From Haloferax mucosum ATCC BAA-1512 (lineage in GTDB: Archaea; Halobacteriota; Halobacteria; Halobacteriales; Haloferacaceae): a stretch of DNA of 64,000 nt. Of the stretch, positions 1-64,000 are shown piece after piece. The DNA is taken from NCBI RefSeq assembly GCF_000337815.1, contig NZ_AOLN01000001.1:62001-126000 (forward strand), given 5' to 3'. The notes under the pieces are model-generated. The model was not told the origin of the DNA and searched no databases. It saw only the letters and a program-made list of their open reading frames with translations. The translations under genes and the position numbers were made by a program. Each line of letters opens with the position of its first letter. The stretch's first letter is position 1.

Positions 1-1028
1 TCGAAGAGGAGTTCTATATCGTCGATGCCGACGGTCGCCCCACGTCTGGCATCGACGACTTGGTCTACGGACCGGAACCCCCAGAACTGCTCTCGGGACG
101 ACTCGACCACGAACTGTTTGAATTCACTATCGAGACGCAGACGCCACGTATCGAGGACCTGTCCGACGTCGCGTCGGCGGTCACGTCCGTCCGCGAAGCG
201 CTCGTCGAACACGCGTCGAACCACGGCTACCGCATCGCCGCGGCCGGACTCCACCCCGCGGCGAAGTGGCGCGAACTCGACCACGCGGCGAAACCGCGAT
301 ACCAAGCACAACTCGACCGAATTCAGTACCCACAGCACCGAAATACGACTGCCGGGCTTCACGTCCACGTCGGCATCGACGACGCCGACAAAGCCGTCTG
401 GATTGCCAACGAACTCCGCTGGTATCTCGCGCCGCTCCTCTCGTTGTCCGCGAACTCGCCGTTCTGGAACGGGTTCGACACGGGACTCGCCTCCGCGCGC
501 GCCAAGATCTTCGAGAACCTTCCGAACACGGGTATACCGACCGCGTTCGACGACTTCGACGACTACCAGCAGTTCGAACGCCGGATGGTCGAACACGGGT
601 CGATAGAAGACCGGGGCGAACTCTGGTACGACGTGCGCCCACACACGGGCCACGGGACAGTCGAAATTCGGACGCCGGACGCCCAGACCGACCCCGACCG
701 CGTGGTCGATTTCGTCGAATACGTCTACGCGCTCGTCTCGGACCTCGCAGAGCGCTACGAGTCGGGCGAATCCGGGACGAGCGTTCGCCGGGAACTCCTC
801 GACGAGAACAAGTGGCGCGCGACCCGTCACGGCCGCGATGCGAGCTTTATCACGCCTGACTCGGAGGGCGTCGTCAGCCTCGAATCGTTCGTCGAAAGCG
901 AGTCCGACCGACTCGACGTGGACGGCCTGCGGAACCTCCTCGACGCCGAGTCGGGAGCGGTCGTCCAACGACGCATCCACGACACGTCCGGAATCGACGC
1001 TCTTTGTGAATACCTCACACTTGATTGA
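1..1028 (+). CDS. gshA: Glutamate-cysteine ligase, GCS2 type (5' end outside window)
   Basis: Makes gamma-glutamylcysteine, the main low-molecular-weight thiol of haloarchaea, from glutamate, cysteine and ATP in the cytoplasm. The reading frame is open from base 3 ([11 protein letters not shown]) with no start in the window, so the N-terminus is missing. GCS2-family marks are visible: the EEEFYIVD strand near the ATP/glutamate site, the [10 protein letters not shown] metal-binding strand, and the [12 protein letters not shown] segment near the C-terminal part of the fold. It is followed after about 90 nt by a small HTH gene and coaD in the same direction, as I recall for Haloferax volcanii gshA. 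Family call is firm; full length cannot be judged. Confidence 0.85.
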
Positions 1029-1120
1029 GACGCACAAACATCCGTCTACGGCCTCGATACCGGCGACCTCGACAAGAAACATTTTTCAGGACCAGCGTTT
1101 TGACCTTTGTCGTAGAACAA

Positions 1121-1582
1121 ATGACTGCGGACCAGACTACCGAGCGGAGAGCGGATTCGGCGGCAGACGAGCAGACTGAACCCTCGGACTGTACTATCTC
1201 CGAGTTCGACGACGGACTCATAGACCTACTCGCGTGGATTCTCGACACCGAGACGCGAGCGCGTATTTACGTGTATCTCCGGGAGCACCCGCACTCGACG
1301 AGCGAAGAGGTCGCAACCGGAACCGGTCTCTATCCGAGTACCGTCCGCGAGGCGCTGGCCGAGCTCACCGAAGACGAGACGGTCGAGCGCCGCAAACGCA
1401 AGAGTTCCGGCGCTGGCAACAACCCCTACGAGTACACCGCTATCGCGCCGAGCGACCTCGTCAAAGGTGTCTCCGAACAGGTCCAAGAACAGTTGAACGC
1501 CGTATTCAACCTCGACCGGCACCTCGGCACCGACGGGTCCGACGAAACCGAACCGGTCACGATTACCGTCCGAGAAGAATAA
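1121..1582 (+). CDS. Winged-helix transcriptional regulator
   Basis: Predicted DNA-binding protein of 153 residues. Residues about 35-100 form a winged helix: ILDTETRARIYVYLREHP, then a helix-turn-helix (TSEEVATGTGLYPSTVREAL), then a basic wing (ERRKRKSSG). The C-terminus (VKGVSEQVQEQL) looks like a short dimerisation helix. The N-terminal 30 residues are acidic and probably disordered. I chose the ATG at 1121 because the upstream extension is arginine-rich and noncoding in character. It sits between gshA and coaD, so it may act locally, but its target is unknown. It resembles the Lrs14/TrmB-like small wHTH families of haloarchaea. Confidence 0.75.
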   Translation: MTADQTTERRADSAADEQTEPSDCTISEFDDGLIDLLAWILDTETRARIYVYLREHPHSTSEEVATGTGLYPSTVREALAELTEDETVERRKRKSSGAGNNPYEYTAIAPSDLVKGVSEQVQEQLNAVFNLDRHLGTDGSDETEPVTITVREE

Positions 1583-1631
1583 CACTGCAGTCTCTCGTTC
1601 GTTCGGTGTTTGTCGCCACGCTAACCCGACC

Positions 1632-1640
1632 CGCTTAAGT
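1632..1640 (+). promoter_or_regulatory. TATA-like box of coaD
   Basis: CGCTTAAGT centred about 28 nt before the coaD ATG at 1664, the spacing expected of a haloarchaeal leaderless promoter. Confidence 0.5.
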
Positions 1641-1663
1641 CGCGGGGCACCCACCCCGAGAGT

Positions 1664-2167
1664 ATGCACGTCGCGTTGGGCGGGACGTTCGACCCTGTCC
1701 ACGATGGACATCTCGCGCTATTCGAACGAGCGTTCGAATTGGGCGACGTCACGGTCGGACTCACGAGCGACGAACTCGCGCCACAGACCCGTCACGTGGA
1801 CCGCTACGTTCGTCCCTTCGAGACGCGAAGAGCCGACCTCGAAGCGGAGCTTCGGCCGCTAGCCGACGAGTACGGCCGCGAGTTCGACGTCCGAAAACTA
1901 GACGAGCCGACCGGCATCGCAACCGAACCGGGGTTCGACGTTCTCATCGTCTCGCCTGAGACGAAATCGGGCGGCGAGCGAGTCAACCAGATTCGAGAAG
2001 AAAAGGGTCTCAAGCCCCTCCAAATCGAGGTTGTCGAACACGTCCCGGCCGAAGACGGCGACAGAATCTCTTCGACCAGAATCGTCATGGGCGAAATCGA
2101 CCGACACGGCAACCTCACGCCCGAGCGAGACGGTCGCGGCCGCAATCCACCCAGTAGCGACGAATAG
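1664..2167 (+). CDS. coaD: Pantetheine-phosphate adenylyltransferase
   Basis: Transfers AMP from ATP to 4'-phosphopantetheine to give dephospho-CoA, the penultimate step of CoA synthesis. The 167-residue protein starts with the nucleotidyltransferase signature ALGGTFDPVHDGHLALF (GGTFDPxHxGH, residues 4-20) and ends with the ISSTRI motif (about 143-148) that binds the triphosphate. The archaeal form is distinct from bacterial CoaD but shares the HxGH/ISSTR fold. The start at 1664 is supported by a TATA-like box 28 nt upstream and by the core motif beginning directly after Met. The C-terminal 20 residues are polar and probably disordered. Confidence 0.88.
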   Translation: MHVALGGTFDPVHDGHLALFERAFELGDVTVGLTSDELAPQTRHVDRYVRPFETRRADLEAELRPLADEYGREFDVRKLDEPTGIATEPGFDVLIVSPETKSGGERVNQIREEKGLKPLQIEVVEHVPAEDGDRISSTRIVMGEIDRHGNLTPERDGRGRNPPSSDE

Positions 2168-2214
2168 TTTTCTGGTTCTCGCGTGGGTTGTAATCCATCT
2201 GCCACAAGTTGTTC

Positions 2215-2405
2215 GTGAGTCTCGCCATTGGCACCGCCATCGCGTTCCTCGTCGGGGTTACCGTCACCGAATTCGCGGTCGGTGGCTATTCTTCTCGCTT
2301 TTCGTTGGCATTCCAGCCGGCGACGTCACCGCCGGCGTCGTCGCTACTGCGGTGACCTACGTCGCGTTGACGCGGCGGGTCTGGCCCGACGGCAGAAGCC
2401 ACTGA
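2215..2405 (+). pseudogene. Small membrane protein gene with apparent frameshift
   Basis: From a GTG at 2215 one frame reads SLAIGTAIAFLVGVTVTEF..., a clear membrane helix. Around 2281-2290 coding character jumps to the next frame, which reads WLFFSLFVGIPAGDVTAG and then VVATAVTYVALTRRVW, ending at TGA 2403-2405. Joined, the two parts give a plausible two- to three-helix protein of about 62 residues. Neither frame alone makes a sensible protein across the whole stretch. This is either a true one-base indel or a sequencing error. No function can be assigned. Confidence 0.45.
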
Positions 2406-2418
2406 CTGGCGGCTTCAG

Positions 2419-2727
2419 TCACCAACTCGGCGGTCGGAACCCGGCTCCGCGGAGCAGGTCTTTCCAGCGTTGTTGAATGCTCAACCGCGACACCTCCATC
2501 GTCTCCGCGATGGCGCTTTGTGAGCGTTCTTCGCCCGCGATGAGCGCACCAGCGTAGAGGCTGGCGGCGGCGACGGCGTTCTTCGAGCGGTCTTCGTCCG
2601 GTAGTTGCGAGAGAAACATGTCTGAGGCGTACGAACGGGCCTCGCTTCCGAGTTCGAGACTGTCGGCGGCGGCGTCGATGCTGGCCAACCACTCTTCGTT
2701 GTCTCGTTGGTCTCGGGCGCTGTACAT
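2419..2727 (-). CDS. Short TFB-like (TFIIB family) protein, single cyclin-fold repeat
   Basis: 102-residue protein resembling one cyclin repeat of transcription factor B. Helical pattern and motifs match a TFB core repeat: SEARSYASDMFLSQLPDEDR, then RSKNAVAAASLYAGALI, then SAIAETMEVSRLSIQQRWKDL, the last being the HTH that reads BRE-side DNA in TFB. There is no N-terminal zinc ribbon and no second repeat, so it cannot recruit RNA polymerase as a normal TFB does. It may act as a gene-specific regulator or modulator. The start at 2727 was chosen because further upstream extension is arginine/serine-rich and would run into the tRNA. It is convergent with the frame-shifted gene before it. Confidence 0.75.
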   Translation of the reverse strand: MYSARDQRDNEEWLASIDAAADSLELGSEARSYASDMFLSQLPDEDRSKNAVAAASLYAGALIAGEERSQSAIAETMEVSRLSIQQRWKDLLRGAGFRPPSW

Positions 2728-2843
2728 GACCGACCTTCTCGCTCCCGGAACATAATCTCCGCGGCGGCACTGCTCGGCACTCCTCGTGACGTTTATATGA
2801 CGGTGCGGAAAATGTCCGGGTGAAGGGGAGCGTTCCCCGATGC

Positions 2844-2926
2844 GCGCGGGTAGCCAAGTGGCCAAAGGCGCAGCGCTTAGGACGCTGTGGTGTAGACCTT
2901 CGCAGGTTCGAACCCTGTCCCGCGCA
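2844..2926 (+). tRNA. tRNA-Leu (anticodon UAG)
   Basis: Complete 83-nt tRNA. The acceptor stem GCGCGGG (2844-2850) pairs with CCCGCGC (2919-2925), followed by discriminator A and no encoded CCA. The anticodon stem CAGCG/CGCTG encloses loop CTTAGGA, so the anticodon is TAG at 2878-2880. The variable arm is long, as expected of tRNA-Leu, and the T-loop is GGTTCGAACCC. Its 3' 53 bases plus one downstream base form the left attachment site of the integrated element; the gene is left intact. Confidence 0.95.
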
Positions 2927-2927
2927 T
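2874..2927 (+). repeat. attL: left 54-bp attachment repeat, inside tRNA-Leu
   Basis: Bases from the anticodon stem to the first base after the tRNA are repeated exactly at 10682-10735. The flanking bases differ on both sides. An integrase gene follows 48 bp later. This is the classic arrangement of a tyrosine-recombinase element in the 3' half of a tRNA gene. Confidence 0.93.
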
Positions 2928-2974
2928 ACGACGGCTTCGCCGTCATTCGATTTTCGCTTCGGCAGGAAACCAAC

Positions 2975-4135
2975 ATGGAAGACCTGCCAATCATGCTCTC
3001 GCGCTGTAGCGTATTCACCAACGGGGAGTTAGACACAGAACGCCCCATCCCGGTGGTCCCAAAATCGCACGACGGCGTACTGAACGAGAAACAACTTGTA
3101 GACTACAAAGACAGGAGAGTTCGATTCCTGTCATGGCTGTTGAAGGTTGGAAAGTACCCAGACAAGGCCGAAGGGTACTCGCCGTACACCGTTTACTCGA
3201 CGGCGTACCGAACCGCGCGCTTCGACCTGTGGCTCTGGGAGCAGAAGAACGAGTACACGTACCCGCCTCAGTCCGATGACGCCGCCGCCTACATGGACTG
3301 GTTGGCGTTCTCCGATAAGAGCCAAGTGACGAAGGGAAAAGCACAGGAAGGCCTCCAGCACCTTTCAAAATGGCTCCACCACGAGTACGGGTACGCCGAG
3401 TGGGAGTTCGAGTACTCTTTCGACGGCTCTGGCGGCAACCACCAGCCGCAAGACTTCCTCACGCGCGAAGAACGCCGTGCCATCCGACAGGCGGCACTCA
3501 ACGAGGGAAACATCCCTGCCTACGGCTCTCTCACCGCAGAGGAGCGTAACGGATGGAAACTCTACATCTCGAACGCCCTCGGGAAGGCGTACGGGGATGT
3601 CACGCGCGAAGACTGGGACGAAGTGAACGGGTGGGAAGTCACTTCGCTCGTTTGGACCAGTCTCGACGCCGGTCTTCGACCCAACGAGGTCCGAAACGCC
3701 CGAACAGAGTGGGTGGACACGAGGAACAGCATCCTCCGAATTCCGAAGGACGAGTCCTCGAAGAATGAGGGTAACTGGACTGTCAGCCTCACAGAACGAA
3801 CTGCAACGGCACTGTCTCGCTGGTTGGAGGAGCGGGAGCAGTATGAGCGGTACGAGGGAACTGACGCACTCTGGCTGACGAGTCACGGGAACCCTCACGG
3901 TTCAGGTAGCCTTCGGAGGCTACTACACCGACTCTGCGACCAAGCCGGTATCGAGACGGCGAACCGGAAGATGTCGTGGTACACAATTCGGCACTCTGTG
4001 GGGACGTACATGACCAAGGAGCGCGACCTCGCCGCGGCGAAGGCCCAACTTCGCCACAAGAACCCCATGACGACAATGAAGTACGACCAAGTACCCGTAG
4101 AAGACCGTCGGGATGCCCTCGACAGGATGGGGTAA
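2975..4135 (+). CDS. int: Tyrosine recombinase (element integrase)
   Basis: Predicted to integrate and excise the 2.9-10.7 kb element at tRNA-Leu. The 386-residue protein has a SAM-like N-terminal DNA-binding domain (about 20-150) and a catalytic domain (about 165-380). Catalytic residues are visible: Arg in DAGLRPNEVR, a YTIRHSVGT box (R-H with Tyr replacing the first His of HxxRH), QLRHKNPMTTMKYDQV with the LxH position and nucleophile Tyr. This variant box is common in haloarchaeal provirus/ICE integrases, from memory. An upstream extension of the frame runs through the tRNA, so the ATG at 2975 is preferred. The gene is 48 bp past attL and 6 bp before the zinc-finger gene, so both are probably cotranscribed. 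Confidence 0.9.
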   Translation: MEDLPIMLSRCSVFTNGELDTERPIPVVPKSHDGVLNEKQLVDYKDRRVRFLSWLLKVGKYPDKAEGYSPYTVYSTAYRTARFDLWLWEQKNEYTYPPQSDDAAAYMDWLAFSDKSQVTKGKAQEGLQHLSKWLHHEYGYAEWEFEYSFDGSGGNHQPQDFLTREERRAIRQAALNEGNIPAYGSLTAEERNGWKLYISNALGKAYGDVTREDWDEVNGWEVTSLVWTSLDAGLRPNEVRNARTEWVDTRNSILRIPKDESSKNEGNWTVSLTERTATALSRWLEEREQYERYEGTDALWLTSHGNPHGSGSLRRLLHRLCDQAGIETANRKMSWYTIRHSVGTYMTKERDLAAAKAQLRHKNPMTTMKYDQVPVEDRRDALDRMG

Positions 4136-4141
4136 AATCCG

Positions 4142-4702
4142 ATGACGTCGCCGACGAAGCCCCACCGGAACGCGGAGCGAGTCGTCAAGTGTCCCGTGGA
4201 CGGTTGTGAGGCCGAGAAGTTGAGTCGCGGGATGCATCTCCACGTGCTTCGGAGTGTTGGAGACGGGCACGGACCGCAGGGAGAAATTCCCGAGCATCTC
4301 GACTTCGAAAATCTGGAAGAGGTCGGAACGCGAGAGGTCGAAGTCAACTACCCAGAGGAGCGGAAAACCGAGTCGGTCGCCCGGCTCTGTCCGTACTGTG
4401 GGAAACCGTTCAAAGGAATACACGGGGTGTTAATCCACCTCGGACAGATTGAGGGTCGGAAGAATCACCCCGCCAACGCCTCCGAGGCCCACGAGCCTGA
4501 CGACTTCCCCGTGGTTGAACTCGATGAGGCCGAGAACGTCGTCGCCGTCGTTGAGGGACGGACACCGACTTCGGCGGGGAACTGGCCCTACGAGGAGAGC
4601 ATCCCAGTCGAACGAGTGTACCACCTCATCGCGGAGTTGCTGGCGGAGGGTCACCCCGAAATGGCGGCGAGAGCGCGAAGCCAACTGCTCGCTATTGAGT
4701 GA
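4142..4702 (+). CDS. Zinc-finger protein of the integrated element
   Basis: 186-residue protein with two candidate zinc-binding modules. The first is near residues 17-43 (KCPVDGCEAEKLSRGMHLHV, then further His). The second is near 80-107 (LCPYCGKPFKGIHGVLIHL, then a His). The remaining part is acidic and helical, ending AELLAEGHPEMAARARSQL. It starts 6 bp after int and is likely cotranscribed with it. Small C2H2-like proteins next to the integrase are frequent in haloarchaeal elements and could serve as recombination directionality factor, replication control or repressor; which one is not shown by the sequence. Confidence 0.75.
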   Translation: MTSPTKPHRNAERVVKCPVDGCEAEKLSRGMHLHVLRSVGDGHGPQGEIPEHLDFENLEEVGTREVEVNYPEERKTESVARLCPYCGKPFKGIHGVLIHLGQIEGRKNHPANASEAHEPDDFPVVELDEAENVVAVVEGRTPTSAGNWPYEESIPVERVYHLIAELLAEGHPEMAARARSQLLAIE

Positions 4703-6000
4703 GTGATAACTCGTTCTGAAACGACGGACAGGAGCATGGATTTTCACGCTCCAGTCCTCCGTTCGCCCTACCGGAACGGCGGGACACAACCGAGGGTCAA
4801 CAACCCCCGGCTTAGATGTCTCGTCGTTCTCGATAAATTCGAGCAACAATTCTTTGCTCACCGCCCATCACTCGATTATGACTGACCAACGCAACTACTC
4901 TCAAAACCCTGCCACTTTCACAGTTAGCACGTGGTCGCGCTTACTATCACGCACGAGTTCGGGCTTTCGTTGGTGTAGCAACCAAGTGCAGAAACGCGAC
5001 CGATGAACTGAGGTCCTGAAGCGGCGGGCCGAGACACAAAACTTAATTGTGGAATTACAATACACTATAGTATAATTTGGACATATGTGGTATTCTCTAC
5101 TCCCTATGGCTCTCGCAATCACCCGGTTGTCTTGAAGAACTACCGACGCTCTGTGCGGTTGCGAGAGCGATTCTTTTTCAAAATACGATGGGAACCATTC
5201 AATGTATGTAAAACCGATTCTGAATTCTTTCAGAGGCCATAAAATAGACTCTGGTTGTATGGGACTCCCTCTATTTGTGCTATCTCAATCAGTCATCTCG
5301 GTTTGAGGGCCGTACTCGTTATAGAAACACGCTCCAAAGACGTTCATAGTAGGCGGCGTCATCGGATACAAACACAACAGGAAGAACAGAAGAATGGAGG
5401 GTAACCACTCGTTCATCGGATGGTTACTCAAAGGGAGGACTATAGGAGGGTTTCTACTAACGGGGTTTAATACCGTGTTTCTATCCGATGAGGCCGCTGT
5501 TAGAGTACGTTAGTGTAAACACGTCTTCTAAACACGAGGCTCAAACAGCAGGGGGATACCCTACGTGTTACTACTGAGGGGATGTGTGTGACATGCTTGA
5601 CACACCATATGTGGCACAGAAACCATGGGATTAAATTGTGTATTTGTCTTATATTTTTAGAGTATTGGTTGTGTTTGTAACTTTCTCATTTGGGGGCCAC
5701 ACATCGAGTTTCGTGAGATTTAGCCGCGGTTATGGTGCCACCTTCCATGGAGAGGGGAATTCCGCCTCTGAAAAAGGAACAAAATTGTGTTTGTCGACTT
5801 CCCTGTACTGGCCCACTCTTCCCGAACTCAGTACCAACAATGGCAGGCTTCCCCCGGCCCCATCGGATGACAGCAAGAGGTAAAGAAGAGATACAACATG
5901 AACTTTTCACCGGGGACGGCATTTCGACCCTTGATACCAACAGAACTATCGGTCTACCGAGCCCCGTGAAGGTCTCGAAAAAGTCGGTGTTGTCGTCTTC
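4703..6000. other. Gene-free AT-rich segment of the integrated element
   Basis: About 1.3 kb without a convincing gene on either strand. It is clearly richer in A+T than the chromosome, with TATA-like runs near 5066-5078 and 5625-5660. It holds an imperfect hairpin at 4790-4810 (CCGAGGGT / ACCCCCGG, better paired as minus-strand RNA because of a G-U pair) and the inverted repeat cluster at 5312-5508 listed separately. Short open frames here have poor codon character. A regulatory or replication region for the element is the likeliest role. Confidence 0.55.
5312..5508. repeat. Interlocked inverted repeats, possible origin or protein-binding array
   Basis: Three exact inverted pairs share this 197-bp stretch: GTACTC (5312-5317) with GAGTAC (5503-5508), AGAAACACG (5323-5331) with CGTGTTTCT (5474-5482), and TCATCGGAT (5359-5367) with ATCCGATGA (5483-5491). 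A third TCATCGGAT lies at 5413-5421 inside a GTAACCA/TGGTTAC stem (5401-5407, 5421-5427). The recurrence of TCATCGGAT beside AAACAC-like bases suggests iterons. Confidence 0.5.
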
Positions 6001-9000
6001 TCACCAGACCTCCAAGAAGTCGTCCACGACTTCAACTTCGTTGTCGTCAAGGCCGTACACGTCTCGGAGAATTAGGTCGTTGAGTTCGTCTTGCAGTTGC
6101 TCGACTTCTTGTTCCAGTTCTTCTATGCGGGCCTCATCGGACTGATACTCGTCCATCAGAGCGACCACGTCCTCACCCACAGGGGTCGCTAAATTGAGTA
6201 ACTCGGTGCGACCGAGACGCTTATCCTGCGCTTTGAGGAGCATGAAGACGAAGTCTCGAATCTGCTCATTTCCAAAGTCCATAGTGTGCCCCCGTTTCAT
6301 CACGACTTGGTAGACCTTCTCTGAACTCACCACCATCTTGTCATTGGTCCGAATTGGGCCTTGCCGATAGTCGTCGTCGTCGAGGCTGATTGAATCAGCA
6401 AGGTCAAGAACCGTTGAATCTACCTCGCTTTCCGAAAGGTAATTTGTAATTTTTGATGTCTTAACCTCTAACTCAGTTATCTGTTCAGAGGTGTTGCGTA
6501 TCTGTCTTGCAACCTGCGCGATTTTACTCTTTTCCTCACAATCGGTTTCAACCGGTAGTGGCTGGAGGAAGGTCTGTCCATAGGAGTAGTGTTTGTCCCC
6601 GAAGATGAAACTGATGTGTTTATGATAGAACTCGGTCAATTTTGAGTTCATCTGTCCACCGAAATAGAAGACGTCCTCCTCGTTGCGTGCCATCTCCTCT
6701 TTAAGATGGATACCGTACCCACCGGCAGTACCGCCACCTACGAAGTAATACAGCCCTTCAGTATCCGGAACGAAAGACGGTTGGGTTCGCAATACACCGA
6801 CCATCATTTTGTCCCGTTCAAATTTCTCGATGTTTTGTTTACGGCTGAAGCCCCACCAATGCTCTTTATTTTTCCATTTTCCGCCTTCTCTACTTTTCAG
6901 AGCAGTTTCGTGAGCTTGGAAAAAGTCCCACGTTTTTGGGTACTCTGTTTGTAACTCGTCTTCGGTAAACACTCGTGCGCTACCTTTGGTAACTTTGTAT
7001 GGGAAGATTACCCAACGACCACTCCAATCGGTCTTCCATCGGTCGATTTCTTTACCCTTCAGCAACCGGCGTAGGAGTTTCTTTTCTACTGGGTACGGTT
7101 TGTCGCTTTCTGGTGGATTGAACTGGACTGTCCCATCCTCGTTGTCTCCGACAATTTCGCCGACGAACAATTTGTCACGTCCGGTAATAATCCCCTGAAA
7201 GACTTCGTCAGTCACGTTCTCAAGACGAGAGTCACACCGACTTTCAATTTTGTCGAAGACTTCTCGCTCATCGTCCGGCATCGGCTTCCAGATAGCCGGG
7301 GTACCTTCGTTGTCCTTTGCTAACTGGTCCTGCGAGTACTCGAATAATTCGTATCCTTCAGCATCTTTCGGCGTCCTCCACCCGTCAAGATGCCTGATTT
7401 CATCCAAGACTCCATCGTTCTTCTCAGCAAATCGCGCACATCGAACGTTGTTGCCTTCAACTACCTGTTCCCGGTCAAGAGTGAAGACGCAGGGATAGGG
7501 CGTTGGCACGTCAAACACATCTGCTTCCTTGAAATCAATCAGGCTGGTAATCGGCTCTTCGACTAACTGGTCTCGAATCGCCTTGGCGTAGTCTGCCATT
7601 ACCAACCGGTCAGGGCAGATGTACGCCAGTTTCCCGTCGTCAGTTAACCAATCCACTCCACGCTCAATGAACGGCACGTAGATGTCGAAATTCTTGATTG
7701 CGCTAGCGTAATGAGAGGAGTAGATGTCTTTCATCCCGCTGAGGTTCTGGATACGAACGTATGGCGGGTTGGCTACAACAACGTCGAACTCCACGTCGTC
7801 CTTGATTCGGTCTACGGCATTTCTGTCTTCGATGAAGGACTTTGCCCGTCCGTTGTAGCCAGCGAACTGTTCGAGTCCAGACTGCATCGTCTCCGCATCC
7901 GACCCTCCAGATTTTTGCTCTCGCAGAGTCGGTGTGAGCGTGTCTGCGACGTGGACCTCGAAGCCGTCCATCGTGTAGTATGGGTCTTTCTCCGTGACCT
8001 TGTCGTAGAGGTCGATAGTGCGGAACAGGAGGTTGATTTGCGTGATGTGGGCCGCGAAGGGGTTGATGTCGATGCCGTAGACGTTCTCTTCCACTCGTTC
8101 GAGAATCGTGCGGGCCTCATCGGCGTTCAACGCATGGATACTGTTCTTGTTGAACTTCCGGAGGAAGTGCTGGATGAGGCGCTCTGTGACTTCGGTGAGG
8201 AAGGTCCCACTCCCACAGGCAGGGTCGAGGACCTTTTTTCGCCCGATACCCTCGTTCGGACGGTAGTCCACAGAGTCGAGCATGAACTGGACGACTTCGA
8301 GCGGCGTGTAGTATTCACCCAGTTCTTTACGCTCCTTCTTCGGGAGGTAGTCCTCGTAGACGTGGCCGAGGATGTCGCGGTTGACGTATCCAAAGTTGAA
8401 ACGGTTGAGCCGCTTGAGGACCTTACTCAACGAGTAGTTGAGGTCGTCTTCGAGGTCGCGCTGTTTCCGCCGCTCCGTTTTCGAGAACTGACCACGCTTG
8501 TCCTTGGCGACCCACCACCAGTCGAAGATGCCGAGTTCGTAGAGGTCGGGGTAGTGGTCGTCGATTCGGTCGTAGGTGTCCATGAGCGCTTCGAGGTACG
8601 GGCGGTCCTCATCGCGTTCCAGTTCGTCGGCCATCCCTCGGGAGGAGAGCCGCGTGTGACCGACAATTTCCTTGTCCTCGGCGATACGGGCGAACAGCGC
8701 CCGGTTCAGGATGATGTATGCAGTCTCCCGGCAGAACGCTTCTTTTGCGTTCTTGCTCCGACCCGTGTATTCGCGCCACTCCTTCCAATCGGGGAACGTA
8801 GAATCCAAGAAGTCCTTGGGATAGGAGCCTTCGTCGCGTTCTCGGTAATCATCGAAGAACACCTTGAGAACGTCGGTGAGTTCGTCGAGCGAGTTCTTGA
8901 CGGCCTCCAAGAACAGTTCGTACCCTTCGTCGTCGGTCCCCGGTTGGTACTGGACAGGAACTTCCTGATACGTCTCACGGAAGTACTCGGCATCGCCGAA

Positions 9001-9501
9001 ATCTACGTACCGACTGCGATGGAGGTATTCGAGTTCACCAAGCGCATTTTGTTGGTCTTCGGAGAGATTCTCGAAGTTCGTCTTGGCTACTGCATCAACG
9101 TTGAACCCGTCGATACCACTAATCTCTCTATTTTCAGATTCGTACTCGTAGAGCCGGAACTCGTGCCCGTTAGTGAGAATCCCGTATCTCGCACTCCCGA
9201 CCCCGTTCATGTAGGTTTCTAACTGTTCAACGTCATCAAGGTCGAGGTCGTGCGAGGGGCGCTTGGTTTCACAGACGATGACCGGGAACGGCGGTTCGCT
9301 GTCGTCGTAGAACAGCAGGTCCTTTCGGTCGTCCTCGAAGTTGACATGGCCCTCGCCCTCTGTTCGGGACCAATCGAGCGCGTCGGTGAACAGATGGTCT
9401 ACCAGAGAATACCGAAAGTCGAACTCACTCCCTTCTTGACGTATCTCGCTATGGATAGACGAAATCGCGTCATGGAGTTCACGTAGGGGCGCATCGGACA
9501 T
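6001..9501 (-). CDS. Type IIG restriction-modification enzyme (Eco57I-like, single chain)
   Basis: 1166-residue enzyme expected to methylate adenine in a DNA site and cut DNA lacking the mark. The N-terminal domain (about 1-150) resembles HsdR-N nucleases with a PD-(D/E)xK-like set: Asp near 61 and the strand VIVCETK giving E78-x-K80. A helical linker follows, then a gamma-class N6-adenine methyltransferase: SAM motif DPACGSGTFL (426-435) and catalytic NPPYV (578-582). The 700-1000 stretch has the TaqI/Eco57I-like target-recognition look, and a C-terminal coiled coil (EELEQEVEQLQDELNDL) follows. No separate HsdS or nuclease gene is nearby. It is the main cargo of the tRNA-Leu element, transcribed towards int, and probably serves in defence and maintenance. 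Confidence 0.85.
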   Translation of the reverse strand: MSDAPLRELHDAISSIHSEIRQEGSEFDFRYSLVDHLFTDALDWSRTEGEGHVNFEDDRKDLLFYDDSEPPFPVIVCETKRPSHDLDLDDVEQLETYMNGVGSARYGILTNGHEFRLYEYESENREISGIDGFNVDAVAKTNFENLSEDQQNALGELEYLHRSRYVDFGDAEYFRETYQEVPVQYQPGTDDEGYELFLEAVKNSLDELTDVLKVFFDDYRERDEGSYPKDFLDSTFPDWKEWREYTGRSKNAKEAFCRETAYIILNRALFARIAEDKEIVGHTRLSSRGMADELERDEDRPYLEALMDTYDRIDDHYPDLYELGIFDWWWVAKDKRGQFSKTERRKQRDLEDDLNYSLSKVLKRLNRFNFGYVNRDILGHVYEDYLPKKERKELGEYYTPLEVVQFMLDSVDYRPNEGIGRKKVLDPACGSGTFLTEVTERLIQHFLRKFNKNSIHALNADEARTILERVEENVYGIDINPFAAHITQINLLFRTIDLYDKVTEKDPYYTMDGFEVHVADTLTPTLREQKSGGSDAETMQSGLEQFAGYNGRAKSFIEDRNAVDRIKDDVEFDVVVANPPYVRIQNLSGMKDIYSSHYASAIKNFDIYVPFIERGVDWLTDDGKLAYICPDRLVMADYAKAIRDQLVEEPITSLIDFKEADVFDVPTPYPCVFTLDREQVVEGNNVRCARFAEKNDGVLDEIRHLDGWRTPKDAEGYELFEYSQDQLAKDNEGTPAIWKPMPDDEREVFDKIESRCDSRLENVTDEVFQGIITGRDKLFVGEIVGDNEDGTVQFNPPESDKPYPVEKKLLRRLLKGKEIDRWKTDWSGRWVIFPYKVTKGSARVFTEDELQTEYPKTWDFFQAHETALKSREGGKWKNKEHWWGFSRKQNIEKFERDKMMVGVLRTQPSFVPDTEGLYYFVGGGTAGGYGIHLKEEMARNEEDVFYFGGQMNSKLTEFYHKHISFIFGDKHYSYGQTFLQPLPVETDCEEKSKIAQVARQIRNTSEQITELEVKTSKITNYLSESEVDSTVLDLADSISLDDDDYRQGPIRTNDKMVVSSEKVYQVVMKRGHTMDFGNEQIRDFVFMLLKAQDKRLGRTELLNLATPVGEDVVALMDEYQSDEARIEELEQEVEQLQDELNDLILRDVYGLDDNEVEVVDDFLEVW

Positions 9502-9981
9502 GGTCTGCGATTCTGTTCAACATGACATAAAGTTTCATCCATGCTGGAGTTGTCCTCAAAACCAGACAAAACCGACCCATAGTTGCGCGCCGATTTACCA
9601 ATTATCGCGCTCGCATTGCCGACTCGTGTGCTAACCCCCAAGCCCTATTTCGGTGTTCTCCTCTCTGCTGGCGTCTCGGCTTGCCGTCTCATCGCGTTTC
9701 ACCTCTGAAGCGTCGGCCAATCCGCGCGCCAATTAACGCCCGTGAATTTCCAGCGGCGGTGGTCGGTTCCCCGTAAGGTAACTACCCAGAGGGTGTCCCC
9801 TCGGGGGGGTAACTCGTTCTAAACCGTTGAGCAGGAACTCGATGACCCCGATGTTTGTAGGAACGTGATACTGTGTTCTACGTTTGAACTGTAACACGGG
9901 AAGGGTACAGAGACACCATGCAGAGGCCGTTCTCAAAGAATTGAAGTCCAGCATCAAGTCCTCAGACAATGAAGTGAGAGC
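9502..9981. other. Gene-poor stretch upstream of the R-M gene
   Basis: 480 bp with no firm gene. The promoter of the R-M gene must lie just above 9501. The last 115 bp on the plus strand hold an open frame without an ATG, ending at TGA 9983-9985. Its coding-like tail HAEAVLKELKSSIKSSDNEV overlaps the next small gene as ATGA. It may start at TTG 9884 or be the remnant of a longer gene; the frame upstream is closed by TGA at 9866. Confidence 0.4.
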
Positions 9982-10122
9982 ATGAAACTGACCCCGAGGG
10001 AAGTCGCGTTCCTACTGGACGAGATGAGGGACATCGAGAACGACGAGGCGCGAACCCCCTCGGTAAGGAGCGAGGCGCGTCGAATCAGGCGGAGCGCCGA
10101 GGAATCGTTAACGGGTGACTGA
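9982..10122 (+). CDS. Small hypothetical protein (46 aa)
   Basis: Begins MKLTPREVAFLLDEM and is highly charged and helical throughout (EARRIRRSAEESLTGD at the end). Codon use is haloarchaeal. The ATG overlaps the stop of a short upstream frame in the ATGA arrangement typical of translational coupling, which supports expression. No family is recognised. It lies in the cargo part of the tRNA-Leu element. Confidence 0.5.
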   Translation: MKLTPREVAFLLDEMRDIENDEARTPSVRSEARRIRRSAEESLTGD

Positions 10123-10138
10123 CGGCGGCCTCATCGAG

Positions 10139-10501
10139 TTACTGCACTTCGATGTTTGGCTTTTCAGTCGGTTGGTATCCAGACTTTCGACACTTCAACT
10201 CGAACTGCTCGATGGCGAACGTCGTGCTATCGGTCGGGACGGATAGTTGAACTACTGTTTTCTCCTTTGTCTCCACATCTACCACTTCACTACTCACGAG
10301 GAGTGTACGGTCGGTATCTGTTCGAGGTTGGGGCGAACGGTTGTGGGCAATAGAGTACCACATCAAGCCGAAGATGCCAGTAACCCCGACGATGAGGAAC
10401 CACTTGACGAAACTCCCTCCGTGCTTTCGCGCGTCGTAACCAACGCCAATAGCAGTACTAATCCAGAATAACGCGATTATGAAGAGGATGGCTCCTGACA
10501 T
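10139..10501 (-). CDS. Hypothetical membrane protein
   Basis: 120 residues with two predicted membrane helices at about 4-22 (AILFIIALFWISTAIGVGY) and 32-50 (VKWFLIVGVTGIFGLMWYS) joined by a short basic turn (DARKHGG). A soluble beta-rich tail of 70 residues follows and contains one Cys (FELKCRKSGY). The two-helix plus beta-tail form is common in small haloarchaeal proteins of unknown role. Last complete gene before attR; base composition is AT-richer than the chromosomal genes, which fits the mobile element. Confidence 0.6.
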   Translation of the reverse strand: MSGAILFIIALFWISTAIGVGYDARKHGGSFVKWFLIVGVTGIFGLMWYSIAHNRSPQPRTDTDRTLLVSSEVVDVETKEKTVVQLSVPTDSTTFAIEQFELKCRKSGYQPTEKPNIEVQ

Positions 10502-10909
10502 ATTCGTGTATCACTCTTCACCGCCACAAATAGTTACTTCGACCGAATTATCAATTGGTGGAAGTGAGGACAGCGACTACCGCTGTCTCGGAGAAGCAAT
10601 TATAACCGTTGCCGATTATTTTGGTATCGTCGAAGTGAAAATTGGCGGGTACACGAGGGTTGGCCGTTCACGGTCGCGCCTCGCTTAGGACGCTGTGGTG
10701 TAGACCTTCGCAGGTTCGAACCCTGTCCCGCGCATTTCCTGTCCGAGCACCCACGAACGGCAAAGCCGTGAGCGACAGCGAGTACTGCAAACCGTGGGCT
10801 TCCTACTCGCTTTGTCTTTTCGTTCGACGACTTGTCCCGTCGGAACTCAAAACCGCCCCGAATTTGTTCGGGTATAAACTTAACACCGACATGACTAATT
10901 CGCGGATGG
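10502..10909. other. Intergenic stretch around attR
   Basis: About 400 bp holding the right attachment repeat (10682-10735). Left of the repeat is element DNA with AT-rich promoter-like bases near 10600-10625; right of it is the chromosomal sequence that must have followed tRNA-Leu before insertion. A TATA-like GTATAAACTT near 10870-10880 probably serves the globin gene. No further gene seen. Confidence 0.5.
10682..10735 (+). repeat. attR: right 54-bp attachment repeat
   Basis: Exact copy of 2874-2927, holding the 3' part of tRNA-Leu from the anticodon stem on, without the 5' half. It marks the right end of the integrated element; sequence beyond it is chromosomal. Confidence 0.93.
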
Positions 10910-11269
10910 ATGCAAACGTCAATCTACAGCGAAATCGGTGGCCGAGAAGCCGTCGAAGCAGTCGTGTCAGACTTTTACGACCGCGTCCTCGCCGACGGCA
11001 CGGTTGCGCACTATTTCGACGACATGGACATGGCGAAACAGCACGCCCACCAAGTCCAGTTCATCAGCGCCGTCGCCGGCGGTCCCGTCGAGTACGACGG
11101 TAGAGATATGCGCGAGGCACACGCTCACCTCAGTCTCTCCGGCGACGATTTCGACGCGATTGCGAGCCACCTCGAAGCCGCGCTTCGCGCCAACGGCGTC
11201 GACGAATCGAACAGACGGGCCATTCTCGACGAGGTGGCGGCGCTCCGAGCGCCAATTCTCAATCGGTGA
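10910..11269 (+). CDS. glbN: Truncated haemoglobin (2/2 globin, group I)
   Basis: 119-residue globin expected to bind haem and O2 or NO in the cytoplasm. The family pattern is complete: SIYSEIGGREAVEAVVSDFYDRVLAD (helices A-B), YFDDMDMAKQHAHQVQFI with the B/E-helix polar residues, DMREAHAHLSLSGDDFDAI with the proximal His in REAHAHL (F-helix region), and the C-terminal LRANGVDESNRRAILDEV. Length is normal for the group. A TATA-like box near 10872 precedes it. First chromosomal gene after attR. Confidence 0.88.
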   Translation: MQTSIYSEIGGREAVEAVVSDFYDRVLADGTVAHYFDDMDMAKQHAHQVQFISAVAGGPVEYDGRDMREAHAHLSLSGDDFDAIASHLEAALRANGVDESNRRAILDEVAALRAPILNR

Positions 11270-11467
11270 AATAACCCCGCTGAGTCGGGATTCGTCTGCG
11301 TGCCGTCTGCTCCCGACGACTATTTCGTCCGTCGAAACACCGTCGCCGAGGGACTCAAACGATCTACTGGCGTATTCGACAGTTCATTTCTACTGACCGT
11401 CATAAAGTGCACGCCACACGTCAGACACGACACAACCCTTTTTCTCACACAGTGTGTGTCTCCACCA

Positions 11468-12277
11468 ATGGCGGCGCTATCCGAATTATTGGGTGACCTC
11501 GTGGCAGATGTTGACGGGCTATTCCTCTTTACGCCGAGCCACTCGCACTACGAGCGGTTCGCCGAGGCCGACGTCCCGACGGTCGTCATCGCTCCTGAGA
11601 ACACGCTCGACGCCGAGACGTTCGTGGAACTGCCGCTCCAGTTCCAGAACGTCAAAGACCGAATTCGATTCGGTGTCGAGGGTGCGATGGAACAGAGTAT
11701 CGTCGAGGCGGGCGACACGATTCTCTGCAACGTCGGTATCTTCGACGGCGACCCGGATTCCGTCGTCAAGGTTCGCGTCGAAGAGAACATGCGGTCGGGT
11801 ATCTACGACCTCTTTGCGAACTCCCGGGCGGACCCCGGTGTCATCCGCGACGTGTTCGAAGTCGCCATCGAACTGGGTAAGAAAGGACAGAAGGGTGAAC
11901 CCGTCGGCGCGCTGTTTATCGTCGGCGACGCGGGCAAGGTGATGAATAAGTCCCGGCCCCTTTCGTACAACCCCTTCGAGAAGTCCCACGTCTACGTCGG
12001 CGACCCCATCGTCAACGTGATGCTCAAGGAGTTCTCCCGGCTCGACGGCGCGTTCGTCATCTCTGACTCGGGGAAAATCGTCTCCGCGTACCGCTATCTC
12101 GAACCCTCGGCTGAGGGCGTCGATATCCCTAAAGGGCTCGGTGCGCGCCACATGGCCGGTGGAGCTATCACCCGCGACACCAACGCCACGGCTATCGTGC
12201 TCTCCGAATCTGACGGTCTCGTCCGCGCTTTCAAAGGCGGGAAAATAATTCTCGAAATCGACCCGGAGGCATACTGA
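11468..12277 (+). CDS. dacZ: Diadenylate cyclase, DacZ type (c-di-AMP synthase)
   Basis: Condenses two ATP to cyclic di-AMP. 269 residues. The DAC core is near 185-235: LDGAFVISDSGKIVSAYRYL contains the DGA motif, and GLGARHMAGGAITR carries the RH(x) catalytic motif. The N-terminal half (VPTVVIAPENTLDAETFVE; AGDTILCNVGIFDG) is the extra domain found in archaeal DacZ. I chose ATG 11468, which gives the usual length near 270; the longer frame upstream lacks conservation-like features. The next gene, a MscS-like channel, begins one base after the stop, so the two are almost certainly cotranscribed. This fits the known role of c-di-AMP in osmotic control. Confidence 0.9.
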   Translation: MAALSELLGDLVADVDGLFLFTPSHSHYERFAEADVPTVVIAPENTLDAETFVELPLQFQNVKDRIRFGVEGAMEQSIVEAGDTILCNVGIFDGDPDSVVKVRVEENMRSGIYDLFANSRADPGVIRDVFEVAIELGKKGQKGEPVGALFIVGDAGKVMNKSRPLSYNPFEKSHVYVGDPIVNVMLKEFSRLDGAFVISDSGKIVSAYRYLEPSAEGVDIPKGLGARHMAGGAITRDTNATAIVLSESDGLVRAFKGGKIILEIDPEAY

Positions 12278-12278
12278 G

Positions 12279-13133
12279 ATGGGAGGGTCCGCTTCGACGC
12301 TTCTCGCCGAGCCGTCGGCTTACTCGACACACTCGCTTTTCCCGCTCCAGTCGATTGGCGGCTTCGTCGATCGGCTCATCCGCGCCGCCGGAATCCGATT
12401 TTTCGGGGTTCTCGTCATTCTGCTCTTGGGTCTGATTTTCGCCTACGTCGCCGGGACGCTCGTCCATCGACTACTCGTCCGAGTCGGCGTGCCGGAGTCG
12501 ATCGAGGGAACTGCATTCGAGCGAGCCGCCCGCGACTTCGAGACCTCGACGGTCGAAATCATCTCGTGGCTCACCCGCTATTTCGTCCTCGGAACGTCGA
12601 TTCTCGCCGCCCTTTCGTTCGCCGGCGTCAACTACGCCGACCAGTTTTGGACTATCGTCTTCGCGGACACGCTACCGCAATTGTTCGTCGCTATCTTGGT
12701 GCTCATCGTCGGCGTCGTCATCGGCGACAAGGTCGAACTCCTCATCGCTGAGCGATTCCGTGCGGTGAAACTCCCGCAGGTAAACATCGTCCCGCCGCTT
12801 GCGAAGTATACGGTGTTCTTCCTCGCGGCGCTCGTCGCGCTCTCGCAAGTCGGCGTCACCACGCTCCCGCTCCTCGTCCTCCTCGGGTCCTACATGCTGG
12901 GTCTCATCGTTCTCAGCGCCGTCGCGTTCCGCGACCTGCTTCGGTCCGGTGCCGCGGGAACGTATCTGCTCTTCACCCAACCGTACGGCATCGGCGACGA
13001 GATTATCGTCGGTCAGACGCGCGGCGTCGTCCAAGAGTTCGATATGTTCGTCACCCACATCGAATCCGAAGACGAGGAGTACATCCTCCCGAATGCACAC
13101 GTGTTCGAGGAGGGGGTCGGCCGGGTCAGATAG
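12279..13133 (+). CDS. MscS-family mechanosensitive channel
   Basis: 284-residue membrane protein expected to release solutes on hypo-osmotic shock. About five hydrophobic helices: 41-62 (FFGVLVILLLGLIFAYVAGT), 95-115, 125-148 (LPQLFVAILVLIVGVVIGDK), 175-197 and 200-220 (LVLLGSYMLGLIVLSAVAF). The cytosolic beta domain follows (YGIGDEIIVGQTRGVVQEF, then EEYILPNAHVFEEG), which is the MscS pattern GD.I...G..G.V......ILPN. The protein stops soon after this, so the C-terminal alpha/beta vestibule is missing. One base separates it from dacZ, making it the obvious candidate effector or partner of c-di-AMP signalling. Confidence 0.82.
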   Translation: MGGSASTLLAEPSAYSTHSLFPLQSIGGFVDRLIRAAGIRFFGVLVILLLGLIFAYVAGTLVHRLLVRVGVPESIEGTAFERAARDFETSTVEIISWLTRYFVLGTSILAALSFAGVNYADQFWTIVFADTLPQLFVAILVLIVGVVIGDKVELLIAERFRAVKLPQVNIVPPLAKYTVFFLAALVALSQVGVTTLPLLVLLGSYMLGLIVLSAVAFRDLLRSGAAGTYLLFTQPYGIGDEIIVGQTRGVVQEFDMFVTHIESEDEEYILPNAHVFEEGVGRVR

Positions 13134-13225
13134 CGACGCTCGCCCCCGCCACAGACACAACAATCTTCTGCCACAATTATTTACGACTGGTCTAGAGACT
13201 GTTTCATATCGGATTCCCTGAATAG

Positions 13226-13741
13226 ATGACGCAGGACCTCCCGTCGTTGAACGTCTCTACTCCCGAACCGCCCGCCTTCGAGGCGGCCGAGACACTTCTC
13301 GGTGGCTTTCACTTGCAAGATATGCGGGAGAGCCACCTCGTCGCCTGCGACGTTGCGGCCGCCCGGTCAGCCGCGTCGGCGGCGGTCGAGCATATGGTAA
13401 CGGCGTTCGGATTCGAGTTTCCGGCAGTTTCTCGGTCTCGAACCGCTCGTGCGGCCGAGTCGTTCATGCGAGCACTGTTCGTTCAGGACGAAATCGAAAA
13501 CCGGGTCGCGTTCGGTGGGCGTGCCGAGCGCGGTCGCTCCGCGGACGTGTTCGTCTCGTCTCTTGGGGACGTCACCGGCGCACCGTCGATAGACGACGAC
13601 CTCCGCTGGTCGGAGGTCCGAGGTCTCCTTCGAACGGTCTGTGACGACCCCGATATGGACCCAAAGTACGCGGCCCTCCACACCCGGTTTTGGCGGCGTC
13701 ACGGACAGCGACACGACAGCTGGGAGACGATTGCCTGGTGA
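13226..13741 (+). CDS. Hypothetical protein
   Basis: 171 residues, soluble, mixed helical. Features that can be seen: Ala-rich helices in the middle (AAARSAASAAVEHMVTAFGF), a basic stretch VSRSRTARAAESFM, and an aromatic/His-rich C-terminus (ALHTRFWRRHGQRHDSWETI). No motif or family recognised. It follows the mscS gene by 92 bp on the same strand and is followed by a small frame and a histidine kinase. Confidence 0.6.
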   Translation: MTQDLPSLNVSTPEPPAFEAAETLLGGFHLQDMRESHLVACDVAAARSAASAAVEHMVTAFGFEFPAVSRSRTARAAESFMRALFVQDEIENRVAFGGRAERGRSADVFVSSLGDVTGAPSIDDDLRWSEVRGLLRTVCDDPDMDPKYAALHTRFWRRHGQRHDSWETIAW

Positions 13742-13765
13742 ACGAATCGACTCAAACTCGCGTGT

Positions 13766-13936
13766 ATGGTCCTGAACGCCGACGACGAGACCATCGACGA
13801 CCTCTCCCAGTATTCAATCGCCGACGTACATCGTCACGACGAGTGGTCCCGTGAGAGCCTCGAACGCGACGTCTCTTCGACGGTCGATGTCGTCGCCAAG
13901 TACTACCACCGACTGTTCGACCTCCAGTCTTGTTGA
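13766..13936 (+). CDS. Small hypothetical protein (56 aa)
   Basis: Begins MVLNADDETIDDLSQYS and ends YYHRLFDLQSC. It is acidic with haloarchaeal codon use and a clean ATG and TGA, lying in the 260-bp gap between the hypothetical gene and the histidine kinase. No motif recognised. Coding status rests on codon character alone. Confidence 0.5.
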   Translation: MVLNADDETIDDLSQYSIADVHRHDEWSRESLERDVSSTVDVVAKYYHRLFDLQSC

Positions 13937-14005
13937 TACGATTCTACTGGTGGTTCGACCACCGAAAATAAGTATGCGTGGGCGAATCGTATCTCCAGAA
14001 CAATT

Positions 14006-15043
14006 ATGATGGATACCGACCCGGAGCTGTACCGCGAGGCCTTCCGAACCGCAGGTATCCCTATGTTGGTCGCAGACACGAACTTCACATTTCGGGACGT
14101 CAACGACGCGGGACTGAACTTTCTCGGGTACGACTTAGACGAGTTACTCGGTGAGTCCGTCGGACTCATCGCGGCCGACGAGGAGGTGTACTACGAAATC
14201 GCCGAGCAGATGATTGCCGGTGAGACGTGGTCCGGGGAGTTCACCGTCCGGCGAAAGGACAAACAGGTCATCTACGGACAGGGCTTTGCGACCCCGATGG
14301 TCGTCGGCGGCGCAGTCGTGGGTATCCTCGCGTTTTTCGTCGATGCCACGAAGCAACGTCGCTACGAAAACGCCTCTGAGGTGTTGAACCGACTCCTCCG
14401 ACACGACCTCCGAAACGAACTCAACGTTATCTACGGATACACCCAACAGGTCGCCAGCCGAATCGAAGACGAAGACGCGCTCGAAGAACTCGAACTCGTC
14501 CAAGAGAAGGTCCTCGACATCGTCCACAAATCCGAACGGGCGCGAGACCTCCGCGAGCACTTAGAGCGGTCTCACGACGTTTCCAACCGACCAATCAAAC
14601 TCAACGCGGTGTTGAACAGCACACTCGTCGATGCGATGATCGAGTTCCCCGACGCCGAGTTCGAGTTCGGAACGTTCCCCGACGTCGAGGTCCTCGCCGG
14701 CGACCTCCTCGGCCAAGTCATCGAGTGCGTCCTCGAAAACGCGGTCACGCACAACGACAAACCGACGCCGACCGTCGAAGTATCGGTGCGGCGCGACGGT
14801 GGCTACGTCATCATCCGCATCGCCGACAACGGGCCGGGCGTCCCCGACGAACAGTGCGACCTCATTTTCGGCCGCGAGGAGTACGACCAACTCCACCACG
14901 GAACGGGTATCAGCCTCTTTTTCGCCGACAACGTGATTTCGTCGTACAACGGTACCATCTGGGTCGAAGACAACGACGACGAAGCGGACGGCGCGGCTTT
15001 CTGTATTCGACTCCAAGAAGCAAAAACGACCGAAAACGAGTAA
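14006..15043 (+). CDS. PAS-domain sensor histidine kinase
   Basis: 345-residue soluble kinase. A PAS domain fills residues 8-115 (DTNFTFRDVNDAGLNFLGYD; GEFTVRRKDKQVIYGQG). The DHp helix carries phospho-acceptor His in LLRHDLRNELNVIYGY (about 133-148). The HATPase_c domain (about 215-335) has the N box CVLENAVTHND, G1 box ADNGPGVPD and G2 box GTGISLFF. No membrane helix and no receiver domain, so it is probably a cytoplasmic sensor; PAS may bind a small ligand or cofactor. No response regulator gene is adjacent. ATG 14009 (second Met) is an equally possible start. Confidence 0.88.
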   Translation: MMDTDPELYREAFRTAGIPMLVADTNFTFRDVNDAGLNFLGYDLDELLGESVGLIAADEEVYYEIAEQMIAGETWSGEFTVRRKDKQVIYGQGFATPMVVGGAVVGILAFFVDATKQRRYENASEVLNRLLRHDLRNELNVIYGYTQQVASRIEDEDALEELELVQEKVLDIVHKSERARDLREHLERSHDVSNRPIKLNAVLNSTLVDAMIEFPDAEFEFGTFPDVEVLAGDLLGQVIECVLENAVTHNDKPTPTVEVSVRRDGGYVIIRIADNGPGVPDEQCDLIFGREEYDQLHHGTGISLFFADNVISSYNGTIWVEDNDDEADGAAFCIRLQEAKTTENE

Positions 15044-15064
15044 CGGGTCGCTCCCAGAGACCGC

Positions 15065-15604
15065 TCAGTCATCGCCGACCGCGTCGTCCGACATCGGTCG
15101 CGCCGGAACGCCGGCCACAGTCTCACCCGCCGGCACGTCTCGCGTGACGAGCGAGTTCGCGGCGACTTGTGCGCCCTCGCCGATGCGGACGCCCGGTAGG
15201 ATGGTCGCGTTCGCGCCGATCATCGCACGCTCGCCGACGACGACCTCGCCCGTCCGGTACTCGTCTTGGAGAAACTCGTGGCAGAGAATAACCGAGTCGT
15301 AGCCGATTATCGCGTGGTCTTCGATGGTGACGAGTTCCGGCCAGAACACGTCCGGCGTCGCCTCTAACCCCCACGAGATGCCCGTGCCGACGGTCACGCC
15401 GATTTGTCGGAGCGCCCAGTTTCGGATTTTGAGCGACGGCGCGATGCGGGCGACGAGGACGAACACGTAGTTGAGCATTACCCGCCAGACCGGCTTCGCG
15501 TCGGTCCAGTACTGAAGCGAGTTGCGCGGGCCGGGCGTCGGATGGTGGTCGATGCGGTCGTGTCGCCGCGTGGTTTCGTCGGTGTCGTCGATGTCGTCGG
15601 TCAC
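15065..15604 (-). CDS. Left-handed beta-helix acyltransferase (maltose/galactoside acetyltransferase type)
   Basis: 179-residue transferase with hexapeptide repeats in the second half: WPELVTIEDHAIIGYDSVILCHEF, then VVVGERAMIGANATILPGVRIGEGAQVAANSLV, ending VAGVPARPM. The His in ILCHEF matches the catalytic His of this group. Expected to move an acetyl group from acetyl-CoA to a sugar hydroxyl or similar. I chose GTG 15604 because a TATA-like stretch (CTTTTAT on the minus strand, about 15627-15634) lies 23 nt upstream, which suits a leaderless transcript; an ATG at 15667 would place the TATA box inside the gene. Substrate unknown. Confidence 0.78.
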   Translation of the reverse strand: MTDDIDDTDETTRRHDRIDHHPTPGPRNSLQYWTDAKPVWRVMLNYVFVLVARIAPSLKIRNWALRQIGVTVGTGISWGLEATPDVFWPELVTIEDHAIIGYDSVILCHEFLQDEYRTGEVVVGERAMIGANATILPGVRIGEGAQVAANSLVTRDVPAGETVAGVPARPMSDDAVGDD

Positions 15605-15721
15605 GACAACCGATTGGGATGGGAGGATAAAAGCGCCCTCGCAATACGGACAGCAACCCCGCGACACGCCCTCACTCCGACCCGAGTACGCACTCGCGTC
15701 GCCGCGTTCGACTCCGTTCGA

Positions 15722-17008
15722 TTACTCGCCGCGGAGCGCGGCCATGTGGTCGATGCGCTGTTGGACGAGCGCTTCGGTGCCGATGTCGTGGCGGATGTGG
15801 AACCCGTCGCCGGCGTCGGCGAGGGCGTCTTCGGCGAGCGTTTCGGCCTCGGCGATGCTGTCTGCGACGCCGACGACTGCGAACGAACGGGAAGTCGTCG
15901 TGTACAACCCGTCGTCGCGGGCGTCCACGCTCGCATAGAAGCAGAGCGCGTCGGCGTCGTCGTCGACTTCGACCTCGATTTTCGCGCCGGCGGTCGGGTC
16001 TGTCGGGTAGCCCTCCGGGACGGCGTACTTGCAGACCGTGGCTTTCTCGGCGAAGTCGAGACCCGGAAGCGACTCGCCCTCGCGGGCGGCAACGAGCACG
16101 TCGAGAAACGGCGTTTCGAGCACCGGAAGCGTGTTCATCGCCTCGGGGTCGCCGAACCGGGCGTTGAACTCGATGACCTTCGGTCCCTCGGCGGTGAGCA
16201 TGAACTGGCCGTAGAGGATGCCCTTGTAGTCGGGCATCGCTTCGACCACCGCTTCGATGACCTCGACTGCGGCGTCGTAGTCGCCGTCCTCCATGAACGG
16301 GAGCGAGGGGGTTACGTCGGTGTAGCTACCCATGCCGCCGGTGTTCGGCCCTTCGTCGCCCTCGTAGGCGCGCTTGTGGTCCTGTACGGCGGGGCTGACG
16401 CGGAACTCGCCGTTGGCGACGAATGCCTGAATCGTGAACTCCTCGCCGACGAGGCGTTCTTCGAGGACGACGCGCTCGTAGTCGGAGTCTCGGAGGTACT
16501 CCTTGGCCTCTTCGGGCGTCACCTGGTCACCGATGACTTTCACGCCCTTACCGCCGGTCAGGCCTGCGGGCTTGACCGCGAGGTCGCCGTCGTAGTCGTC
16601 GATGTAGTCGCAGGCGGCTTCCATGTCGTCGAACGTGGCGAAGTCGGGGTTGCCCGGAATCTCTTCGTCGCGCATGAACCGTCGCTGGAACGCCTTGTCC
16701 GTCTCGATGCGGGCCTCGGCCGCTTGCGGGCCGAACGTGTAGACGCCGGCGTCGTCGAGTGCGTCGGAGACGCCCGCCGCTAGCCCGGATTCGGGACCGA
16801 CGATTGCGAGTGTCGCATCCACGGACTCGGCGTAGGCGACGATGTCGTCCGCCGCCGTCTCCGATATCGTCTCGAATCCGTCGGCGAGGTCGGCGATGCC
16901 GGGGTTTCGGTTGCTCGCACAGGCGTACAGGTCACAATCGGGGGCGAGCGCACGGGCAATCGCGTGCTCTCGGCCGCCACCACCAACGAGGAGGACGGTC
17001 TCGCTCAT
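15722..17008 (-). CDS. purD: Phosphoribosylamine-glycine ligase (GAR synthetase)
   Basis: Second step of purine synthesis: 5-phosphoribosylamine + glycine + ATP gives GAR. 428 residues, the normal length. Order of features: VLLVGGGGREHAIARAL at the N-terminus, ATP-grasp core with AVKPAGLTGGKGVKVI and VLEERLVGEEFTI, the PurD signature GPNTGGMGSYT, metal ligands in VIEFNARFGDPEAM, and the C-terminal PurD domain (GYPTDPTAGAKIEVEV). The ATG at 17008 is preferred to an upstream one because the GGGGREHA strand then begins directly after Met. Minus-strand neighbour of the acyltransferase, 118 nt apart. Confidence 0.93.
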   Translation of the reverse strand: MSETVLLVGGGGREHAIARALAPDCDLYACASNRNPGIADLADGFETISETAADDIVAYAESVDATLAIVGPESGLAAGVSDALDDAGVYTFGPQAAEARIETDKAFQRRFMRDEEIPGNPDFATFDDMEAACDYIDDYDGDLAVKPAGLTGGKGVKVIGDQVTPEEAKEYLRDSDYERVVLEERLVGEEFTIQAFVANGEFRVSPAVQDHKRAYEGDEGPNTGGMGSYTDVTPSLPFMEDGDYDAAVEVIEAVVEAMPDYKGILYGQFMLTAEGPKVIEFNARFGDPEAMNTLPVLETPFLDVLVAAREGESLPGLDFAEKATVCKYAVPEGYPTDPTAGAKIEVEVDDDADALCFYASVDARDDGLYTTTSRSFAVVGVADSIAEAETLAEDALADAGDGFHIRHDIGTEALVQQRIDHMAALRGE

Positions 17009-17084
17009 ACCCGCATACCCTGCGCACGAGAGTGTAAAGATTGTCCTTCTCGAAAGGTTTTCTGCACACAAACATGTATACTAG

Positions 17085-17426
17085 GTCCACACCTCGCTCC
17101 TCGGAGAAACGTGGACCACCGAGTACGGGTCGCCCGACGACCCTGAGGCCTACGAGTACATCCGAGAGTACTCGCCGTATCACAACGTCGAAGAGCGCGA
17201 GTATCCGGCCGTCCTCTTTACGACTGGAGAGAGTGATTCCCGCGTGGACCCGTTCCACGCCCGGAAGATGACTGCCCGGATGCAGGTCGCACAGGAAGGC
17301 GACAACCCAATTCTCCTGAAAACACGTTCGAAGACGGGCCACGGACCCGGGAAACCCATCTCGAAAGTCGTAGAAGAGAACCTCGACGGGTGGGTGTTCC
17401 TCGACGACCAACTCGACGTGTTCTGA
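17085..17426 (+). pseudogene. Prolyl oligopeptidase remnant (C-terminal part only)
   Basis: After an in-frame TAG at 17082 the frame reads a convincing end of an S9A prolyl oligopeptidase: ETWTTEYGSPDDPEAYEYIR, then YPAVLFTTGESDSRVDPFHA with the catalytic Asp region, then TRSKTGHGPGKPIS with the catalytic His, ending at TGA 17426. The beta-propeller and the nucleophilic Ser (GxSxGG) are absent, so about 80 per cent of a normal protein of roughly 700 residues is missing. No good start exists. This is a deletion remnant between purD and the YyaL-like gene, with the deletion point near 17080. Confidence 0.8.
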
Positions 17427-17506
17427 AACGACTCGCCCACCGGCGGACTCGACGGTGACTCGCCGCCTCCACGCCGCTTTAGTTCACGGGGTCCCGACTT
17501 CGAGAC

Positions 17507-19615
17507 ATGACCAATCCGGTGGGACGCAACCGACTCGACGAGGAGCAAAGCCCGTACCTCCGTCAGCACGTGGACAACCCCGTCAACTGGCAACCGTGGG
17601 ACGAGGCGGCCCTCGACGCGGCGCGCGAACAGGACAAGCCTATCTTCCTCTCTATCGGCTACTCGGCCTGTCACTGGTGTCACGTCATGGCCGACGAGAG
17701 CTTTTCGGACCCGGAAATCGCCGAGGTGCTCAACGAACACTTCATCCCGGTGAAGGTCGACCGCGAGGAACGACCCGACCTCGACCGCATCTACCAGACG
17801 ATTTGCCAACTCGTCACCGGCGGCGGCGGGTGGCCGCTTTCGGTGTGGCTCACGCCGCAGGGCAAACCGTTTTTCGTCGGGACGTACTTCCCGCCGGAGC
17901 CGCGCCGCGGCGCACCCGGCTTCCGCGACCTTGTCGAAAGCTTCGCCGAGACGTGGCAGACCGACCGCGACGAGATAGAAAACCGCGCCGAACAGTGGAC
18001 GCACGCTATCACCGACCGACTCGAAGAAACGCCGGACACACCGGGTGAGGCTCCCGGTTCCGAAATTCTCGACCAGACGGTACAGGCTGCACTTCGGGCG
18101 GCGGACCGCGACGACGGCGGCTTTGGCGGCGGCCCGAAGTTTCCCCAACCCGGCCGCATCGACGCGATCCTTCGCGGCTACGCAATCACTGGCCGCCGCG
18201 AGGCACTCGACGTTGCGGTCGAAGCCCTCGACGCGATGGCCAACGGCGGTCTCCGAGACCACCTCGGCGGCGGCTTCCATCGCTACTGTGTGGACAAAGA
18301 CTGGACCGTCCCGCACTTCGAGAAGATGCTGTACGACCAAGCTGGTCTCGCGGCGCGCTACCTCGATGCCTATCGACTCACCGGAAACGAGTCGTACGCG
18401 GCAGTCGCCCGCGAAACGTTCGAATTCGTCCGCAGGGAACTCTCTCACGACGACGGCGGCTTCTTCGCTACGCTTGACGCCCAGTCCGACGGCGAGGAGG
18501 GGACGTTCTACGTCTGGACGCCCGAAGCCGTTCGAAGCCACCTTCCCGAACTCGAAGCCGACCTCTTCTGTGACCGCTACGGTGTCACGCCCGGCGGCAA
18601 CTTCGAAAACAAGACGACCGTCCTGAACGTCTCAGCGACTCTCTCCGACCTCGCCGCGGAGTACGACCTCTCGGAAGACGAGGTCGAAGACCACCTCGAA
18701 GAAGCCAAGAAAACGCTCTTCGCCGCCCGCGCAGACCGCGAGCGACCCGCCCGCGACGAAAAGGTGCTCGCCGGCTGGAACGGACTGATGATTTCGGCCT
18801 TCGCGCAGGGCGCAGTCGCCCTCGAAGACGACTCGCTCGCCGCTGACGCCCGTCGCGCACTCGACTTCGTGCGCGAACACCTCTGGGACGAAGCATCCGA
18901 AACGCTCTCGCGGCGCGTGATGAACGGCGAGGTCAAAGGCGACGGCTATCTCGAAGACTACGCCTTCCTCGCTCGCGGTGCGTTCGACCTGTACCAAGCG
19001 ACTGGCGACCTCGAACCCCTCTCGTTCGCCATCGACCTCGCACGAGCGACCAACCGCGAGTTCTACGACGCCGCCGCGGGGACGCTCTACTTCACGCCCG
19101 AGAGCGGCGAGGCACTGGTGACGCGTCCGCAAGAGGCGACAGACCAGTCCACGCCGTCGAGTCTCGGTGTCGCCACGTCGCTGTTTTTGGACCTCGAACA
19201 CTTCGCCCCGGACGCTGGCTTCGGCGAGGCCGCCGACGCGGTCCTCGAATCCTACGCCAACCGCATTCGCGGCAGCCCGCTCGAACACGTCTCACTCGTG
19301 CTCGCCACCGAAAAGGCCGCCAGCGGTGTCCCGGAACTCACCGCCGCCGCCGACGAGATGCCCGACGAGTGGCGCGAAACGCTCGCCTCGCGGTACCTCC
19401 CCGGACTGGTCGTCTCTCGCCGACCCGCAACCGACGACGAACTGGACGTGTGGCTCGACGAACTCGAACTTGACGAGGCTCCGCCCATCTGGGCCGCCCG
19501 CGAGGCGACCGATGGCAAACCGACCGTCTACGCCTGCGAGAGCTTCACCTGCTCTGCGCCGACTCACGACATCGACGAGGCGTTGGCGTGGTTCACAGCG
19601 GGCGACGATGCCTGA
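17507..19615 (+). CDS. YyaL/SPATA20-type thioredoxin-domain protein (DUF255)
   Basis: 702-residue protein. The thioredoxin-like N-terminus (1-165) includes LDEEQSPYLRQHVDNPVNW, the redox motif ACHWCHVMADESF and GGWPLSVWLTP, all hallmarks of the family. The remainder is an (alpha/alpha)6 toroid like glycosidases and epimerases (GGFHRYCVDKDWTVPHFEKM; KVLAGWNGLMISAFAQGA; VKGDGYLEDYAFL). The C-terminus has AYACESFTCSAP-like Cys residues (VYACESFTCSAPTHD). The reaction is unknown; related proteins have been tied to redox or sugar-related roles. No partner is evident nearby. Confidence 0.9.
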   Translation: MTNPVGRNRLDEEQSPYLRQHVDNPVNWQPWDEAALDAAREQDKPIFLSIGYSACHWCHVMADESFSDPEIAEVLNEHFIPVKVDREERPDLDRIYQTICQLVTGGGGWPLSVWLTPQGKPFFVGTYFPPEPRRGAPGFRDLVESFAETWQTDRDEIENRAEQWTHAITDRLEETPDTPGEAPGSEILDQTVQAALRAADRDDGGFGGGPKFPQPGRIDAILRGYAITGRREALDVAVEALDAMANGGLRDHLGGGFHRYCVDKDWTVPHFEKMLYDQAGLAARYLDAYRLTGNESYAAVARETFEFVRRELSHDDGGFFATLDAQSDGEEGTFYVWTPEAVRSHLPELEADLFCDRYGVTPGGNFENKTTVLNVSATLSDLAAEYDLSEDEVEDHLEEAKKTLFAARADRERPARDEKVLAGWNGLMISAFAQGAVALEDDSLAADARRALDFVREHLWDEASETLSRRVMNGEVKGDGYLEDYAFLARGAFDLYQATGDLEPLSFAIDLARATNREFYDAAAGTLYFTPESGEALVTRPQEATDQSTPSSLGVATSLFLDLEHFAPDAGFGEAADAVLESYANRIRGSPLEHVSLVLATEKAASGVPELTAAADEMPDEWRETLASRYLPGLVVSRRPATDDELDVWLDELELDEAPPIWAAREATDGKPTVYACESFTCSAPTHDIDEALAWFTAGDDA

Positions 19616-19644
19616 CTCAAAATAGAGACGGGTCGGAATCGGGT

Positions 19645-20373
19645 TCAGAGACGATGGCCGTCGTAGCGCCGTCGTAATTCTCTGATTTTTTCGGCGACTC
19701 GTTCGGCGCGTTCGGAGGTCACGCAGGGTACGGTTTTCTCTCCCTGCCACGTATCGAACACTAGCGTCGTCTCGTCCCGAATGTGGAGGTCGTTCGTCGT
19801 GAGCGCAGAACAGAGCGTCCGACTCGTTTTTCGGTCGAGCGACGATTCCACGATGTCGGTCGTGGCGAGTCGGTACGCGTGCTCGTCTGTTTCCCACCGC
19901 CCCCGGACACCTAATTCCACGAACAGTGCAGTTCTGTCGGCCAACGCCGACTGGATTGATTCGACCGTCTCGACGGGCAACGGCGGGGACTCACCCGATA
20001 CCGACGATTCGTGTGGAATCGTCTTGAGCAACGCCGCGCCGTCTTGGTCGAGTAATCTGAGTCGAAATACGAAGTGCTGTCCGGCGACCGTCTGTGCTAC
20101 ATCGAGCAACGCAAAGAGCACGTCAGTTCCCTCGTCGTCGAGAGCGAACTGGTACGTTCGGTCGTCGGGTCGCGCCGGGTCGAGAGCCTTCAGCGACGAG
20201 AGAACCGCGGCACACTGTTCGCCGCCATCGTCCTCGTCGGTCCAGTATCGGTCGAGTTCGACGCGGACGGCGTGTGTGAGGGGGAACACCTCCGAAAAGA
20301 GCGTCTTCACGTCGCGGCCGTAGTCGTCGCTGTCGAGGATGTAGTGCGCTGGCTCCCTTTTCTCGTCGGTCAT
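19645..20373 (-). CDS. Hypothetical protein
   Basis: 242 residues, acidic, without membrane segments. Visible parts: YILDSDDYGRDVKTLFSEVF at the N-terminus, a central alpha/beta stretch (TDVLFALLDVAQTVAGQHFVF), and a basic C-terminal helix SERAERVAEKIRELRRRYDG. No motif that identifies a family. It lies convergent with the YyaL-like gene, ending 30 bp from it, and alone on its strand before the thioredoxin gene. Confidence 0.65.
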   Translation of the reverse strand: MTDEKREPAHYILDSDDYGRDVKTLFSEVFPLTHAVRVELDRYWTDEDDGGEQCAAVLSSLKALDPARPDDRTYQFALDDEGTDVLFALLDVAQTVAGQHFVFRLRLLDQDGAALLKTIPHESSVSGESPPLPVETVESIQSALADRTALFVELGVRGRWETDEHAYRLATTDIVESSLDRKTSRTLCSALTTNDLHIRDETTLVFDTWQGEKTVPCVTSERAERVAEKIRELRRRYDGHRL

Positions 20374-20510
20374 TAGCTGACACCAACCAATACGCGTTTG
20401 CCGTCTGCTCCGAGCGACACGGGGACCTGTCTTCGTCTCATCTAGTCGGCATACTCGGTCGTCTCGTATCTCTCTACCGACACTGCGGAAGGAAAATCAA
20501 CCGCCAGCGC

Positions 20511-20891
20511 TCAGTTCGAGAGCTGTTCGGCGAGGTAGACCGCAATCGGAACGTCCTCGTTTTCGACGAACCGAGCGACTTCCTCGCCGTCGAGTTCGAC
20601 GACGACCGTCGGGATGAGTTCGATACCGTACTCTTCGACGAACGGGCCGATTTTCGACCCGTCGTCGGCCTTCTCGACCGGGTAGTGTTCGATTCGCTCG
20701 GCGGGGACATCGGCGGCGTCGAGGGCCGCGGCGAAGTCGGGGAGTTGGCTCCGGCAGTCGCCGCACCAGTCGCCACCCCAAACCTTGAACGTGTAGTCGC
20801 CGTCGGCGAGGGTTTCGACGACGTCCGGGTAGGACGCGGCGTCCCACGCGGGGTTCGGTTGCATCGTTTCGAGCGTCTCGGCTTCTGCCAT
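20511..20891 (-). CDS. Thioredoxin-like protein with WCGDC motif
   Basis: 126-residue thioredoxin fold: FKVWGGDWCGDCRSQLPDFA holds the redox pair C-G-D-C at about residues 38-42, then a cis-Pro strand ELIPTVVVELDGEEVARFVE. The CGDC motif differs from the CGPC of classical thioredoxins and is typical of a haloarchaeal subgroup (from memory). Cytoplasmic, probably a disulfide reductase or sensor. The ATG at 20891 is chosen over longer frames because residues 1-20 before the fold already form a normal N-terminal helix. It is divergent from cysteine synthase 160 bp away, a sensible thiol-metabolism pairing. Confidence 0.85.
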   Translation of the reverse strand: MAEAETLETMQPNPAWDAASYPDVVETLADGDYTFKVWGGDWCGDCRSQLPDFAAALDAADVPAERIEHYPVEKADDGSKIGPFVEEYGIELIPTVVVELDGEEVARFVENEDVPIAVYLAEQLSN

Positions 20892-21050
20892 GCGCCGGAC
20901 TACCGGCCGGACGGATTTAACCGGTCCGCTCGCGGCGGCGCTCGCCGCCCGCACCGTCGCGTTGCTTTTGATTCCGCCCCCGAATGGAAACGGTGGCCGT
21001 TTCATCCGCCTCCGCCAGTCGTTTAGGCTCGCGCTGAGAACTGACAGGCG

Positions 21051-21971
21051 ATGGACGACAGTATCCTCGACGCTATCGGGTCGCCGCTGGTCCGAGTCGA
21101 TTCCCCCGACGGCTCGACCATCGCGGCGAAGATAGAGTCGAAGAACCCGGGTGGGTCGGCGAAAGACCGTCCTGCAAAGGCGATGGTCGAAGCCGCCGAG
21201 GAAGCGGGCGATATCTCGCCGGGCGACTGCCTCGTCGAACCCACGTCCGGGAACACCGGTATCGGACTCGCCGTCGTCGCGGCGGCGAAAGGCTACGACC
21301 TGACGATTGTCATGCCGGATTCGATGTCCCCCGAGCGCCGGGAAATAATGCGTGCCTACGGGGCGGATATCGAACTCGTCTCCGGCGGCATCGCCGACGC
21401 GAAAACCCGCGCCGACGAACTCGAAGCCGAAGGGATGTACCAACTCCGGCAGTTCGAAAATCCGGCGAACCCCACGGCGCACTACCGGACGACCGCCGAG
21501 GAGATTCTCGACCAGGTCGGCGACCACCGCATCGACGCCTTCGTCGCCGGTATCGGCACCGGCGGCACGATTTCGGGGAACGGTCGCCGCCTCATAGAAG
21601 AGTTCCCGTCGATGCGCGTCGTCGGCGTCGAACCCGCCGAAAGCGCCGTCCTCTCGGGCCACGACGTCGGCGACAACGACTTTCAGGGAATGGGTCCGGG
21701 ATTCGTCAGCCCCAACCTCGACACCGGTCTCTTGGACGACGTGGAAATCGTCGCGCTCGAAGATGCCGAAGCCGAATGTCGTCGCCTCGCCCGCGAGGAA
21801 GGCCTTCTCGTCGGTCAGTCGTCCGGCGCGTCACTACTCGCGGCAAAGCGCGTGGCCGAACGACTTGCCGACCCCGGCGCCGACGAGGAGTCCCAACCAC
21901 TCGTGGTGACCGTCTTTTGGGACTCCGGCGAGCGCTACATGTCAACCGGAATGTTCGACGCCGAGCCGTAG
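21051..21971 (+). CDS. cysK: Cysteine synthase family PLP enzyme
   Basis: 306-residue fold-type II PLP enzyme, making cysteine from O-acetyl- or O-phosphoserine and sulfide. The PLP lysine sits in SKNPGGSAKDRPAKAM, the substrate loop in VEPTSGNTGIGLAVVAA, the phosphate-binding loop in GIGTGGTISGNG, and the PLP pyridine Ser in GQSSGASLLAA. Length and order are normal. The sulfur donor and the exact activated serine cannot be read from the sequence, so the symbol is by family. Divergent neighbour is the WCGDC thioredoxin. Confidence 0.9.
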   Translation: MDDSILDAIGSPLVRVDSPDGSTIAAKIESKNPGGSAKDRPAKAMVEAAEEAGDISPGDCLVEPTSGNTGIGLAVVAAAKGYDLTIVMPDSMSPERREIMRAYGADIELVSGGIADAKTRADELEAEGMYQLRQFENPANPTAHYRTTAEEILDQVGDHRIDAFVAGIGTGGTISGNGRRLIEEFPSMRVVGVEPAESAVLSGHDVGDNDFQGMGPGFVSPNLDTGLLDDVEIVALEDAEAECRRLAREEGLLVGQSSGASLLAAKRVAERLADPGADEESQPLVVTVFWDSGERYMSTGMFDAEP

Positions 21972-22028
21972 AATCAGGTTTTCGATTCGGCCGCTGGCTG
22001 TTGTCTCGTTTGTGTCTCGCCGTTCCGA

Positions 22029-22481
22029 TTACCGACCGAACTCGGACTCATCGACGCGGACCACGACGGTTTCGTCAACGTCTCTGAGGTCGTACTCGGG
22101 GACCGATCCATCGACCCGCGTGACGTACATCGGTTCGACGAGTCGCTCGTCTTCGACGCCGTAGATTGCGAGGTGGTCGCCCGTCTCGTCAGGGTGAACC
22201 TCTCCGTCACGGATTTTCCGGGCGAGGTCGCGCGAGAGCCATTCGTCGGCCGAGACCGACGGTTCACGAACGAGCGAGAACGTAGCGAAGCGAACCAGAT
22301 ACCAGTTGAGGTCATTGAGAAGCGAAACGGCCGCCCCGAGGCTCACCGTCTCGACCGACAGCGAGTTTTCGAACGGTTCTGAGATGTCGTACGTCGAAAG
22401 CGCCGCACGAGCCGTATCCCTCGATAGCAACTCGTACTGTAGGTGGACGTCTTCGGCTCCGACGATACAGACCTGCGTCAC
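22029..22481 (-). CDS. Conserved-looking hypothetical protein
   Basis: 150 residues. N-terminus TQVCIVGAEDVHLQYELLSR, then LLNDLNWYLVRFATF in the middle and VVRVDESEFGR at the C-terminus. Alternating hydrophobics suggest an alpha/beta fold; no catalytic motif is evident. It may belong to a haloarchaea-only DUF of similar start, but I cannot name it with certainty. It is the last gene of a minus-strand run from thiI, with 42 bp to the zinc-finger gene before it. Confidence 0.65.
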   Translation of the reverse strand: MTQVCIVGAEDVHLQYELLSRDTARAALSTYDISEPFENSLSVETVSLGAAVSLLNDLNWYLVRFATFSLVREPSVSADEWLSRDLARKIRDGEVHPDETGDHLAIYGVEDERLVEPMYVTRVDGSVPEYDLRDVDETVVVRVDESEFGR

Positions 22482-22523
22482 GTCGAGATGGACGGTCCGG
22501 GTCGGGTAAAGCGGTTCCGGTAC

Positions 22524-22778
22524 TTAGACGCGGGACTCCCACGTCTCGGCGCAGGTCTCGTCACAGAAGACGACGCACTGGCGCTCGAACGAGAGCTTTC
22601 CGGGATGGTCGATTTTCCGGTCGAGAACGAGTTGGTAGTGTTCCTCGCGCATGTCGATGTGGCTCCGACACGCCGCACATCGCTCGATGGTGTCGCTCCA
22701 GTCGGTCCGCGGTGCCCGATGCGAGATGCGCCACTCCGGGCCGGGGTGACTGCGGCCGGGATGCGATGTCCGTGGCAT
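22524..22778 (-). CDS. Small CxxC zinc-binding protein
   Basis: 84 residues. Four Cys/His candidate ligands: IERCAACRSHIDM, CVVFCDETCAETW at the C-terminus, making a treble-clef-like zinc site. The N-terminal 25 residues are basic and polar (RTSHPGRSHPGPEWRISHR), possibly nucleic-acid contacting. Such CPxCG-like mini-proteins are abundant in haloarchaea and mostly of unknown role. Same strand as thiI, 107 bp downstream of it. Confidence 0.65.
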   Translation of the reverse strand: MPRTSHPGRSHPGPEWRISHRAPRTDWSDTIERCAACRSHIDMREEHYQLVLDRKIDHPGKLSFERQCVVFCDETCAETWESRV

Positions 22779-22885
22779 GAACGAATCGTTGCACTCGTGG
22801 TAGATAAATCCACTTTCTAGTCAACGAAGGTCCAGAATGATACCCAAATCGTTGTAAATTTAAAATTGTGCCGAACGTTTGCACA

Positions 22886-24064
22886 CTACGAACTGCCGCC
22901 GAGCGGCACGACCGTTCGTTTGTGGGCGGCCTCGACTGCGAGGTCGAACAGGTCGTCGGGTTCGGTGGCCTCGACGGCGGCGAGGGACGCGTTCGTCTCG
23001 GGGTGTCGCGGTGCGACGCGCTCACAGCCGACGGGGAGCGTCGAGTCGTCGTACGTCCCGAGGTCGCGGGCCGTGGCGACGATATCTGTCTTGTCGCGGG
23101 TCAAAAGCGGTCGGTGAACCGGGTAGTCAACGGCGGCCTCCGTGACCGCGAGGTTGCCGCCGGTTTGACTGGATTTCTGGCCGAGCGATTCGCCGGTTAC
23201 GATGGAGTGGGCGTGTTCGTCGGCGGCGACTTCGGCGGCGATGACGAGCATCACTCGCCGAAGCGAGAGCATGCGAGTGTCTTCGATGGTGTCCATCAAC
23301 CGCTCTACGACGTCGCCGGCGGGAACCACGTGCACGCGCATGTTCGCGTTCGGCGCGCGGCGGGCAATCGTCCGCACCGTCTCGATGGCGCGAGCGCGGT
23401 GGTCGGCACCGCCGAAGTCGCCCAAATCGACGTAGACGGGGACGACCTCACAGCCGCGGCGCATGAGTTCCCACGTCGCAACCGGCGAGTCGATGCCGCC
23501 GGAGACGAGCGAGACGGTCTTTCTTTGCGTCCCGAGCGGGAGACCGCCCGGCCCGTCGAATCGTCGCGCAGAGAGGTACGCGGTCTCTTCGCGGCACTCG
23601 ATGCGGTACGTTCGGTCGGGGTTGTCGAGGTCAACCGGTTCGCCGGTGGCTTCGACGACGGTGCTTCCGGTCTCGCGTTCGATGTCTCTGCTGGTGAACC
23701 CGTGGTGGTCGGCCGACCCGATTCGGTCGGCGTCGATGGCGAAACTGGCACCGTCGGGATGGTCCGTGGTGAGTTCCCGACAGGTCGAGACGATAGCGTC
23801 GAGGGTCGGCTCGCAGACGAGACTCGGCCGCGTCCAGACGACGCCCGGAACCTCGGCACACGCGGCGGCGACCGCCTCGGGGTCGTCGATGTCGCGGACG
23901 AGAAGCCGCGACCACGTCCGGTCAACGTTCCCCGCGAGCGCCCGGTCGTCGAGAACTGCCTGCAGATTCGTGCAGAGCAAACGCTCCATCTTCGCCCGCA
24001 CGTTCGAACTTTTGGTGCCCACCTCGCCATATCCGACGAGGACGACGGTCGCCGTCTCGTTCAC
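22886..24064 (-). CDS. thiI: tRNA 4-thiouridine synthase ThiI (no rhodanese domain)
   Basis: 392-residue enzyme that adenylates U8 of tRNA and inserts sulfur; also linked to thiamine thiazole synthesis in bacteria. The N-terminal ferredoxin-like and THUMP domains cover about 1-170 (VVLVGYGEVGTKSSNVR is the ThiI start). The PP-loop ATPase follows with SLVSGGIDSPVATWELM near 188-204 and VTGESLGQKSSQT further on. The C-terminal rhodanese domain with the catalytic persulfide Cys is absent, as in many archaea, so sulfur must come from another carrier. The gene is followed by two small minus-strand genes. Confidence 0.9.
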   Translation of the reverse strand: MNETATVVLVGYGEVGTKSSNVRAKMERLLCTNLQAVLDDRALAGNVDRTWSRLLVRDIDDPEAVAAACAEVPGVVWTRPSLVCEPTLDAIVSTCRELTTDHPDGASFAIDADRIGSADHHGFTSRDIERETGSTVVEATGEPVDLDNPDRTYRIECREETAYLSARRFDGPGGLPLGTQRKTVSLVSGGIDSPVATWELMRRGCEVVPVYVDLGDFGGADHRARAIETVRTIARRAPNANMRVHVVPAGDVVERLMDTIEDTRMLSLRRVMLVIAAEVAADEHAHSIVTGESLGQKSSQTGGNLAVTEAAVDYPVHRPLLTRDKTDIVATARDLGTYDDSTLPVGCERVAPRHPETNASLAAVEATEPDDLFDLAVEAAHKRTVVPLGGSS

Positions 24065-24283
24065 AGCTATTGTTCTCCGCGGCCGCTTTTCAGCGTCTCG
24101 TTTCGAGCACTACCGACCGTTCACGCCGAGTGTCAAAACAGATACCAATATTATATACTCACACATAGTACAATTTACTGAACCGTAGACAGTGGAGGAA
24201 CCAATATAAACCACTTAATAGATTTCACCTCCTCTGTGTGTCATACGCTCGCCGCACAGTCCGCCGACCTCCCGCCCAACCTA

Positions 24284-26791
24284 ATGTCCATGACCGACGA
24301 GTCGAGCAACACTATCGACCTCTCCGACCCACAGTACTATCTCAACCGCGAACTGAGTCAACTCGAATTTCAGTCTCGCGTACTCAACGAGGCATTGGAC
24401 GACCGAAACCCGCTCCTCGAACGGGTCCGTTTCCTCGCCATCTTCACGAAGAACTTAGACGAGTTCTTCATGAAACGCGTCGGCGGACTCAAGCAACAAA
24501 TCGACGCCGGCGTCACCGAAGAGACGACCGACGGCCGCACACCCCAAGAACAGTGGGAAGCAGTCATCGACAAGGCACGGCCGATGTTCGAGCGACAGGC
24601 CGCGTGTTACCGCGAGGAGATTCGCCCCGCGCTCGCCGCCGAGGGAATCCATATCTGCGACTACGACGACCTGACCGCCGACCAACAGTCGGACATGCGC
24701 GAGTACTTCCAACTCTCGGTTCTGCCGGTGCTCACGCCGCTCTCGTTCGACCCGGCACATCCGTTTCCCTTCATCTCCAATCTCTCGCTTTCGCTCGCGG
24801 TCATCACCCAAGGCGACGAGGACGACGACCCGACGTTCACTCGGGTGAAGATTCCGCAGAACCGGCCGCGACTCGTCGAGGTCGAGACCGAAGGCGACGA
24901 GACCCGCTACGTTCTTCTCGAAGAGGTCATCCGCGCGAATCTCGATTTACTCTTTCCGAACGTCGAGGTGCTCGGCACCGCGGTGTTCAAACTGACGCGT
25001 AACGCCGAGGTCCGCCGAAACGAGGAGGTCGCAGAGGACCTCATCGATATGATCGAAGAAGTGCTCGAACAGCGCCGCTTTGCGACTGCGGTGCGTCTCG
25101 AAATCGAGGCCGACGCGCCGGCGGCCGCGCGGGACCTCCTCATCGAACAGTTACATCTCGACGAGCGCGAAGTGTTCGACCTGCCGGGACCGCTCGACTA
25201 CCGCGAGCTCATGGACCTCACCGACCTCTCGCGGCCGGACCTCTCGCTCGCCTCGTGGACGCCACAACCGCACCCGCGGTTTTCGACGCTCAGCACCGGC
25301 GACATGGATGGCGACGGACACTCCATGTTCGACGAGATTCGCCGGCAGGACGTGCTGTTGCACCACCCGTATCACTCCTTCGGCGACACGGTACAGAAGT
25401 TCCTCGACGTGGCCGCAAACGACCCGAAGGTGCTCGCCATCAAGGCCGCAATCTACCGGACTGCGTCAGACTCGAAAATCATCGAGTCACTCATCGACGC
25501 CGCCGACAACGGCAAGCAAGTCGCCGCGATGGTCGAACTCAAAGCCCGGTTCGACGAGCAGAACAACCTCGAATGGGTCCGTAAACTCGAAGAAGAGGGT
25601 ATCCACGTCGCCTACGGAACCATCGGTCTGAAGACCCACACGAAGACCGCACTCGTCGTCCGCGAGGAAGCAGATGGCGTTCGCCTCTACTCGCACGTCG
25701 CCACCGGAAACTACCACTCGGGGACCGCAAAAGGTTACGTTGACCTCGGTATCCTCACCGCCGACCGCGACATCGGACAGGACCTCGTGAAGGTGTTCAA
25801 CTTCTTCACCGGTCCCTCGTTGGACGAGGAGTTCCGCAAACTCCTCATCGCACCCGTGACGATGCGAAACGAGTTCACGAAGTGTATCCGCCGCGAGGCC
25901 GAACACGCCGTCGCCGGTCGCCCTGCACGCATCGTCGCTAAGATGAACGCGCTCGAAGACCCCGGTATCGTCGAAGAACTCTACAAGGCGTCGATGGCTG
26001 GCGTCGATATCGACCTGCTCGTCCGCGATATCTGTCGGCTCCGCCCCGGCATCGACGGTCTCTCGGAGACGGTCACGGTTCGGAGCGTCGTTGACCGCTT
26101 CCTCGAACACTCGCGCATCTTCTACTTCGAGAACGCCGGCGACCCCGAGTACTACATCGGTTCGGCCGACTGGATGACGCGGAACCTCGACAAGCGCGTC
26201 GAGGCAATCGCACCCGTCGAGGACATCGACATCCGCGAACAACTCCGATTTATTCTCGAACTCGGCTTCGCCGATAACCGGAAATCGTGGGAGATGAACC
26301 CCGACGGCTCCTACGAGCAACTGTCGCCCGAAGGCGGCCATACGGTTAATATGCAGTCGGTGCTGATGGGACAGACCCTCACAGCGTCGAGCAAGCCGGG
26401 CGTCCACCGCGGTATTCCGGCGTCGCACCCCGACGTGCCCGAAACGCTGTTGGTCGAATCGAATCCGACGGTGATGGCTCCACGCGACGTTCCCGAACCC
26501 CGGCCGCTCGCCGACGAAACGACCTCGGTCGTCACCGCCCGCGGAGACAGCGACGGTGCCTCGTCGGCGGACGACGCCGACGACGAACCCCGCGTCGCCG
26601 CCGCACGTGGCGCGCCGGTCAACGGCGACCCGCAGTACGTCCTCGATACGTTCCCGGAGAAGTGGTACGTCCCGGACAGCGGACACTACGAGTACGCGGT
26701 TCGAACACCCGACGGCGACCGCGACTACCGGAAGACGGCCACCGCGGCCGCGAAACTCATCGAACAGTACTACGACTCGGACGCGGAGTAA
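24284..26791 (+). CDS. ppk: Polyphosphate kinase 1
   Basis: Reversibly transfers the gamma phosphate of ATP to a polyphosphate chain. About 835 residues. Order: PPK N domain (YLNRELSQLEFQSRVLNEAL; FFMKRVGGLKQQIDAG), PPK middle domain with LTPLSFDPAHPFPFISNLSL, catalytic domain 1 with RQDVLLHHPYHSFGDTVQ and GLKTHTKTALVV (autophosphorylated His equivalent), catalytic domain 2 with RFLEHSRIFYFEN and YIGSADWMTRNLDKRVE. A disordered insert rich in Asp/Ala (about 735-780) precedes a C-terminal tail. Starts at 24284 or 24290 are more likely than 24236. The 170 bp upstream is AT-rich with several TATA-like runs, so strong or regulated transcription is plausible. PPK1 is uncommon in archaea. Confidence 0.92.
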   Translation: MSMTDESSNTIDLSDPQYYLNRELSQLEFQSRVLNEALDDRNPLLERVRFLAIFTKNLDEFFMKRVGGLKQQIDAGVTEETTDGRTPQEQWEAVIDKARPMFERQAACYREEIRPALAAEGIHICDYDDLTADQQSDMREYFQLSVLPVLTPLSFDPAHPFPFISNLSLSLAVITQGDEDDDPTFTRVKIPQNRPRLVEVETEGDETRYVLLEEVIRANLDLLFPNVEVLGTAVFKLTRNAEVRRNEEVAEDLIDMIEEVLEQRRFATAVRLEIEADAPAAARDLLIEQLHLDEREVFDLPGPLDYRELMDLTDLSRPDLSLASWTPQPHPRFSTLSTGDMDGDGHSMFDEIRRQDVLLHHPYHSFGDTVQKFLDVAANDPKVLAIKAAIYRTASDSKIIESLIDAADNGKQVAAMVELKARFDEQNNLEWVRKLEEEGIHVAYGTIGLKTHTKTALVVREEADGVRLYSHVATGNYHSGTAKGYVDLGILTADRDIGQDLVKVFNFFTGPSLDEEFRKLLIAPVTMRNEFTKCIRREAEHAVAGRPARIVAKMNALEDPGIVEELYKASMAGVDIDLLVRDICRLRPGIDGLSETVTVRSVVDRFLEHSRIFYFENAGDPEYYIGSADWMTRNLDKRVEAIAPVEDIDIREQLRFILELGFADNRKSWEMNPDGSYEQLSPEGGHTVNMQSVLMGQTLTASSKPGVHRGIPASHPDVPETLLVESNPTVMAPRDVPEPRPLADETTSVVTARGDSDGASSADDADDEPRVAAARGAPVNGDPQYVLDTFPEKWYVPDSGHYEYAVRTPDGDRDYRKTATAAAKLIEQYYDSDAE

Positions 26792-26917
26792 CGGTCCGAA
26801 CTTCGACTCGGTCGTATCGGTTTCCGATCCGGCGGCGTCGCTATCGGTATTTTTCTGCGGTCTGGCCAGCACCGAACGGGCAACTAAAAGACGCCCGTTA
26901 TTCGCGTCGATTCGCTC

Positions 26918-28126
26918 TTAGAAGGTGCTGAGTTGGCCTTCGATGGTGCGGCGCGTGATGTCCGTCACGTTGGCGAGTTCGCGGTCGATAGTGGCGGTAA
27001 CTTCGTCTTCGATGTCGGCGATGGTGACGCCCGGCTCCGTGATGACCTTCGCGTCGGCGACGTGCGGTTCGTCGATGGGGCGGCCGATTTGTGAGAGCAG
27101 GCGGACCTGCAGGTCGCGGATGCCATCGACCTCTGCGACGACCGTCTCGGCGATGTGAGTCGAAAGTAGATTGTAGATTTTCCCGATGTGGTTGACGGGG
27201 TTCTTGCCGGAGGTCGCTTCCATGCTCATCGGGCGGTTCGGCGTGATGAGACCGTTGGCACGGTTGCCGCGACCGACGGAGCCGTCGTCGCCCTGCTCGG
27301 CCGAGGTGCCGGTCGTCGTGAGGTAGATAGAGCCCTCCTCGTAGTCGTCGGCGGTGTTGACTTCGACGTTGACTTCGCGGTCGGTGTACTCGGTTGCGAG
27401 GTCGGTGACGAACTCGCGGACGCCGTCTACGGCCGCAATGTAGTCGTCGAGGGTCTCGATGTAGTTATCGACCATCGCGGCGGCGACGGTCACGTCGATG
27501 ACGTCGCCCTCGCGTTTGCCCATGAGTTTGATGTCCTGTCCGAGTTCGGGGTGGTCGTCGCCGTAGCGCGCGCCGTTGAGGGCGCGTTCGGCTTCGAGGA
27601 CGATTTGCTCCGTCTCGGTGAGCGGGGCGTGACCGACGCCGAAACTCGTGTCGTTCGCCATCGGGACCTGTTGGGTCTCCTCGCCGAAGACGTCCTGCAG
27701 GTCGCCGGAGCCTTCACCGAGTTTCACATCGACGATGATGTCCGTCCCCACGTCGAGTCCGGGGATGTTCTCGTTGAGGTACTCGCGGGCGGCACGGAGC
27801 GCCGTCGAATCGACGGGGAGCTTCTGCCCGTCGTACTCTTTCGTGGCGCGGCCGACAATGAGGAGATAGATGGGTTCGATGACTTCGCCGCCGCCGAATG
27901 CGGGTGCGGCAGTTCCGGCGACGAGTTGCGTTTCGTCCGTGTTGTAGTGCAGAACCTTCCCGACGCGGTCGAGATAGAGGTTCGAGAGCGCGCGGGAGAC
28001 GTTCTCGGCGATACCGTCGCAGATGGAGTCCGGGTGCCCGATTCCCTTTCGTTCGACGATTTCGACCTCTTGGTCCTCGACCGCGCGCTTGTCGGCGGAT
28101 TCGAGGCGGATGTTTCGGTCACTCAT
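26918..28126 (-). CDS. mat: S-adenosylmethionine synthetase, archaeal type
   Basis: Makes SAM from methionine and ATP. 402 residues, as expected of the archaeal MAT family, which is only distantly related to bacterial MetK. Diagnostic stretches: [20 protein letters not shown] at the N-terminus, [26 protein letters not shown]-like [19 protein letters not shown], and [20 protein letters not shown] single gene with a divergent small membrane gene set upstream of the CYTH gene; 128 bp separates it from the CYTH gene end. A TATA-like element lies near 28195-28205 on the minus strand. Confidence 0.94.
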
Positions 28127-28254
28127 TGCCGGGAGTACCCGGCGGGCGGTTCTATAACTTGCGGAAACCTTCCTCGAATCGCGTATTACTGTTGGGAATT
28201 ATATATGACGTAACAGTATCGGCCTTCGAAACGCGGGTTCGGTCGGTTCTGTCG

Positions 28255-28812
28255 TCACTCTTCGGACGCACCGAGCAACAATCCGAGATAGGACGTTCGA
28301 ATCTGGTCGTCGGGTTCGACGCCGAGCGTCCGAAGCACGTCGAAGGCACCCTCGCGCGCCGCGTCCACGCCGGACTCGACTTCGATTTCGACCTCGACGA
28401 ACTCGCCGAGACCGGAGACGGCGTCGAGCGAAACGGTGTAGCCGTCGAGTTCGAATCGCTCGCGCTCTTTTTCGACCGTCGCGGCAGGCTCGAACCCGAC
28501 GGCCTCACAGATGGCGTCCATCGTTTCGCCGTCTTCGACGCCGGTTTCGTACTCGCGGCGCGTCTTCGACGACTCGTCTACGAGCGGCCCTTTGTAGGTG
28601 ACGACGGTCGTTTTGGCGACGACCTCGTCTCCCTCGTAGCGCGACTCGCGGCGGAGCCGAAGCGCCTCGTCGGTCGCCGCGAAATCCTTGTGCGGCGCGT
28701 CGTAGTAAGTGTCCGTCTGCGCGACGCGGTTTACCTGCTCGGCGGCCACCGACTCGAGTCGTTCTCGGAGCGTCTCGTGGTCGGCGCGGACCTTGACTTC
28801 GACTTCGTACAT
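28255..28812 (-). CDS. CYTH-domain protein (CyaB/ThTPase-like)
   Basis: 185 residues with the CYTH tunnel fold: EVEVKVRADH at the start (the ExExK motif), DTYYDAPHKDF, LRLRRES, KTTVVTYKGPL, then EVEIEVESG near the end. Such proteins hydrolyse or convert triphosphates (class IV adenylate cyclase, thiamine triphosphatase, inorganic triphosphatase). The archaeal substrate is unknown; c-di-AMP or polyphosphate links are conceivable but unproven. ATG 28812 puts the ExExK motif at residues 3-7, as usual; longer frames add a low-complexity N-terminus. Confidence 0.85.
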   Translation of the reverse strand: MYEVEVKVRADHETLRERLESVAAEQVNRVAQTDTYYDAPHKDFAATDEALRLRRESRYEGDEVVAKTTVVTYKGPLVDESSKTRREYETGVEDGETMDAICEAVGFEPAATVEKERERFELDGYTVSLDAVSGLGEFVEVEIEVESGVDAAREGAFDVLRTLGVEPDDQIRTSYLGLLLGASEE

Positions 28813-28960
28813 ACTCTCGTCGGCGCGCTCGCCTGGCAAAAGCGCGGTGACTTTCTGTCGTCTCTGCCGACTCGAACCGCTCTCCCGAGGTGCGTCGGCA
28901 CCACCAAATTGTGGCATTTGATACCTTTTATCATGGGTGGGACCGTAGTACGACGGGAAC

Positions 28961-29473
28961 ATGAGTCAAGAGACACCGACGCCAGCGGCGGTAGAGCAAC
29001 CCACCGGTGAGGTGGTGGACCACGAGATTACGGGTCGTGTCATCTTCACGGCGATGGTTGGCGGCTTCGTTGGGACGGTCCTGATGCTCCCCGTTCTAGT
29101 CGGCATTCCCGATCTACTCGGCCTGTTCGTGACGGAACCAATCACCCGATTCGCCGGGTTCGCGGCGTTTTTCGGGTACGAACCGACGCTCCTGCTCGGG
29201 GTTCTTCTGTTCGGAATCGGTGGTGTCGTCGTCCTGCCGTTGACATTTGTCGTCGTTGGGGCGTTCCTCCCGCCGGAGTCGCCCGGTTACCTCCGTGGTG
29301 TTTCGTTCGCCACGTTGTACTGGGCCGGGTTCGTCCCCGCGTTCTGGCCGAGCGCGGACCTGTTTATCACTACCTCGTTCATCGTGTTCTCGCTGTTGGG
29401 CCACTGGGTCTACGGCCTGTCCCTCGGCTACGCGCTCGACCGGTTCGGGGGGATTCCACAGCACCGAGTGTAG
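28961..29473 (+). CDS. Small integral membrane protein near the oxidase operon
   Basis: 170 residues, about four membrane helices: 26-50 (VIFTAMVGGFVGTVLMLPVL), 78-100 (LLLGVLLFGIGGVVVLPLTF), 118-135 and 140-158. Short conserved-looking loops include PPESPGYLRGVSFATLYW. Families of this kind (DUF6789-like) often sit beside haloarchaeal respiratory genes. It lies 160 bp before coxB on the same strand, with a separate coxB promoter between them, so cotranscription is not required. Confidence 0.68.
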   Translation: MSQETPTPAAVEQPTGEVVDHEITGRVIFTAMVGGFVGTVLMLPVLVGIPDLLGLFVTEPITRFAGFAAFFGYEPTLLLGVLLFGIGGVVVLPLTFVVVGAFLPPESPGYLRGVSFATLYWAGFVPAFWPSADLFITTSFIVFSLLGHWVYGLSLGYALDRFGGIPQHRV

Positions 29474-29605
29474 TCCGCCGCAGACTGCCCCGTCAGCCGT
29501 CGGTTCTCCGTTTTTCGCGTCGATAGCTCCGTCTTTCCGTCTCACCGAACTGGTAACCGTCGTTCTATCCCCGATTTCTCCGAAACAGTAATCATCATGA
29601 ACGTT

Positions 29606-29617
29606 AATTAATTTATT
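29606..29617 (+). promoter_or_regulatory. TATA-like box of the cox operon
   Basis: ATTAATTTATTT about 22-27 nt before the likely coxB start at 29633, the expected distance for a leaderless archaeal transcript. Confidence 0.55.
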
Positions 29618-29632
29618 TGGGTGGTGTTGACA

Positions 29633-30433
29633 ATGGTCATGGCTCGTGGGTTCGGTAGTTCGGTCCCGCTTCAAAGCGGTATCGTCCCGAGGGGGTCCCG
29701 AGCGGTCGTCTTCGACAGCATCTTCGAGGTGTTCCTGCTTCTCGGAACGCTCGTCGGTGTCGTCGTCTTGGGGTATATGTTGTATAACGCCTACAAGTAC
29801 CGCTTCGGGTCGGGAAACGGGGACTTCGACGAAGCGGATCGGCTTACCGTCGGCGAGTTGCCGACAGGTGGTGGTGGGGGCCGGAAGTTGTTCACGTCGT
29901 TTTTTATGAGCATGGTTATCGTCGTCTCGCTGATTTCGTGGACGTATCTGACGCTTCTGTACGTCGAAGAGGGACCGTCGGCGGAGGACTCACTCCACGT
30001 CGAGGTCGAAGGCTACCAGTTCGGCTGGCGATTTACGTATCCGAACGGACACACCACCGACGGCGTTCTGCGAGTTCCGGCCGACAAACCCGTCCGACTG
30101 ACGTTGACGTCGGCGGACGTGTTCCACAACTTCGGCATCCCGGCGTTGCGCGTCAAATCGGACGCGATACCCGGCCAGGAGACGGAGACGTGGTTCACCG
30201 CCAACGAGACGGGGACCTACACCGCCCAATGTTACGAACTGTGTGGCGCTGGCCACTCGTTCATGTCCGCGGAGGTCATCGTCATGCCGCCCGACGAGTA
30301 CGAAGCCTGGTACGAGAGCACGAACGGAACGCAGTCGAGTGAGAACACCAGCGCGATTCACTCAGCCGACACGAACGCGCTCCAACCGACTGCACCCGCG
30401 AACGCGGGCCGACTGACCGAGGTGGTAGTATGA
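29633..30433 (+). CDS. coxB: Cytochrome c oxidase subunit II
   Basis: Accepts electrons through a CuA centre on the outer face. 266 residues: an N-terminal hydrophobic segment, two TM helices at about 30-55 ([20 protein letters not shown]) and 85-110 ([19 protein letters not shown]), then the cupredoxin domain. CuA ligands are present: His in [10 protein letters not shown], then [12 protein letters not shown] giving C-x3-C-x3-H-x2-M. The C-terminal 30 residues are Ser/Thr/Ala-rich. Start 29633 fits the TATA-like box; ATG 29639 is the alternative. Its stop overlaps the coxAC start (ATGA). Confidence 0.93.
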
Positions 30434-32973
30434 CTGATACGAATCCCGAACGAACCGACGGTGGGACAGTAACCGACGACCACGGCCACGACTTTCCCGG
30501 GACCGGGAGCATCAAACGCTGGTTCGTCACGACGAACCACAAGGACGTGGGGATTCTCTACATCGTCACGTCGCTTTTCTTCCTCGTTCTCGGCGGCGTT
30601 CTCGCGTGGCTGATGCGAATCCAACTGCTCGTCCCGCGCGGGCCGGGCGAGACGATTCTCGGCCCGCTCGCATACAATCAGGCCGTTTCGGCCCACGGGT
30701 TACTGATGGTCTTTTGGTTCCTCTCGCCGTTCGCCTTCGGCTTCGCCAACTACATCGTCCCGCTCCAGATGGGGGCGAAAGACCTCGCGTTCCCGCGCTT
30801 GAACGCGCTTTCCTACTGGCTGTATCTCTTTTCTGGCATCTTGTTCGGCGTCTCGTTCTTCCAAGGCGGGACGTTCTCGGGTGGGTGGACGATGTACGCG
30901 CCGTTGAGCGTCCCGACGTTTACGCCCGATGTCGGGGCTTCGACCGCGGTGCTGGCACTCGTGTTGTTCGTCGCCTCCGTCACCGTCTCGTCTGTCAATT
31001 TCTTGACAACTATGCACCGCATGCGAGCCGAGGGGTTGACACTCCGAAGCCTGCCGCTGTTTAGCTGGACGATTCTCCTGACGGTCTGGATGATGCTTTT
31101 TGCCTTCGCGGCGCTCTTGGCGGCGCTCTTGGTGCTCTCGTCGGACCGACTGCTCGGGACGACCTACTTCGCCATGGAGTCGCCGGCGGGCGCGCTCCTC
31201 TGGACGCATCTGTTTTGGTTCTTCGGTCACCCCGAGGTCTACATCGTGTTCTTCCCGGCGCTCGGCGTCATGGCCGAAGTGTTCCAGACGTTCACGGGCC
31301 GCCGCATCGTCGGCCGCAAGTGGTTCATCATCGCGATGGTCCTCGTCGCCATCCAGAGTTTCGCCGTCTGGATGCACCACATGTTCCTGACGAGCATCAA
31401 CCTCCAGGTGAAGACGCTCTTTATGATAACCACCATCGGCATCTCGCTCCCGTTCGACCTGATGGTGTTCGCGCTCATCTACACCATGTTGAAGGGGAAG
31501 ATACGCTTTACCACGCCGTTCCTGTTCGTCTTCGGAGCGCTCTTGTTGTTCATCATCGGCGGCATCACCGGCGTCTTCCTCGGCGCGGTCGTCCTCGACT
31601 ACGAGTTCCGCGGCACCTACTGGGTCGTCGCTCACTTCCACTACGTGATGGTCGGCGGCGTCACGGCGCTCGTCGGCGGTCTCTACTACTGGTTCCCGAA
31701 GATGACCGGCCGGATGTACGACGAGTTCCTCGGCAAGGTTCACTTCGCCATCTACTTCGTCGGCTTCAATCTACTGTACTTCCCACTTTTTGTCGCGTGG
31801 GAGACGCCGCGGCGGGTCTTCGATTACGCGCCCGAACTCGCGCCGTGGCACCAACTCGCCACCGTCGGCGGGTTCGTCCTCGGACTGTCGTTTCTCGTCA
31901 TGTTCTACAACCTGTTCAAGAGCGCCTTCGTCGGCGACCCCGCACCAGACAACCCGTGGGAGTACGCACACACCGCGGAATGGGCGGTGCCGTCGCCGCC
32001 GCCGCTCGAAAACTTCGACGGGACGCCGACCTACCGGAACGGCCACCTCGAAGTCATCGAGGCGGGCGAGATAGCTCCGCGTCGTGACCGTTCCGACACG
32101 CCCGCCGGCTCGTCCGTCTCCGCCGACGGCGGCATCGCGGCGTCGTCGAAGACGGCGGTTTCAACCGAGCTACCGACCGTCGAATCGACAGCGGTCGAGG
32201 GACCGAGCCACGCGAGCATCTGGCCGTTCGTGCTCTCTCTCGGGGCGTTTCTCGTCCTGCTCGGCTTGTCGCCGCTTCAAGAGGCGGCGTTCCCGAGTGG
32301 GATGGCCGGCGCGGCGTACGCGACGACGGCCGTCGGTGGCGGCGTCGTCACTCTCGGTTCACTCGTTGCCATGGGCTTAGAGCCGTTCCACGGCCCGGTC
32401 TTCGAGGAAGGCGAGGCGTGGCCGTTCTCCGGCATCGACAACGGCAAAGTCGGGATGTGGATATTCCTCGCGTCCGACGTGGTGCTGTTCGGCGGCTTCA
32501 TCGGCGCCTACGTCTTCACTCGCTTTGCCTTCGGGTGGACCGGATGGGAGCCGATTCCGTCGGACCCGATTCCGGGTCTCGTGAACACCTACATCCTGCT
32601 GACGAGTAGTTTCACGGTCGTTCTCGCGCTCGTTGCGGCCGAAAAGCAACACAAAGGGGCGCTCGTGACGAGCCTCGGCGCGACGTTCGTCCTCGGAATC
32701 GGCTTCCTCGTCAACAAGGGGTTGGAGTGGCAACACCTCTTCCACGAGGGAATTTGGCTCTCGACGAACGTCCGTTCTTCGACGTTCTTCCTCACGACCG
32801 GGCTTCACGCCGCCCACGTCATCGCGGGACTCATCATCGCACTGTATCTGACTGCGCGTGCATGGCGGGGCGCGTACCTCGAAGACAGCCGTTCGGTGGA
32901 GTATTTCGGTCTCTACTGGCACTTCGTGGACATCGTCTGGCTGTTCCTCTTCCCGCTTTTCTACATCCTGTGA
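30430..32973 (+). CDS. coxAC: Fused cytochrome c oxidase subunits I and III
   Basis: 847-residue haem-copper oxidase that reduces O2 and pumps protons. Residues about 25-560 are subunit I with 12 TM helices: haem ligand in [14 protein letters not shown], the CuB/His-Tyr helix [17 protein letters not shown] (GHPEVYI marks the A type with the D-channel Glu), CuB His pair in WMHHMFLTS, and the haem ligands in [15 protein letters not shown] polar linker at about 540-590 joins to subunit III (about 600-847, five to seven TM) with [18 protein letters not shown] at the end. I/III fusions occur in several archaeal and bacterial oxidases. ATGA overlap with coxB. Confidence 0.95.
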
Positions 32974-32983
32974 GGTGACCAAA

Positions 32984-33244
32984 ATGGTATCAACAAAACT
33001 CTACACGGCGATTTACGCGGTGTTGTTCGTCTCGGCGACGATTCAGGTTCTCGTCGAGTTCGCGGGACTGAACTACTGGCTCGCCTTCGGCGTTATCATG
33101 GTCCTCTCGGCGGCGAAGGCGGTGCTCGTCGCGGCGTACTTCCAGCACCTCCGATTCGAACCGCGTTCGCTGACGTATCTCGTCAGTATCGGACTCATCG
33201 CGGCGCTGGCGCTCACGCTCGCGGCGTCGTACTCGCTCCTGTAA
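32984..33244 (+). CDS. coxD: Cytochrome c oxidase subunit IV-like protein
   Basis: 86 residues with three hydrophobic helices: TAIYAVLFVSATIQVLVEF, WLAFGVIMVLSAAKAVLVAAYF and LVSIGLIAALALTLAASYSL. The HLRFEP loop after helix 2 is typical of prokaryotic COX4/CyoD-like subunits (AxxxKA...YFQHLR). It begins 10 bp after coxAC and ends 2 bp before the next gene, so it belongs to the operon. Supports assembly of the oxidase. Confidence 0.82.
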   Translation: MVSTKLYTAIYAVLFVSATIQVLVEFAGLNYWLAFGVIMVLSAAKAVLVAAYFQHLRFEPRSLTYLVSIGLIAALALTLAASYSLL

Positions 33245-33246
33245 CG

Positions 33247-33477
33247 ATGTCTGCTCACCAACCGGCCGACCCCGACGCCCACCACTCGACTCTCGCCGCG
33301 GTCGCCTATGCGCTTTTGTTCGCTGTCCCCGTCGGCGTCGGCGTGACTCTCATGATGACGCGCGTCGTCCCCGGCCAACTCACGGAACCACTCGTCGTCG
33401 GTCCCGGTCTCGTCATCTCGCTCGCCGTGTTCGCGCTGGTCGTCGCCGCCGCCCACGGCGGCGAGAACGCGACTTGA
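33247..33477 (+). CDS. Small membrane protein of the cox operon
   Basis: 76 residues, two TM helices at about 17-38 (VAYALLFAVPVGVGVTLMMT) and 50-70 (VGPGLVISLAVFALVVAAAH), with a polar, His-containing N-terminus (SAHQPADPDAHHS). Starts 2 bp after coxD. No family known to me; position argues for a small oxidase subunit or assembly protein. Confidence 0.68.
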   Translation: MSAHQPADPDAHHSTLAAVAYALLFAVPVGVGVTLMMTRVVPGQLTEPLVVGPGLVISLAVFALVVAAAHGGENAT

Positions 33478-33516
33478 GCGACGGATTCTCGTTGTGTTCT
33501 TTTTGCCGTTCCGTCT

Positions 33517-33585
33517 CCCGTCACTTCCTTCGACCTTCCCCCGTCACTTCCTTCGACCTTCTCCCGTCGCTTTCTTCGACTCACT
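33517..33585. repeat. 23-bp tandem repeat, three copies
   Basis: Copies start at 33517, 33540 and 33563. The first two differ only in the last base (unit begins CCCGTCACTTCCTTCGACC); the third is diverged. It lies just past the oxidase operon and a T-run at 33498-33504. Confidence 0.75.
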
Positions 33586-33660
33586 TCTCGTCACTCTCGG
33601 ATTTTCTACCGACTCACACACGCGCATACTTTCTTTGAGGTTGGTGTGGTACCATTGGTC

Positions 33661-33879
33661 ATGAAACGAAGCTCGCTCGTGCTCGTTCTCGCGTTCGGTG
33701 CCGTGGTCGTCGGACTCGCGGCGCTTCTCGTTGCAGAGGCCGTCGGCGCGTCAACACTCGTCATCGCGGTCGGCGGCGGCATCGCGCTGGTCGGCGTCGC
33801 CGTGCTCACCGCGGTCGTGATGCGCCTGCCGGACCCGAACGAACCGGGGTCCGCTGGCGGGAACGAACACGACGCGTAG
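33661..33879 (+). CDS. Small membrane protein
   Basis: 72 residues with two hydrophobic helices (SLVLVLAFGAVVVGLAALLV and TLVIAVGGGIALVGVAVLTAV) and a short polar C-terminus (PDPNEPGSAGGNEHDA). ATG 33661 opens with MKRSS, a basic N-terminus that would stay inside. It follows the oxidase operon by 180 bp and may have its own promoter. Function unknown. Confidence 0.6.
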   Translation: MKRSSLVLVLAFGAVVVGLAALLVAEAVGASTLVIAVGGGIALVGVAVLTAVVMRLPDPNEPGSAGGNEHDA

Positions 33880-33915
33880 TCCCACCCGACTTCTGACACA
33901 CAGGGTTCTGCCGAG

Positions 33916-34287
33916 TCACACACTGAAGCCGACGACCGCGAGGAGAAACAGCGCGGTAAAGACGACGCCAAGCGCACCGGCGACCTTCAGGTGGTAGCGA
34001 AAGAGGGCTTCGTCTTCGGCTTTGACGGCGTCCCGATAGGCGGCTTCGTCGCTCGCGGACCGCCGTTCGTGCATCTCGCCGACGTGGAGGTCACGGAGTC
34101 GCGCCCGTCGAAACGGGCGGTCGCAGTATGGACAGGTCGCCGCAGGCGTTTCACCGTCTGGCACGGCTGTTTCGGGAACCACGGTGTGTCTCTCTTCGTT
34201 CGATGTTTGACCTGCGCTGGAGCGTTCTTCACTCACGGTGGCGTCGTCTCCGACCCGTTTCGACCGTCCGTCATCGAGCGAACGCAT
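33916..34287 (-). CDS. C2H2-finger membrane-anchored protein
   Basis: 123 residues. A disordered N-terminus is followed by a C2H2-like finger (TCPYCDRPFRRARLRDLHVGE then His; ligands C-x2-C-x12-H-x3-H), a helical charged stretch (DEAAYRDAVKAEDEALFRYH), and one C-terminal TM helix (ALGVVFTALFLLAVVGFSV). The start codon ATG at 34287 overlaps the stop of the preceding membrane gene (ATGA), so translation is coupled. Such zinc-finger/TM proteins recur beside haloarchaeal oxidase genes; a role in assembly is a guess. Confidence 0.72.
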   Translation of the reverse strand: MRSLDDGRSKRVGDDATVSEERSSAGQTSNEERHTVVPETAVPDGETPAATCPYCDRPFRRARLRDLHVGEMHERRSASDEAAYRDAVKAEDEALFRYHLKVAGALGVVFTALFLLAVVGFSV

Positions 34288-35702
34288 CAGGCGACACCCC
34301 CGACGGTCGGTTGGGCGACGACCCACAGGCTCGCCACCGTGTAGCAAATCGTGACGGCGACGAAAGGGTACTCACTCCGGAGTGGCTGTAACCGGCCCGG
34401 AAACACGTCGAACGAGCGGACGTGTGCGACCCAGACCGACAACAGGTGCCCCAACACGACGAACGCGAGCTGGAGACTGCCGAACCACGCGGGGACGACG
34501 AAGACGGTAATACCCGCCGGCGGCGACAGCGGGTTGAGCGCGACCGCCGCCAGTGCCGGTGCGAGACCGACGACGTAGCCGAAGAAATGCGCGAGATGGT
34601 AGCCGGCGGCGATTGGGACGAGCGCGGGTGCGAACCACCCGGCGATGAACGCAGTCGTGACGTACGTCTCGGCGGTTCGTCGAGCGGCCAGCGAGGCGAG
34701 TCGGTAGCCCGCGACGAACACGAGAAAGCCCACGACGATGCCGATGAGGTTCACAGCCCATGCGGGAACCGGTGTCGCGGCGTCGAGGACGCGCTCCCAC
34801 GCGACGGTCGAAACGAGTCCGTCGAAGGTGGTCACCCACAGGAGCGCGACGATGAAGGCCACGTCATCGGTTCCCATTCGCTCGCGGGAGCGCGCCAACC
34901 CCGACCCGGGGAGAGTGACCGAGAGTCCACGGGCGGTCTGCTGTATCGGCGCAAGGTGGCCGTAGAGACGGAAGACACGCGCCACCGGGTCTGCGTGTTC
35001 GAACCACGCGTCGCCGTAGACGACCGCGCCGCTGACAGTCACGAGCGAGTAGGCGACGACGACACCGGCGAGCGCCCGCGGATTCGCCGCCAGCGGGCTG
35101 ACGACCTCCAGCCAGACGAGACCGAGCAGGCCGACGACGCTCGGCCACGACCCGAGACGGGAAGGGTAGGAACGAGACGCGTGCTGAAGTGTCTGAATCT
35201 GGCGGCTGAGCGTCGCCGTGAGCGTCCGCCACGGGTTCACGAGCGGCCACACGTCCACGACGAGATACGTCAGCATGGTAAAGCCCGCCCACCAAACGAC
35301 CCAAACGAGGAGCACGCCCGCGTTTGCGACCGCGACTGACGGACCGGCGAGTGAGAATCCGACGACTGCGACGAGCGCGGCGACGCCGAGAAACCGGAGT
35401 ACGGCGGCGACAATCGCGCTCGACTCGCCGATTTCGACGCCGAATCGAGTGAACGCGCCGAGCGACTCGTCGTCGGTGACGAACGCCGAGAGGAGAAACG
35501 AGACACAGACGACGCCGCCGCCGGAGACGACGACGAGCCAGAACGGCGCGCGGACGGATTCGAGCGATCCGGCGAGCGACCCGGCGTGTGCGGCGACCGG
35601 TCGGACGAGACCGAGGAGTGTGAGCGCCAGCACCGCGAGACCGACGAGTCCGCCCCGAACAAGCGACCGCAGGGCTGGCCGCGGAATCGAACTTCGGGTC
35701 AT
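34287..35702 (-). CDS. Polytopic membrane protein of the oxidase-linked cluster
   Basis: 471 residues with about 11-12 hydrophobic helices, including a signal-like start (LVGLAVLALTLLGLVRPVAA followed by HAGSL). The protein has several Trp-rich helices (VLLVWVVWWAGFTMLTYLVV) and His residues in membrane regions (AGYHLAHFFGYVVGL) that could bind haem or metal. No family named with certainty. Start (ATG 35702) overlaps the stop of the upstream gene, and its stop overlaps the start of the next, so three genes form a coupled operon convergent with the cox operon. Possibly involved in copper/haem delivery, but unproven. Confidence 0.72.
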   Translation of the reverse strand: MTRSSIPRPALRSLVRGGLVGLAVLALTLLGLVRPVAAHAGSLAGSLESVRAPFWLVVVSGGGVVCVSFLLSAFVTDDESLGAFTRFGVEIGESSAIVAAVLRFLGVAALVAVVGFSLAGPSVAVANAGVLLVWVVWWAGFTMLTYLVVDVWPLVNPWRTLTATLSRQIQTLQHASRSYPSRLGSWPSVVGLLGLVWLEVVSPLAANPRALAGVVVAYSLVTVSGAVVYGDAWFEHADPVARVFRLYGHLAPIQQTARGLSVTLPGSGLARSRERMGTDDVAFIVALLWVTTFDGLVSTVAWERVLDAATPVPAWAVNLIGIVVGFLVFVAGYRLASLAARRTAETYVTTAFIAGWFAPALVPIAAGYHLAHFFGYVVGLAPALAAVALNPLSPPAGITVFVVPAWFGSLQLAFVVLGHLLSVWVAHVRSFDVFPGRLQPLRSEYPFVAVTICYTVASLWVVAQPTVGGVA

Positions 35703-36412
35703 TGCTGGAGCCACGCTACCGTTTTCGGCCCGTACATCAGTGCGCCCACGGCGACGACGAACACGGCAGTCGAAACATCGACCGAGAGGACACGGAGCGC
35801 GCTCACGACGCCGGTTCCACCGGCGGCCCCCGCGGCGAGTCCGCCGACGAGTGGGACCGTACACCCGACACACGTCACCAACCCCAGCGCGCCCGAAAGC
35901 GCCGTGCGCGCGGCGTCGAGAGTCGCAACGTAGACGAGGTACGAAAGCGCGAGATAGCCGACGACGCGATACGGAACGACGGTTGCCGAGACGACCGTCC
36001 CGGCGTAGCCGACGCGCGGTCCCCATCCCGGTGCGCCGAGCGCGAACTGCCAGCCGGCGGGTCCGCCGGCGTGTCCAGCGGCGCGAACGTGTCCGTCGCC
36101 GACGAGCGCGCCGACGTTCACGGACAGCAGTCCGGCGAGAAACGCGAGGACGAAAAAGTACGCGACGGCGACGACTCCCGCGACGAGTTCGACGCGGCGG
36201 TCGGCGGTCGGTCGCTCCGTCCAGCACAGCGCCGCGATACCGACGTTTATCCAGACGAACGGGTAGATGACGTACCGGAGTTCGTCCACTCGAACCGGCG
36301 CGGCGTGAAGGTATGCGGCGACGGCAAGGAGTTCGAACCAACAGAGCGCCGCGAGCCACCACGTCGTCGGAATCTGCCGCGCCTCGGTGCGACCGGTGTA
36401 CGAGAGCGCCAT
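35699..36412 (-). CDS. Polytopic membrane protein with CxxC
   Basis: 237 residues, about seven hydrophobic helices. A CVGCTVPLVGG motif lies in a late helix (about 178-190), the kind of intramembrane Cys pair seen in metal- or disulfide-handling proteins. N-terminal part: TWWLAALCWFELLAVAAYLH. It ends in ATGA overlap with the next gene and starts 1 bp after the end of the preceding gene, so it is part of the four-gene minus-strand operon facing the oxidase genes. Assembly role plausible only by context. Confidence 0.7.
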   Translation of the reverse strand: MALSYTGRTEARQIPTTWWLAALCWFELLAVAAYLHAAPVRVDELRYVIYPFVWINVGIAALCWTERPTADRRVELVAGVVAVAYFFVLAFLAGLLSVNVGALVGDGHVRAAGHAGGPAGWQFALGAPGWGPRVGYAGTVVSATVVPYRVVGYLALSYLVYVATLDAARTALSGALGLVTCVGCTVPLVGGLAAGAAGGTGVVSALRVLSVDVSTAVFVVAVGALMYGPKTVAWLQQ

Positions 36413-36413
36413 C

Positions 36414-36857
36414 TCAGAGCAACCCTAACAACCTGAGCGTGACGCCGATGATAAACAGCGCGCCGATGACCCACGACCCCGCGAGCGCCGCCTGCGAGCG
36501 CTTGAGTCCCCTTCCGCGCGCGGCGTGGTACGTCCCGTAGAACAGGTAGGAAACGACGACAGAGACCGTCGCGGTGACGAGAGCCGCGCCCGCGACGTTC
36601 GTCGCTTCGTCCGGGATGCCGCTCCCGCCGATGAACAACACCGCAATCGCGCCGAAGCCGAACGTCACGAGCAAAAATACGAGCGACAGCACCGTCGGGT
36701 CCTTCGACCACTGCCTCCCCGTGTCCCGACGTGACCCGCCCCCGGTCGGGACGGCGGTGACGGTGTAGTGTCGCCGCCCCCGGCCGGTGAAGAACACGAT
36801 GAGCGCCAGCAGTGCGGCTCCGAGGAGAAACCCGACGAACAGAACTGTCTGTGCCAT
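36414..36857 (-). CDS. Hypothetical membrane protein
   Basis: 147 residues with four TM helices: FVGFLLGAALLALIVFFTG, LSLVFLLVTFGFGAIAVLFI, ALVTATVSVVVSYLFYGTYH and ALAGSWVIGALFIIGVTL. A basic loop with GRGRRHYTV lies after helix 1. First gene of the minus-strand operon; AT-rich promoter-like bases (AGTATTATAACTATTG) at about 36870-36890 probably drive it. Function unknown. Confidence 0.68.
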   Translation of the reverse strand: MAQTVLFVGFLLGAALLALIVFFTGRGRRHYTVTAVPTGGGSRRDTGRQWSKDPTVLSLVFLLVTFGFGAIAVLFIGGSGIPDEATNVAGAALVTATVSVVVSYLFYGTYHAARGRGLKRSQAALAGSWVIGALFIIGVTLRLLGLL

Positions 36858-36979
36858 GTGAACACACCACTAGTATTATAACTATTGACACTGATATAAA
36901 CGATTCGCCGTACACGGGGTCTCGGGGTCGATTTTCTGACGGGCGTCCGTGTCGGACACGTCCCGCCGGCGAAACGTGA

Positions 36980-36987
36980 TTCTTAAG
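36980..36987 (+). promoter_or_regulatory. TATA-like box of the FKBP gene
   Basis: TTCTTAAG about 28 nt before the ATG at 37012, in agreement with a leaderless transcript. Confidence 0.5.
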
Positions 36988-37011
36988 GGTCGCACGAATC
37001 ACGTAGCGTGT

Positions 37012-37944
37012 ATGAGTGACGAACAGCAGGCGGAGGCCGAGCAGGTCGATGAAGACGTCGAGTCCGGTATTCAGGACGACGACTTCGTTCGCCTCGCGTA
37101 CACGGTTCGAACGGTCGAAGACGGCGACGTCGTCGATACTACGAGTGAAGAAGTGGCCGAAGAGGCCGAAATCGACGTCGAGGGCTACGAATTTGAGCCT
37201 CGCGTCGTCATCGTCGGCGCGGGCCACGTCTTCCCCGAGGTTGACGACGCCCTGATCGGTGCCGAGGTCGGCGACGAGGATACCGTCGAGATTCCGGCGG
37301 CAGACGCCTTCGGCGAGTACGACGAAGACGAAGTGCGCACGGTCAGCGCCAACAAGATCGACGAAGACGACCGCTACCCCGGTGCGCAGGTCCAGATCGA
37401 CGGCGAGCAGGGTCGTCTTGAGACCATCATCGGAGGTCGCGCCCGCGTCAACTTCAACCACCCCCTCGCGGGCAAGGACCTCGAATACGAGTACGAGGTT
37501 CTCGACCTTGTCGACGACCGCGAAGAGCAGGCCTCCGGCCTTCTCGGCATGTACCTCCAGCAGGCTCCCGACGTCTGGATTCAGACGGACGAAGTCGAAG
37601 AAGAGCAGGTTGTCGAGTCCGACGACGAGGACGAGGACGCCGAACCCGAGACGGAGACCGTCACCGTCGAGAAGGACACGCTCTACATCGAGGCGACACC
37701 GCAGATGACGATGAACCAGCAGTGGATGTTCTCCAAACAGCAGATTGCGCAGGACATCATGCAGCGTCTCGACATCGACCGCGTCATCGTCCAAGAGACC
37801 ATCGAGGGCGGCATGGGTGGCATGGGCGGCCTCGGCGGTATGATGGGCGGCGCAGGCGGCGCTGACATCGAAGAAGCAATCGAGGACGTCGATATCGACG
37901 CCGACGAACTCGCCGCAGAACTCGACGACGCAGACGAAGAGTAA
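37012..37944 (+). CDS. SlyD-like FKBP peptidyl-prolyl isomerase
   Basis: 310-residue acidic protein expected to catalyse prolyl isomerisation and act as a chaperone. The FKBP part spans about 20-180, interrupted by the insert-in-flap chaperone domain: VRLAYTVRTVEDGDVVDTTS, VIVGAGHVFPEVDDALIGAE, EIPAADAFGEYDEDEVRTV, then RVNFNHPLAGKDLEYEYEVL, which is the SlyD NHPLAGK motif. A long acidic C-terminal extension follows, with a Gly/Met-rich stretch at about 268-285 (GGMGGMGGLGGMMGGAGG). The extension is unusual and may mediate interactions. ATG 37012 is supported by the TATA-like box. Confidence 0.88.
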   Translation: MSDEQQAEAEQVDEDVESGIQDDDFVRLAYTVRTVEDGDVVDTTSEEVAEEAEIDVEGYEFEPRVVIVGAGHVFPEVDDALIGAEVGDEDTVEIPAADAFGEYDEDEVRTVSANKIDEDDRYPGAQVQIDGEQGRLETIIGGRARVNFNHPLAGKDLEYEYEVLDLVDDREEQASGLLGMYLQQAPDVWIQTDEVEEEQVVESDDEDEDAEPETETVTVEKDTLYIEATPQMTMNQQWMFSKQQIAQDIMQRLDIDRVIVQETIEGGMGGMGGLGGMMGGAGGADIEEAIEDVDIDADELAAELDDADEE

Positions 37945-38013
37945 GCGAGGACTTCCGCCGCCTCCCGCGAATCGGCGGCTTCTTGATACTCGCCTTCCGA
38001 CCGCTTCGTAGCT

Positions 38014-38280
38014 ATGGCTTCGACAGACGACACCGCGGCGCACGACCTCCGCGACCTCACCGACGTAAAAGTCGCACTCGCCGCCGGGCTCTGTACCGTC
38101 GGCCTGACGCTCGCGCTCAAATATGGTGCTGGCGTCGATGTCTCGTTCGTCTACCGTCTCTCGCCGCTCGCTCCGTACTTCGCATACGTCTTTACCCGCG
38201 GTGCGGCGCTCTCTGTGCGCGTCTGGGTCGGACTCATCGTCGCCGTCACGCTCGGTACGTTCGGGTTCTTCGCTTTCTGA
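38014..38280 (+). CDS. Small membrane protein
   Basis: 88 residues: polar N-terminus (ASTDDTAAHDLRDLTD), then two or three hydrophobic helices (VALAAGLCTVGLTLALKYG; SPLAPYFAYVFTRGAAL; WVGLIVAVTLGTFGFFAF). It follows the FKBP gene by 69 bp. No family recognised; coding supported by codon use and clean ends. Confidence 0.62.
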   Translation: MASTDDTAAHDLRDLTDVKVALAAGLCTVGLTLALKYGAGVDVSFVYRLSPLAPYFAYVFTRGAALSVRVWVGLIVAVTLGTFGFFAF

Positions 38281-38292
38281 CCGGGCGCTGAC

Positions 38293-38916
38293 TCACGCGA
38301 TGTCGCGGCTGGTATCGACCGTGACCCGCTCTGCAAGCCGGAGTTTGATGGTCTCGTCGAGCGCTCGGCCGCCACGGAACTTCGGAACGGCGAGCCTGTT
38401 TTCTATCTCCGAGCCGTCGATTTTCGTTTCGAGGTCGAAGACGATGTCGGCCATGTGCTCGGTCAGGTCGCGGTTCTCGGGCACTGTCTCGCCTTTGAGT
38501 CCGTGGAGAACGGTGAGACCGCGCGTGTTGACCATATGGGTCTGGAGTGCATTGAGGAACTTCCGATACCGCGGTCCCTCGTTCCGTTCGAGCGTATCGA
38601 CGACATCGACGATGAGGTTCGCCCCCTCGGGCAGGTCGCGTACGAGTTTGTTCGCCGCATCGAGCGGCGCGTCACCGCCGACGTCCCGGATGGTCGGGCT
38701 TCCGGTCGCCCCCGGACACCGGTCGAGCGCGTCTTCGACGGCAACGTCGGAGCGTAACGTCGTCAACCACAGGGTCCCGCGGGTCGTCGTCAGTTCGTAC
38801 AAGAAGAGTTCGGACTGGCTGGCCGGGTCGGCCGCGAGGAGGACGACGCTCCCCGCCGGAATCCCGCCGTCGAGTTGACGGTCGAGAACGTCGATACCGG
38901 TCGCCAGTCGAGACAT
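38293..38916 (-). CDS. RecA/KaiC-like ATPase-fold protein, degenerate P-loop
   Basis: 207 residues with a RecA/RadA-like core: TGIDVLDRQLDGGIPAGSVV is the standard KaiC/RadA entry, but the Walker A Lys-Thr is lost (DPASQSELFLYEL in place of GxxGxGKT). Walker B-like strand NLIVDVVDTLERN follows. It probably binds but may not hydrolyse nucleotide, like other haloarchaeal RadA-like regulators (DUF family). Start ATG 38916 is used; 38937 adds seven residues. It runs 5 bp after the MinD gene and is probably cotranscribed with it. Confidence 0.72.
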   Translation of the reverse strand: MSRLATGIDVLDRQLDGGIPAGSVVLLAADPASQSELFLYELTTTRGTLWLTTLRSDVAVEDALDRCPGATGSPTIRDVGGDAPLDAANKLVRDLPEGANLIVDVVDTLERNEGPRYRKFLNALQTHMVNTRGLTVLHGLKGETVPENRDLTEHMADIVFDLETKIDGSEIENRLAVPKFRGGRALDETIKLRLAERVTVDTSRDIA

Positions 38917-38942
38917 GCCTGTGGCTAAGACAGTCACTCATA

Positions 38943-39560
38943 TTACTTCTTCCCCGATATATTGTCTACAATCCGACGATAGGCGGCTTGAACTGTTGGC
39001 TGAGTGAGTACTGGTGATGTTTCTTCAGGGACAGTTCCGAGTATTGGCGCGCCGACCAGTTCGGCGACCGCATCCGGTGCGACTCGCGTGCGGGTGACGA
39101 CACACCCGATGACGGGCGTCCCGAGCGCACGCGCCATCGCGGCCGTCTTCGCCGCGTCGCGGAGCGCTGGCGCGCACAACGGCGTCACGACGACGACGCC
39201 GTCGGCGACGCGGAGCGGTGTTGCGGCGTCGGGTCCCGCGCCGGCCGGACAATCGACGACCGTCGTTCGGTCGTCGGCCGCAATCGACTCCAACCACTCC
39301 TCGAACGCCTCGTCGTCGGTCCCGCTCGGTGCCGGCAACACCGACACCGTCTGGTCTGTCGGGTGCTGGTGGACCGTCGGTTCGAGTACGGCATCGCTCG
39401 CTCCACCGTCGTCGCGTCGTTCGACACCGGCCATCGTGTGCAGATTCGGCATGTCTCTGTCGGCGTCAACCGCGAGGACGGGACCGTCGAGCGCACTCGC
39501 TAGTCCGAGCGTCGTGGTGGTCTTGCCGCTTCCGCCCTTGCCGCCAGCGATTGCCAACAT
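38943..39560 (-). CDS. minD: MinD/ParA-type ATPase
   Basis: 205-residue deviant-Walker ATPase: GGKGGSGKTTTTLGLASAL at residues 6-24, VLAVDADRDMPNLHTMAGV, TTVVDCPAGAGPDAATPL and the nucleotide-site strand DGVVVVTPLCAPALRD. The C-terminal amphipathic membrane helix of bacterial MinD is not obvious (ends AYRRIVDNISGKK). Haloferax has several MinD paralogues used in polar positioning and cell envelope organisation rather than only division, from memory. It is cotranscribed with the RecA-fold gene downstream (5-bp gap). Confidence 0.85.
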   Translation of the reverse strand: MLAIAGGKGGSGKTTTTLGLASALDGPVLAVDADRDMPNLHTMAGVERRDDGGASDAVLEPTVHQHPTDQTVSVLPAPSGTDDEAFEEWLESIAADDRTTVVDCPAGAGPDAATPLRVADGVVVVTPLCAPALRDAAKTAAMARALGTPVIGCVVTRTRVAPDAVAELVGAPILGTVPEETSPVLTQPTVQAAYRRIVDNISGKK

Positions 39561-39656
39561 AGCCCGGACTGGTGCCGGTCTCGTATTTGAACCTACGGCG
39601 AAAACAAGCCCACGTCCGTGCCGCGTGAAACCGCGGTGGCCGAGGCGGCTGTCTCC

Positions 39657-40031
39657 TCAGTCGTGACAGCAACCGCCGGCTTCCCCGCCGAAATCGACCG
39701 AAAGCGGTTCGGAGATGGCCTGATTGATCTTCTCCAACTCGCCGACGAGTTCGGCCTGTGCGAGGAGGTACTCCTCCATCACGGGTTCGGAGTGGAGTTC
39801 GTCTTGGGCGGCTTGGACCTTCTGGAGGCCTTCTTGGGTCGCTTCGCCCATCTGACGGGCGACGTTGAACTCCTCGCGGAGTTGGTTGAACTCGGTGATA
39901 AGCTCTTGAACGTCGTCGTCGGCTTCGACGGCCGCCTTCGCTTCCTCGTACGCCTCGTACTTCGGATGGTCAGCGATGGCTTCGCCGAGTTCGCGCCCGA
40001 GTTCTTCGAGCCGCGTCGTCTGCGTGCTCAT
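39657..40031 (-). CDS. YlbF/YmcA-family protein
   Basis: 124 residues, almost wholly helical: GRELGEAIADHPKYEAYEEA, AAVEADDDVQELITEFNQLR, VQAAQDELHSEPVMEEYLLA and LVGELEKINQAISEPLSVDF, the Com_YlbF pattern. The C-terminus GGEAGGCCHD carries a Cys pair and a His, a possible metal or Fe-S site. In Bacillus, YlbF and YmcA bind RNase Y with an Fe-S cluster; the archaeal role is unknown. 626-nt distance to the MinD gene start is partly empty. Confidence 0.8.
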   Translation of the reverse strand: MSTQTTRLEELGRELGEAIADHPKYEAYEEAKAAVEADDDVQELITEFNQLREEFNVARQMGEATQEGLQKVQAAQDELHSEPVMEEYLLAQAELVGELEKINQAISEPLSVDFGGEAGGCCHD

Positions 40032-40088
40032 AACCGCGCGTTAGGCGTCGAACGGTTTCAACCTGCCGAAGAGCGAAGTAATCGGGGG

Positions 40089-40742
40089 TTAGACCTGCGT
40101 TTCGACGAACGCGACGATGTCGGCTAACTCGTCCGCCCCGACGCCGTGGGGTGCTTGGTACACGTTCGACGTTACGTCCGCACCGAGTTCGCGGAGTCGG
40201 TCGGCGGCGTGTTCCGCCCGCGACGACGGAATCACGCGGTCCAGCGCGCCCGACCCGACGAAGACTGGTTTCCCGGCGATTCCTTCGGGGTCGAGGTCGG
40301 CGTGCGACGCGGGCAGATAGCCGTGGAGCGCGACGACCCACGCGTAGTCGTCAGGATTGTCGAGGAGAAGCGAGAGACTGGTGATTGCACCCTGACTGAA
40401 TCCGAGCAAGCCGATTCGGTCACGGTCGAGGTTGTACTGGTCGATTGCGCCACCGATGGCGTCGCGGACGAGTTCGCGCGACCGATCGAACTGCTCGGCG
40501 TGCGGTTGACTCTGGTGGAGACCGCCCGCCGAAAGGTCGAGTTCGTACCACGTGTAGCCGCCCTGTAGCTCGTCGGGCGCGCGAAAGCTTACGACGTGCA
40601 GGTTCTCGGGGAACCGCTGTGCAATCTGGAGTAAGTCCTGTTCGTTCGACCCGCGTCCGTGCAGTAACACGACTGCGGGTCCCGGCCCGTCACTCGGCGC
40701 TGACGGTTCGACGTGAACGTGTTCGAGGGGAATGTCGGCCAT
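40089..40742 (-). CDS. Carboxylesterase / phospholipase-like alpha/beta hydrolase
   Basis: 217 residues. The catalytic triad is visible: nucleophile in IGLLGFSQGAITSL (G-F-S-Q-G), Asp in VGSGALDRVIP, His near the C-terminus (YQAPHGVGADEL). The oxyanion strand VVLLHGRGSNEQDLLQIA is typical of the YpfH/Est dienelactone-like esterase group. Cytoplasmic; substrate unknown. ATG 40742 is preferred to longer frames by the normal fold start (IPLEHVHVEP). Confidence 0.85.
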   Translation of the reverse strand: MADIPLEHVHVEPSAPSDGPGPAVVLLHGRGSNEQDLLQIAQRFPENLHVVSFRAPDELQGGYTWYELDLSAGGLHQSQPHAEQFDRSRELVRDAIGGAIDQYNLDRDRIGLLGFSQGAITSLSLLLDNPDDYAWVVALHGYLPASHADLDPEGIAGKPVFVGSGALDRVIPSSRAEHAADRLRELGADVTSNVYQAPHGVGADELADIVAFVETQV

Positions 40743-40996
40743 GGGCCACAGTATGCCGTCGCACGGCTTCAACCCCCGAGTGACGGAAGAGTAACCGGGT
40801 AACTGCGAGCCAATCAAATGTGGGGTCGTGCGCTACTGACGCCGGTGTGACTTCGATCGGGACCGCTTCTCGCCGTTGGTTCGCACTCTTGTGTCGGGTC
40901 GATTCAATTCGTTGAAATATGGTCGTGTGGGGGTGTGTGACGCCCAATCGTGGGAAAACACCGTCGTTAAACCGCTTCGTCCGTTAGGGAGCCTCA

Positions 40997-42031
40997 ATGA
41001 GTCAGGACGCCTCCTCGGAGGGAGACCTTCGAAACACCGGGATGTCGCTCAAGCACGACCGGGAGTGGGATTACGAACTCGAACGCATCGTCGAAGCCGT
41101 CGAAGAACGCGACGCCAGTCGCGTCGGCCTGCAGTTCCCCGAAGGGCTGAAACGCCGTGGTCCGGCCGTCGCCGACGACCTCCGACAGCTCTGTGACGAC
41201 GACGTGACGTTCATGCTCTCGGGACAGCCGTGTTACGGCGCGTGCGACCTCGACACCTATCTGATGCGCCGAACCGACGTGTTCGTCCACTTCGGTCACT
41301 CTCCGATGAAGGAGTCTGACAAGATTATCTACGTGCCGCTTTTCTCCAACGTGGACCCGTTCCCCATCATGGAGGACGCGCTCGACGAAATCGAGGGCGA
41401 CGAAGTCGGTCTCGTCACGACGGCTCAACATATGAACCGCTTCGAGGACATGTGCGATTGGCTCGAAGAGCGCGGTTACACCGTCCAAACCCGCAAAGGT
41501 GACGACCGTCTCACCTACGAGGGGCAGGTGCTTGGTTGCAACTACGCCTCTGCAGACATACCGGCCGACAACGTCCTCTACGTCGGTGGCGGAAAGTTCC
41601 ACCCGCTCGGCCTTGCGATGGAACACCCAGAAAAGAACGTCATCATCGCCGACCCCGTCAACAACGTCGTCACCATCGCCGACACGCGGAAGTTCATGAA
41701 ACAGCGCTACGCGTCGGTCCACAAGGCGATGGACGCCGAGAAGTGGGGCGTCATCTTCTGCACCAAAATCGGACAGGGCCGCATGGAGATCGCCGAGAAG
41801 ATTCTCGAAGACAACGAAAACGCCTACCTCATCACCATGGACGAGGTGACGCCGGACCGGCTCCGCAACTTCGACATGGACGCGTTCGTCAACACGGGCT
41901 GTCCGCGCATCACGACCGACGACGGACCGCGCTTCCACAAGCCGATGCTCACGCCCCAGGAGTACCGCATCGCCGTCGGTGACGAACCTCTCGACTCACT
42001 CGAATTCGACACCTTCCACGGCACGTGGTGA
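40997..42031 (+). CDS. dph2: Diphthamide biosynthesis enzyme Dph2
   Basis: First step of diphthamide formation on elongation factor 2: a 4Fe-4S cluster cleaves SAM to add a 3-amino-3-carboxypropyl group to a His. 344 residues. Cluster Cys are seen in SGQPCYGACDLD, VLGCNYASAD and NTGCPRITTD; the first and third are the usual ligands. Other family stretches are LQFPEGLKRRGPAVADDL and VGGGKFHPLGLAMEHPEK. Homodimeric in archaea. It stands alone on the plus strand with about 165 bp of noncoding DNA upstream. Confidence 0.92.
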   Translation: MSQDASSEGDLRNTGMSLKHDREWDYELERIVEAVEERDASRVGLQFPEGLKRRGPAVADDLRQLCDDDVTFMLSGQPCYGACDLDTYLMRRTDVFVHFGHSPMKESDKIIYVPLFSNVDPFPIMEDALDEIEGDEVGLVTTAQHMNRFEDMCDWLEERGYTVQTRKGDDRLTYEGQVLGCNYASADIPADNVLYVGGGKFHPLGLAMEHPEKNVIIADPVNNVVTIADTRKFMKQRYASVHKAMDAEKWGVIFCTKIGQGRMEIAEKILEDNENAYLITMDEVTPDRLRNFDMDAFVNTGCPRITTDDGPRFHKPMLTPQEYRIAVGDEPLDSLEFDTFHGTW

Positions 42032-42134
42032 GATAGTCGGGGAGCCATCCGCCGCGACTCCGTCCTGACTTCTTTCGGTCGCCGGACCTGTCATTCGGAA
42101 TACCTTTATTGTCGGGAACCGTTCACCATCGGGT

Positions 42135-42701
42135 ATGGTTCCCCAACGGAAACCATTGACCACTCTCCTGTCCCTCCTCGGTCTCCTCGCGCTCGCGGGG
42201 ACGGCCGCCGCACAGCACTTCGGTTCCGTGCCGGAGACTTCGACGATAGTCGGTATCGGGTTCAGTCTGATTCTCAACCTCGTCTTCGGTGGCATTCTCG
42301 TCGCCGCTGGTCCCGACTACACCCGCAACTCGATCTCCGAAATCCGGAGCAACCCGGGTCGGTCGTTTGTCTGGGGCTTGGGAGTCTCTCTTTTTGCATT
42401 TGTGGTGCTCATCCTGAGTAGCTTTATCCCGCTTTTGGGTCTGCTTCTCGTCGTCGTGGTGGTGCTGGTATTCGTCGTCTTGATTGTTATCGGGAGCGCT
42501 GTCGCAACCGTTTTTCTCGGGTCTCTCGTCGTGAAGCCTGCCGTGGGCCGGTCCCCATCGCTCGGCGTGTCGCTTCTCGTCGGCGCAATCGGAAGTACAA
42601 TGCTCTCCGTTATCCCGGTTCTCGGCGCAACTATGGTGCTCGGCATCACCGTATTCGGAGTCGGCGTCGTCGGTCGCCACGCGTACCTGTCGATGGTTTG
42701 A
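42135..42701 (+). CDS. Haloarchaeal membrane protein
   Basis: 188 residues: a signal-like first helix (LTTLLSLLGLLALAGTAAAQ) followed by about four further helices (IVGIGFSLILNLVFGGILVA; VWGLGVSLFAFVVLILSSFI; LLLVVVVVLVFVVLIVIGS; MLSVIPVLGATMVLGITVFG). The intervening loop NSISEIRSNPGRS is polar. Similar to a haloarchaeal DUF of polytopic proteins; no function. It ends 79 bp before the CARF-like gene. Confidence 0.68.
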   Translation: MVPQRKPLTTLLSLLGLLALAGTAAAQHFGSVPETSTIVGIGFSLILNLVFGGILVAAGPDYTRNSISEIRSNPGRSFVWGLGVSLFAFVVLILSSFIPLLGLLLVVVVVLVFVVLIVIGSAVATVFLGSLVVKPAVGRSPSLGVSLLVGAIGSTMLSVIPVLGATMVLGITVFGVGVVGRHAYLSMV

Positions 42702-42780
42702 TTATAAGACACCAGATTACCACTACAGCAGAAGAAATCACCACAACATTCAGGGTACCGGTAGCGAATGAGACAGATAG

Positions 42781-44358
42781 ATGCCGACGACCCACCTTTC
42801 CGTCCTTGGACTCGATGTCCAGCGGGTCGTCACCCCGCTCGAAACCGGCGACTTCGACGCCGACCGGGTTCGTCTGGTCCGTGACGAGGCCGACCCCGAG
42901 CAGGGTCGCGACCCGGACGAGTGTGCGGCTGGCGCTCCGCGGGCCAGTGCACACGTCGCGCAGGCCGTCTCCGAACGACTCTCGGGGCGGTTTGCAGATA
43001 TCGACGAAACACGACTCCCCTTCGACGCACCGTTCGCCGAGTTGTACGCCGCGACGACCGAGTTGCTACGCGAAGCGACGGCCGACGGCGACGTTCACGT
43101 GAACCTCGCCAGCGCGCCGCCGCAGGTCGCCGCCGCGTGTTACGCCGCACGGACCGCGCTCGTTGATAGCGGCGAGATACCCCGCGACGCGGTCGTTCTC
43201 TTGGCCGTCCCGGCAGACGACCGCCGCGACCTCGCCGCAATTGCCGACCTCCGGAGACTCGTCGGTGAGGCCGAAACAGCCGCCTCGGCACTCTCCGACT
43301 TCCGCCGCGTCGCCGATGGTCCCGCCGCCGCCGCCGTTGCGAAACCGCTTCGTCTCGCACTCGGCGACCTTCGCCACGCGCTCGCGGAGGCGAGTGGCGA
43401 GTCACACGGGCGGCGCGACAGCAGATTCACACGTGCCGCGGGTTCGAACGACGAGTCGCCGCTCGGTGCGATGACTGCCTACGTCGGCCGCGCCCGCGAG
43501 CAACTCGCGGACCTCGTCGAAGCCGACGAACCGCACCCCGACCCGTCGGATACGCGCGACCCGACCGTCGTCCTCGACGCGCTCGAATCGTGGCTCGATG
43601 CCGAGACGAAACTCCTCTCGGCGGTCGAAGAGGACCCTAACGAGCTACTCGCGCGCTTCCGCACGAGTTGCGAGGCTCGCTTCGGCAAGTTCGAAGACGA
43701 CGCGACGATATCGCTTTTCGACTCGCTCGACCGCTTCGAAGCTCACCTCGACGCGTATCTCGACGCCCGAAAGCACCTCTCGTCCGCCGCCGAGCCGGTT
43801 GCGGCGACGACCGACGAACTCGTCCAACAGGCCGAGACGGTCGAAACGCGGCTCACCGACATCGACGACCACGGACTCGTCAGCGGTGGTTCGACGCTGA
43901 CGCTCGAAAGCCACACGCTGTCGCCGCTCGGCGACCTCGAAGCGACCGTCCTTCACGTGTTGGCGACCGGCCCGCCCCGCTCGCGTCCTCGGACTCGCCG
44001 AGCAGTCGCCGCAATCCTCCGCGAGCGCGCCGAACACCACGGTATCGTCGCCGGCGCGCGCGACGAAGACTCGTGGTCGCCGTTCGAATCGTTCTGCGTG
44101 CGCGTCGCTCGAAACAACGAGGAGGGCGACCGCTTCGAAAAGCGACTGTCCAACACGCTCCGCCCGCGCCTCGATGTCGCCGTCGAAGCGCTCTGCGCGA
44201 ATGGATACGTTCGCACGCGCGAGCGCGAAACGGGCCGGGACGCGCTCGAACCGACCGACTCGGGCCACCTCTGGGCCGAGACGACCGACTGGGAGACGTT
44301 CCGAGAGACCGTCGTTGACGATGTCCTCCGCGACTGTGTCGAACGCGACCTCGATTGA
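42781..44358 (+). CDS. CARF-like sensor/regulator (HFX_2341-like family)
   Basis: 525 residues. The N-terminus (1-190) looks like a CARF domain: strand HLSVLGLDVQRVVTPL, then GDVHVNLASAPPQVAAACYAA near 100-120, the position of the N-S-G-G/T ligand motif in CARF proteins. The middle is Ala/Glu-rich and helical with coiled-coil character (ATTDELVQQAETVETRLTDI). Residues about 380-500 hold a winged-helix-like tail (LGDLEATVLHVLATGPPRS; LDVAVEALCANGYVRTRERE). That is a sensor-plus-DNA-binding plan, as in Csa3. No cas genes are present. Its ligand is unknown; cyclic nucleotides, including c-di-AMP made by DacZ, would be worth testing. Confidence 0.62.
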   Translation: MPTTHLSVLGLDVQRVVTPLETGDFDADRVRLVRDEADPEQGRDPDECAAGAPRASAHVAQAVSERLSGRFADIDETRLPFDAPFAELYAATTELLREATADGDVHVNLASAPPQVAAACYAARTALVDSGEIPRDAVVLLAVPADDRRDLAAIADLRRLVGEAETAASALSDFRRVADGPAAAAVAKPLRLALGDLRHALAEASGESHGRRDSRFTRAAGSNDESPLGAMTAYVGRAREQLADLVEADEPHPDPSDTRDPTVVLDALESWLDAETKLLSAVEEDPNELLARFRTSCEARFGKFEDDATISLFDSLDRFEAHLDAYLDARKHLSSAAEPVAATTDELVQQAETVETRLTDIDDHGLVSGGSTLTLESHTLSPLGDLEATVLHVLATGPPRSRPRTRRAVAAILRERAEHHGIVAGARDEDSWSPFESFCVRVARNNEEGDRFEKRLSNTLRPRLDVAVEALCANGYVRTRERETGRDALEPTDSGHLWAETTDWETFRETVVDDVLRDCVERDLD

Positions 44359-44375
44359 AAGCGCGCCGCACACCC

Positions 44376-44843
44376 TCACTCGCTTGTCGCGCCGCTCGCC
44401 TCGGCTTCGACGAACTCGACTGCTTCCACTGCCGTCTCACAGGATTTGAATCGGTCGAGCGACCCGACTTGTTGCGTTCTGAGACCGGCGATTGGCCGGT
44501 CGAATACGCGTCCGAAGCCGATTTCGGAGAGCGTCCCGCCCGCTCCGTCGATGGCGACGACGGCGTCGCCATTCAGCACGACGAGCGCGTTTCTCGCGTG
44601 TCCGAGTCCGGTCACGATAGCGTGGTCGATGAACTCGTTGGCGTCGGCGCGGTCTTCTCCGGGGAGGATACCGAACGTCGTGCCACCGGCGTCTTTCGCG
44701 CCGCGACACGCGGCTTCCATCACGCCGCCGAGACCGCCGCAAACGACTGTGTGACCGCGCTGTGCCAGTTCTCGGCCGACGGTTTCTGCGAGCGATTCGA
44801 CCGGTTCGGAAACGACGCCGCCGCCGATGACGCTCACGCGCAC
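44376..44843 (-). CDS. LOG-family / TIGR00725-like Rossmann protein
   Basis: 155 residues: RVSVIGGGVVSEPVESLAET at the start, HTVVCGGLGGVMEAACRGAK (the LOG PGGxGTxxE-like region), then ATVTGLGHARNALVVLNG-like and VAIDGAGGTLSEIGFGRVFD. Related proteins are nucleotide-sugar or cytokinin riboside hydrolase folds. GTG 44843 places the Rossmann strand at the N-terminus as usual; the frame remains open upstream to 45155 and could extend the protein. It ends 17 bp from the CARF-like gene, convergently. Confidence 0.72.
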   Translation of the reverse strand: MRVSVIGGGVVSEPVESLAETVGRELAQRGHTVVCGGLGGVMEAACRGAKDAGGTTFGILPGEDRADANEFIDHAIVTGLGHARNALVVLNGDAVVAIDGAGGTLSEIGFGRVFDRPIAGLRTQQVGSLDRFKSCETAVEAVEFVEAEASGATSE

Positions 44844-45024
44844 GTGAAAGACACCTCGTTCGGCGGCTTCGACGCTCCGCGTGACAGTTCTGACTTCTCC
44901 TGTGACTGTTTCGATTCCGTGTACGACGCCGATTCGCCTCGTCGCATACGGTCCGTATCGACCGGCGTCTCCGTAAGTGGGGGCGATTCGACTGGGCGGC
45001 TCGGAGTCGGCGGGAGAATCCGCG

Positions 45025-45144
45025 TCAGAATTCGTCTGTTCGCTGTGCGTCGTCGAGGGGAGAGACCGGCTCCCACGTGGCACATGCACGCATCGTCTCG
45101 GCCATCGACGAGAAATCTGCCGTCTGCTTGTGAATACTTGGCAT
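45025..45144 (-). CDS. Small protein (39 aa)
   Basis: Short frame starting MPSIHKQTADFSSMAETMR, rich in polar residues, ending DDAQRTDEF. A TATA-like AACTATTTA lies on the minus strand about 28-34 nt above the ATG (45172-45179), and the transcript would be leaderless and continue into the LOG-family gene. The TGA at 45025 falls where the next frame becomes coding-like, so a frameshifted longer protein cannot be excluded. Confidence 0.45.
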   Translation of the reverse strand: MPSIHKQTADFSSMAETMRACATWEPVSPLDDAQRTDEF

Positions 45145-45325
45145 GACGTATTCAATCACGGGTGCATTCACTAAATAGTTTGCCGGGGTAGAACCGTATA
45201 TTTCACATATTAGATTGCAATCTATTGTGGCATATATTGTCTTTTGGCGACTGGTGGGATGTAGCCGCCGACACAGTATCACCGAGAGCGCAACGCTTAG
45301 TCTCCCGGCGACAGGAGTAGTCTCT

Positions 45326-46159
45326 ATGACAGTCAGCGACTGGAGTGACTGGCTTCCGCGGGCGGTCGAATCGGCCGACCCCGAGACGGTTGCCATCTGG
45401 TATCTGGGTTGCAACGGCTTCGTACTCAAAGGAAGCGAGGGAACGACGGTGTTCATCGACCCGTACGTGGGACTCGGCGACCCGCCGCGGACGGTTCGGA
45501 TGGTTCCCGTCCCCTTCGACCCCGAAGACGTGACCGAGGCTGACGCCGTTCTCGCCACCCACGAACACACCGACCACGTCCACGGCCCGAGCCAAGCGCC
45601 CATCCTCGAACACACCGGCGCGACGTTCGTCGCCCCCGACGATTCGCTTTCTGTCGCCTTCGACGACGAGGCGTGGCTGGACGACTACGACCTCTCCGAA
45701 GACCAGTTCGAGGAGGTTATGGAGGGTGACACCATCGAAATCGGTGAGTTCACGATTCACGTCGAACCCGCCTACGACCCCGACGCGACCCATCCCGTCT
45801 CGTACGTCTTCGAGCACGATTCGGGCACATTCTTCCACGGCGGCGACACCAAGCCGTCCGACGAGTTCGACGCCCTCGGCGACCGCTACGACATCGACCT
45901 CGGCGTCCTCGCATTCGGGACTGTCGCCAACATCGCGGACAAAGAGACCGGTGAACCCGTCCGAACGAAGTGGTACAACGACGAAAATCAGGTCATCGAG
46001 GCCGCGAACGACCTCGACTTCGACCGATTGCTCCCGTCTCACTGGGACATGTGGAAGGGTATGACCTCGGACCCGAAGGTGCTCCATCACCACGCAAAGA
46101 GCTTCGACGCCCCGCGCTCGCTCGAACTCGTCGAAATCGGCGACCGCGTCGATTTGTAG
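45326..46159 (+). CDS. UlaG-like metallo-beta-lactamase-fold hydrolase
   Basis: 277 residues. Metal ligands in THEHTDHVHGPS (HxHxDH), GTFFHGGDTKPSD and LPSHWDMWKG. N-terminal strand VAIWYLGCNGFVLKGSEGTT, then IDPYVGLGDPPR. UlaG-type proteins open lactones such as ascorbate 6-phosphate; the archaeal substrate is unknown. ATG 45326 is preferred to upstream codons because the fold starts within 20 residues. Separate transcription unit, with an AT-rich, promoter-like leader (45170-45240) shared with the divergent small gene. Confidence 0.82.
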   Translation: MTVSDWSDWLPRAVESADPETVAIWYLGCNGFVLKGSEGTTVFIDPYVGLGDPPRTVRMVPVPFDPEDVTEADAVLATHEHTDHVHGPSQAPILEHTGATFVAPDDSLSVAFDDEAWLDDYDLSEDQFEEVMEGDTIEIGEFTIHVEPAYDPDATHPVSYVFEHDSGTFFHGGDTKPSDEFDALGDRYDIDLGVLAFGTVANIADKETGEPVRTKWYNDENQVIEAANDLDFDRLLPSHWDMWKGMTSDPKVLHHHAKSFDAPRSLELVEIGDRVDL

Positions 46160-46337
46160 TCGGCCGCATCGATTCGGTCGGGTCCGGCGTCTCTCGATTT
46201 TTGTTCACTCCTGTCGCTTTCACTCGGAACTACCGCGCTCTCCGTCACGCTCGCCGACCAATCTCGTCTTCTGAGGGTCACGAACTCTGACCGTCGAATC
46301 GACAGACGGCGACGACTCGGGGGCAACTCCCCGGTTG

Positions 46338-46345
46338 TTTTATAA
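46338..46345 (+). promoter_or_regulatory. TATA-like box of the coiled-coil gene
   Basis: TTTTATAA centred about 27 nt before ATG 46369. It overlaps an earlier ATG (46345), so the later ATG must be the start of a leaderless message. Confidence 0.6.
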
Positions 46346-46368
46346 TGGATGTCGGGAAAGTGGCGGCC

Positions 46369-48489
46369 ATGAGCCGCGAGTCCGAAGGGGTTACATCAGT
46401 CTCGGACGGCGAGGTTACGGTCGAAAAAACCTTCGCCGCCGACGAGTTCCCTGTCCCCGCGATCAAGTTCGTCATCAACTCGTCGAAAGACGAACCGACC
46501 CGAATCCGAGTTATCGACCGTATCCCCGAGTCGTTCCCGATGGAGAGCGTGGGATTCCACCCCGACTTCGAGAGCGACAACTGGACCGCTTACAAGGACC
46601 ACCGCGTCGAGTACGAGCGGACGCTCGACCCCGGTGAAGAACTCGTGACGGTGTACGGCATCCGAATCACCGACGGCCAAGACCGCACCGAATTCCTCGA
46701 AGAGCCGACCCTCGAACGGATTCCCGCCGATGGCGGCATCGACCCCGAAGACATCGACGATATCCTCGGGGAAGACCGCAGTCAACTGGTACGCGACGTA
46801 CTCGCCGGCGACCGGAAGCCGGTGGAAGCCGACGCGGACACAAACGCTGGCGCTGACGCGAGCGCCGCCGATGACGTGGGGGAAGTCATCGACGCCGAAG
46901 CGGGCGCTTCGACGGACAACACGCCGACCGACGACGACCTCGCGGCGGCCTTCGAAGCTGACGATGGGAGAGAAACAACTGCGGCGGCCGACGAGACGCG
47001 CGGCGAGTCGGTGACTGACGCCGACGAACCAGTCTCTCACCCGTCGTCCGACGCGGAGGTTCTCGACGACGCGGCCGACGGTCGAGACGTCGAGTCCACC
47101 GACGTCGACTCCACCGCCGAATCCGACGCAGAACCCGAGACGAGACCCGACCCAGAACCGCGGGCGGTGACCACCGACACGACCCCGGCCGTGACCGCTC
47201 ACCTCGAAGACCCGGATGTAGACGACAACGCGGATTCAGCCCACGAGGTAACGGAGTCAGACGACGACGAAGCAGATTCAAACGACGAGACCGCAGACAC
47301 CGAGGCTGTCGAGTCGGGTGCAGACGATAGCACCGACGCTGACTCCGACACCAGTGGCAGTACCAGTACCAACACCAGTACGACACCTACGACCGACACC
47401 GGTACCGTATCCGCGGCCGCGGAGGGCGGACTCGTCTCCGCTCTCGCGGCCGAAATACGCGCTGGAACGGCCGACGAGTCGGACCTCGACGTGGTTCGTG
47501 AGGCGGTCGATGTCGAGACGCGTCGGAGCACCGACGTTCGTATCCGCCGCCTCCAATCGCAGATGGAAGACCTCGAAGCGTACTCCGACGCGCTCGCCGA
47601 GTTCATCGACGAGGAGGGGACCGGCGAGGAGCTGGTCTCCGAGTTCCGCGCCGAGATGGACGCCTTCCGAGCGGACCTCGATGCGCTCGACACGGTGGTC
47701 GAAGACACGGTCGAATCCGTCGACGACGCGACGTCGCGTCTCGACGCGGCTGAAGAGACGATTGCCGCGGTTGACGAACGGAGCGAGCGTGTCTCTTCGA
47801 CCGTCGCCAACGCTCAAAGCCACCTCGACGACCACGGCGACCGTCTCGAATCGCTCTCGTCGGACGTCCATTCGGCGACCGACCGACTGGAGAGTCACGC
47901 CGGGCGACTCGATGCGCACGGCGAGCAGTTCGAACAGTACGACGAGCGGTTGGAGAGCCACGATGCGCGATTCGACGACCACGACGAACGGCTGGACGAG
48001 TACGACGAGACGTTCGAGCGCTACGACGAGCGCCTCGAAGACGCCTCGCGCAACATCCAAGCCGGGTCGGCCCGCCTCGACAGCATCGAATCGACGCTCT
48101 CCGAGCGGGAAGCCGAATTCGACACCGTCAACGAACGACTCGACAGCCTCTCGACTCGACTCGACGAGGCGGCCGAGCGACTCGAAGGCGTCGAACGAGA
48201 CACGTCCAACGCACAGGACACCGCGGCGACGCTCCACGACGAAGTGGGCGAAATCAGAGAGGACATCGCCTCCCTCGACGGCGACATCGTCGATACGAAG
48301 CAGTCGATTGATTCTCGCCTGTCGGACGTTCAAGAGCGCATCGAAGACGTTGCGACCGGCGACGACCTCGATGCCCTGCGCGACGACATCGACGACCTGA
48401 ACGAGACTGTCGCCGAACTCGAAACCTTCCGCGAGCGACTCGCCGGCGCGTTCGGGACCGGCATGGGCGGCGCTCCCGAAGACGAATAA
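46369..48489 (+). CDS. Large acidic coiled-coil protein
   Basis: 706 residues. N-terminal domain (1-140) is beta-rich and ordered (TVEKTFAADEFPVPAIKFVI; VSKDEPTRIRVIDRIPESF-like strands). Residues about 150-350 are a low-complexity Asp/Glu/Thr/Ala linker. Residues about 365-690 form a long coiled coil with an exact seven-residue period: DERLESH DARFDDH DERLDEY DETFERY DERLEDA. No ATPase motif, no TM helix. Shape suggests a structural scaffold, tether or chromosome/cytoskeleton-linked protein; function unknown. The final residues are FGTGMGGAPEDE. Confidence 0.75.
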   Translation: MSRESEGVTSVSDGEVTVEKTFAADEFPVPAIKFVINSSKDEPTRIRVIDRIPESFPMESVGFHPDFESDNWTAYKDHRVEYERTLDPGEELVTVYGIRITDGQDRTEFLEEPTLERIPADGGIDPEDIDDILGEDRSQLVRDVLAGDRKPVEADADTNAGADASAADDVGEVIDAEAGASTDNTPTDDDLAAAFEADDGRETTAAADETRGESVTDADEPVSHPSSDAEVLDDAADGRDVESTDVDSTAESDAEPETRPDPEPRAVTTDTTPAVTAHLEDPDVDDNADSAHEVTESDDDEADSNDETADTEAVESGADDSTDADSDTSGSTSTNTSTTPTTDTGTVSAAAEGGLVSALAAEIRAGTADESDLDVVREAVDVETRRSTDVRIRRLQSQMEDLEAYSDALAEFIDEEGTGEELVSEFRAEMDAFRADLDALDTVVEDTVESVDDATSRLDAAEETIAAVDERSERVSSTVANAQSHLDDHGDRLESLSSDVHSATDRLESHAGRLDAHGEQFEQYDERLESHDARFDDHDERLDEYDETFERYDERLEDASRNIQAGSARLDSIESTLSEREAEFDTVNERLDSLSTRLDEAAERLEGVERDTSNAQDTAATLHDEVGEIREDIASLDGDIVDTKQSIDSRLSDVQERIEDVATGDDLDALRDDIDDLNETVAELETFRERLAGAFGTGMGGAPEDE

Positions 48490-48570
48490 CGGACCGTCTC
48501 ACGGTTTCGAACCGACACAGCGTTTTCCCGAAGCGCAACCTGTTTAGCGGGCCACCACATCCATCCGGTG

Positions 48571-49467
48571 ATGACACAGACGGTGCGCGTCGCCGTTCCG
48601 CGGAAGGGTCGCCCCCTCGAAGCGGTGCTCGAACGGTTCGCCACGACCGAGAGCATCGCTCAGGTGGCAGACGACATCACCTCGACACTCCGATTCGAGA
48701 AGTCGGTCACGAAGGCCCATACCCATCCGGAACACGACGTGTACGAGCGCCTCGCGGAATACAGCGACCTCGCGGACCCGACTGCGCCGGAGTACACGCT
48801 CCTGCGCGACGACCGCGACGGGATGCCGCGGCGCATCGTCTTCGACAGCGTTGTCTTCGAACTCGACGGCGTGAATATCCACCTCGTCGGCCGCGAAGAG
48901 CCGTTTCGCGCCCTCCGAACACACGAGTTCGGGCTCGGATTCGACAGCGCCGACCTCGTACTCGAAGAGGTCGTCAAACTCCAGCCCGACGGACTCGGCA
49001 GTATCGACGACGTAAACTCCCGAATCGACCCGATGGACACCGACGTTCGGGTCGTCTCCGGACTCGGTGATACGGTCTACCACACGCTCATGGCCGACCC
49101 CGAAATTCTCCCGCCGGGTGCGGACCTCGACCGCGATTTCGTCGCGGACTACGCGGGCGACCTGTGTATCTCGCCCCGCTACGAGCGTCTCGTCGAAGCG
49201 GTTCTCGGGACCCGGTGTCTCGACGACGTGACGTTCGCGTACCCCAACGGCGCGCCCGAAGAAGAGGCCGCAATCGCGGACGCCGGTCTCGGTGTGTACC
49301 TCACGATGACGGGTTCGACCGCGCGCGAACACGGATTGGTTCTCGGCGAACATCTCTTCCCGAGCGAGACCGTCCTGATGGAGAACGTCGCGGAAGCGAC
49401 GCCCGCCGCCGAGACGGTCAAGCGAGCGATTTCGTCGCCGGACATAGAGACCGCACTGACGGTCTAA
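48571..49467 (+). CDS. Conserved-looking protein with HisG-like start
   Basis: 298 residues. The first strand TVRVAVPRKGRPLEAVLERF resembles the opening of HisG-type ATP phosphoribosyltransferases (periplasmic-binding fold). A later segment has ETVLMENVAEATPAAETVKR. However the HisG catalytic and PRPP-site motifs (E-x-x-D-x-T-x-T-G-x-T) are not clear, and LGLGVYLTMTGSTAREHGLV is the nearest match. I therefore do not call it hisG. Soluble, 81 bp after the coiled-coil gene, same strand. Confidence 0.6.
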   Translation: MTQTVRVAVPRKGRPLEAVLERFATTESIAQVADDITSTLRFEKSVTKAHTHPEHDVYERLAEYSDLADPTAPEYTLLRDDRDGMPRRIVFDSVVFELDGVNIHLVGREEPFRALRTHEFGLGFDSADLVLEEVVKLQPDGLGSIDDVNSRIDPMDTDVRVVSGLGDTVYHTLMADPEILPPGADLDRDFVADYAGDLCISPRYERLVEAVLGTRCLDDVTFAYPNGAPEEEAAIADAGLGVYLTMTGSTAREHGLVLGEHLFPSETVLMENVAEATPAAETVKRAISSPDIETALTV

Positions 49468-49688
49468 TCGGGTCGGTGGAACGACAGGAACCGGACGGCT
49501 GTCGTTTCATTTTCATTCATATTTTCATCCATCTCGTTCCGCCTCGGTATCGCGTCGAGCAGTGCGTCTATCGGTTCGAAAACACGGCTCGGGGATGGAA
49601 GCCACGCGCGGAGTGGTTCGCCACTGTAAAAAAGTGAGTCTGGAACGACGGGGGGACCACCCGCGGTTCGGAGACGATGGGTGTGGCG

Positions 49689-50627
49689 TTATTGCGATGT
49701 GTTCGTCTCGTTGCCTTCGATGTCGCCGCAGTACATGAGCGTCGAAATCGTCGTCGCCTTGATGTCGCCGTTGGCCGCGAGCGAGATGGTCGTCGTAGAG
49801 GCGTTGCAGTCGAAGTTCGACGCGTCGATATCGACCGATTTAGAGACGGTCTCGCCGTCATCGCCGACGCCGCGTTCGACCGTTGCGACGAAGTCGCGGG
49901 CTTCGGTCAGCGCCACGTCGAGACGCGCACCCGGTTTCAGTTGGTACGTCCCGCCGAAGGCGACGGTTTCGTCGGTCGTTTCGAGCGAGAGCGAAACCGA
50001 CTCTTGTTCGTCACCGGGGTTCGACACCGACACAGCGTGCGGTTTGGTCGTGTCGTCCGGCAACGAGCCGTCACCGACCGAGACGGACACTGCGTCTTCA
50101 GCTGAGACGACCGGCGGCTGGCAGGCCATCCGCGTCGAGCCGCCGCCGACCGAAATCTCGCCATCGCCGGGCGAAAACGCCGTCCACGACTCGTTGCAGT
50201 CGAAGTTCTCGGGCGTAATCGTCTCGGTCGTCGTCGTCTCCGCGCGCACGTCGGTGACGGACACGTCGTACTCGGCGGGCAGTCGGAGGGCGACGGCGAC
50301 GGTGGCGTCGGTCTGGAGTTCGTAGGTTTCGACGTGCCCGTCCCCGAGCGCGGGCGACACTGCTAGCTTGGCAATCCACGGTTCTTCACCGGGGTTGGTG
50401 AGTCGAACGTGGTGCGGTTTGAGCATCCCGCCGGTGTTCGTGGGTGCCTCGCCGACGACCGCGCTGAGGAGCTCCCCGGTCTCGACGGTGACTGCATCGA
50501 CGGGTTCCGGTGTCGGCTCCGGCGTCGAATCGTCGTCGCCGCCGTCGTCGTTTGCGCTTGCGGTACAGCCTGCGAGTGTCGCCGCGAGACCGGAGCCGGC
50601 CGCGGCGAGGAGGGTTCTTCGTTGCAC
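49689..50627 (-). CDS. Tat-exported lipoprotein, beta-sandwich type
   Basis: 312 residues. N-terminus MQRRTLLAAAGSGLAATLAG: twin arginine at 3-4 and lipobox LAGC with the acyl Cys at 21, so it is exported folded and anchored by lipid. The linker is Asp/Pro/Glu-rich (NDDGGDDDSTPEPTPEPVD). Two repeated beta modules follow, each with a free Cys (ENFDCNESWTAFS; SNFDCNASTTTIS) and a strand ending in TLMYCGD or RMACQPP, so disulfides inside each repeat are likely. Extracellular role unknown; 42 bp after the HTH gene and probably cotranscribed. Confidence 0.78.
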   Translation of the reverse strand: MQRRTLLAAAGSGLAATLAGCTASANDDGGDDDSTPEPTPEPVDAVTVETGELLSAVVGEAPTNTGGMLKPHHVRLTNPGEEPWIAKLAVSPALGDGHVETYELQTDATVAVALRLPAEYDVSVTDVRAETTTTETITPENFDCNESWTAFSPGDGEISVGGGSTRMACQPPVVSAEDAVSVSVGDGSLPDDTTKPHAVSVSNPGDEQESVSLSLETTDETVAFGGTYQLKPGARLDVALTEARDFVATVERGVGDDGETVSKSVDIDASNFDCNASTTTISLAANGDIKATTISTLMYCGDIEGNETNTSQ

Positions 50628-50669
50628 ATACTTCCCAACGAACGGGGATATCTTTAGGCTCTGTAAGAC

Positions 50670-51281
50670 TCAAGCGCGCCTTTGAGTCCACACGACTGCG
50701 ACGCTGACGAGGAGCGTCAGCACCACGCCGACGACAAGCACGAGCGCGCCCGGTCCGTCGAGGTAACTGGCGAGGAACGCGGGTACGACGGTGTCTGGCG
50801 ATTGCGGCGCGTTGGCGACGCGGACACGCGGTCGTCGCTGGGTCCAAAGCGCCTGTACGAGGAGGCTCCCGACCAGCGTCGCTCCGACGCCGGTAACGAG
50901 CGTCCGAAGCCCCGACGCCAGTCGCGGCTTGGTTCGTTCCGCACCGGCGAAGAGAACGACGGCCGAACTGGTCGGCCCGTAGACCGCCATCTCTCGGCCC
51001 TGCGCGGAGACCCACGTCGTCACCGGTTCGACGAGGTCGGCATCGACCAACCGGTCGAGATGATAGCTGACGGTCTGGACGGTCGTATCGAGCGCGTCTG
51101 CCAACTCCGATGCGGGACGCGGGTCGTCGTACACGGCGGCGAGAAGTTGTCTCGCGGTCGCAGACGACAGCGCAGAGAGTACGTCGTCGGCCGCCGGGTC
51201 GTCGAGCGCGACGAGGTTCGGCGCTAACTCTCTGTCTCGAACCGATTCGGCGGACGGTTTTAACGGAAGCAACGAACTCAC
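50670..51281 (-). CDS. ArsR-like winged-helix regulator with two membrane helices
   Basis: 203 residues. wHTH at about 25-100: DVLSALSSATARQLLAAVYD, PASELADALDTTVQTVSYHL, VTTWVSAQGREMAVYGP wing. Then two C-terminal TM helices (GLRTLVTGVGATLVGSLLVQ; PGALVLVVGVVLTLLVSVAV), so DNA binding is tied to the membrane. GTG 51281 is likely, with a TATA-like CTCTTTATCC about 32 nt upstream; an ATG farther up would include the promoter. It is followed by the lipoprotein gene 42 bp later, which it may regulate. Confidence 0.72.
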   Translation of the reverse strand: MSSLLPLKPSAESVRDRELAPNLVALDDPAADDVLSALSSATARQLLAAVYDDPRPASELADALDTTVQTVSYHLDRLVDADLVEPVTTWVSAQGREMAVYGPTSSAVVLFAGAERTKPRLASGLRTLVTGVGATLVGSLLVQALWTQRRPRVRVANAPQSPDTVVPAFLASYLDGPGALVLVVGVVLTLLVSVAVVWTQRRA

Positions 51282-51313
51282 GGTCTCGGGTGTCGTTACC
51301 GCTCCGGGGATAA

Positions 51314-51669
51314 AGAGGCGAGTATGAGTCAAAGAGCGACTTGAGTCCACCCCACAGGCTGACAGACGACAAGTTCGAGTCGAAGTTCGTCCAGTCAATG
51401 ACTGACCACGAACTCGGAAGCGAACTTCGAGCCGTCCAAAACGACCGCGTCAGCGACGTGGGCGCATCGTATCAGGGACCGGTTGTGTGACTGTCACAAC
51501 ACGAACTGGACGCAGAGGGCCTCTCGCCCGACGTTCTCACCGAAGACGAGCGACTCGACCGCCAGCGAGTCGCCAATATCGTCACGGGCGAGTGCCAACT
51601 GCACACCGCTTTCGCTCCCGCTGAACTATTCGTGGCCGGTAGACTTTTAACTTTTAGGCTGGCCTAAAT
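51314..51669 (+). pseudogene. Coding remnant with in-frame stop
   Basis: The frame is closed by TAA at 51311. From 51314 it carries clean haloarchaeal coding character: FVQSMTDHELGSELRAVQND, RVSDVGASYQGPVV, an in-frame TGA at 51488-51490, then LSQHELDAEGLSPDVLTEDE and ANIVTGECQLHTAFAPAELF. The same frame continues on both sides of the TGA, so a single gene appears to have been broken. No start codon is present at the 5' side. I do not recognise the family. It lies directly before the first metal-box promoter. Confidence 0.5.
51652..51669. promoter_or_regulatory. Metal-repressor operator 1 (rraA-like gene)
   Basis: TTTTAGGCTGGCCTAAAT, palindromic in 17 of 18 positions, starting 44 nt before the ATG at 51696. 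Same motif at 52590, 56252, 56511 and 60366. Form matches DtxR/IdeR-type operators. Confidence 0.8.
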
Positions 51670-51695
51670 TAATATCGAGTTATGAGGATGAGACG

Positions 51696-52367
51696 ATGGT
51701 AATCGGCGACTGCGACCGCCCGAGCGACGACCAGCTGAGCGCCCTCGAACGCGTTGACCCGAACGAACTCGGCCACCACCGGCACTTCGGACACTCGTCG
51801 CCGGAACTGCAGTTTATGCGAACCGCGAGTTCGGCGAGCATCGTCGGCTCTGTGCTGACGGTTCGAATTCCGCCGGTCGATGGAACGATGGTCCACAAGG
51901 CGACCGAACTCGCCGAACCGGGCGACGTTATCGTCATCCAGATGGACGGCCACGAGACGAACGCGCCGTGGGGGGAAATCACCACACACGCGGCCGTTGC
52001 GAGCGGCGTACGCGGCGTCGTCATCGACGGTTCGGTGACAGACACGGGCGCAATCAGAGATATCGACTTTCCCGTCTTCGCCCGAGCGAGGTCCAACAGA
52101 ACGGTCTACCGCCTGCGGCAGAGTTTGGGCGGCGATATCAACGTTCCCGTGCAGATCGGCGGCGCGGTGGTTCGACCGGGTGATGTCGCAATCGGCAACG
52201 AAGACGGTGTCGTCTTCGTCCCTCGTGACGAACTCGACCACGTTATCGAACACTACACGGGGGACGACGGAACGGAAGCCGAAATCATCGACCGCCTCTA
52301 CGAGGGCGAGTCGCTGGCCGACATCTCGGGGGCGAACGACCGAATCGAAGAACGCGACCTGTCGTAA
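51696..52367 (+). CDS. RraA-fold protein (HMG/CHA aldolase-like)
   Basis: 223 residues of the RraA/4-hydroxy-4-methyl-2-oxoglutarate aldolase family, class II metal-dependent retro-aldolases or oxaloacetate decarboxylases. Family strands: GSVLTVRIPPVDGTMVHKAT, GDVIVIQMDGHETNAPWGEI, VRGVVIDGSVTDTGAIRD and VVRPGDVAIGNEDGVVFVP. In known aldolases the loop is DGxxRD; here residues 111-116 read DGSVTD, so the catalytic Arg is Thr115 while the metal-side Asp116 is kept. The activity may therefore be changed. First gene of the metal-box locus; box 1 lies at its promoter. ATG 51696 is the only good start. Confidence 0.82.
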   Translation: MVIGDCDRPSDDQLSALERVDPNELGHHRHFGHSSPELQFMRTASSASIVGSVLTVRIPPVDGTMVHKATELAEPGDVIVIQMDGHETNAPWGEITTHAAVASGVRGVVIDGSVTDTGAIRDIDFPVFARARSNRTVYRLRQSLGGDINVPVQIGGAVVRPGDVAIGNEDGVVFVPRDELDHVIEHYTGDDGTEAEIIDRLYEGESLADISGANDRIEERDLS

Positions 52368-52589
52368 GACGCGTTCGTCTGCGCTCTGCTGGCCTCCAGA
52401 CTAAAAATGGGTCTAACAGCCCCGATAACTACGACGCGTCGGCCACGATGTGGTCTCTCGGTGTCTCGAATGCCGCGGCGACCGCGGTGAACTGACGTAT
52501 CCCGTCGGGAATCACCGACGAACACGCCGGTAGAAACGTCTCTGTATGCTTATTTTCAGAATAAAAATTCTTTATCAAAAAGGTTTAAG

Positions 52590-52607
52590 TTTTAGGTCGG
52601 CCTAAAT
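52590..52607. promoter_or_regulatory. Metal-repressor operator 2 (deacetylase-MATE unit)
   Basis: TTTTAGGTCGGCCTAAAT, ending 7 nt before ATG 52614 and beginning at the likely TATA (GGTTTAAG, about 52582-52589). A repressor bound here would cover the start region. Confidence 0.78.
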
Positions 52608-52613
52608 TTGTTG

Positions 52614-53447
52614 ATGTCACAGTTCAAACAGCAGTCGTCTGACGCGACTCCGTGGGGAGACTACCAGTCTGCGGCTTCGTTCACTTTTGACCTCGACGCC
52701 GGTCAGCTTTGGCGCGCGGGCGAGAAACAAAAAGAAGGATTCGGACGATTCGAATTCCGCGGCGAGTACGGGCCGACGGTCGCAGTCCCCCGGATTCTGG
52801 AGGTGTTCGACAAACACGATTGCCACTGTACCTTCTTTGTCCCCGGTCGAGTCGCCGAGGAGTGGCCGGAGACGATAACACAGATACACGACCACGGCCA
52901 CGAAATCGCACACCACACCTACTCGCACGTCCATCCGCGGACGCTCTCACGAGAACAAGAGCAGACGGAGTTTCTGCGGACTGTCGAACTCTTCGAAGAC
53001 CTCACCGGCGAACCGCCACTCGGCTATCGCGGCGGGCAAACCGACCAAACGCTGGAACTGGCAGAAGAGGTGGGGATGATATACGATTCGTCGATGATGG
53101 ACACTGACATTCCGTATCTACGCGACGACCATCCACTCGTCGAACTGCCCAACCACTTCCTGCTGGACGATTTCGTCTACTGGGGATTCAACATGAAGCC
53201 CACTTTCGACTTCCAGTCGGGAATCTCGCCTGTCGGTCCCGTCTTCGACACGTGGGAAGCAGAGTTCGAGGGCCTGCACCGTCGCGGTCGAATGTTCATG
53301 CTGACGATGCACCCGCAGGTCATCGGTCGAGCCAGTCGCATCGACGCGCTCGACGACCTGCTCGAAACGGTCACCAACACCGATGGTGCGTGGGTCGCAA
53401 CCTGTGCCGAACTCGCCCGTCACTGGAAGGAACACGGGGCAAACTAA
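52614..53447 (+). CDS. NodB-fold deacetylase / amidohydrolase (PuuE-HpPgdA-like)
   Basis: 277-residue polysaccharide-deacetylase-family hydrolase. Motif 1 reads SFTFDLDAG (D26, D28), motif 2 HHTYSHVHP (HTYSH at 101-105), with CTFFVPGRVAEEW between them and LGYRGGQTDQT as motif 3. The FDLDAG form and the missing signal peptide place it near the cytoplasmic PuuE/HpPgdA-type group that act on small amides and imides rather than on chitin. A role trimming or opening an amide in a small molecule is an inference from context. It starts under metal box 2 and is followed by MATE 16 bp later, so both form one unit. Confidence 0.82.
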   Translation: MSQFKQQSSDATPWGDYQSAASFTFDLDAGQLWRAGEKQKEGFGRFEFRGEYGPTVAVPRILEVFDKHDCHCTFFVPGRVAEEWPETITQIHDHGHEIAHHTYSHVHPRTLSREQEQTEFLRTVELFEDLTGEPPLGYRGGQTDQTLELAEEVGMIYDSSMMDTDIPYLRDDHPLVELPNHFLLDDFVYWGFNMKPTFDFQSGISPVGPVFDTWEAEFEGLHRRGRMFMLTMHPQVIGRASRIDALDDLLETVTNTDGAWVATCAELARHWKEHGAN

Positions 53448-53463
53448 CGGGAGCGACTCAGGA

Positions 53464-54894
53464 ATGGGAATCCGTACTGCGCTCGTGCGTCTTTTCACCC
53501 GGCAGGACGACCTCGATTTGACTTCGGGGTCGATTGCCCGGCCACTCGGGATACTCGCACTGCCGGTTATCATTACGAACGTCATCCAAACGGTCTACAC
53601 GCTCGTCGATACGTTTTGGCTCGGCCAGTACAGCACCGCGTCGCTGGCGGCGATTACACTCGCGTATCCGCTCGCGTACCTTCTCCTCTCTGTGAGTTTT
53701 GGACTCCCCGTCGCGGGCAGTATCCACGTCGCTCAAGCGACCGGCGGCGAAGCCCACGAACGGGCCGCCCACGCGGCGGCACAAACTGTCACGTACGGAC
53801 TGCTTTCGGGGACTGTCGTCGGCGTGCTCGGCTTCTTCTTCGTCGATGACGTGCTCGCACTGTACGACATTACGTCCGACGTCCACCGCTTTGCAACCTC
53901 GTATCTACAGATAATGTCGCTCGGTCTCCCCTCGACCGTCGGGTTCGTCGCGTTCCTCTCTTTGATGCGCGGGTCCGGAGACACCATCACACCACTTCCG
54001 GTTATGCTCGGGTCGATTACACTCAACGCGCTTCTCGACCCGATTCTCATCTACGGCTGGCGATTCGTCCCCGAACTCGGTATTCGCGGTGCCGCGATTG
54101 CAACGTTCACGGCCCGAACCCTCGCGGCGCTCGTCGGATTCTATCTTTTGTTCGCCTCCTCGCGGGGTCTCGACGTCGAGGCGCGCCACTTCTGGCCGGA
54201 CTTCTCTTGGGGTCGCAAACTCGCCCGAACCGGTCTCCCAACGTCTGTCGAGCAGATGGGCCGAGGCATCTCGATTAACTTGCTTCTCGTCATCGTCGGC
54301 ACCTTCTCGACAGCGGCCGTCGCCGGATACGGTATCGGCATCCGCGTCATCTCGACGATCGGCTTCGCTACGGTCGGCATTTCGAGGGGTGTCGAAACGA
54401 TGACTGGCCAGAATATCGGAGCGGGGAAACTCGACCGCGCCGTGACGACTAACTACCGCGCCGCGGCGATTGCGTTCGGGAGCCTCACGGCCATCGCCGT
54501 CCTCACGTGGCTCACCGCGCGGCCGATTGTGAGTCTCTTCACGGACGAACCGGCGACTATCAGATTCGGCGTCTCGTTTCTCCACTGGGTCGTCCCGACG
54601 TTCGGCTTTATCGGCGTGTTACGGACGTTCGTCGGCGGTTTCCGCGGTATCGGAATGACCACTGTTGCGGCCGCTATCGTGTTGACGACACGGGCAGTCA
54701 TCCGACTCCCGCTTTCGTGGTTCGGCGCACAAGCCGTCGGTCCGAGTGGGGTCTGGATTTCTATCGCCGTCTCGAACGTCGTTGGGGCGGTGCTCGCAGT
54801 CGCGTGGTTCAGGCTGGGGTCGTGGCGGGACAACGCCCTTGCCACGCTCGGTGACGCAACCCGAGAATCGACGGACGCAGTGGGGAGTGACTAG
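53464..54894 (+). CDS. MATE-family efflux transporter
   Basis: 476 residues, 12 TM helices in two six-helix repeats, cation-coupled export of small organic molecules. Family features: [20 protein letters not shown] and [20 protein letters not shown] at the start, then the second-half counterpart [20 protein letters not shown], and [20 protein letters not shown]. Start ATG 53464 follows the deacetylase by 16 bp. Its stop overlaps the convergent GS-like gene by 4 bp. In a metal-regulated locus with biosynthetic genes it is the natural exporter for the product. Confidence 0.92.
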
Positions 54895-56231
54895 TAGAGA
54901 TTCCGTAGCCGTTCGCGTTGCCACGATCCGGCGCTTTCGGTGAACAACTTCCAGTGGTTTCGTTTGACCTCCACGTACGCGTCGAAGAGGTCCGGACCGA
55001 GCGCCGAACGCAGTACCTCGTTTTGCTCCAGCGCGTCGAGCGCCTCGCCGAGCGTCTGCGGGAGTCGTTCGATTCCCTTCGCGGTTCGCTGAGCGTCCGT
55101 GAGGTCACACGGGTCAACCGAAACCGGCTCCGGCGGTTCGAGTTCGCGTTCGATACCGTCGTTTCCGGCGGCAAGAAGCCCGATAAGGCCGAGATACGGA
55201 TTCACCGTGTTGTCGCCTCCGCGGAATTCGATTCTGGTCGAATCGGCTTCCCGTCCCTGTGCCGGTGCAGGGACTCGAATTAGCGCCTCCCGGTTGAGCC
55301 AGCCCCAACAGATGTAGCCCGCCGCGCCGTGACGCGGCTGTAAGCGACTGTACGAGTTTACCGTCGGTGCCGTGAGCGCGAGGACGGACGGCGCGTGGTC
55401 GAGCACGCCCGCGATGAACTGCCGCGCGGTTTCGCTTATATCGTCGTGGCTCGGGTCGAAAAACTGGTTTTCTCCGTTCCACAGCGAGACGTTGATGTGA
55501 CAGCCGTTTGTCCCGTCGTCGAACGGTTTCGGGAGAAACGTCGCTTGATAGCCGTCTCGTTCGGCCACGCTCTTGACCGTTTCACGGAGCAGTAGGTGTT
55601 CGTCGGCCGCTTCGAGTCCAGTGTGGTGTCCGGTGACGATTTCGTGTTTTCCGGGTGAGAACTCGGGATGATATTTCTTCACGTCGATTCCCTGCGCTTT
55701 GAGCGCGTCTACGATGTGCAGGATTGTGTCGTGCGTCCCGCGAATCGACTCAGTTCGGTACGCGCCCGCCTCGTCGCCGCGGGTGATTTCACCGTCTTCG
55801 TCCCGGCTAAAGAGACTGAACTCACTTTCGAATGCGACGTGCGGGGCGAGTCCTTTCGCCCGCAGGTCGTCTTCGACCGACTGGAGCGACGAGCGACTGT
55901 CAACAGCCCACGGTTCGCCGTCGAGGGTTCGAATCGTACAGAGCATCGCGCCGGCCCGTTCCGCGTAGGGAAGAGGCCGAAACGTCTCGGGGTCCGGATA
56001 GAGGTGTACTTCGCCGACGGCGTCGAATCGGCTGTCCCTGTTTCGGCACGCGAACGCGTCGTAGACCTGGATGACCTCCGAGAGCGTGACTCCGTTTTCG
56101 ATTGCCGCATCGACTTCCGACACGTCGACGGTGGTGGCCTGCATCACTCCGCTCGGGGTGACATAAAGGAGTCTGACGAGGTCGATATTCTGCTTCTCAC
56201 AGCGGGCTTTGACAGTCGGTGTGTCGCTCAT
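54891..56231 (-). CDS. Glutamine-synthetase-like ligase A
   Basis: 446-residue GS-fold amide ligase. Nucleotide/metal residues are complete: FESEFSLF (E135, E137), [11 protein letters not shown] (E190, E197), [10 protein letters not shown] (H245), NREALIRVP (R319), [16 protein letters not shown] (E335, R337). The N-terminal beta-grasp lacks the FDGSS loop whose Asp and Ser shape the ammonium site; it reads [20 protein letters not shown]. It therefore resembles PuuA/GlnA3-type gamma-glutamyl-amine ligases more than true GS. The start ATG 56231 is 20 bp from metal box 3. It is divergent from the binding-protein gene and a paralogue of ligase B. Confidence 0.88.
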
Positions 56232-56251
56232 TAGTTCTTCGTCACGTGTGT

Positions 56252-56269
56252 TTTTAGGCCAACCTAAAA
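56252..56269. promoter_or_regulatory. Metal-repressor operator 3 (GS-like ligase A)
   Basis: TTTTAGGCCAACCTAAAA, palindromic in 16 of 18 positions, 20 nt above the ligase A start on the minus strand. Confidence 0.78.
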
Positions 56270-56474
56270 AACATGACTCCCTCACAACTACTTTCGGTAG
56301 ACTTCCGGAGCCGACGTCTCGTCCCCAAATTCCGACCTGTCGTAGGCCGTGGTCGGTAACATGAGCCACCAAATTGGCCATGTGCTAGTCACAGATACTA
56401 TCAGTTCGCGTGTTTTATCCTACGTTAGACCTGTATTTTAATCGATAATTATACGGTCGCCCGGGCTGAAATTG

Positions 56475-56492
56475 ATTTTGGCTGTCCTAAAC
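56475..56492. promoter_or_regulatory. Degenerate second operator upstream of the binding-protein gene
   Basis: ATTTTGGCTGTCCTAAAC matches the consensus in 14 of 18 positions and lies 36 bp from the perfect box at 56511. It precedes the TATA-like CCATATAATG (56501-56510). Confidence 0.45.
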
Positions 56493-56500
56493 TTCGAAAG

Positions 56501-56510
56501 CCATATAATG
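56501..56510 (+). promoter_or_regulatory. TATA-like box of the binding-protein operon
   Basis: CCATATAATG about 25 nt before ATG 56531, directly abutting the perfect metal box at 56511-56528. Confidence 0.6.
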
Positions 56511-56528
56511 TTTTAGGCTGGCCTAAAA
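56511..56528. promoter_or_regulatory. Metal-repressor operator 4 (binding protein - ligase B operon)
   Basis: TTTTAGGCTGGCCTAAAA, a perfect 18-bp palindrome lying between the TATA box and the ATG at 56531, so bound repressor would block initiation. Confidence 0.85.
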
Positions 56529-56530
56529 AT

Positions 56531-57796
56531 ATGGCACGAGATTCCAGCGGTCGCGGCTCACCGACGCGCAGAGATTACATGAAGTACGGTAGTGCACTCC
56601 TCGGTGGTGGCCTCCTCGCCGGCTGTACCGGCGATGCCGCATCTGATTCGACGACGACGGTTTCCGAATCGACGTCGCAGACCGAAACGGCGACGGCGAC
56701 GGCGACGGAGTCCGAAGACGACAGTAGTTCGTACACGGTCTCGATGGCCCCGATGGGCGACGTCGAGTTCGACGAAGTCCCCGAGACGGTGTTTACGATT
56801 CTCGGCCAGCACGCTGGCATGGCGCTCGCGCTCGGATACGGCGACGCGATAAACGCCATGCACGGACCCTCGTACCACCAATCGCTGTGGAACAACTTTA
56901 TCCACCATCTCGACGGCGTCACCGTCGATTGGGAGGGTATCTACTCCTCGTGGCCACCGACGAAGGAGAAACTCTACGAACTCGACAGCGACATCCACCT
57001 CGCCGACCCCGCGAAGGTCGATTCGGCGGAAGGCTGGGACATGAGCGACATCGAAGAAATCGAGCAAAACGTGGCTCCGTGGTTCGGAAACACGTTCAGT
57101 GACACCCACCAGAAGCCTCCCGCGGAGTGGGTCGATTCGTACGAGTACTACACGCTCTGGGAAATCTTCGGAAAGGTCGCGCAGGTGTTCCAAGAAGAAG
57201 AACGCTACGAGGCGCTTTCGAGCATTCACGACTCGTTAGTCTCGAATATCGAATCGAACCTCCCACCAGAGAGCAAGCGCCCGACCGCGGCGATGGTGCT
57301 GTTTTCGAGCTCCGACGACGACAACATGTGGGGCTACAAGATGAACCACCCGGGCTACTACTCCGCGCACACCCGGCCGATGAAGACGACAGACGCGCTG
57401 GCGTCCGCAATCGGAGAGGGCTACGGCGAGGACGGCGGCAACATCAAACTCGACTACGAGATTCTGCTGGAAGCCGACCCGGACGTGCTTCTCGTGTTGG
57501 GTCCGATGACGGACTACTTCAACATCGACGACATCCGTGCGGACTTAGAGAACCACGAGGTCGCAAAAGAGCTGACCGCAGTCAAGGAAGACCGCGTGTT
57601 CACGCAGGGGGCGCGCAGACACGGTCCGCTTCTCAACCTCTTCCAGCTCGAGATGACTGCCAAGCAACTCTACCCCGAGCAGTTCGGCGAGTGGCCCGGA
57701 TACGTCAACGGCGAGCCGTACCCGGACATCCCGGCTGACGAACAGCTCTTTGACCGCGACCGCGTCGCGGAAATCGTCACCGATGGCGTAAACTGA
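56531..57796 (+). CDS. Iron-siderophore-type ABC substrate-binding lipoprotein
   Basis: 421 residues. Tat signal TRRDYMKYGSALLGGG and lipobox LLAGC with acyl Cys 32, then a Ser/Thr/Glu linker and a FepB/BtuF-like fold: VPETVFTILGQHAGMALALG, LLEADPDVLLVLGPMTDYF, VAKELTAVKEDRVFTQGARR. The protein captures a metal complex outside the membrane for an ABC importer; no permease or ATPase is in the window, so those must lie elsewhere. It has the strongest metal box and starts a two-gene operon with ligase B, which begins 2 bp after its stop. Confidence 0.88.
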   Translation: MARDSSGRGSPTRRDYMKYGSALLGGGLLAGCTGDAASDSTTTVSESTSQTETATATATESEDDSSSYTVSMAPMGDVEFDEVPETVFTILGQHAGMALALGYGDAINAMHGPSYHQSLWNNFIHHLDGVTVDWEGIYSSWPPTKEKLYELDSDIHLADPAKVDSAEGWDMSDIEEIEQNVAPWFGNTFSDTHQKPPAEWVDSYEYYTLWEIFGKVAQVFQEEERYEALSSIHDSLVSNIESNLPPESKRPTAAMVLFSSSDDDNMWGYKMNHPGYYSAHTRPMKTTDALASAIGEGYGEDGGNIKLDYEILLEADPDVLLVLGPMTDYFNIDDIRADLENHEVAKELTAVKEDRVFTQGARRHGPLLNLFQLEMTAKQLYPEQFGEWPGYVNGEPYPDIPADEQLFDRDRVAEIVTDGVN

Positions 57797-57798
57797 GC

Positions 57799-59148
57799 AT
57801 GGAACCCCAATCAATCCGTGCGCAGTGTGAGGATGCCGGTGTCGAACTCGTCAGACTGCTGTACGTCGGCAATGACGGGCACATTCATGGTCATTCGGTA
57901 AAGCGGGCGCACCTCGAAGATGCGCTCGAATCCGGCATCCAACTGCCCACGTTGATCCAGTCGTTCAACGCGCTCGGCATGCGCGTGAAAGACGCCGACT
58001 TCGACGCAGTCGGCGAGGTTCGACTGGTTCCAGATCGTTCGACGTTTCGCGTGCTCGACCACGAAGACAGCGTCGCGGCCGTCTGTTGTTCGCTGTACGA
58101 AACCGACGACCAGACGCCGTGGGCGGCCGACCCTCGGTCTGCACTCTCCGGATTCATCTCGACGCTCGCGGACGAGGGCGTCGTTCCCTCGACCGCTCTG
58201 GAAAGCGAGTTTCATTTCTACACCCCGGGCGACGAGGGTGGCGCGGACGACGAACCGCACGGCACCCGCGGTCTCTACGCGACGGCCAGTATGCGCGAGT
58301 TCAACGAAATCGTCTTAGAGACCATCGATGCACTCGAATCCCAACAGATCACGGTCACGAAGCACTGTCCGGAGTACGCCGCTGGCCAACACGAACTCGT
58401 CACGAAACACCGCGAGGGACTCACTGCCGTCGATGACTACGTGTTCCTCCGGGAGACCGTCGCCGCCATCGCCGAGTCCCACGGCTTCGAGACGACGTTT
58501 CTCCCGTTCCCGTTCGAGACAGCGACGAACGGCTGTCACATCAACCTCTCGCTGTGGAACGACAGCAACCTGTTCGCCCCGACTGACGCGGACAGGGCGT
58601 TGAGTCCGATGGGACGTCACTTCGTCGGCGGTGTCCTCGACCACCTCCCGGCGTTGCTCGCGCTCACGTCGCCGACCGTGAACTCGTATGCACGACTCCA
58701 ACCGCAGTCGGGTGCGGCGGCGTTCTGCTGTTGGGGAATTGGAAACCGCGAAGCGGCTATCCGCGTTCCAGAACTCCCGGCGGACAAACGCGAGAGTGCG
58801 ACGCGAATCGAGTTCCGCCCCGCGGACAACACGGCGAATCCGTATCTGTCGCTACTCGGTCTCTTGGCCGCGGGATGGGACGGCGTGCAGAACGAAACCG
58901 ACCCGGGACTGCCGCTCGACGAAGACCCCGGTAACTGTCGTGATGAACTGTTAGACCAACGCGGCATCGAGCGACTCCCGACCACACTCGGCGAGGCGCT
59001 CGACGCGTTGGAACAAAACGACGTGCTTCGCTCGGCGCTCGGCGAGCAGTTGTTCGATTCGTATCTGACGGTCAAACGGAGCGAGTGGGACGTGTTCACC
59101 GACAGTGCTGGCACGTGGCAACAAGACATCTTCCGTGAGGCGTTCTAA
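57799..59148 (+). CDS. Glutamine-synthetase-like ligase B
   Basis: 449 residues, clear paralogue of ligase A: shared VRLLYV start and FDAVGEV strand, then ESEFHFYTP, PEYAAGQHELVT, NGCHINLSLW, NREAAIRVP and TRIEFRPADNTANPYL. All GS metal and ATP residues are kept and the FDGSS ammonium loop is again missing (SFNALGMRVKDADFDAVGEV). The two enzymes probably make two different gamma-amide bonds, or act on two substrates, since they share one regulator but sit in separate units. Two bp after the binding-protein gene, so cotranscribed with it. Confidence 0.88.
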   Translation: MEPQSIRAQCEDAGVELVRLLYVGNDGHIHGHSVKRAHLEDALESGIQLPTLIQSFNALGMRVKDADFDAVGEVRLVPDRSTFRVLDHEDSVAAVCCSLYETDDQTPWAADPRSALSGFISTLADEGVVPSTALESEFHFYTPGDEGGADDEPHGTRGLYATASMREFNEIVLETIDALESQQITVTKHCPEYAAGQHELVTKHREGLTAVDDYVFLRETVAAIAESHGFETTFLPFPFETATNGCHINLSLWNDSNLFAPTDADRALSPMGRHFVGGVLDHLPALLALTSPTVNSYARLQPQSGAAAFCCWGIGNREAAIRVPELPADKRESATRIEFRPADNTANPYLSLLGLLAAGWDGVQNETDPGLPLDEDPGNCRDELLDQRGIERLPTTLGEALDALEQNDVLRSALGEQLFDSYLTVKRSEWDVFTDSAGTWQQDIFREAF

Positions 59149-59291
59149 GAGAGGGTAACCTCCGAAATTCCGGCCCCGCACTTTTCTGATGCGCCCGACC
59201 TATACTGCCCCGACGGACACTCGTCTCTCACTGAATCTTAATTATTTACTGTGTAGTTTTATGTCCTCTCGTGACAAACCCCACGGGTGCA

Positions 59292-59837
59292 ATGAGCTCC
59301 CAAGAGACCGTTCGTCGAAAAGCGAATACAGTCGGTGAGAACCCTCTCCGACTCGAAGCGGAGAAGGCCAAACAAGTAATCGAGGCGCTCAACACGGACC
59401 TCGCGGACGCCTACGTCTTGTACCACCAACTCCACAAACACCACTGGAACGTCGAAGGTGCCGAACACCTCGAAATTCATCGCTTCCTCCAGGAGGCGTA
59501 CGAAGAAGTCGAAGAAGCCGCAGACGAGATCGCCGAGCGCGTGCAGGCACTCGGCGGTGTTCCGCACGCTAGCATGTCCGCGCTTTCGGACGCCGCAACG
59601 GTTGAAGCTGAAGACGAAGACGTCTACGACATCCGGACGTCACTCTCGAACGACCTCGAAATGTACGGTGACATCATCGAGAGCTACCGGGAACACATCG
59701 GGCTCGCCGAGGGTCTCGGCGACTACGCGACCAGCGAAATGCTCCGGGAGCAACTCGAAGACGTCGAAGAGCACACACACATTATCGACCACTACCTCGA
59801 AGACGACACGCTCGTCGAAGAATCCGCAACGCACTGA
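59292..59837 (+). CDS. dpsA: DpsA ferritin-like iron-storage protein
   Basis: 181-residue Dps: a dodecameric cage that oxidises and stores Fe(II). Ferroxidase and core helices are seen in ADAYVLYHQLHKHHWNVEGA (the HKHHWN helix with the intersubunit iron ligands) and FLQEAYEEVEEAADEIAERV, with further Glu/His in MLREQLEDVEEHTHIIDHYL. ATG 59292 is chosen over 59271. The promoter region (59236-59270) has a TATA-like TTATTTAC run and no copy of the palindrome, so it may be controlled differently. Its place inside the metal-box locus supports an iron theme. Confidence 0.92.
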   Translation: MSSQETVRRKANTVGENPLRLEAEKAKQVIEALNTDLADAYVLYHQLHKHHWNVEGAEHLEIHRFLQEAYEEVEEAADEIAERVQALGGVPHASMSALSDAATVEAEDEDVYDIRTSLSNDLEMYGDIIESYREHIGLAEGLGDYATSEMLREQLEDVEEHTHIIDHYLEDDTLVEESATH

Positions 59838-59877
59838 AACTGCGTTCTCGTGTCTCCCACCTACTTACTCTCGTCTT

Positions 59878-60195
59878 CTACTCCACTTTGGGCGGCTCTT
59901 GTTCGGTTCGTCCCGGGAGTTCTAGTTCGATTTCGAGCTCCGGGTCACCGACGCCGTCGAAGTCGATTTCGAGTTCGACGGGTTCGCCGAACGCGAACGG
60001 GAGTTCCCACTCGTCGGTCGTGATTGTCAGTTCGTCGCCGTCGCGGAGTTGCTCACCGAGCGTAATCAGGAACTCTCCGGCGCCGCTGGCGTCGAGACGG
60101 TACTCCTCTTCGAATTTCCGCCCGTTTCGAATAATCGTCCGCTCTGTTTCTTCGTCGGACAGCGTCTCTGATTCTGGTGTCGTAGGGTCGCTCAT
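59878..60195 (-). CDS. Amphi-Trp-domain protein
   Basis: 105 residues, acidic. N-terminal polar stretch, then EEEYRLDASGAGEFLITLGE and the amphi-Trp core DELTITTDEWELPFAFGEPV followed by the strand ELEIDFDGVGDPELEIELEL. This small domain is found in many archaea and bacteria with no known enzymatic role. It starts with an ATGA overlap after the 55-residue gene, under metal box 5, so it responds with the locus. Confidence 0.75.
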   Translation of the reverse strand: MSDPTTPESETLSDEETERTIIRNGRKFEEEYRLDASGAGEFLITLGEQLRDGDELTITTDEWELPFAFGEPVELEIDFDGVGDPELEIELELPGRTEQEPPKVE

Positions 60196-60359
60196 CGAAT
60201 CACGTCGGTAGTCGTGTCACTCGAAATCCACCCTTCGGTGTTCCCCGCTTCGAGGAACACTGATTTGCCGGGCGAGCTTTCACAGACCGATATTTCGGGT
60301 GTATCCGTCGAATCTTCGTCTGACCTTGTCTCCGAGTGTGGCTGGGTACTGGCGGCCAT
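60192..60359 (-). CDS. Small metal-box-controlled protein (55 aa)
   Basis: Begins MAASTQPHSETRSDEDSTDT, with a single Cys (SVCESSPGKS), and ends VFLEAGNTEGWISSDTTTDV-like before Ile-Arg. No known domain. The ATG lies 7 bp from the perfect metal box 5 and its TGA overlaps the ATG of the amphi-Trp gene, so the pair is one translationally coupled unit. Missed by length filters, but operator placement and coupling make it a convincing gene. Confidence 0.8.
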   Translation of the reverse strand: MAASTQPHSETRSDEDSTDTPEISVCESSPGKSVFLEAGNTEGWISSDTTTDVIR

Positions 60360-60365
60360 TGCCTG

Positions 60366-60383
60366 TTTTAGGCTGGCCTAAAA
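60366..60383. promoter_or_regulatory. Metal-repressor operator 5 (small protein - amphi-Trp unit)
   Basis: TTTTAGGCTGGCCTAAAA, perfect and identical to operator 4, 7 bp above the start at 60359 on the minus strand. Confidence 0.85.
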
Positions 60384-60590
60384 CAAAAAGAGTGTGGTTT
60401 TCGATTCGACGTCGAAACCGACCGTGACGGCCTGAGAATGTCGTCGATACGAACCTTCTGGAGGTCGTTCGCTTGTCGCTCCAGCGAGAGACACGGTCGT
60501 CGAGACGACCTGTCCAGTGGCGTCGGGGTTCGACATTGGATATAGCGAGATATCATATATATGTTTTGTCTCGAACGCGCTATCCCCGAC

Positions 60591-61640
60591 TTACGTGAGT
60601 GAATAAATGTTCGATTCGTACGTTTCGCGGACTCTATCCCCCCAATTGTGGGTGTACGTGTCGATGATGTCGCCTGCGACGTCGCCCCGGAGGTATTTGA
60701 CGATACCTCGGTCTCCGGTCCGGTCGCGGAGGTGCGTCGTGAAGAAGTGCCGGAAGTAGTGGGGCGTGACGTTCTCTTCTCGGTCGCCGCCCGTTCGGTA
60801 CCATCCAACGTCGGCAGCGTGCGAGGTGACGACGTGGTGGACCGCATCAGTCTCCAAGCGGTCTCCCCATCCCGATGCAGTACCGACGAAAAGGGGCTTT
60901 GCGGGAGCGGTAGTATCTGGTCGAATCGCAAGCCACCGCAGGAGCACAGCCTCTAATTCGTCGTCAACCGGAATCACCGTCGAGCGTTTTCGCTTGTTCG
61001 ACGCGGTTCGCCGCTCGCCGTTTTCGACGCGTCCGGCGCTCGGGTCGGCGGAGACGTATATCGACGGTCCGCGACCGTCGAGAGCGGCGCGGGTCGATAC
61101 ATCTGCGAGCGGTGTCTCCGCTTCGAGCGAGAGGTCTCGGAGGTCGAGGTTGCACAGTTCGCCGACACGCATCCCCGTCTTGAGGAGCGTCACCACCAGT
61201 GCGTGCTCCAGCGGGTGGTGAATCTGGCGGACGAACGCCCGCATCTGCGGAACTGAAAGCTCTCGTCGGGCCGGGTTGGTGTCGATTCGTTCGTCCATCT
61301 CCTCCATGACGAGACCCATCGGATTGGAGTCGAACGCGCCGACTTGGGCCATGTAGGCGTAGAACCGGTGGAGGTAGGAGGCGTACGTTGCGACCGTGCT
61401 CGGTGCGACCGAACGGTTTCTGAGCGTGTGTATCCACGCCATGCAGTCGCGGTGCGTCGCTTCGTCAACCGACCGCGCCGTCCCGGCCGGGTTGCGGGAG
61501 GGGTCGCCGAGAAACGACTCGAACTCTCGAAGGACACGCTCGTAGGCGTCGCGGGTCCGGTCGGACTTCCCGTGGTAGGTCATATCTTGGAGAAAATAGC
61601 CCACCGGGTCGGTGACCTCGGCCGGTCGCTCAGCGGCCAT
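60591..61640 (-). CDS. XerC/D-like tyrosine recombinase
   Basis: 349 residues. N-terminal SAM-like core-binding domain (about 10-105: GKSDRTRDAYERVLREFESF; YASYLHRFYAYMAQVGAF), catalytic domain about 125-340 with LLKTGMRVGELCNLDLRDLS (Arg), VTPHYFRHFFTTHLRDRTGD (HxxRH with His and Arg), KYLRGDVAGDIIDTYTHNWG (the LxG/H position and nucleophile Tyr). It has no tRNA or att repeats beside it, so a chromosomal resolvase or domesticated recombinase is likely. Start 61640 overlaps the preceding gene by 11 bp. Confidence 0.88.
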   Translation of the reverse strand: MAAERPAEVTDPVGYFLQDMTYHGKSDRTRDAYERVLREFESFLGDPSRNPAGTARSVDEATHRDCMAWIHTLRNRSVAPSTVATYASYLHRFYAYMAQVGAFDSNPMGLVMEEMDERIDTNPARRELSVPQMRAFVRQIHHPLEHALVVTLLKTGMRVGELCNLDLRDLSLEAETPLADVSTRAALDGRGPSIYVSADPSAGRVENGERRTASNKRKRSTVIPVDDELEAVLLRWLAIRPDTTAPAKPLFVGTASGWGDRLETDAVHHVVTSHAADVGWYRTGGDREENVTPHYFRHFFTTHLRDRTGDRGIVKYLRGDVAGDIIDTYTHNWGDRVRETYESNIYSLT

Positions 61641-62076
61641 CGTCCCCCGCGAGCGTGTAGCCACCATGGCGGCCACTGTACACGACTCGACCGTCGGATT
61701 GGAGTTCCTGGAGCGTCGATTCGAGGCGGTCTTCGATGTCGTCGGTCAGCGCCGAAACGAGGTCGTCCCACGAGTGGTGTGAGTCGGTTTCCAACACCTC
61801 GACGATGCGGCCTTCGAGACGACTATTATTTTCGCCCACAATTGGTTGATTAGAATTCTCTGTCTGGAGACCTGCTTTCACCCTCTCTACCCCGGGGGAA
61901 ATGCCCGCCTCATTCCCCTTCGTCGGGACCTCGAAATCGCTTCGTCCTGCCTGTACCATCGTCCTGACAAATTCACTCTGGCTCATGCCGAGCCGGTCGG
62001 CGTGTTCCTTCCAAATGGCCTTCTGGTGTGCCGGCAGATAGGTTTGAACCGTCGCCCGGTCGTCCTCGTCGCTCAT
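61630..62076 (-). CDS. Ribbon-helix-helix protein with C-terminal wHTH (DUF5805-like)
   Basis: 148 residues. The N-terminal half reads VQTYLPAHQKAIWKEHADRL then GMSQSEFVRTMVQAGR, a ribbon-helix-helix pattern. The C-terminal half is winged-helix-like (RLEGRIVEVLETDSHHSWDD; RLESTLQELQSDGRVVYSGR). Overlaps the recombinase start by 11 bp, so the pair is coupled; it may be its regulator or accessory DNA-bending partner. The DUF5805 label is from memory of haloarchaeal neighbours of this recombinase. Confidence 0.75.
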   Translation of the reverse strand: MSDEDDRATVQTYLPAHQKAIWKEHADRLGMSQSEFVRTMVQAGRSDFEVPTKGNEAGISPGVERVKAGLQTENSNQPIVGENNSRLEGRIVEVLETDSHHSWDDLVSALTDDIEDRLESTLQELQSDGRVVYSGRHGGYTLAGDDGR

Positions 62077-63277
62077 GGTCGGTGTGACTCGGGGGGAGAT
62101 ATTCAATCTACTGGCACAGTCCAGAATAAGTGAAGTTATCTGAATCAGTGCAGGCGTATTTTCGGTGCGAAATGGTACTTATCCTAATTAGTGCAACCCT
62201 AATTTCGCCAATCTACTAGCAGAAATTAGGATATGTATTTGGCCGCTGAAATCGTCGGTTTCGGGTGTTTTGAGCGTATCTATGGAGTGAACAGAATCCT
62301 GTCTTAGCGAAAACGACAGAAATCGTTCGGACACTTCACAACTTTGGAACCGCCCTCAATATCTGGATGGCTGTCTTAGTCGTCTTTACTCCCGGAGTGT
62401 TCGGTCGAAGATACCCATCCAGCGGATTCATTTTTACAACAAACTCTGCTCTGAAATATTATATTTATCCTCTGGTGGCCGTCTCAGTGCATAATTTATT
62501 TCTCACTTTTGGTGATGAATTAATGCCATAAAATATTCATACCAATGTGGATTGTATTTTTCTCCACCGAGTACGGTGTTTTGAGTCGTCTCCTGTGTAT
62601 TTAGACACGAATAACCCATCCAGAAAAATAGCTGTTTATACAAATATTTTGCTAGTAAATTAATATCTATTTACCAATCGACTATAGTCTCGATGTTGGA
62701 CTCGTTTCTCCCGCCTCACACGGCGATTCACTATCGTTCGTCGTTCGGACTGCGTACAAGTCCGCATCGTATCGTTTGTGCTACAGCGACGGTCTCTTCC
62801 TGAGAAGCCCCGTACTCAGAGAACAGTCTCAAGCGGTTCTTCGCTCGACAGTCGTTGTCACCTCGATTACACTGAGAACCGCTCAGCAACCGCGTGTGGC
62901 GTTTCTCTCAGGGCGTGGTTTTCTCCTCTCCGAACGTCTCCTGTCCATACTACGGTGGCTAAGAGCGACGCAAACACACCGAGTTCAAGACTCTTCGACT
63001 GCCCGACCATGTCGTACCGGGCCGTTACCCTCGGCGTCTCTCGGTTTGCTGTCGCATTGGCTGGCGGCCTATCACTCCCTCTCAAGTGTGGGTACTTGGT
63101 CAGTCGCGTCGAGACGCCGCCGCACACGCCGAAGCCAATCAGAACGATTGTATCCACGATTCTGCCGTCGTTCTCGTGAACACGTTTGTACGCCGGATAC
63201 GAGACGTCTCAGCGCAGACTCGTATATTCTATCTCGCTATACCCAAATCGGGTCGGCGTTCGTGCAGTTCGATGCGG
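62077..63277. other. Gene-free stretch, AT-rich in its first 700 bp
   Basis: Nothing convincing is coded here. The first part (to about 62700) is strongly AT-rich, with many T-runs. Around 62182-62230 there are direct and inverted copies of CCTAATT: CCTAATTTC (62198-62206) pairs with GAAATTAGG (62222-62230). The second part (62760-63180) has ordinary GC with open frames on both strands (62867-63157 minus; 63003-63179 plus) whose codon character is poor; one may be a small membrane protein gene. No origin-recognition box was recognised. Confidence 0.5.
62198..62230. repeat. Inverted repeat upstream of the RHH-recombinase pair
   Basis: Nine-base arms CCTAATTTC and GAAATTAGG, 15-nt spacer, with another CCTAATT at 62182-62188. 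Possible operator for the RHH protein or a recombination site. Confidence 0.5.
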
Positions 63278-63982
63278 TTACACTTCGACTGGCTCTATCA
63301 ACCCGGGGGCATCGTTGGCGGGGCTGTTCACCCGCGTCGAGACCGGATAGGCGGTCAACTCGTCGTCGGGATACGTATCGAGGAGCGATGCCGCTTCGTC
63401 GGGGTCGCCGTGGAGCCACGTTTCCTCGTCGTCGGGCGCGAGGATGACGGCCATCCGATGATGGAGTTCCGAGATGAGGTCGTTCGGCTCGGTCGTGACG
63501 ACGGTGAACGTCTCAAGCGGTTCTTGCTCACGGGAGGGACCGCCGCTCCCGAAGTCCCCGAGTCCGGTTTGCTTCGTCTTCGGTGTCCAGCGTTCCCACA
63601 GGCCGGCCATCGCAAACGGTCGGTCGTCTTCGAATGCGACGCGGTAGGGCTGTTTCGCCCCGTCTCGTTCGACCCACTCGTAGAAGCCGTCGGAAGGGAC
63701 GAGACACCGGCGAGACTCGTAGGCGTCGGCGAAACTCCGCTTTTCTCGGACGGTCTCGGCACGGGCGTTGATACGGTCGTTACCGACGCTCGCGCTTTCG
63801 GCCCACGAGGGAACGAGCCCCCACTTCTGGAAGCGAAATTCGTCGGGTGCCTCGTTCGTCACGACCGGTAGTTCCTGTCCGGGCGCGCAGTTGTATCGCG
63901 CGTCCAACTGCCGCGTCGGAACCGCATCGAACCGCTCTCGGAGTTCTTCCCGCGACGTAAACAGCGTGTAGCGGCCACACAT
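63278..63982 (-). CDS. HMCES/YedK-type SRAP protein
   Basis: 234 residues; shields abasic sites in single-stranded DNA by a Cys thiazolidine cross-link. MCGRYTLF places the catalytic Cys at position 2; RYNCAPGQELPVV, NDRINARAETV, RCLVPSDGFYEWVERDG (catalytic Glu) and LHHRMAVILAPDDE (catalytic His) follow in the family order. Residues ESVLED-like tail ends APGLIEPVEV. Length normal. Single gene, last in the window. Confidence 0.93.
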   Translation of the reverse strand: MCGRYTLFTSREELRERFDAVPTRQLDARYNCAPGQELPVVTNEAPDEFRFQKWGLVPSWAESASVGNDRINARAETVREKRSFADAYESRRCLVPSDGFYEWVERDGAKQPYRVAFEDDRPFAMAGLWERWTPKTKQTGLGDFGSGGPSREQEPLETFTVVTTEPNDLISELHHRMAVILAPDDEETWLHGDPDEAASLLDTYPDDELTAYPVSTRVNSPANDAPGLIEPVEV

Positions 63983-64000
63983 GTCATCGAATTGGATTCG

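Follow-up and report, generated by a model that had tools for sequence, protein, structure and literature searches.

What do two glutamine-synthetase-like ligases (GS_A and GS_B), an RraA-fold protein, a NodB-type amidohydrolase, a MATE exporter and a binding lipoprotein, gathered under copies of one palindrome in the Haloferax mucosum genome, do together? A sequence-only reading of the window, that is, the whole 64,000-nt stretch of DNA analysed, had proposed a metal-regulated metallophore pathway that works without IucA/IucC synthetases. A siderophore role for the locus is strongly supported. The six genes (51654-59148) are probably an iron-repressed section, located apart from the rest, of an IucA/IucC (NIS) pathway for a citrate/diaminopropane siderophore, to which GS_A and GS_B would supply gamma-glutamyl-diamine building blocks. 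Of the earlier interpretation, the iron control, the ligases, the exporter and the recapture step stand, whereas the independence from IucA/IucC and the aldolase step do not. Its gene families (RraA-like, NodB, MatE, two Gln-synt_C, Peripla_BP_2, DpsA and amphi-Trp) were all confirmed with Pfam and NCBIfam profiles.

Table 1. Genes and palindromes of the locus, in window coordinates.
Feature	Coordinates	Strand	Match or remark
Palindrome 1 (candidate iron-regulator box)	51654..51667	.	exact TTAGGNNNNCCTAA; 28 bp upstream of RraA
RraA-fold protein (223 aa) with a broken aldolase motif	51696..52367	+	PF03737 4e-35
Palindrome 2	52592..52605	.	exact; 8 bp upstream of NodB
NodB/CE4-type amidohydrolase	52614..53447	+	PF01522 (Polysacc_deac_1) 1e-21
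MATE exporter	53464..54894	+	PF01554 4e-53
GS_A, predicted glutamate-diamine ligase; corresponds to GlnA-2 (HFX_1688) of Hfx mediterranei	54891..56231	-	NF045547 703 bits
Palindrome 3	56254..56267	.	exact; upstream of GS_A
Near-palindrome	56477..56490	.	one mismatch; palindrome 4 lies 36 bp away
Palindrome 4	56513..56526	.	exact; upstream of binding lipoprotein
Ferric-siderophore-binding lipoprotein (predicted), HFX_1687 position	56531..57796	+	PF01497 (Peripla_BP_2)
GS_B, second GS-like ligase, GlnA-3/HFX_1686 position	57799..59148	+	NF045547 688 bits; own clade with iuc-linked relatives
dpsA	59271..59837	+	NF041388; neighbour in same regulon
Amphi-Trp protein, part of dpsA block	59878..60195	-	TIGR04354
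55-aa ORF between palindrome 5 and amphi-Trp	60192..60359	-	weak DUF7331 match
Palindrome 5	60368..60381	.	exact; serves small ORF/amphi-Trp block

The five palindrome copies described earlier proved to be exact matches to TTAGGNNNNCCTAA, accompanied by one near copy. None of 100 shuffled sequences reached six sites, and the whole genome contains 27 sites, compared with one for a reversed-pattern control. A start codon lies 4-30 bp downstream of every exact copy in the window, and the genes fronted in this way encode the RraA-fold protein, NodB, GS_A, the binding lipoprotein and a 55-aa ORF. The genome's other copies mostly precede siderophore-binding lipoproteins, an iron transporter, the iucA/iucC operon and an Idr-like gene for a DtxR-type regulator. 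The locus has the shared operator before iron-uptake genes expected of the DtxR-type iron regulon of haloarchaea, and the proposed iron control is supported. Judging from its target genes and from a paper citing that work, the palindrome appears to be the haloarchaeal 'ferR' signal of Leyn and Rodionov (2015). Across haloarchaea, 82 palindromes were counted at 18 siderophore-linked GS loci versus none at 18 loci of non-linked homologues, and all 14 GS_A genes tested have one 14-58 bp upstream.

The same palindromes had been read as tying the amphi-Trp gene into the pathway, with dpsA in their midst. Both genes belong to the regulon, but in the window none of the palindromes is dpsA's own, and dpsA is absent from related siderophore operons, occurring in a conserved block of its own; we therefore rejected the pair as pathway parts and regard them as a separate conserved iron block. 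The 55-aa ORF matches PF24018 with an E value of 0.0019, below the gathering score.

Orthologues of the RraA-fold protein are present in six siderophore operons at 75-80% and in a seventh at 53%; in a contig scan, Haloarcula salina was the only organism named with RraA in a siderophore setting. The suggested aldolase step, making or remodelling a hydroxy-carboxylate, is not supported, because the D-X20-R-D catalytic motif of HMG/CHA-type pyruvate aldolases is broken: in the alignment, Arg is replaced by Thr in 11 of 11 homologues, and Asp by Glu, or by Ala in two. We rejected the pyruvate aldolase assignment on this basis, and the structure model, of moderate confidence (pLDDT 65), confirmed the RraA fold only. 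NodB retains the D-H-H metal triad of NodB/CE4 enzymes, and its DxD and HxxxH motifs are invariant across nine relatives, as is an Arg. The MATE gene follows that of NodB, downstream of iucC, in genomes G188, G111, G059 and G113. The binding lipoprotein has the class III fold and lipobox of PF01497 binding proteins, and its AF2 model (pLDDT 78) best matches HtsA, PiaA, FeuA and YfiY-schizokinen in the PDB.

A binding lipoprotein together with an amidohydrolase, in a genome where many binding proteins are under the palindrome, could also suggest that foreign citrate siderophores are imported and remodelled, or that siderophores are recycled after iron release, as the sequence-only reading had partly allowed. 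We consider this most improbable, since ATP-dependent ligases and an exporter would be unexpected for uptake and relatives carry these genes in one stretch with those for synthesis. The original idea of a chelator produced, and later taken up again, by a set of amide ligases, exporter and binding protein is supported.

The window contains no IucA/IucC gene, as had been stated, but the genome contains two, both on contig C10 under palindromes. They belong to an operon with the order dat-ddc-iucA-iucB-iucD-iucC and two palindromes, which provides the NIS synthetases, the amine-supply genes dat and ddc and the hydroxamate-arm genes iucB and iucD. A co-occurrence search, proposed with the first reading, placed the six genes together inside an iuc operon in two genomes of another family (G207 and G143). 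There, the order is palindrome-dat-ddc-iucA-iucB-iucD-SBP-GS_B-GS_A, followed by MATE-NodB-RraA and iucC, all twelve genes being contiguous. Genes in these relatives were called by codon-usage score, as longest-ORF calls are misleading in high-GC DNA. Of the 242 haloarchaeal genomes sampled, 18 contain genes of this GS clade. Every one of them has IucA/IucC, compared with 64 of the 242 overall (Fisher p=5.4e-12), and IucA/IucC adjoins the GS gene in 16 of the 18. The GS genes are optional in the siderophore pathway, because 46 of the 64 IucA/C-positive genomes do without them. No fuller named copy of the cluster was found in plasmid records near the window.

These results overturn the claim of a self-contained metallophore pathway independent of IucA/IucC. 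Physical separation of the six genes from the iuc operon in H. mucosum speaks for it, yet all sampled genomes with the GS clade have IucA/IucC, nearly always adjacent, and we judge it very unlikely.

GS_A and GS_B both exceed the curated cut-off (650 bits) of NF045547, the gamma-glutamylputrescine synthetase family. As the earlier reading held, they lack the ammonium site: its Asp and the flap Glu are lost, while the metal, Arg, glutamate and phosphate residues are retained. Siderophore-linked GS proteins form a single clade (support 98/99). GS_A is not an uncharacterised protein: it corresponds to GlnA-2 of H. mediterranei, whose activity as a glutamate-putrescine ligase has been tested with recombinant enzyme (PMC8394153); 18 of the 19 published residue positions agree, and the remaining one is off by one.

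The role assigned to GlnA-2 is polyamine catabolism (PMC8394153). On that reading, or on its detoxification variant, also offered as an alternative from the sequence, the enzyme would gamma-glutamylate putrescine or clear surplus 1,3-diaminopropane from the siderophore pathway. The family name agrees with it, the recombinant protein joins glutamate to putrescine, and the poorer growth of the glnA-2 deletion strain on putrescine fits catabolism (PMC8394153). Also counting against the siderophore reading, a plasmid-borne reporter of the glnA-2 promoter showed no change across all nitrogen sources, including complex medium, with iron not varied. However, puuB/C/D-like genes were not seen beside the ligases in any mapped locus, the ligases lie under iron boxes within NIS operons of several families, and the non-linked homologues, in eight genomes, have neither box nor IucA/C. 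Most iuc genomes, moreover, manage without these ligases. Under denitrification, expression of glnA2 (log2FC -4.05), the binding protein gene (-4.25) and glnA3 (-5.37) fell, as did that of the iuc operon (-6.0 to -7.1), alongside a raised SirR-type regulator, a joint response left unexplained in that study (PMC11218638). We consider the catabolic reading unlikely; both GS-like enzymes more likely help to build an iron scavenger than break down putrescine.

In the detached NIS pathway that we favour, iron starvation would lead Dat and Ddc, encoded on contig C10 with the rest of the palindrome-controlled pathway core (iucA, iucB, iucD and iucC), to make 1,3-diaminopropane, which is putrescine's C3 homologue. 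This diamine or a derivative would be gamma-glutamylated by GS_A and GS_B, the IucA/IucC synthetases would couple the products to citrate, and the chelator would leave through the MATE protein, its ferric complex being recaptured by the lipoprotein. An amide is the probable target of NodB, for editing or hydrolysis, and the RraA-fold enzyme may perform a further step dependent on GS_A.

Gamma-glutamate might instead be a temporary protecting group, masking one amine of diaminopropane during hydroxylation and acetylation of the other before removal by NodB or, in Hfx larsenii, a GatA-like amidase. GS_B is confined to genomes having IucD, and several GS_B loci include an amide hydrolase (NodB or amidase), as this would predict. 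It appears improbable, given that GS_A occurs in seven genomes lacking the hydroxylase and acetyltransferase (PF13434 and PF13523; iucD and iucB) as well as a neighbouring hydrolase, and that four iuc operons have NodB but no GS-like ligase.

Under the NIS reading, gamma-glutamyl arms would take the place of hydroxamate arms in operons without these two enzymes; one example product would be citrate-bis(diaminopropane-gamma-Glu), C22H38N6O11, [M+H]+ 563.267. More tentatively, haloarchaea may make citrate siderophores with gamma-glutamyl-diaminopropane (or gamma-glutamyl-diaminobutyrate) arms installed by GS-fold ligases, the arms fully replacing hydroxamates where the hydroxylase and acetyltransferase have been lost. 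Among open-licence papers, none was found joining GS-like ligases to NIS siderophores; if true, both the ligand class and this use of the GS fold would be absent from the literature searched. The prediction is a new archaeal siderophore group, including lineages with synthetases but no hydroxamate enzymes, in which GS-fold enzymes working alongside IucA/IucC synthetases form amide bonds. It offers a physiological role for GS-like proteins annotated as polyamine-catabolic and an explanation for the published repression of glnA2/glnA3 together with iron uptake. The idea is directly testable in H. mediterranei, because glnA-2 has already been deleted and its protein purified there.

The closest described system is the schizokinen-type NIS operon of Haloferax volcanii (HVO_B0041-B0046; PMC7407949), which has the same dat-ddc-iucA-iucB-iucD-iucC set as C10, where a palindrome precedes the genes. 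That six-gene pathway lacks the GS-like ligase, NodB and RraA genes, which are added in H. mucosum and its relatives, whereas the seven genomes without iucB and iucD keep GS_A. The published H. mediterranei order, MATE - glnA-2 - ABC protein - glnA-3, is that of the window (PMC8394153), although genomic context and the published RNA-seq point to siderophore synthesis rather than the putrescine catabolism ascribed to GlnA-2. The RraA-fold protein shares its fold and ~30% identity with the HMG/CHA aldolase 3noj, whose catalytic Arg is Thr, and whose motif Asp is Glu or Ala, in all aligned family members. PuuA and Streptomyces GlnA2/GlnA3, which are gamma-glutamylpolyamine synthetases, have in common with the window's ligases the GS fold, the lost ammonium site and, as predicted for the window's proteins, the joining of glutamate to a diamine. 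Those enzymes, however, feed polyamine degradation, while the window's ligases belong to a haloarchaeal clade of their own that is linked to IucA/IucC operons.

Searches against Pfam and NCBIfam bore out the gene families that the sequence-only reading had assigned to the locus, and both glutamine-synthetase-like ligases, GS_A and GS_B, scored above the curated cut-off for gamma-glutamylputrescine synthetase. No solved structure is related in sequence to the binding lipoprotein, whose AlphaFold model (pLDDT 78) matches HtsA, PiaA, FeuA and YfiY-schizokinen, all of them iron or siderophore binding proteins. The repeated palindrome, TTAGGNNNNCCTAA, also held up: the region contains five exact copies and one near copy, every exact copy has a start codon 4-30 bp downstream, and the genome (3.37 Mb in 20 contigs, 97.8% complete) contains 27 exact copies versus one for a reversed-pattern control. 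The remaining palindromes adjoin mainly siderophore-type binding lipoproteins; others lie next to the iuc operon, an Idr/DtxR-type regulator gene and the gene of an iron-type ABC binding protein. This palindrome-bearing gene set is an iron regulon. The palindrome is probably the same element as the 'ferR' signal, which is reported to precede all fhu genes in H. volcanii (PMC11349517).

Palindromes frequently occur as tandem pairs with fixed spacing, as in the window (56477/56513) and at loci L026, L031, L032, L118, L119, L125, L126 and L142. Among 25 distinct pairs less than 200 bp apart, the spacing is exactly 36 bp in nine and 34 bp in two, which suggests that two regulator dimers bind as a pair.

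The absence of IucA/IucC genes, as previously claimed, is correct for the window but not for the genome, since contig C10 carries the operon dat, ddc, iucA, iucB, iucD, iucC, preceded by two palindromes. In G207 and G143, genomes from another family, counterparts of all six window genes, 63-80% identical, form an uninterrupted stretch with the iuc operon, and in the genomes G188, G111, G059 and G113 the last IucA/C-type gene is immediately followed by NodB and MATE. This makes the window locus very probably a detached portion of a single NRPS-independent (NIS) siderophore pathway.

GS homologues (E<=1e-100) were present in 26 out of 242 haloarchaeal genomes, and those of 18 genomes group into a single clade (support 98/99) that divides into GS_A and GS_B sub-clades. 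IucA/IucC was found in 18 out of 18 GS-clade genomes versus 64 out of 242 overall (Fisher p=5.4e-12, a value inflated by kinship, although the 18 genomes span five families), while the eight genomes with GS homologues outside the clade gave no IucA/IucC match. A GS gene adjoins IucA/IucC in 16 of the 18. GS-clade loci contain 82 palindromes in 357 kb, compared with none in 338 kb around non-linked homologues of GS, RraA and NodB (18 loci), and a palindrome lies 14-58 bp upstream of GS_A in all 14 genes tested. The locus is a real, conserved, iron-regulated siderophore module.

The hydroxylase (PF13434) and the IucB-type acetyltransferase (PF13523) are absent genome-wide from seven of the 18 GS-clade genomes, all near-complete assemblies (G171, G168, G184, G105, G083, G114 and G082). 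All seven retain dat, GS_A and IucA/IucC genes; therefore, GS_A is not an accessory of hydroxamate synthesis. A third, longer IucA/IucC-family gene (open frame of about 700 codons) adjoins the operon, being present in four of these seven genomes and in G086.

The RraA protein also occurs in four of the seven, and siderophore-linked RraA was found only together with GS_A. Its proposed aldolase-like role is not supported, given the altered D-X20-R-D motif: Thr replaces the catalytic Arg in all 11 aligned homologues, and the Asp is replaced by Glu or Ala. RraA homologues at L132, L133 and L134 (~56% identity) share the altered motif; they neighbour carbon-nitrogen-hydrolase-like and ABC-ATPase-like genes, lack the palindrome and form a non-siderophore branch, which could reveal the enzyme's chemistry. 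NodB has an intact metal triad.

Neither dpsA nor amphi-Trp is present in the joined loci of G207 and G143. In Hfx larsenii-like genomes they form a block with the palindrome on a contig separate from the siderophore genes; in other Haloferax, a palindrome separates dpsA from a neighbouring DtxR-type gene. Regarding the integrase flanking the locus, integrase-like HVO_1422 is 12-fold up in iron-starved H. volcanii (PMC11349517).

In certain GS_B loci (L142, G112, G210 and, partially, G182 and G202), genes for a GatA-like amidase, a MOSC protein, a second IucB-type acetyltransferase and an HpcH/HpaI aldolase/citrate-lyase protein occur together with palindromes; these loci are possibly a second GS-dependent siderophore branch. 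G112, from the same genus as the source genome, is 99.3% identical to a Haloferax larsenii plasmid across 18 kb, which places the source genome in Haloferax.

Locations of features in the window and in compared genomes and loci
Feature	Location	Strand
Longer IucA/IucC-family gene	G168:C4:116683; G105:C1:1142898; G184:C10:348758; G171:C1:1676412; G086:C4:147933	
XerC/D-type integrase and DUF5805 protein, flanking locus	window 60594-62106	-
GS_B locus	L142:7547-13152 (Haloferax larsenii plasmid); also G112, G210; partly G182, G202	
dpsA/amphi-Trp/palindrome block	window 59271-60381; compared loci L167-L174	

Aligned to Bacillus subtilis GS, both ligases retain the Glu/His metal ligands, the Arg residues for phosphate and glutamate, and the catalytic Glu; the Asp of the ammonium site and the Glu of the flap are gone, in agreement with the earlier description of ligases without an ammonium site. 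The co-regulation sites, linkage, active sites and activity with putrescine are established here or in the literature; we infer that in the cell the ligases act on 1,3-diaminopropane or one of its derivatives, supplied by Dat/Ddc, and that the IucA/IucC synthetases would take up gamma-glutamyl-diamine blocks. In hydroxylase-free lineages, the predicted product, assuming glutamate retention, would be citrate with two flanking gamma-glutamyl-diaminopropane arms (C22H38N6O11). For GS_B, a live alternative is that gamma-glutamate acts as a protecting group, as GS_B co-occurs with IucD and often also with an amide hydrolase. The module is NIS siderophore biosynthesis in a new variant that uses GS-fold ligases, with putative chemistry.

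GS_A agrees with published H. mediterranei GlnA-2 at 18 out of 19 residue/position pairs, with the remaining pair displaced by one position. When produced recombinantly, GlnA-2 joins glutamate to putrescine and shows no GS activity, the ligase activity is gone in the glnA-2 deletion strain, and its authors proposed a role in putrescine catabolism (PMC8394153). In a separate denitrification RNA-seq study, expression of GlnA2 (log2 fold change -4.05), GlnA3 (-5.37) and the protein encoded between them (-4.25) drops together with that of the iuc operon (-6.0 to -7.1), and a SirR-type regulator goes up; the glnA2/glnA3 decrease was termed unclear by the authors (PMC11218638). We attribute this joint fall to the palindromes common to both. 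The published order of the H. mediterranei locus, MATE - glnA-2 - ABC protein - glnA-3, is the same as in the window.
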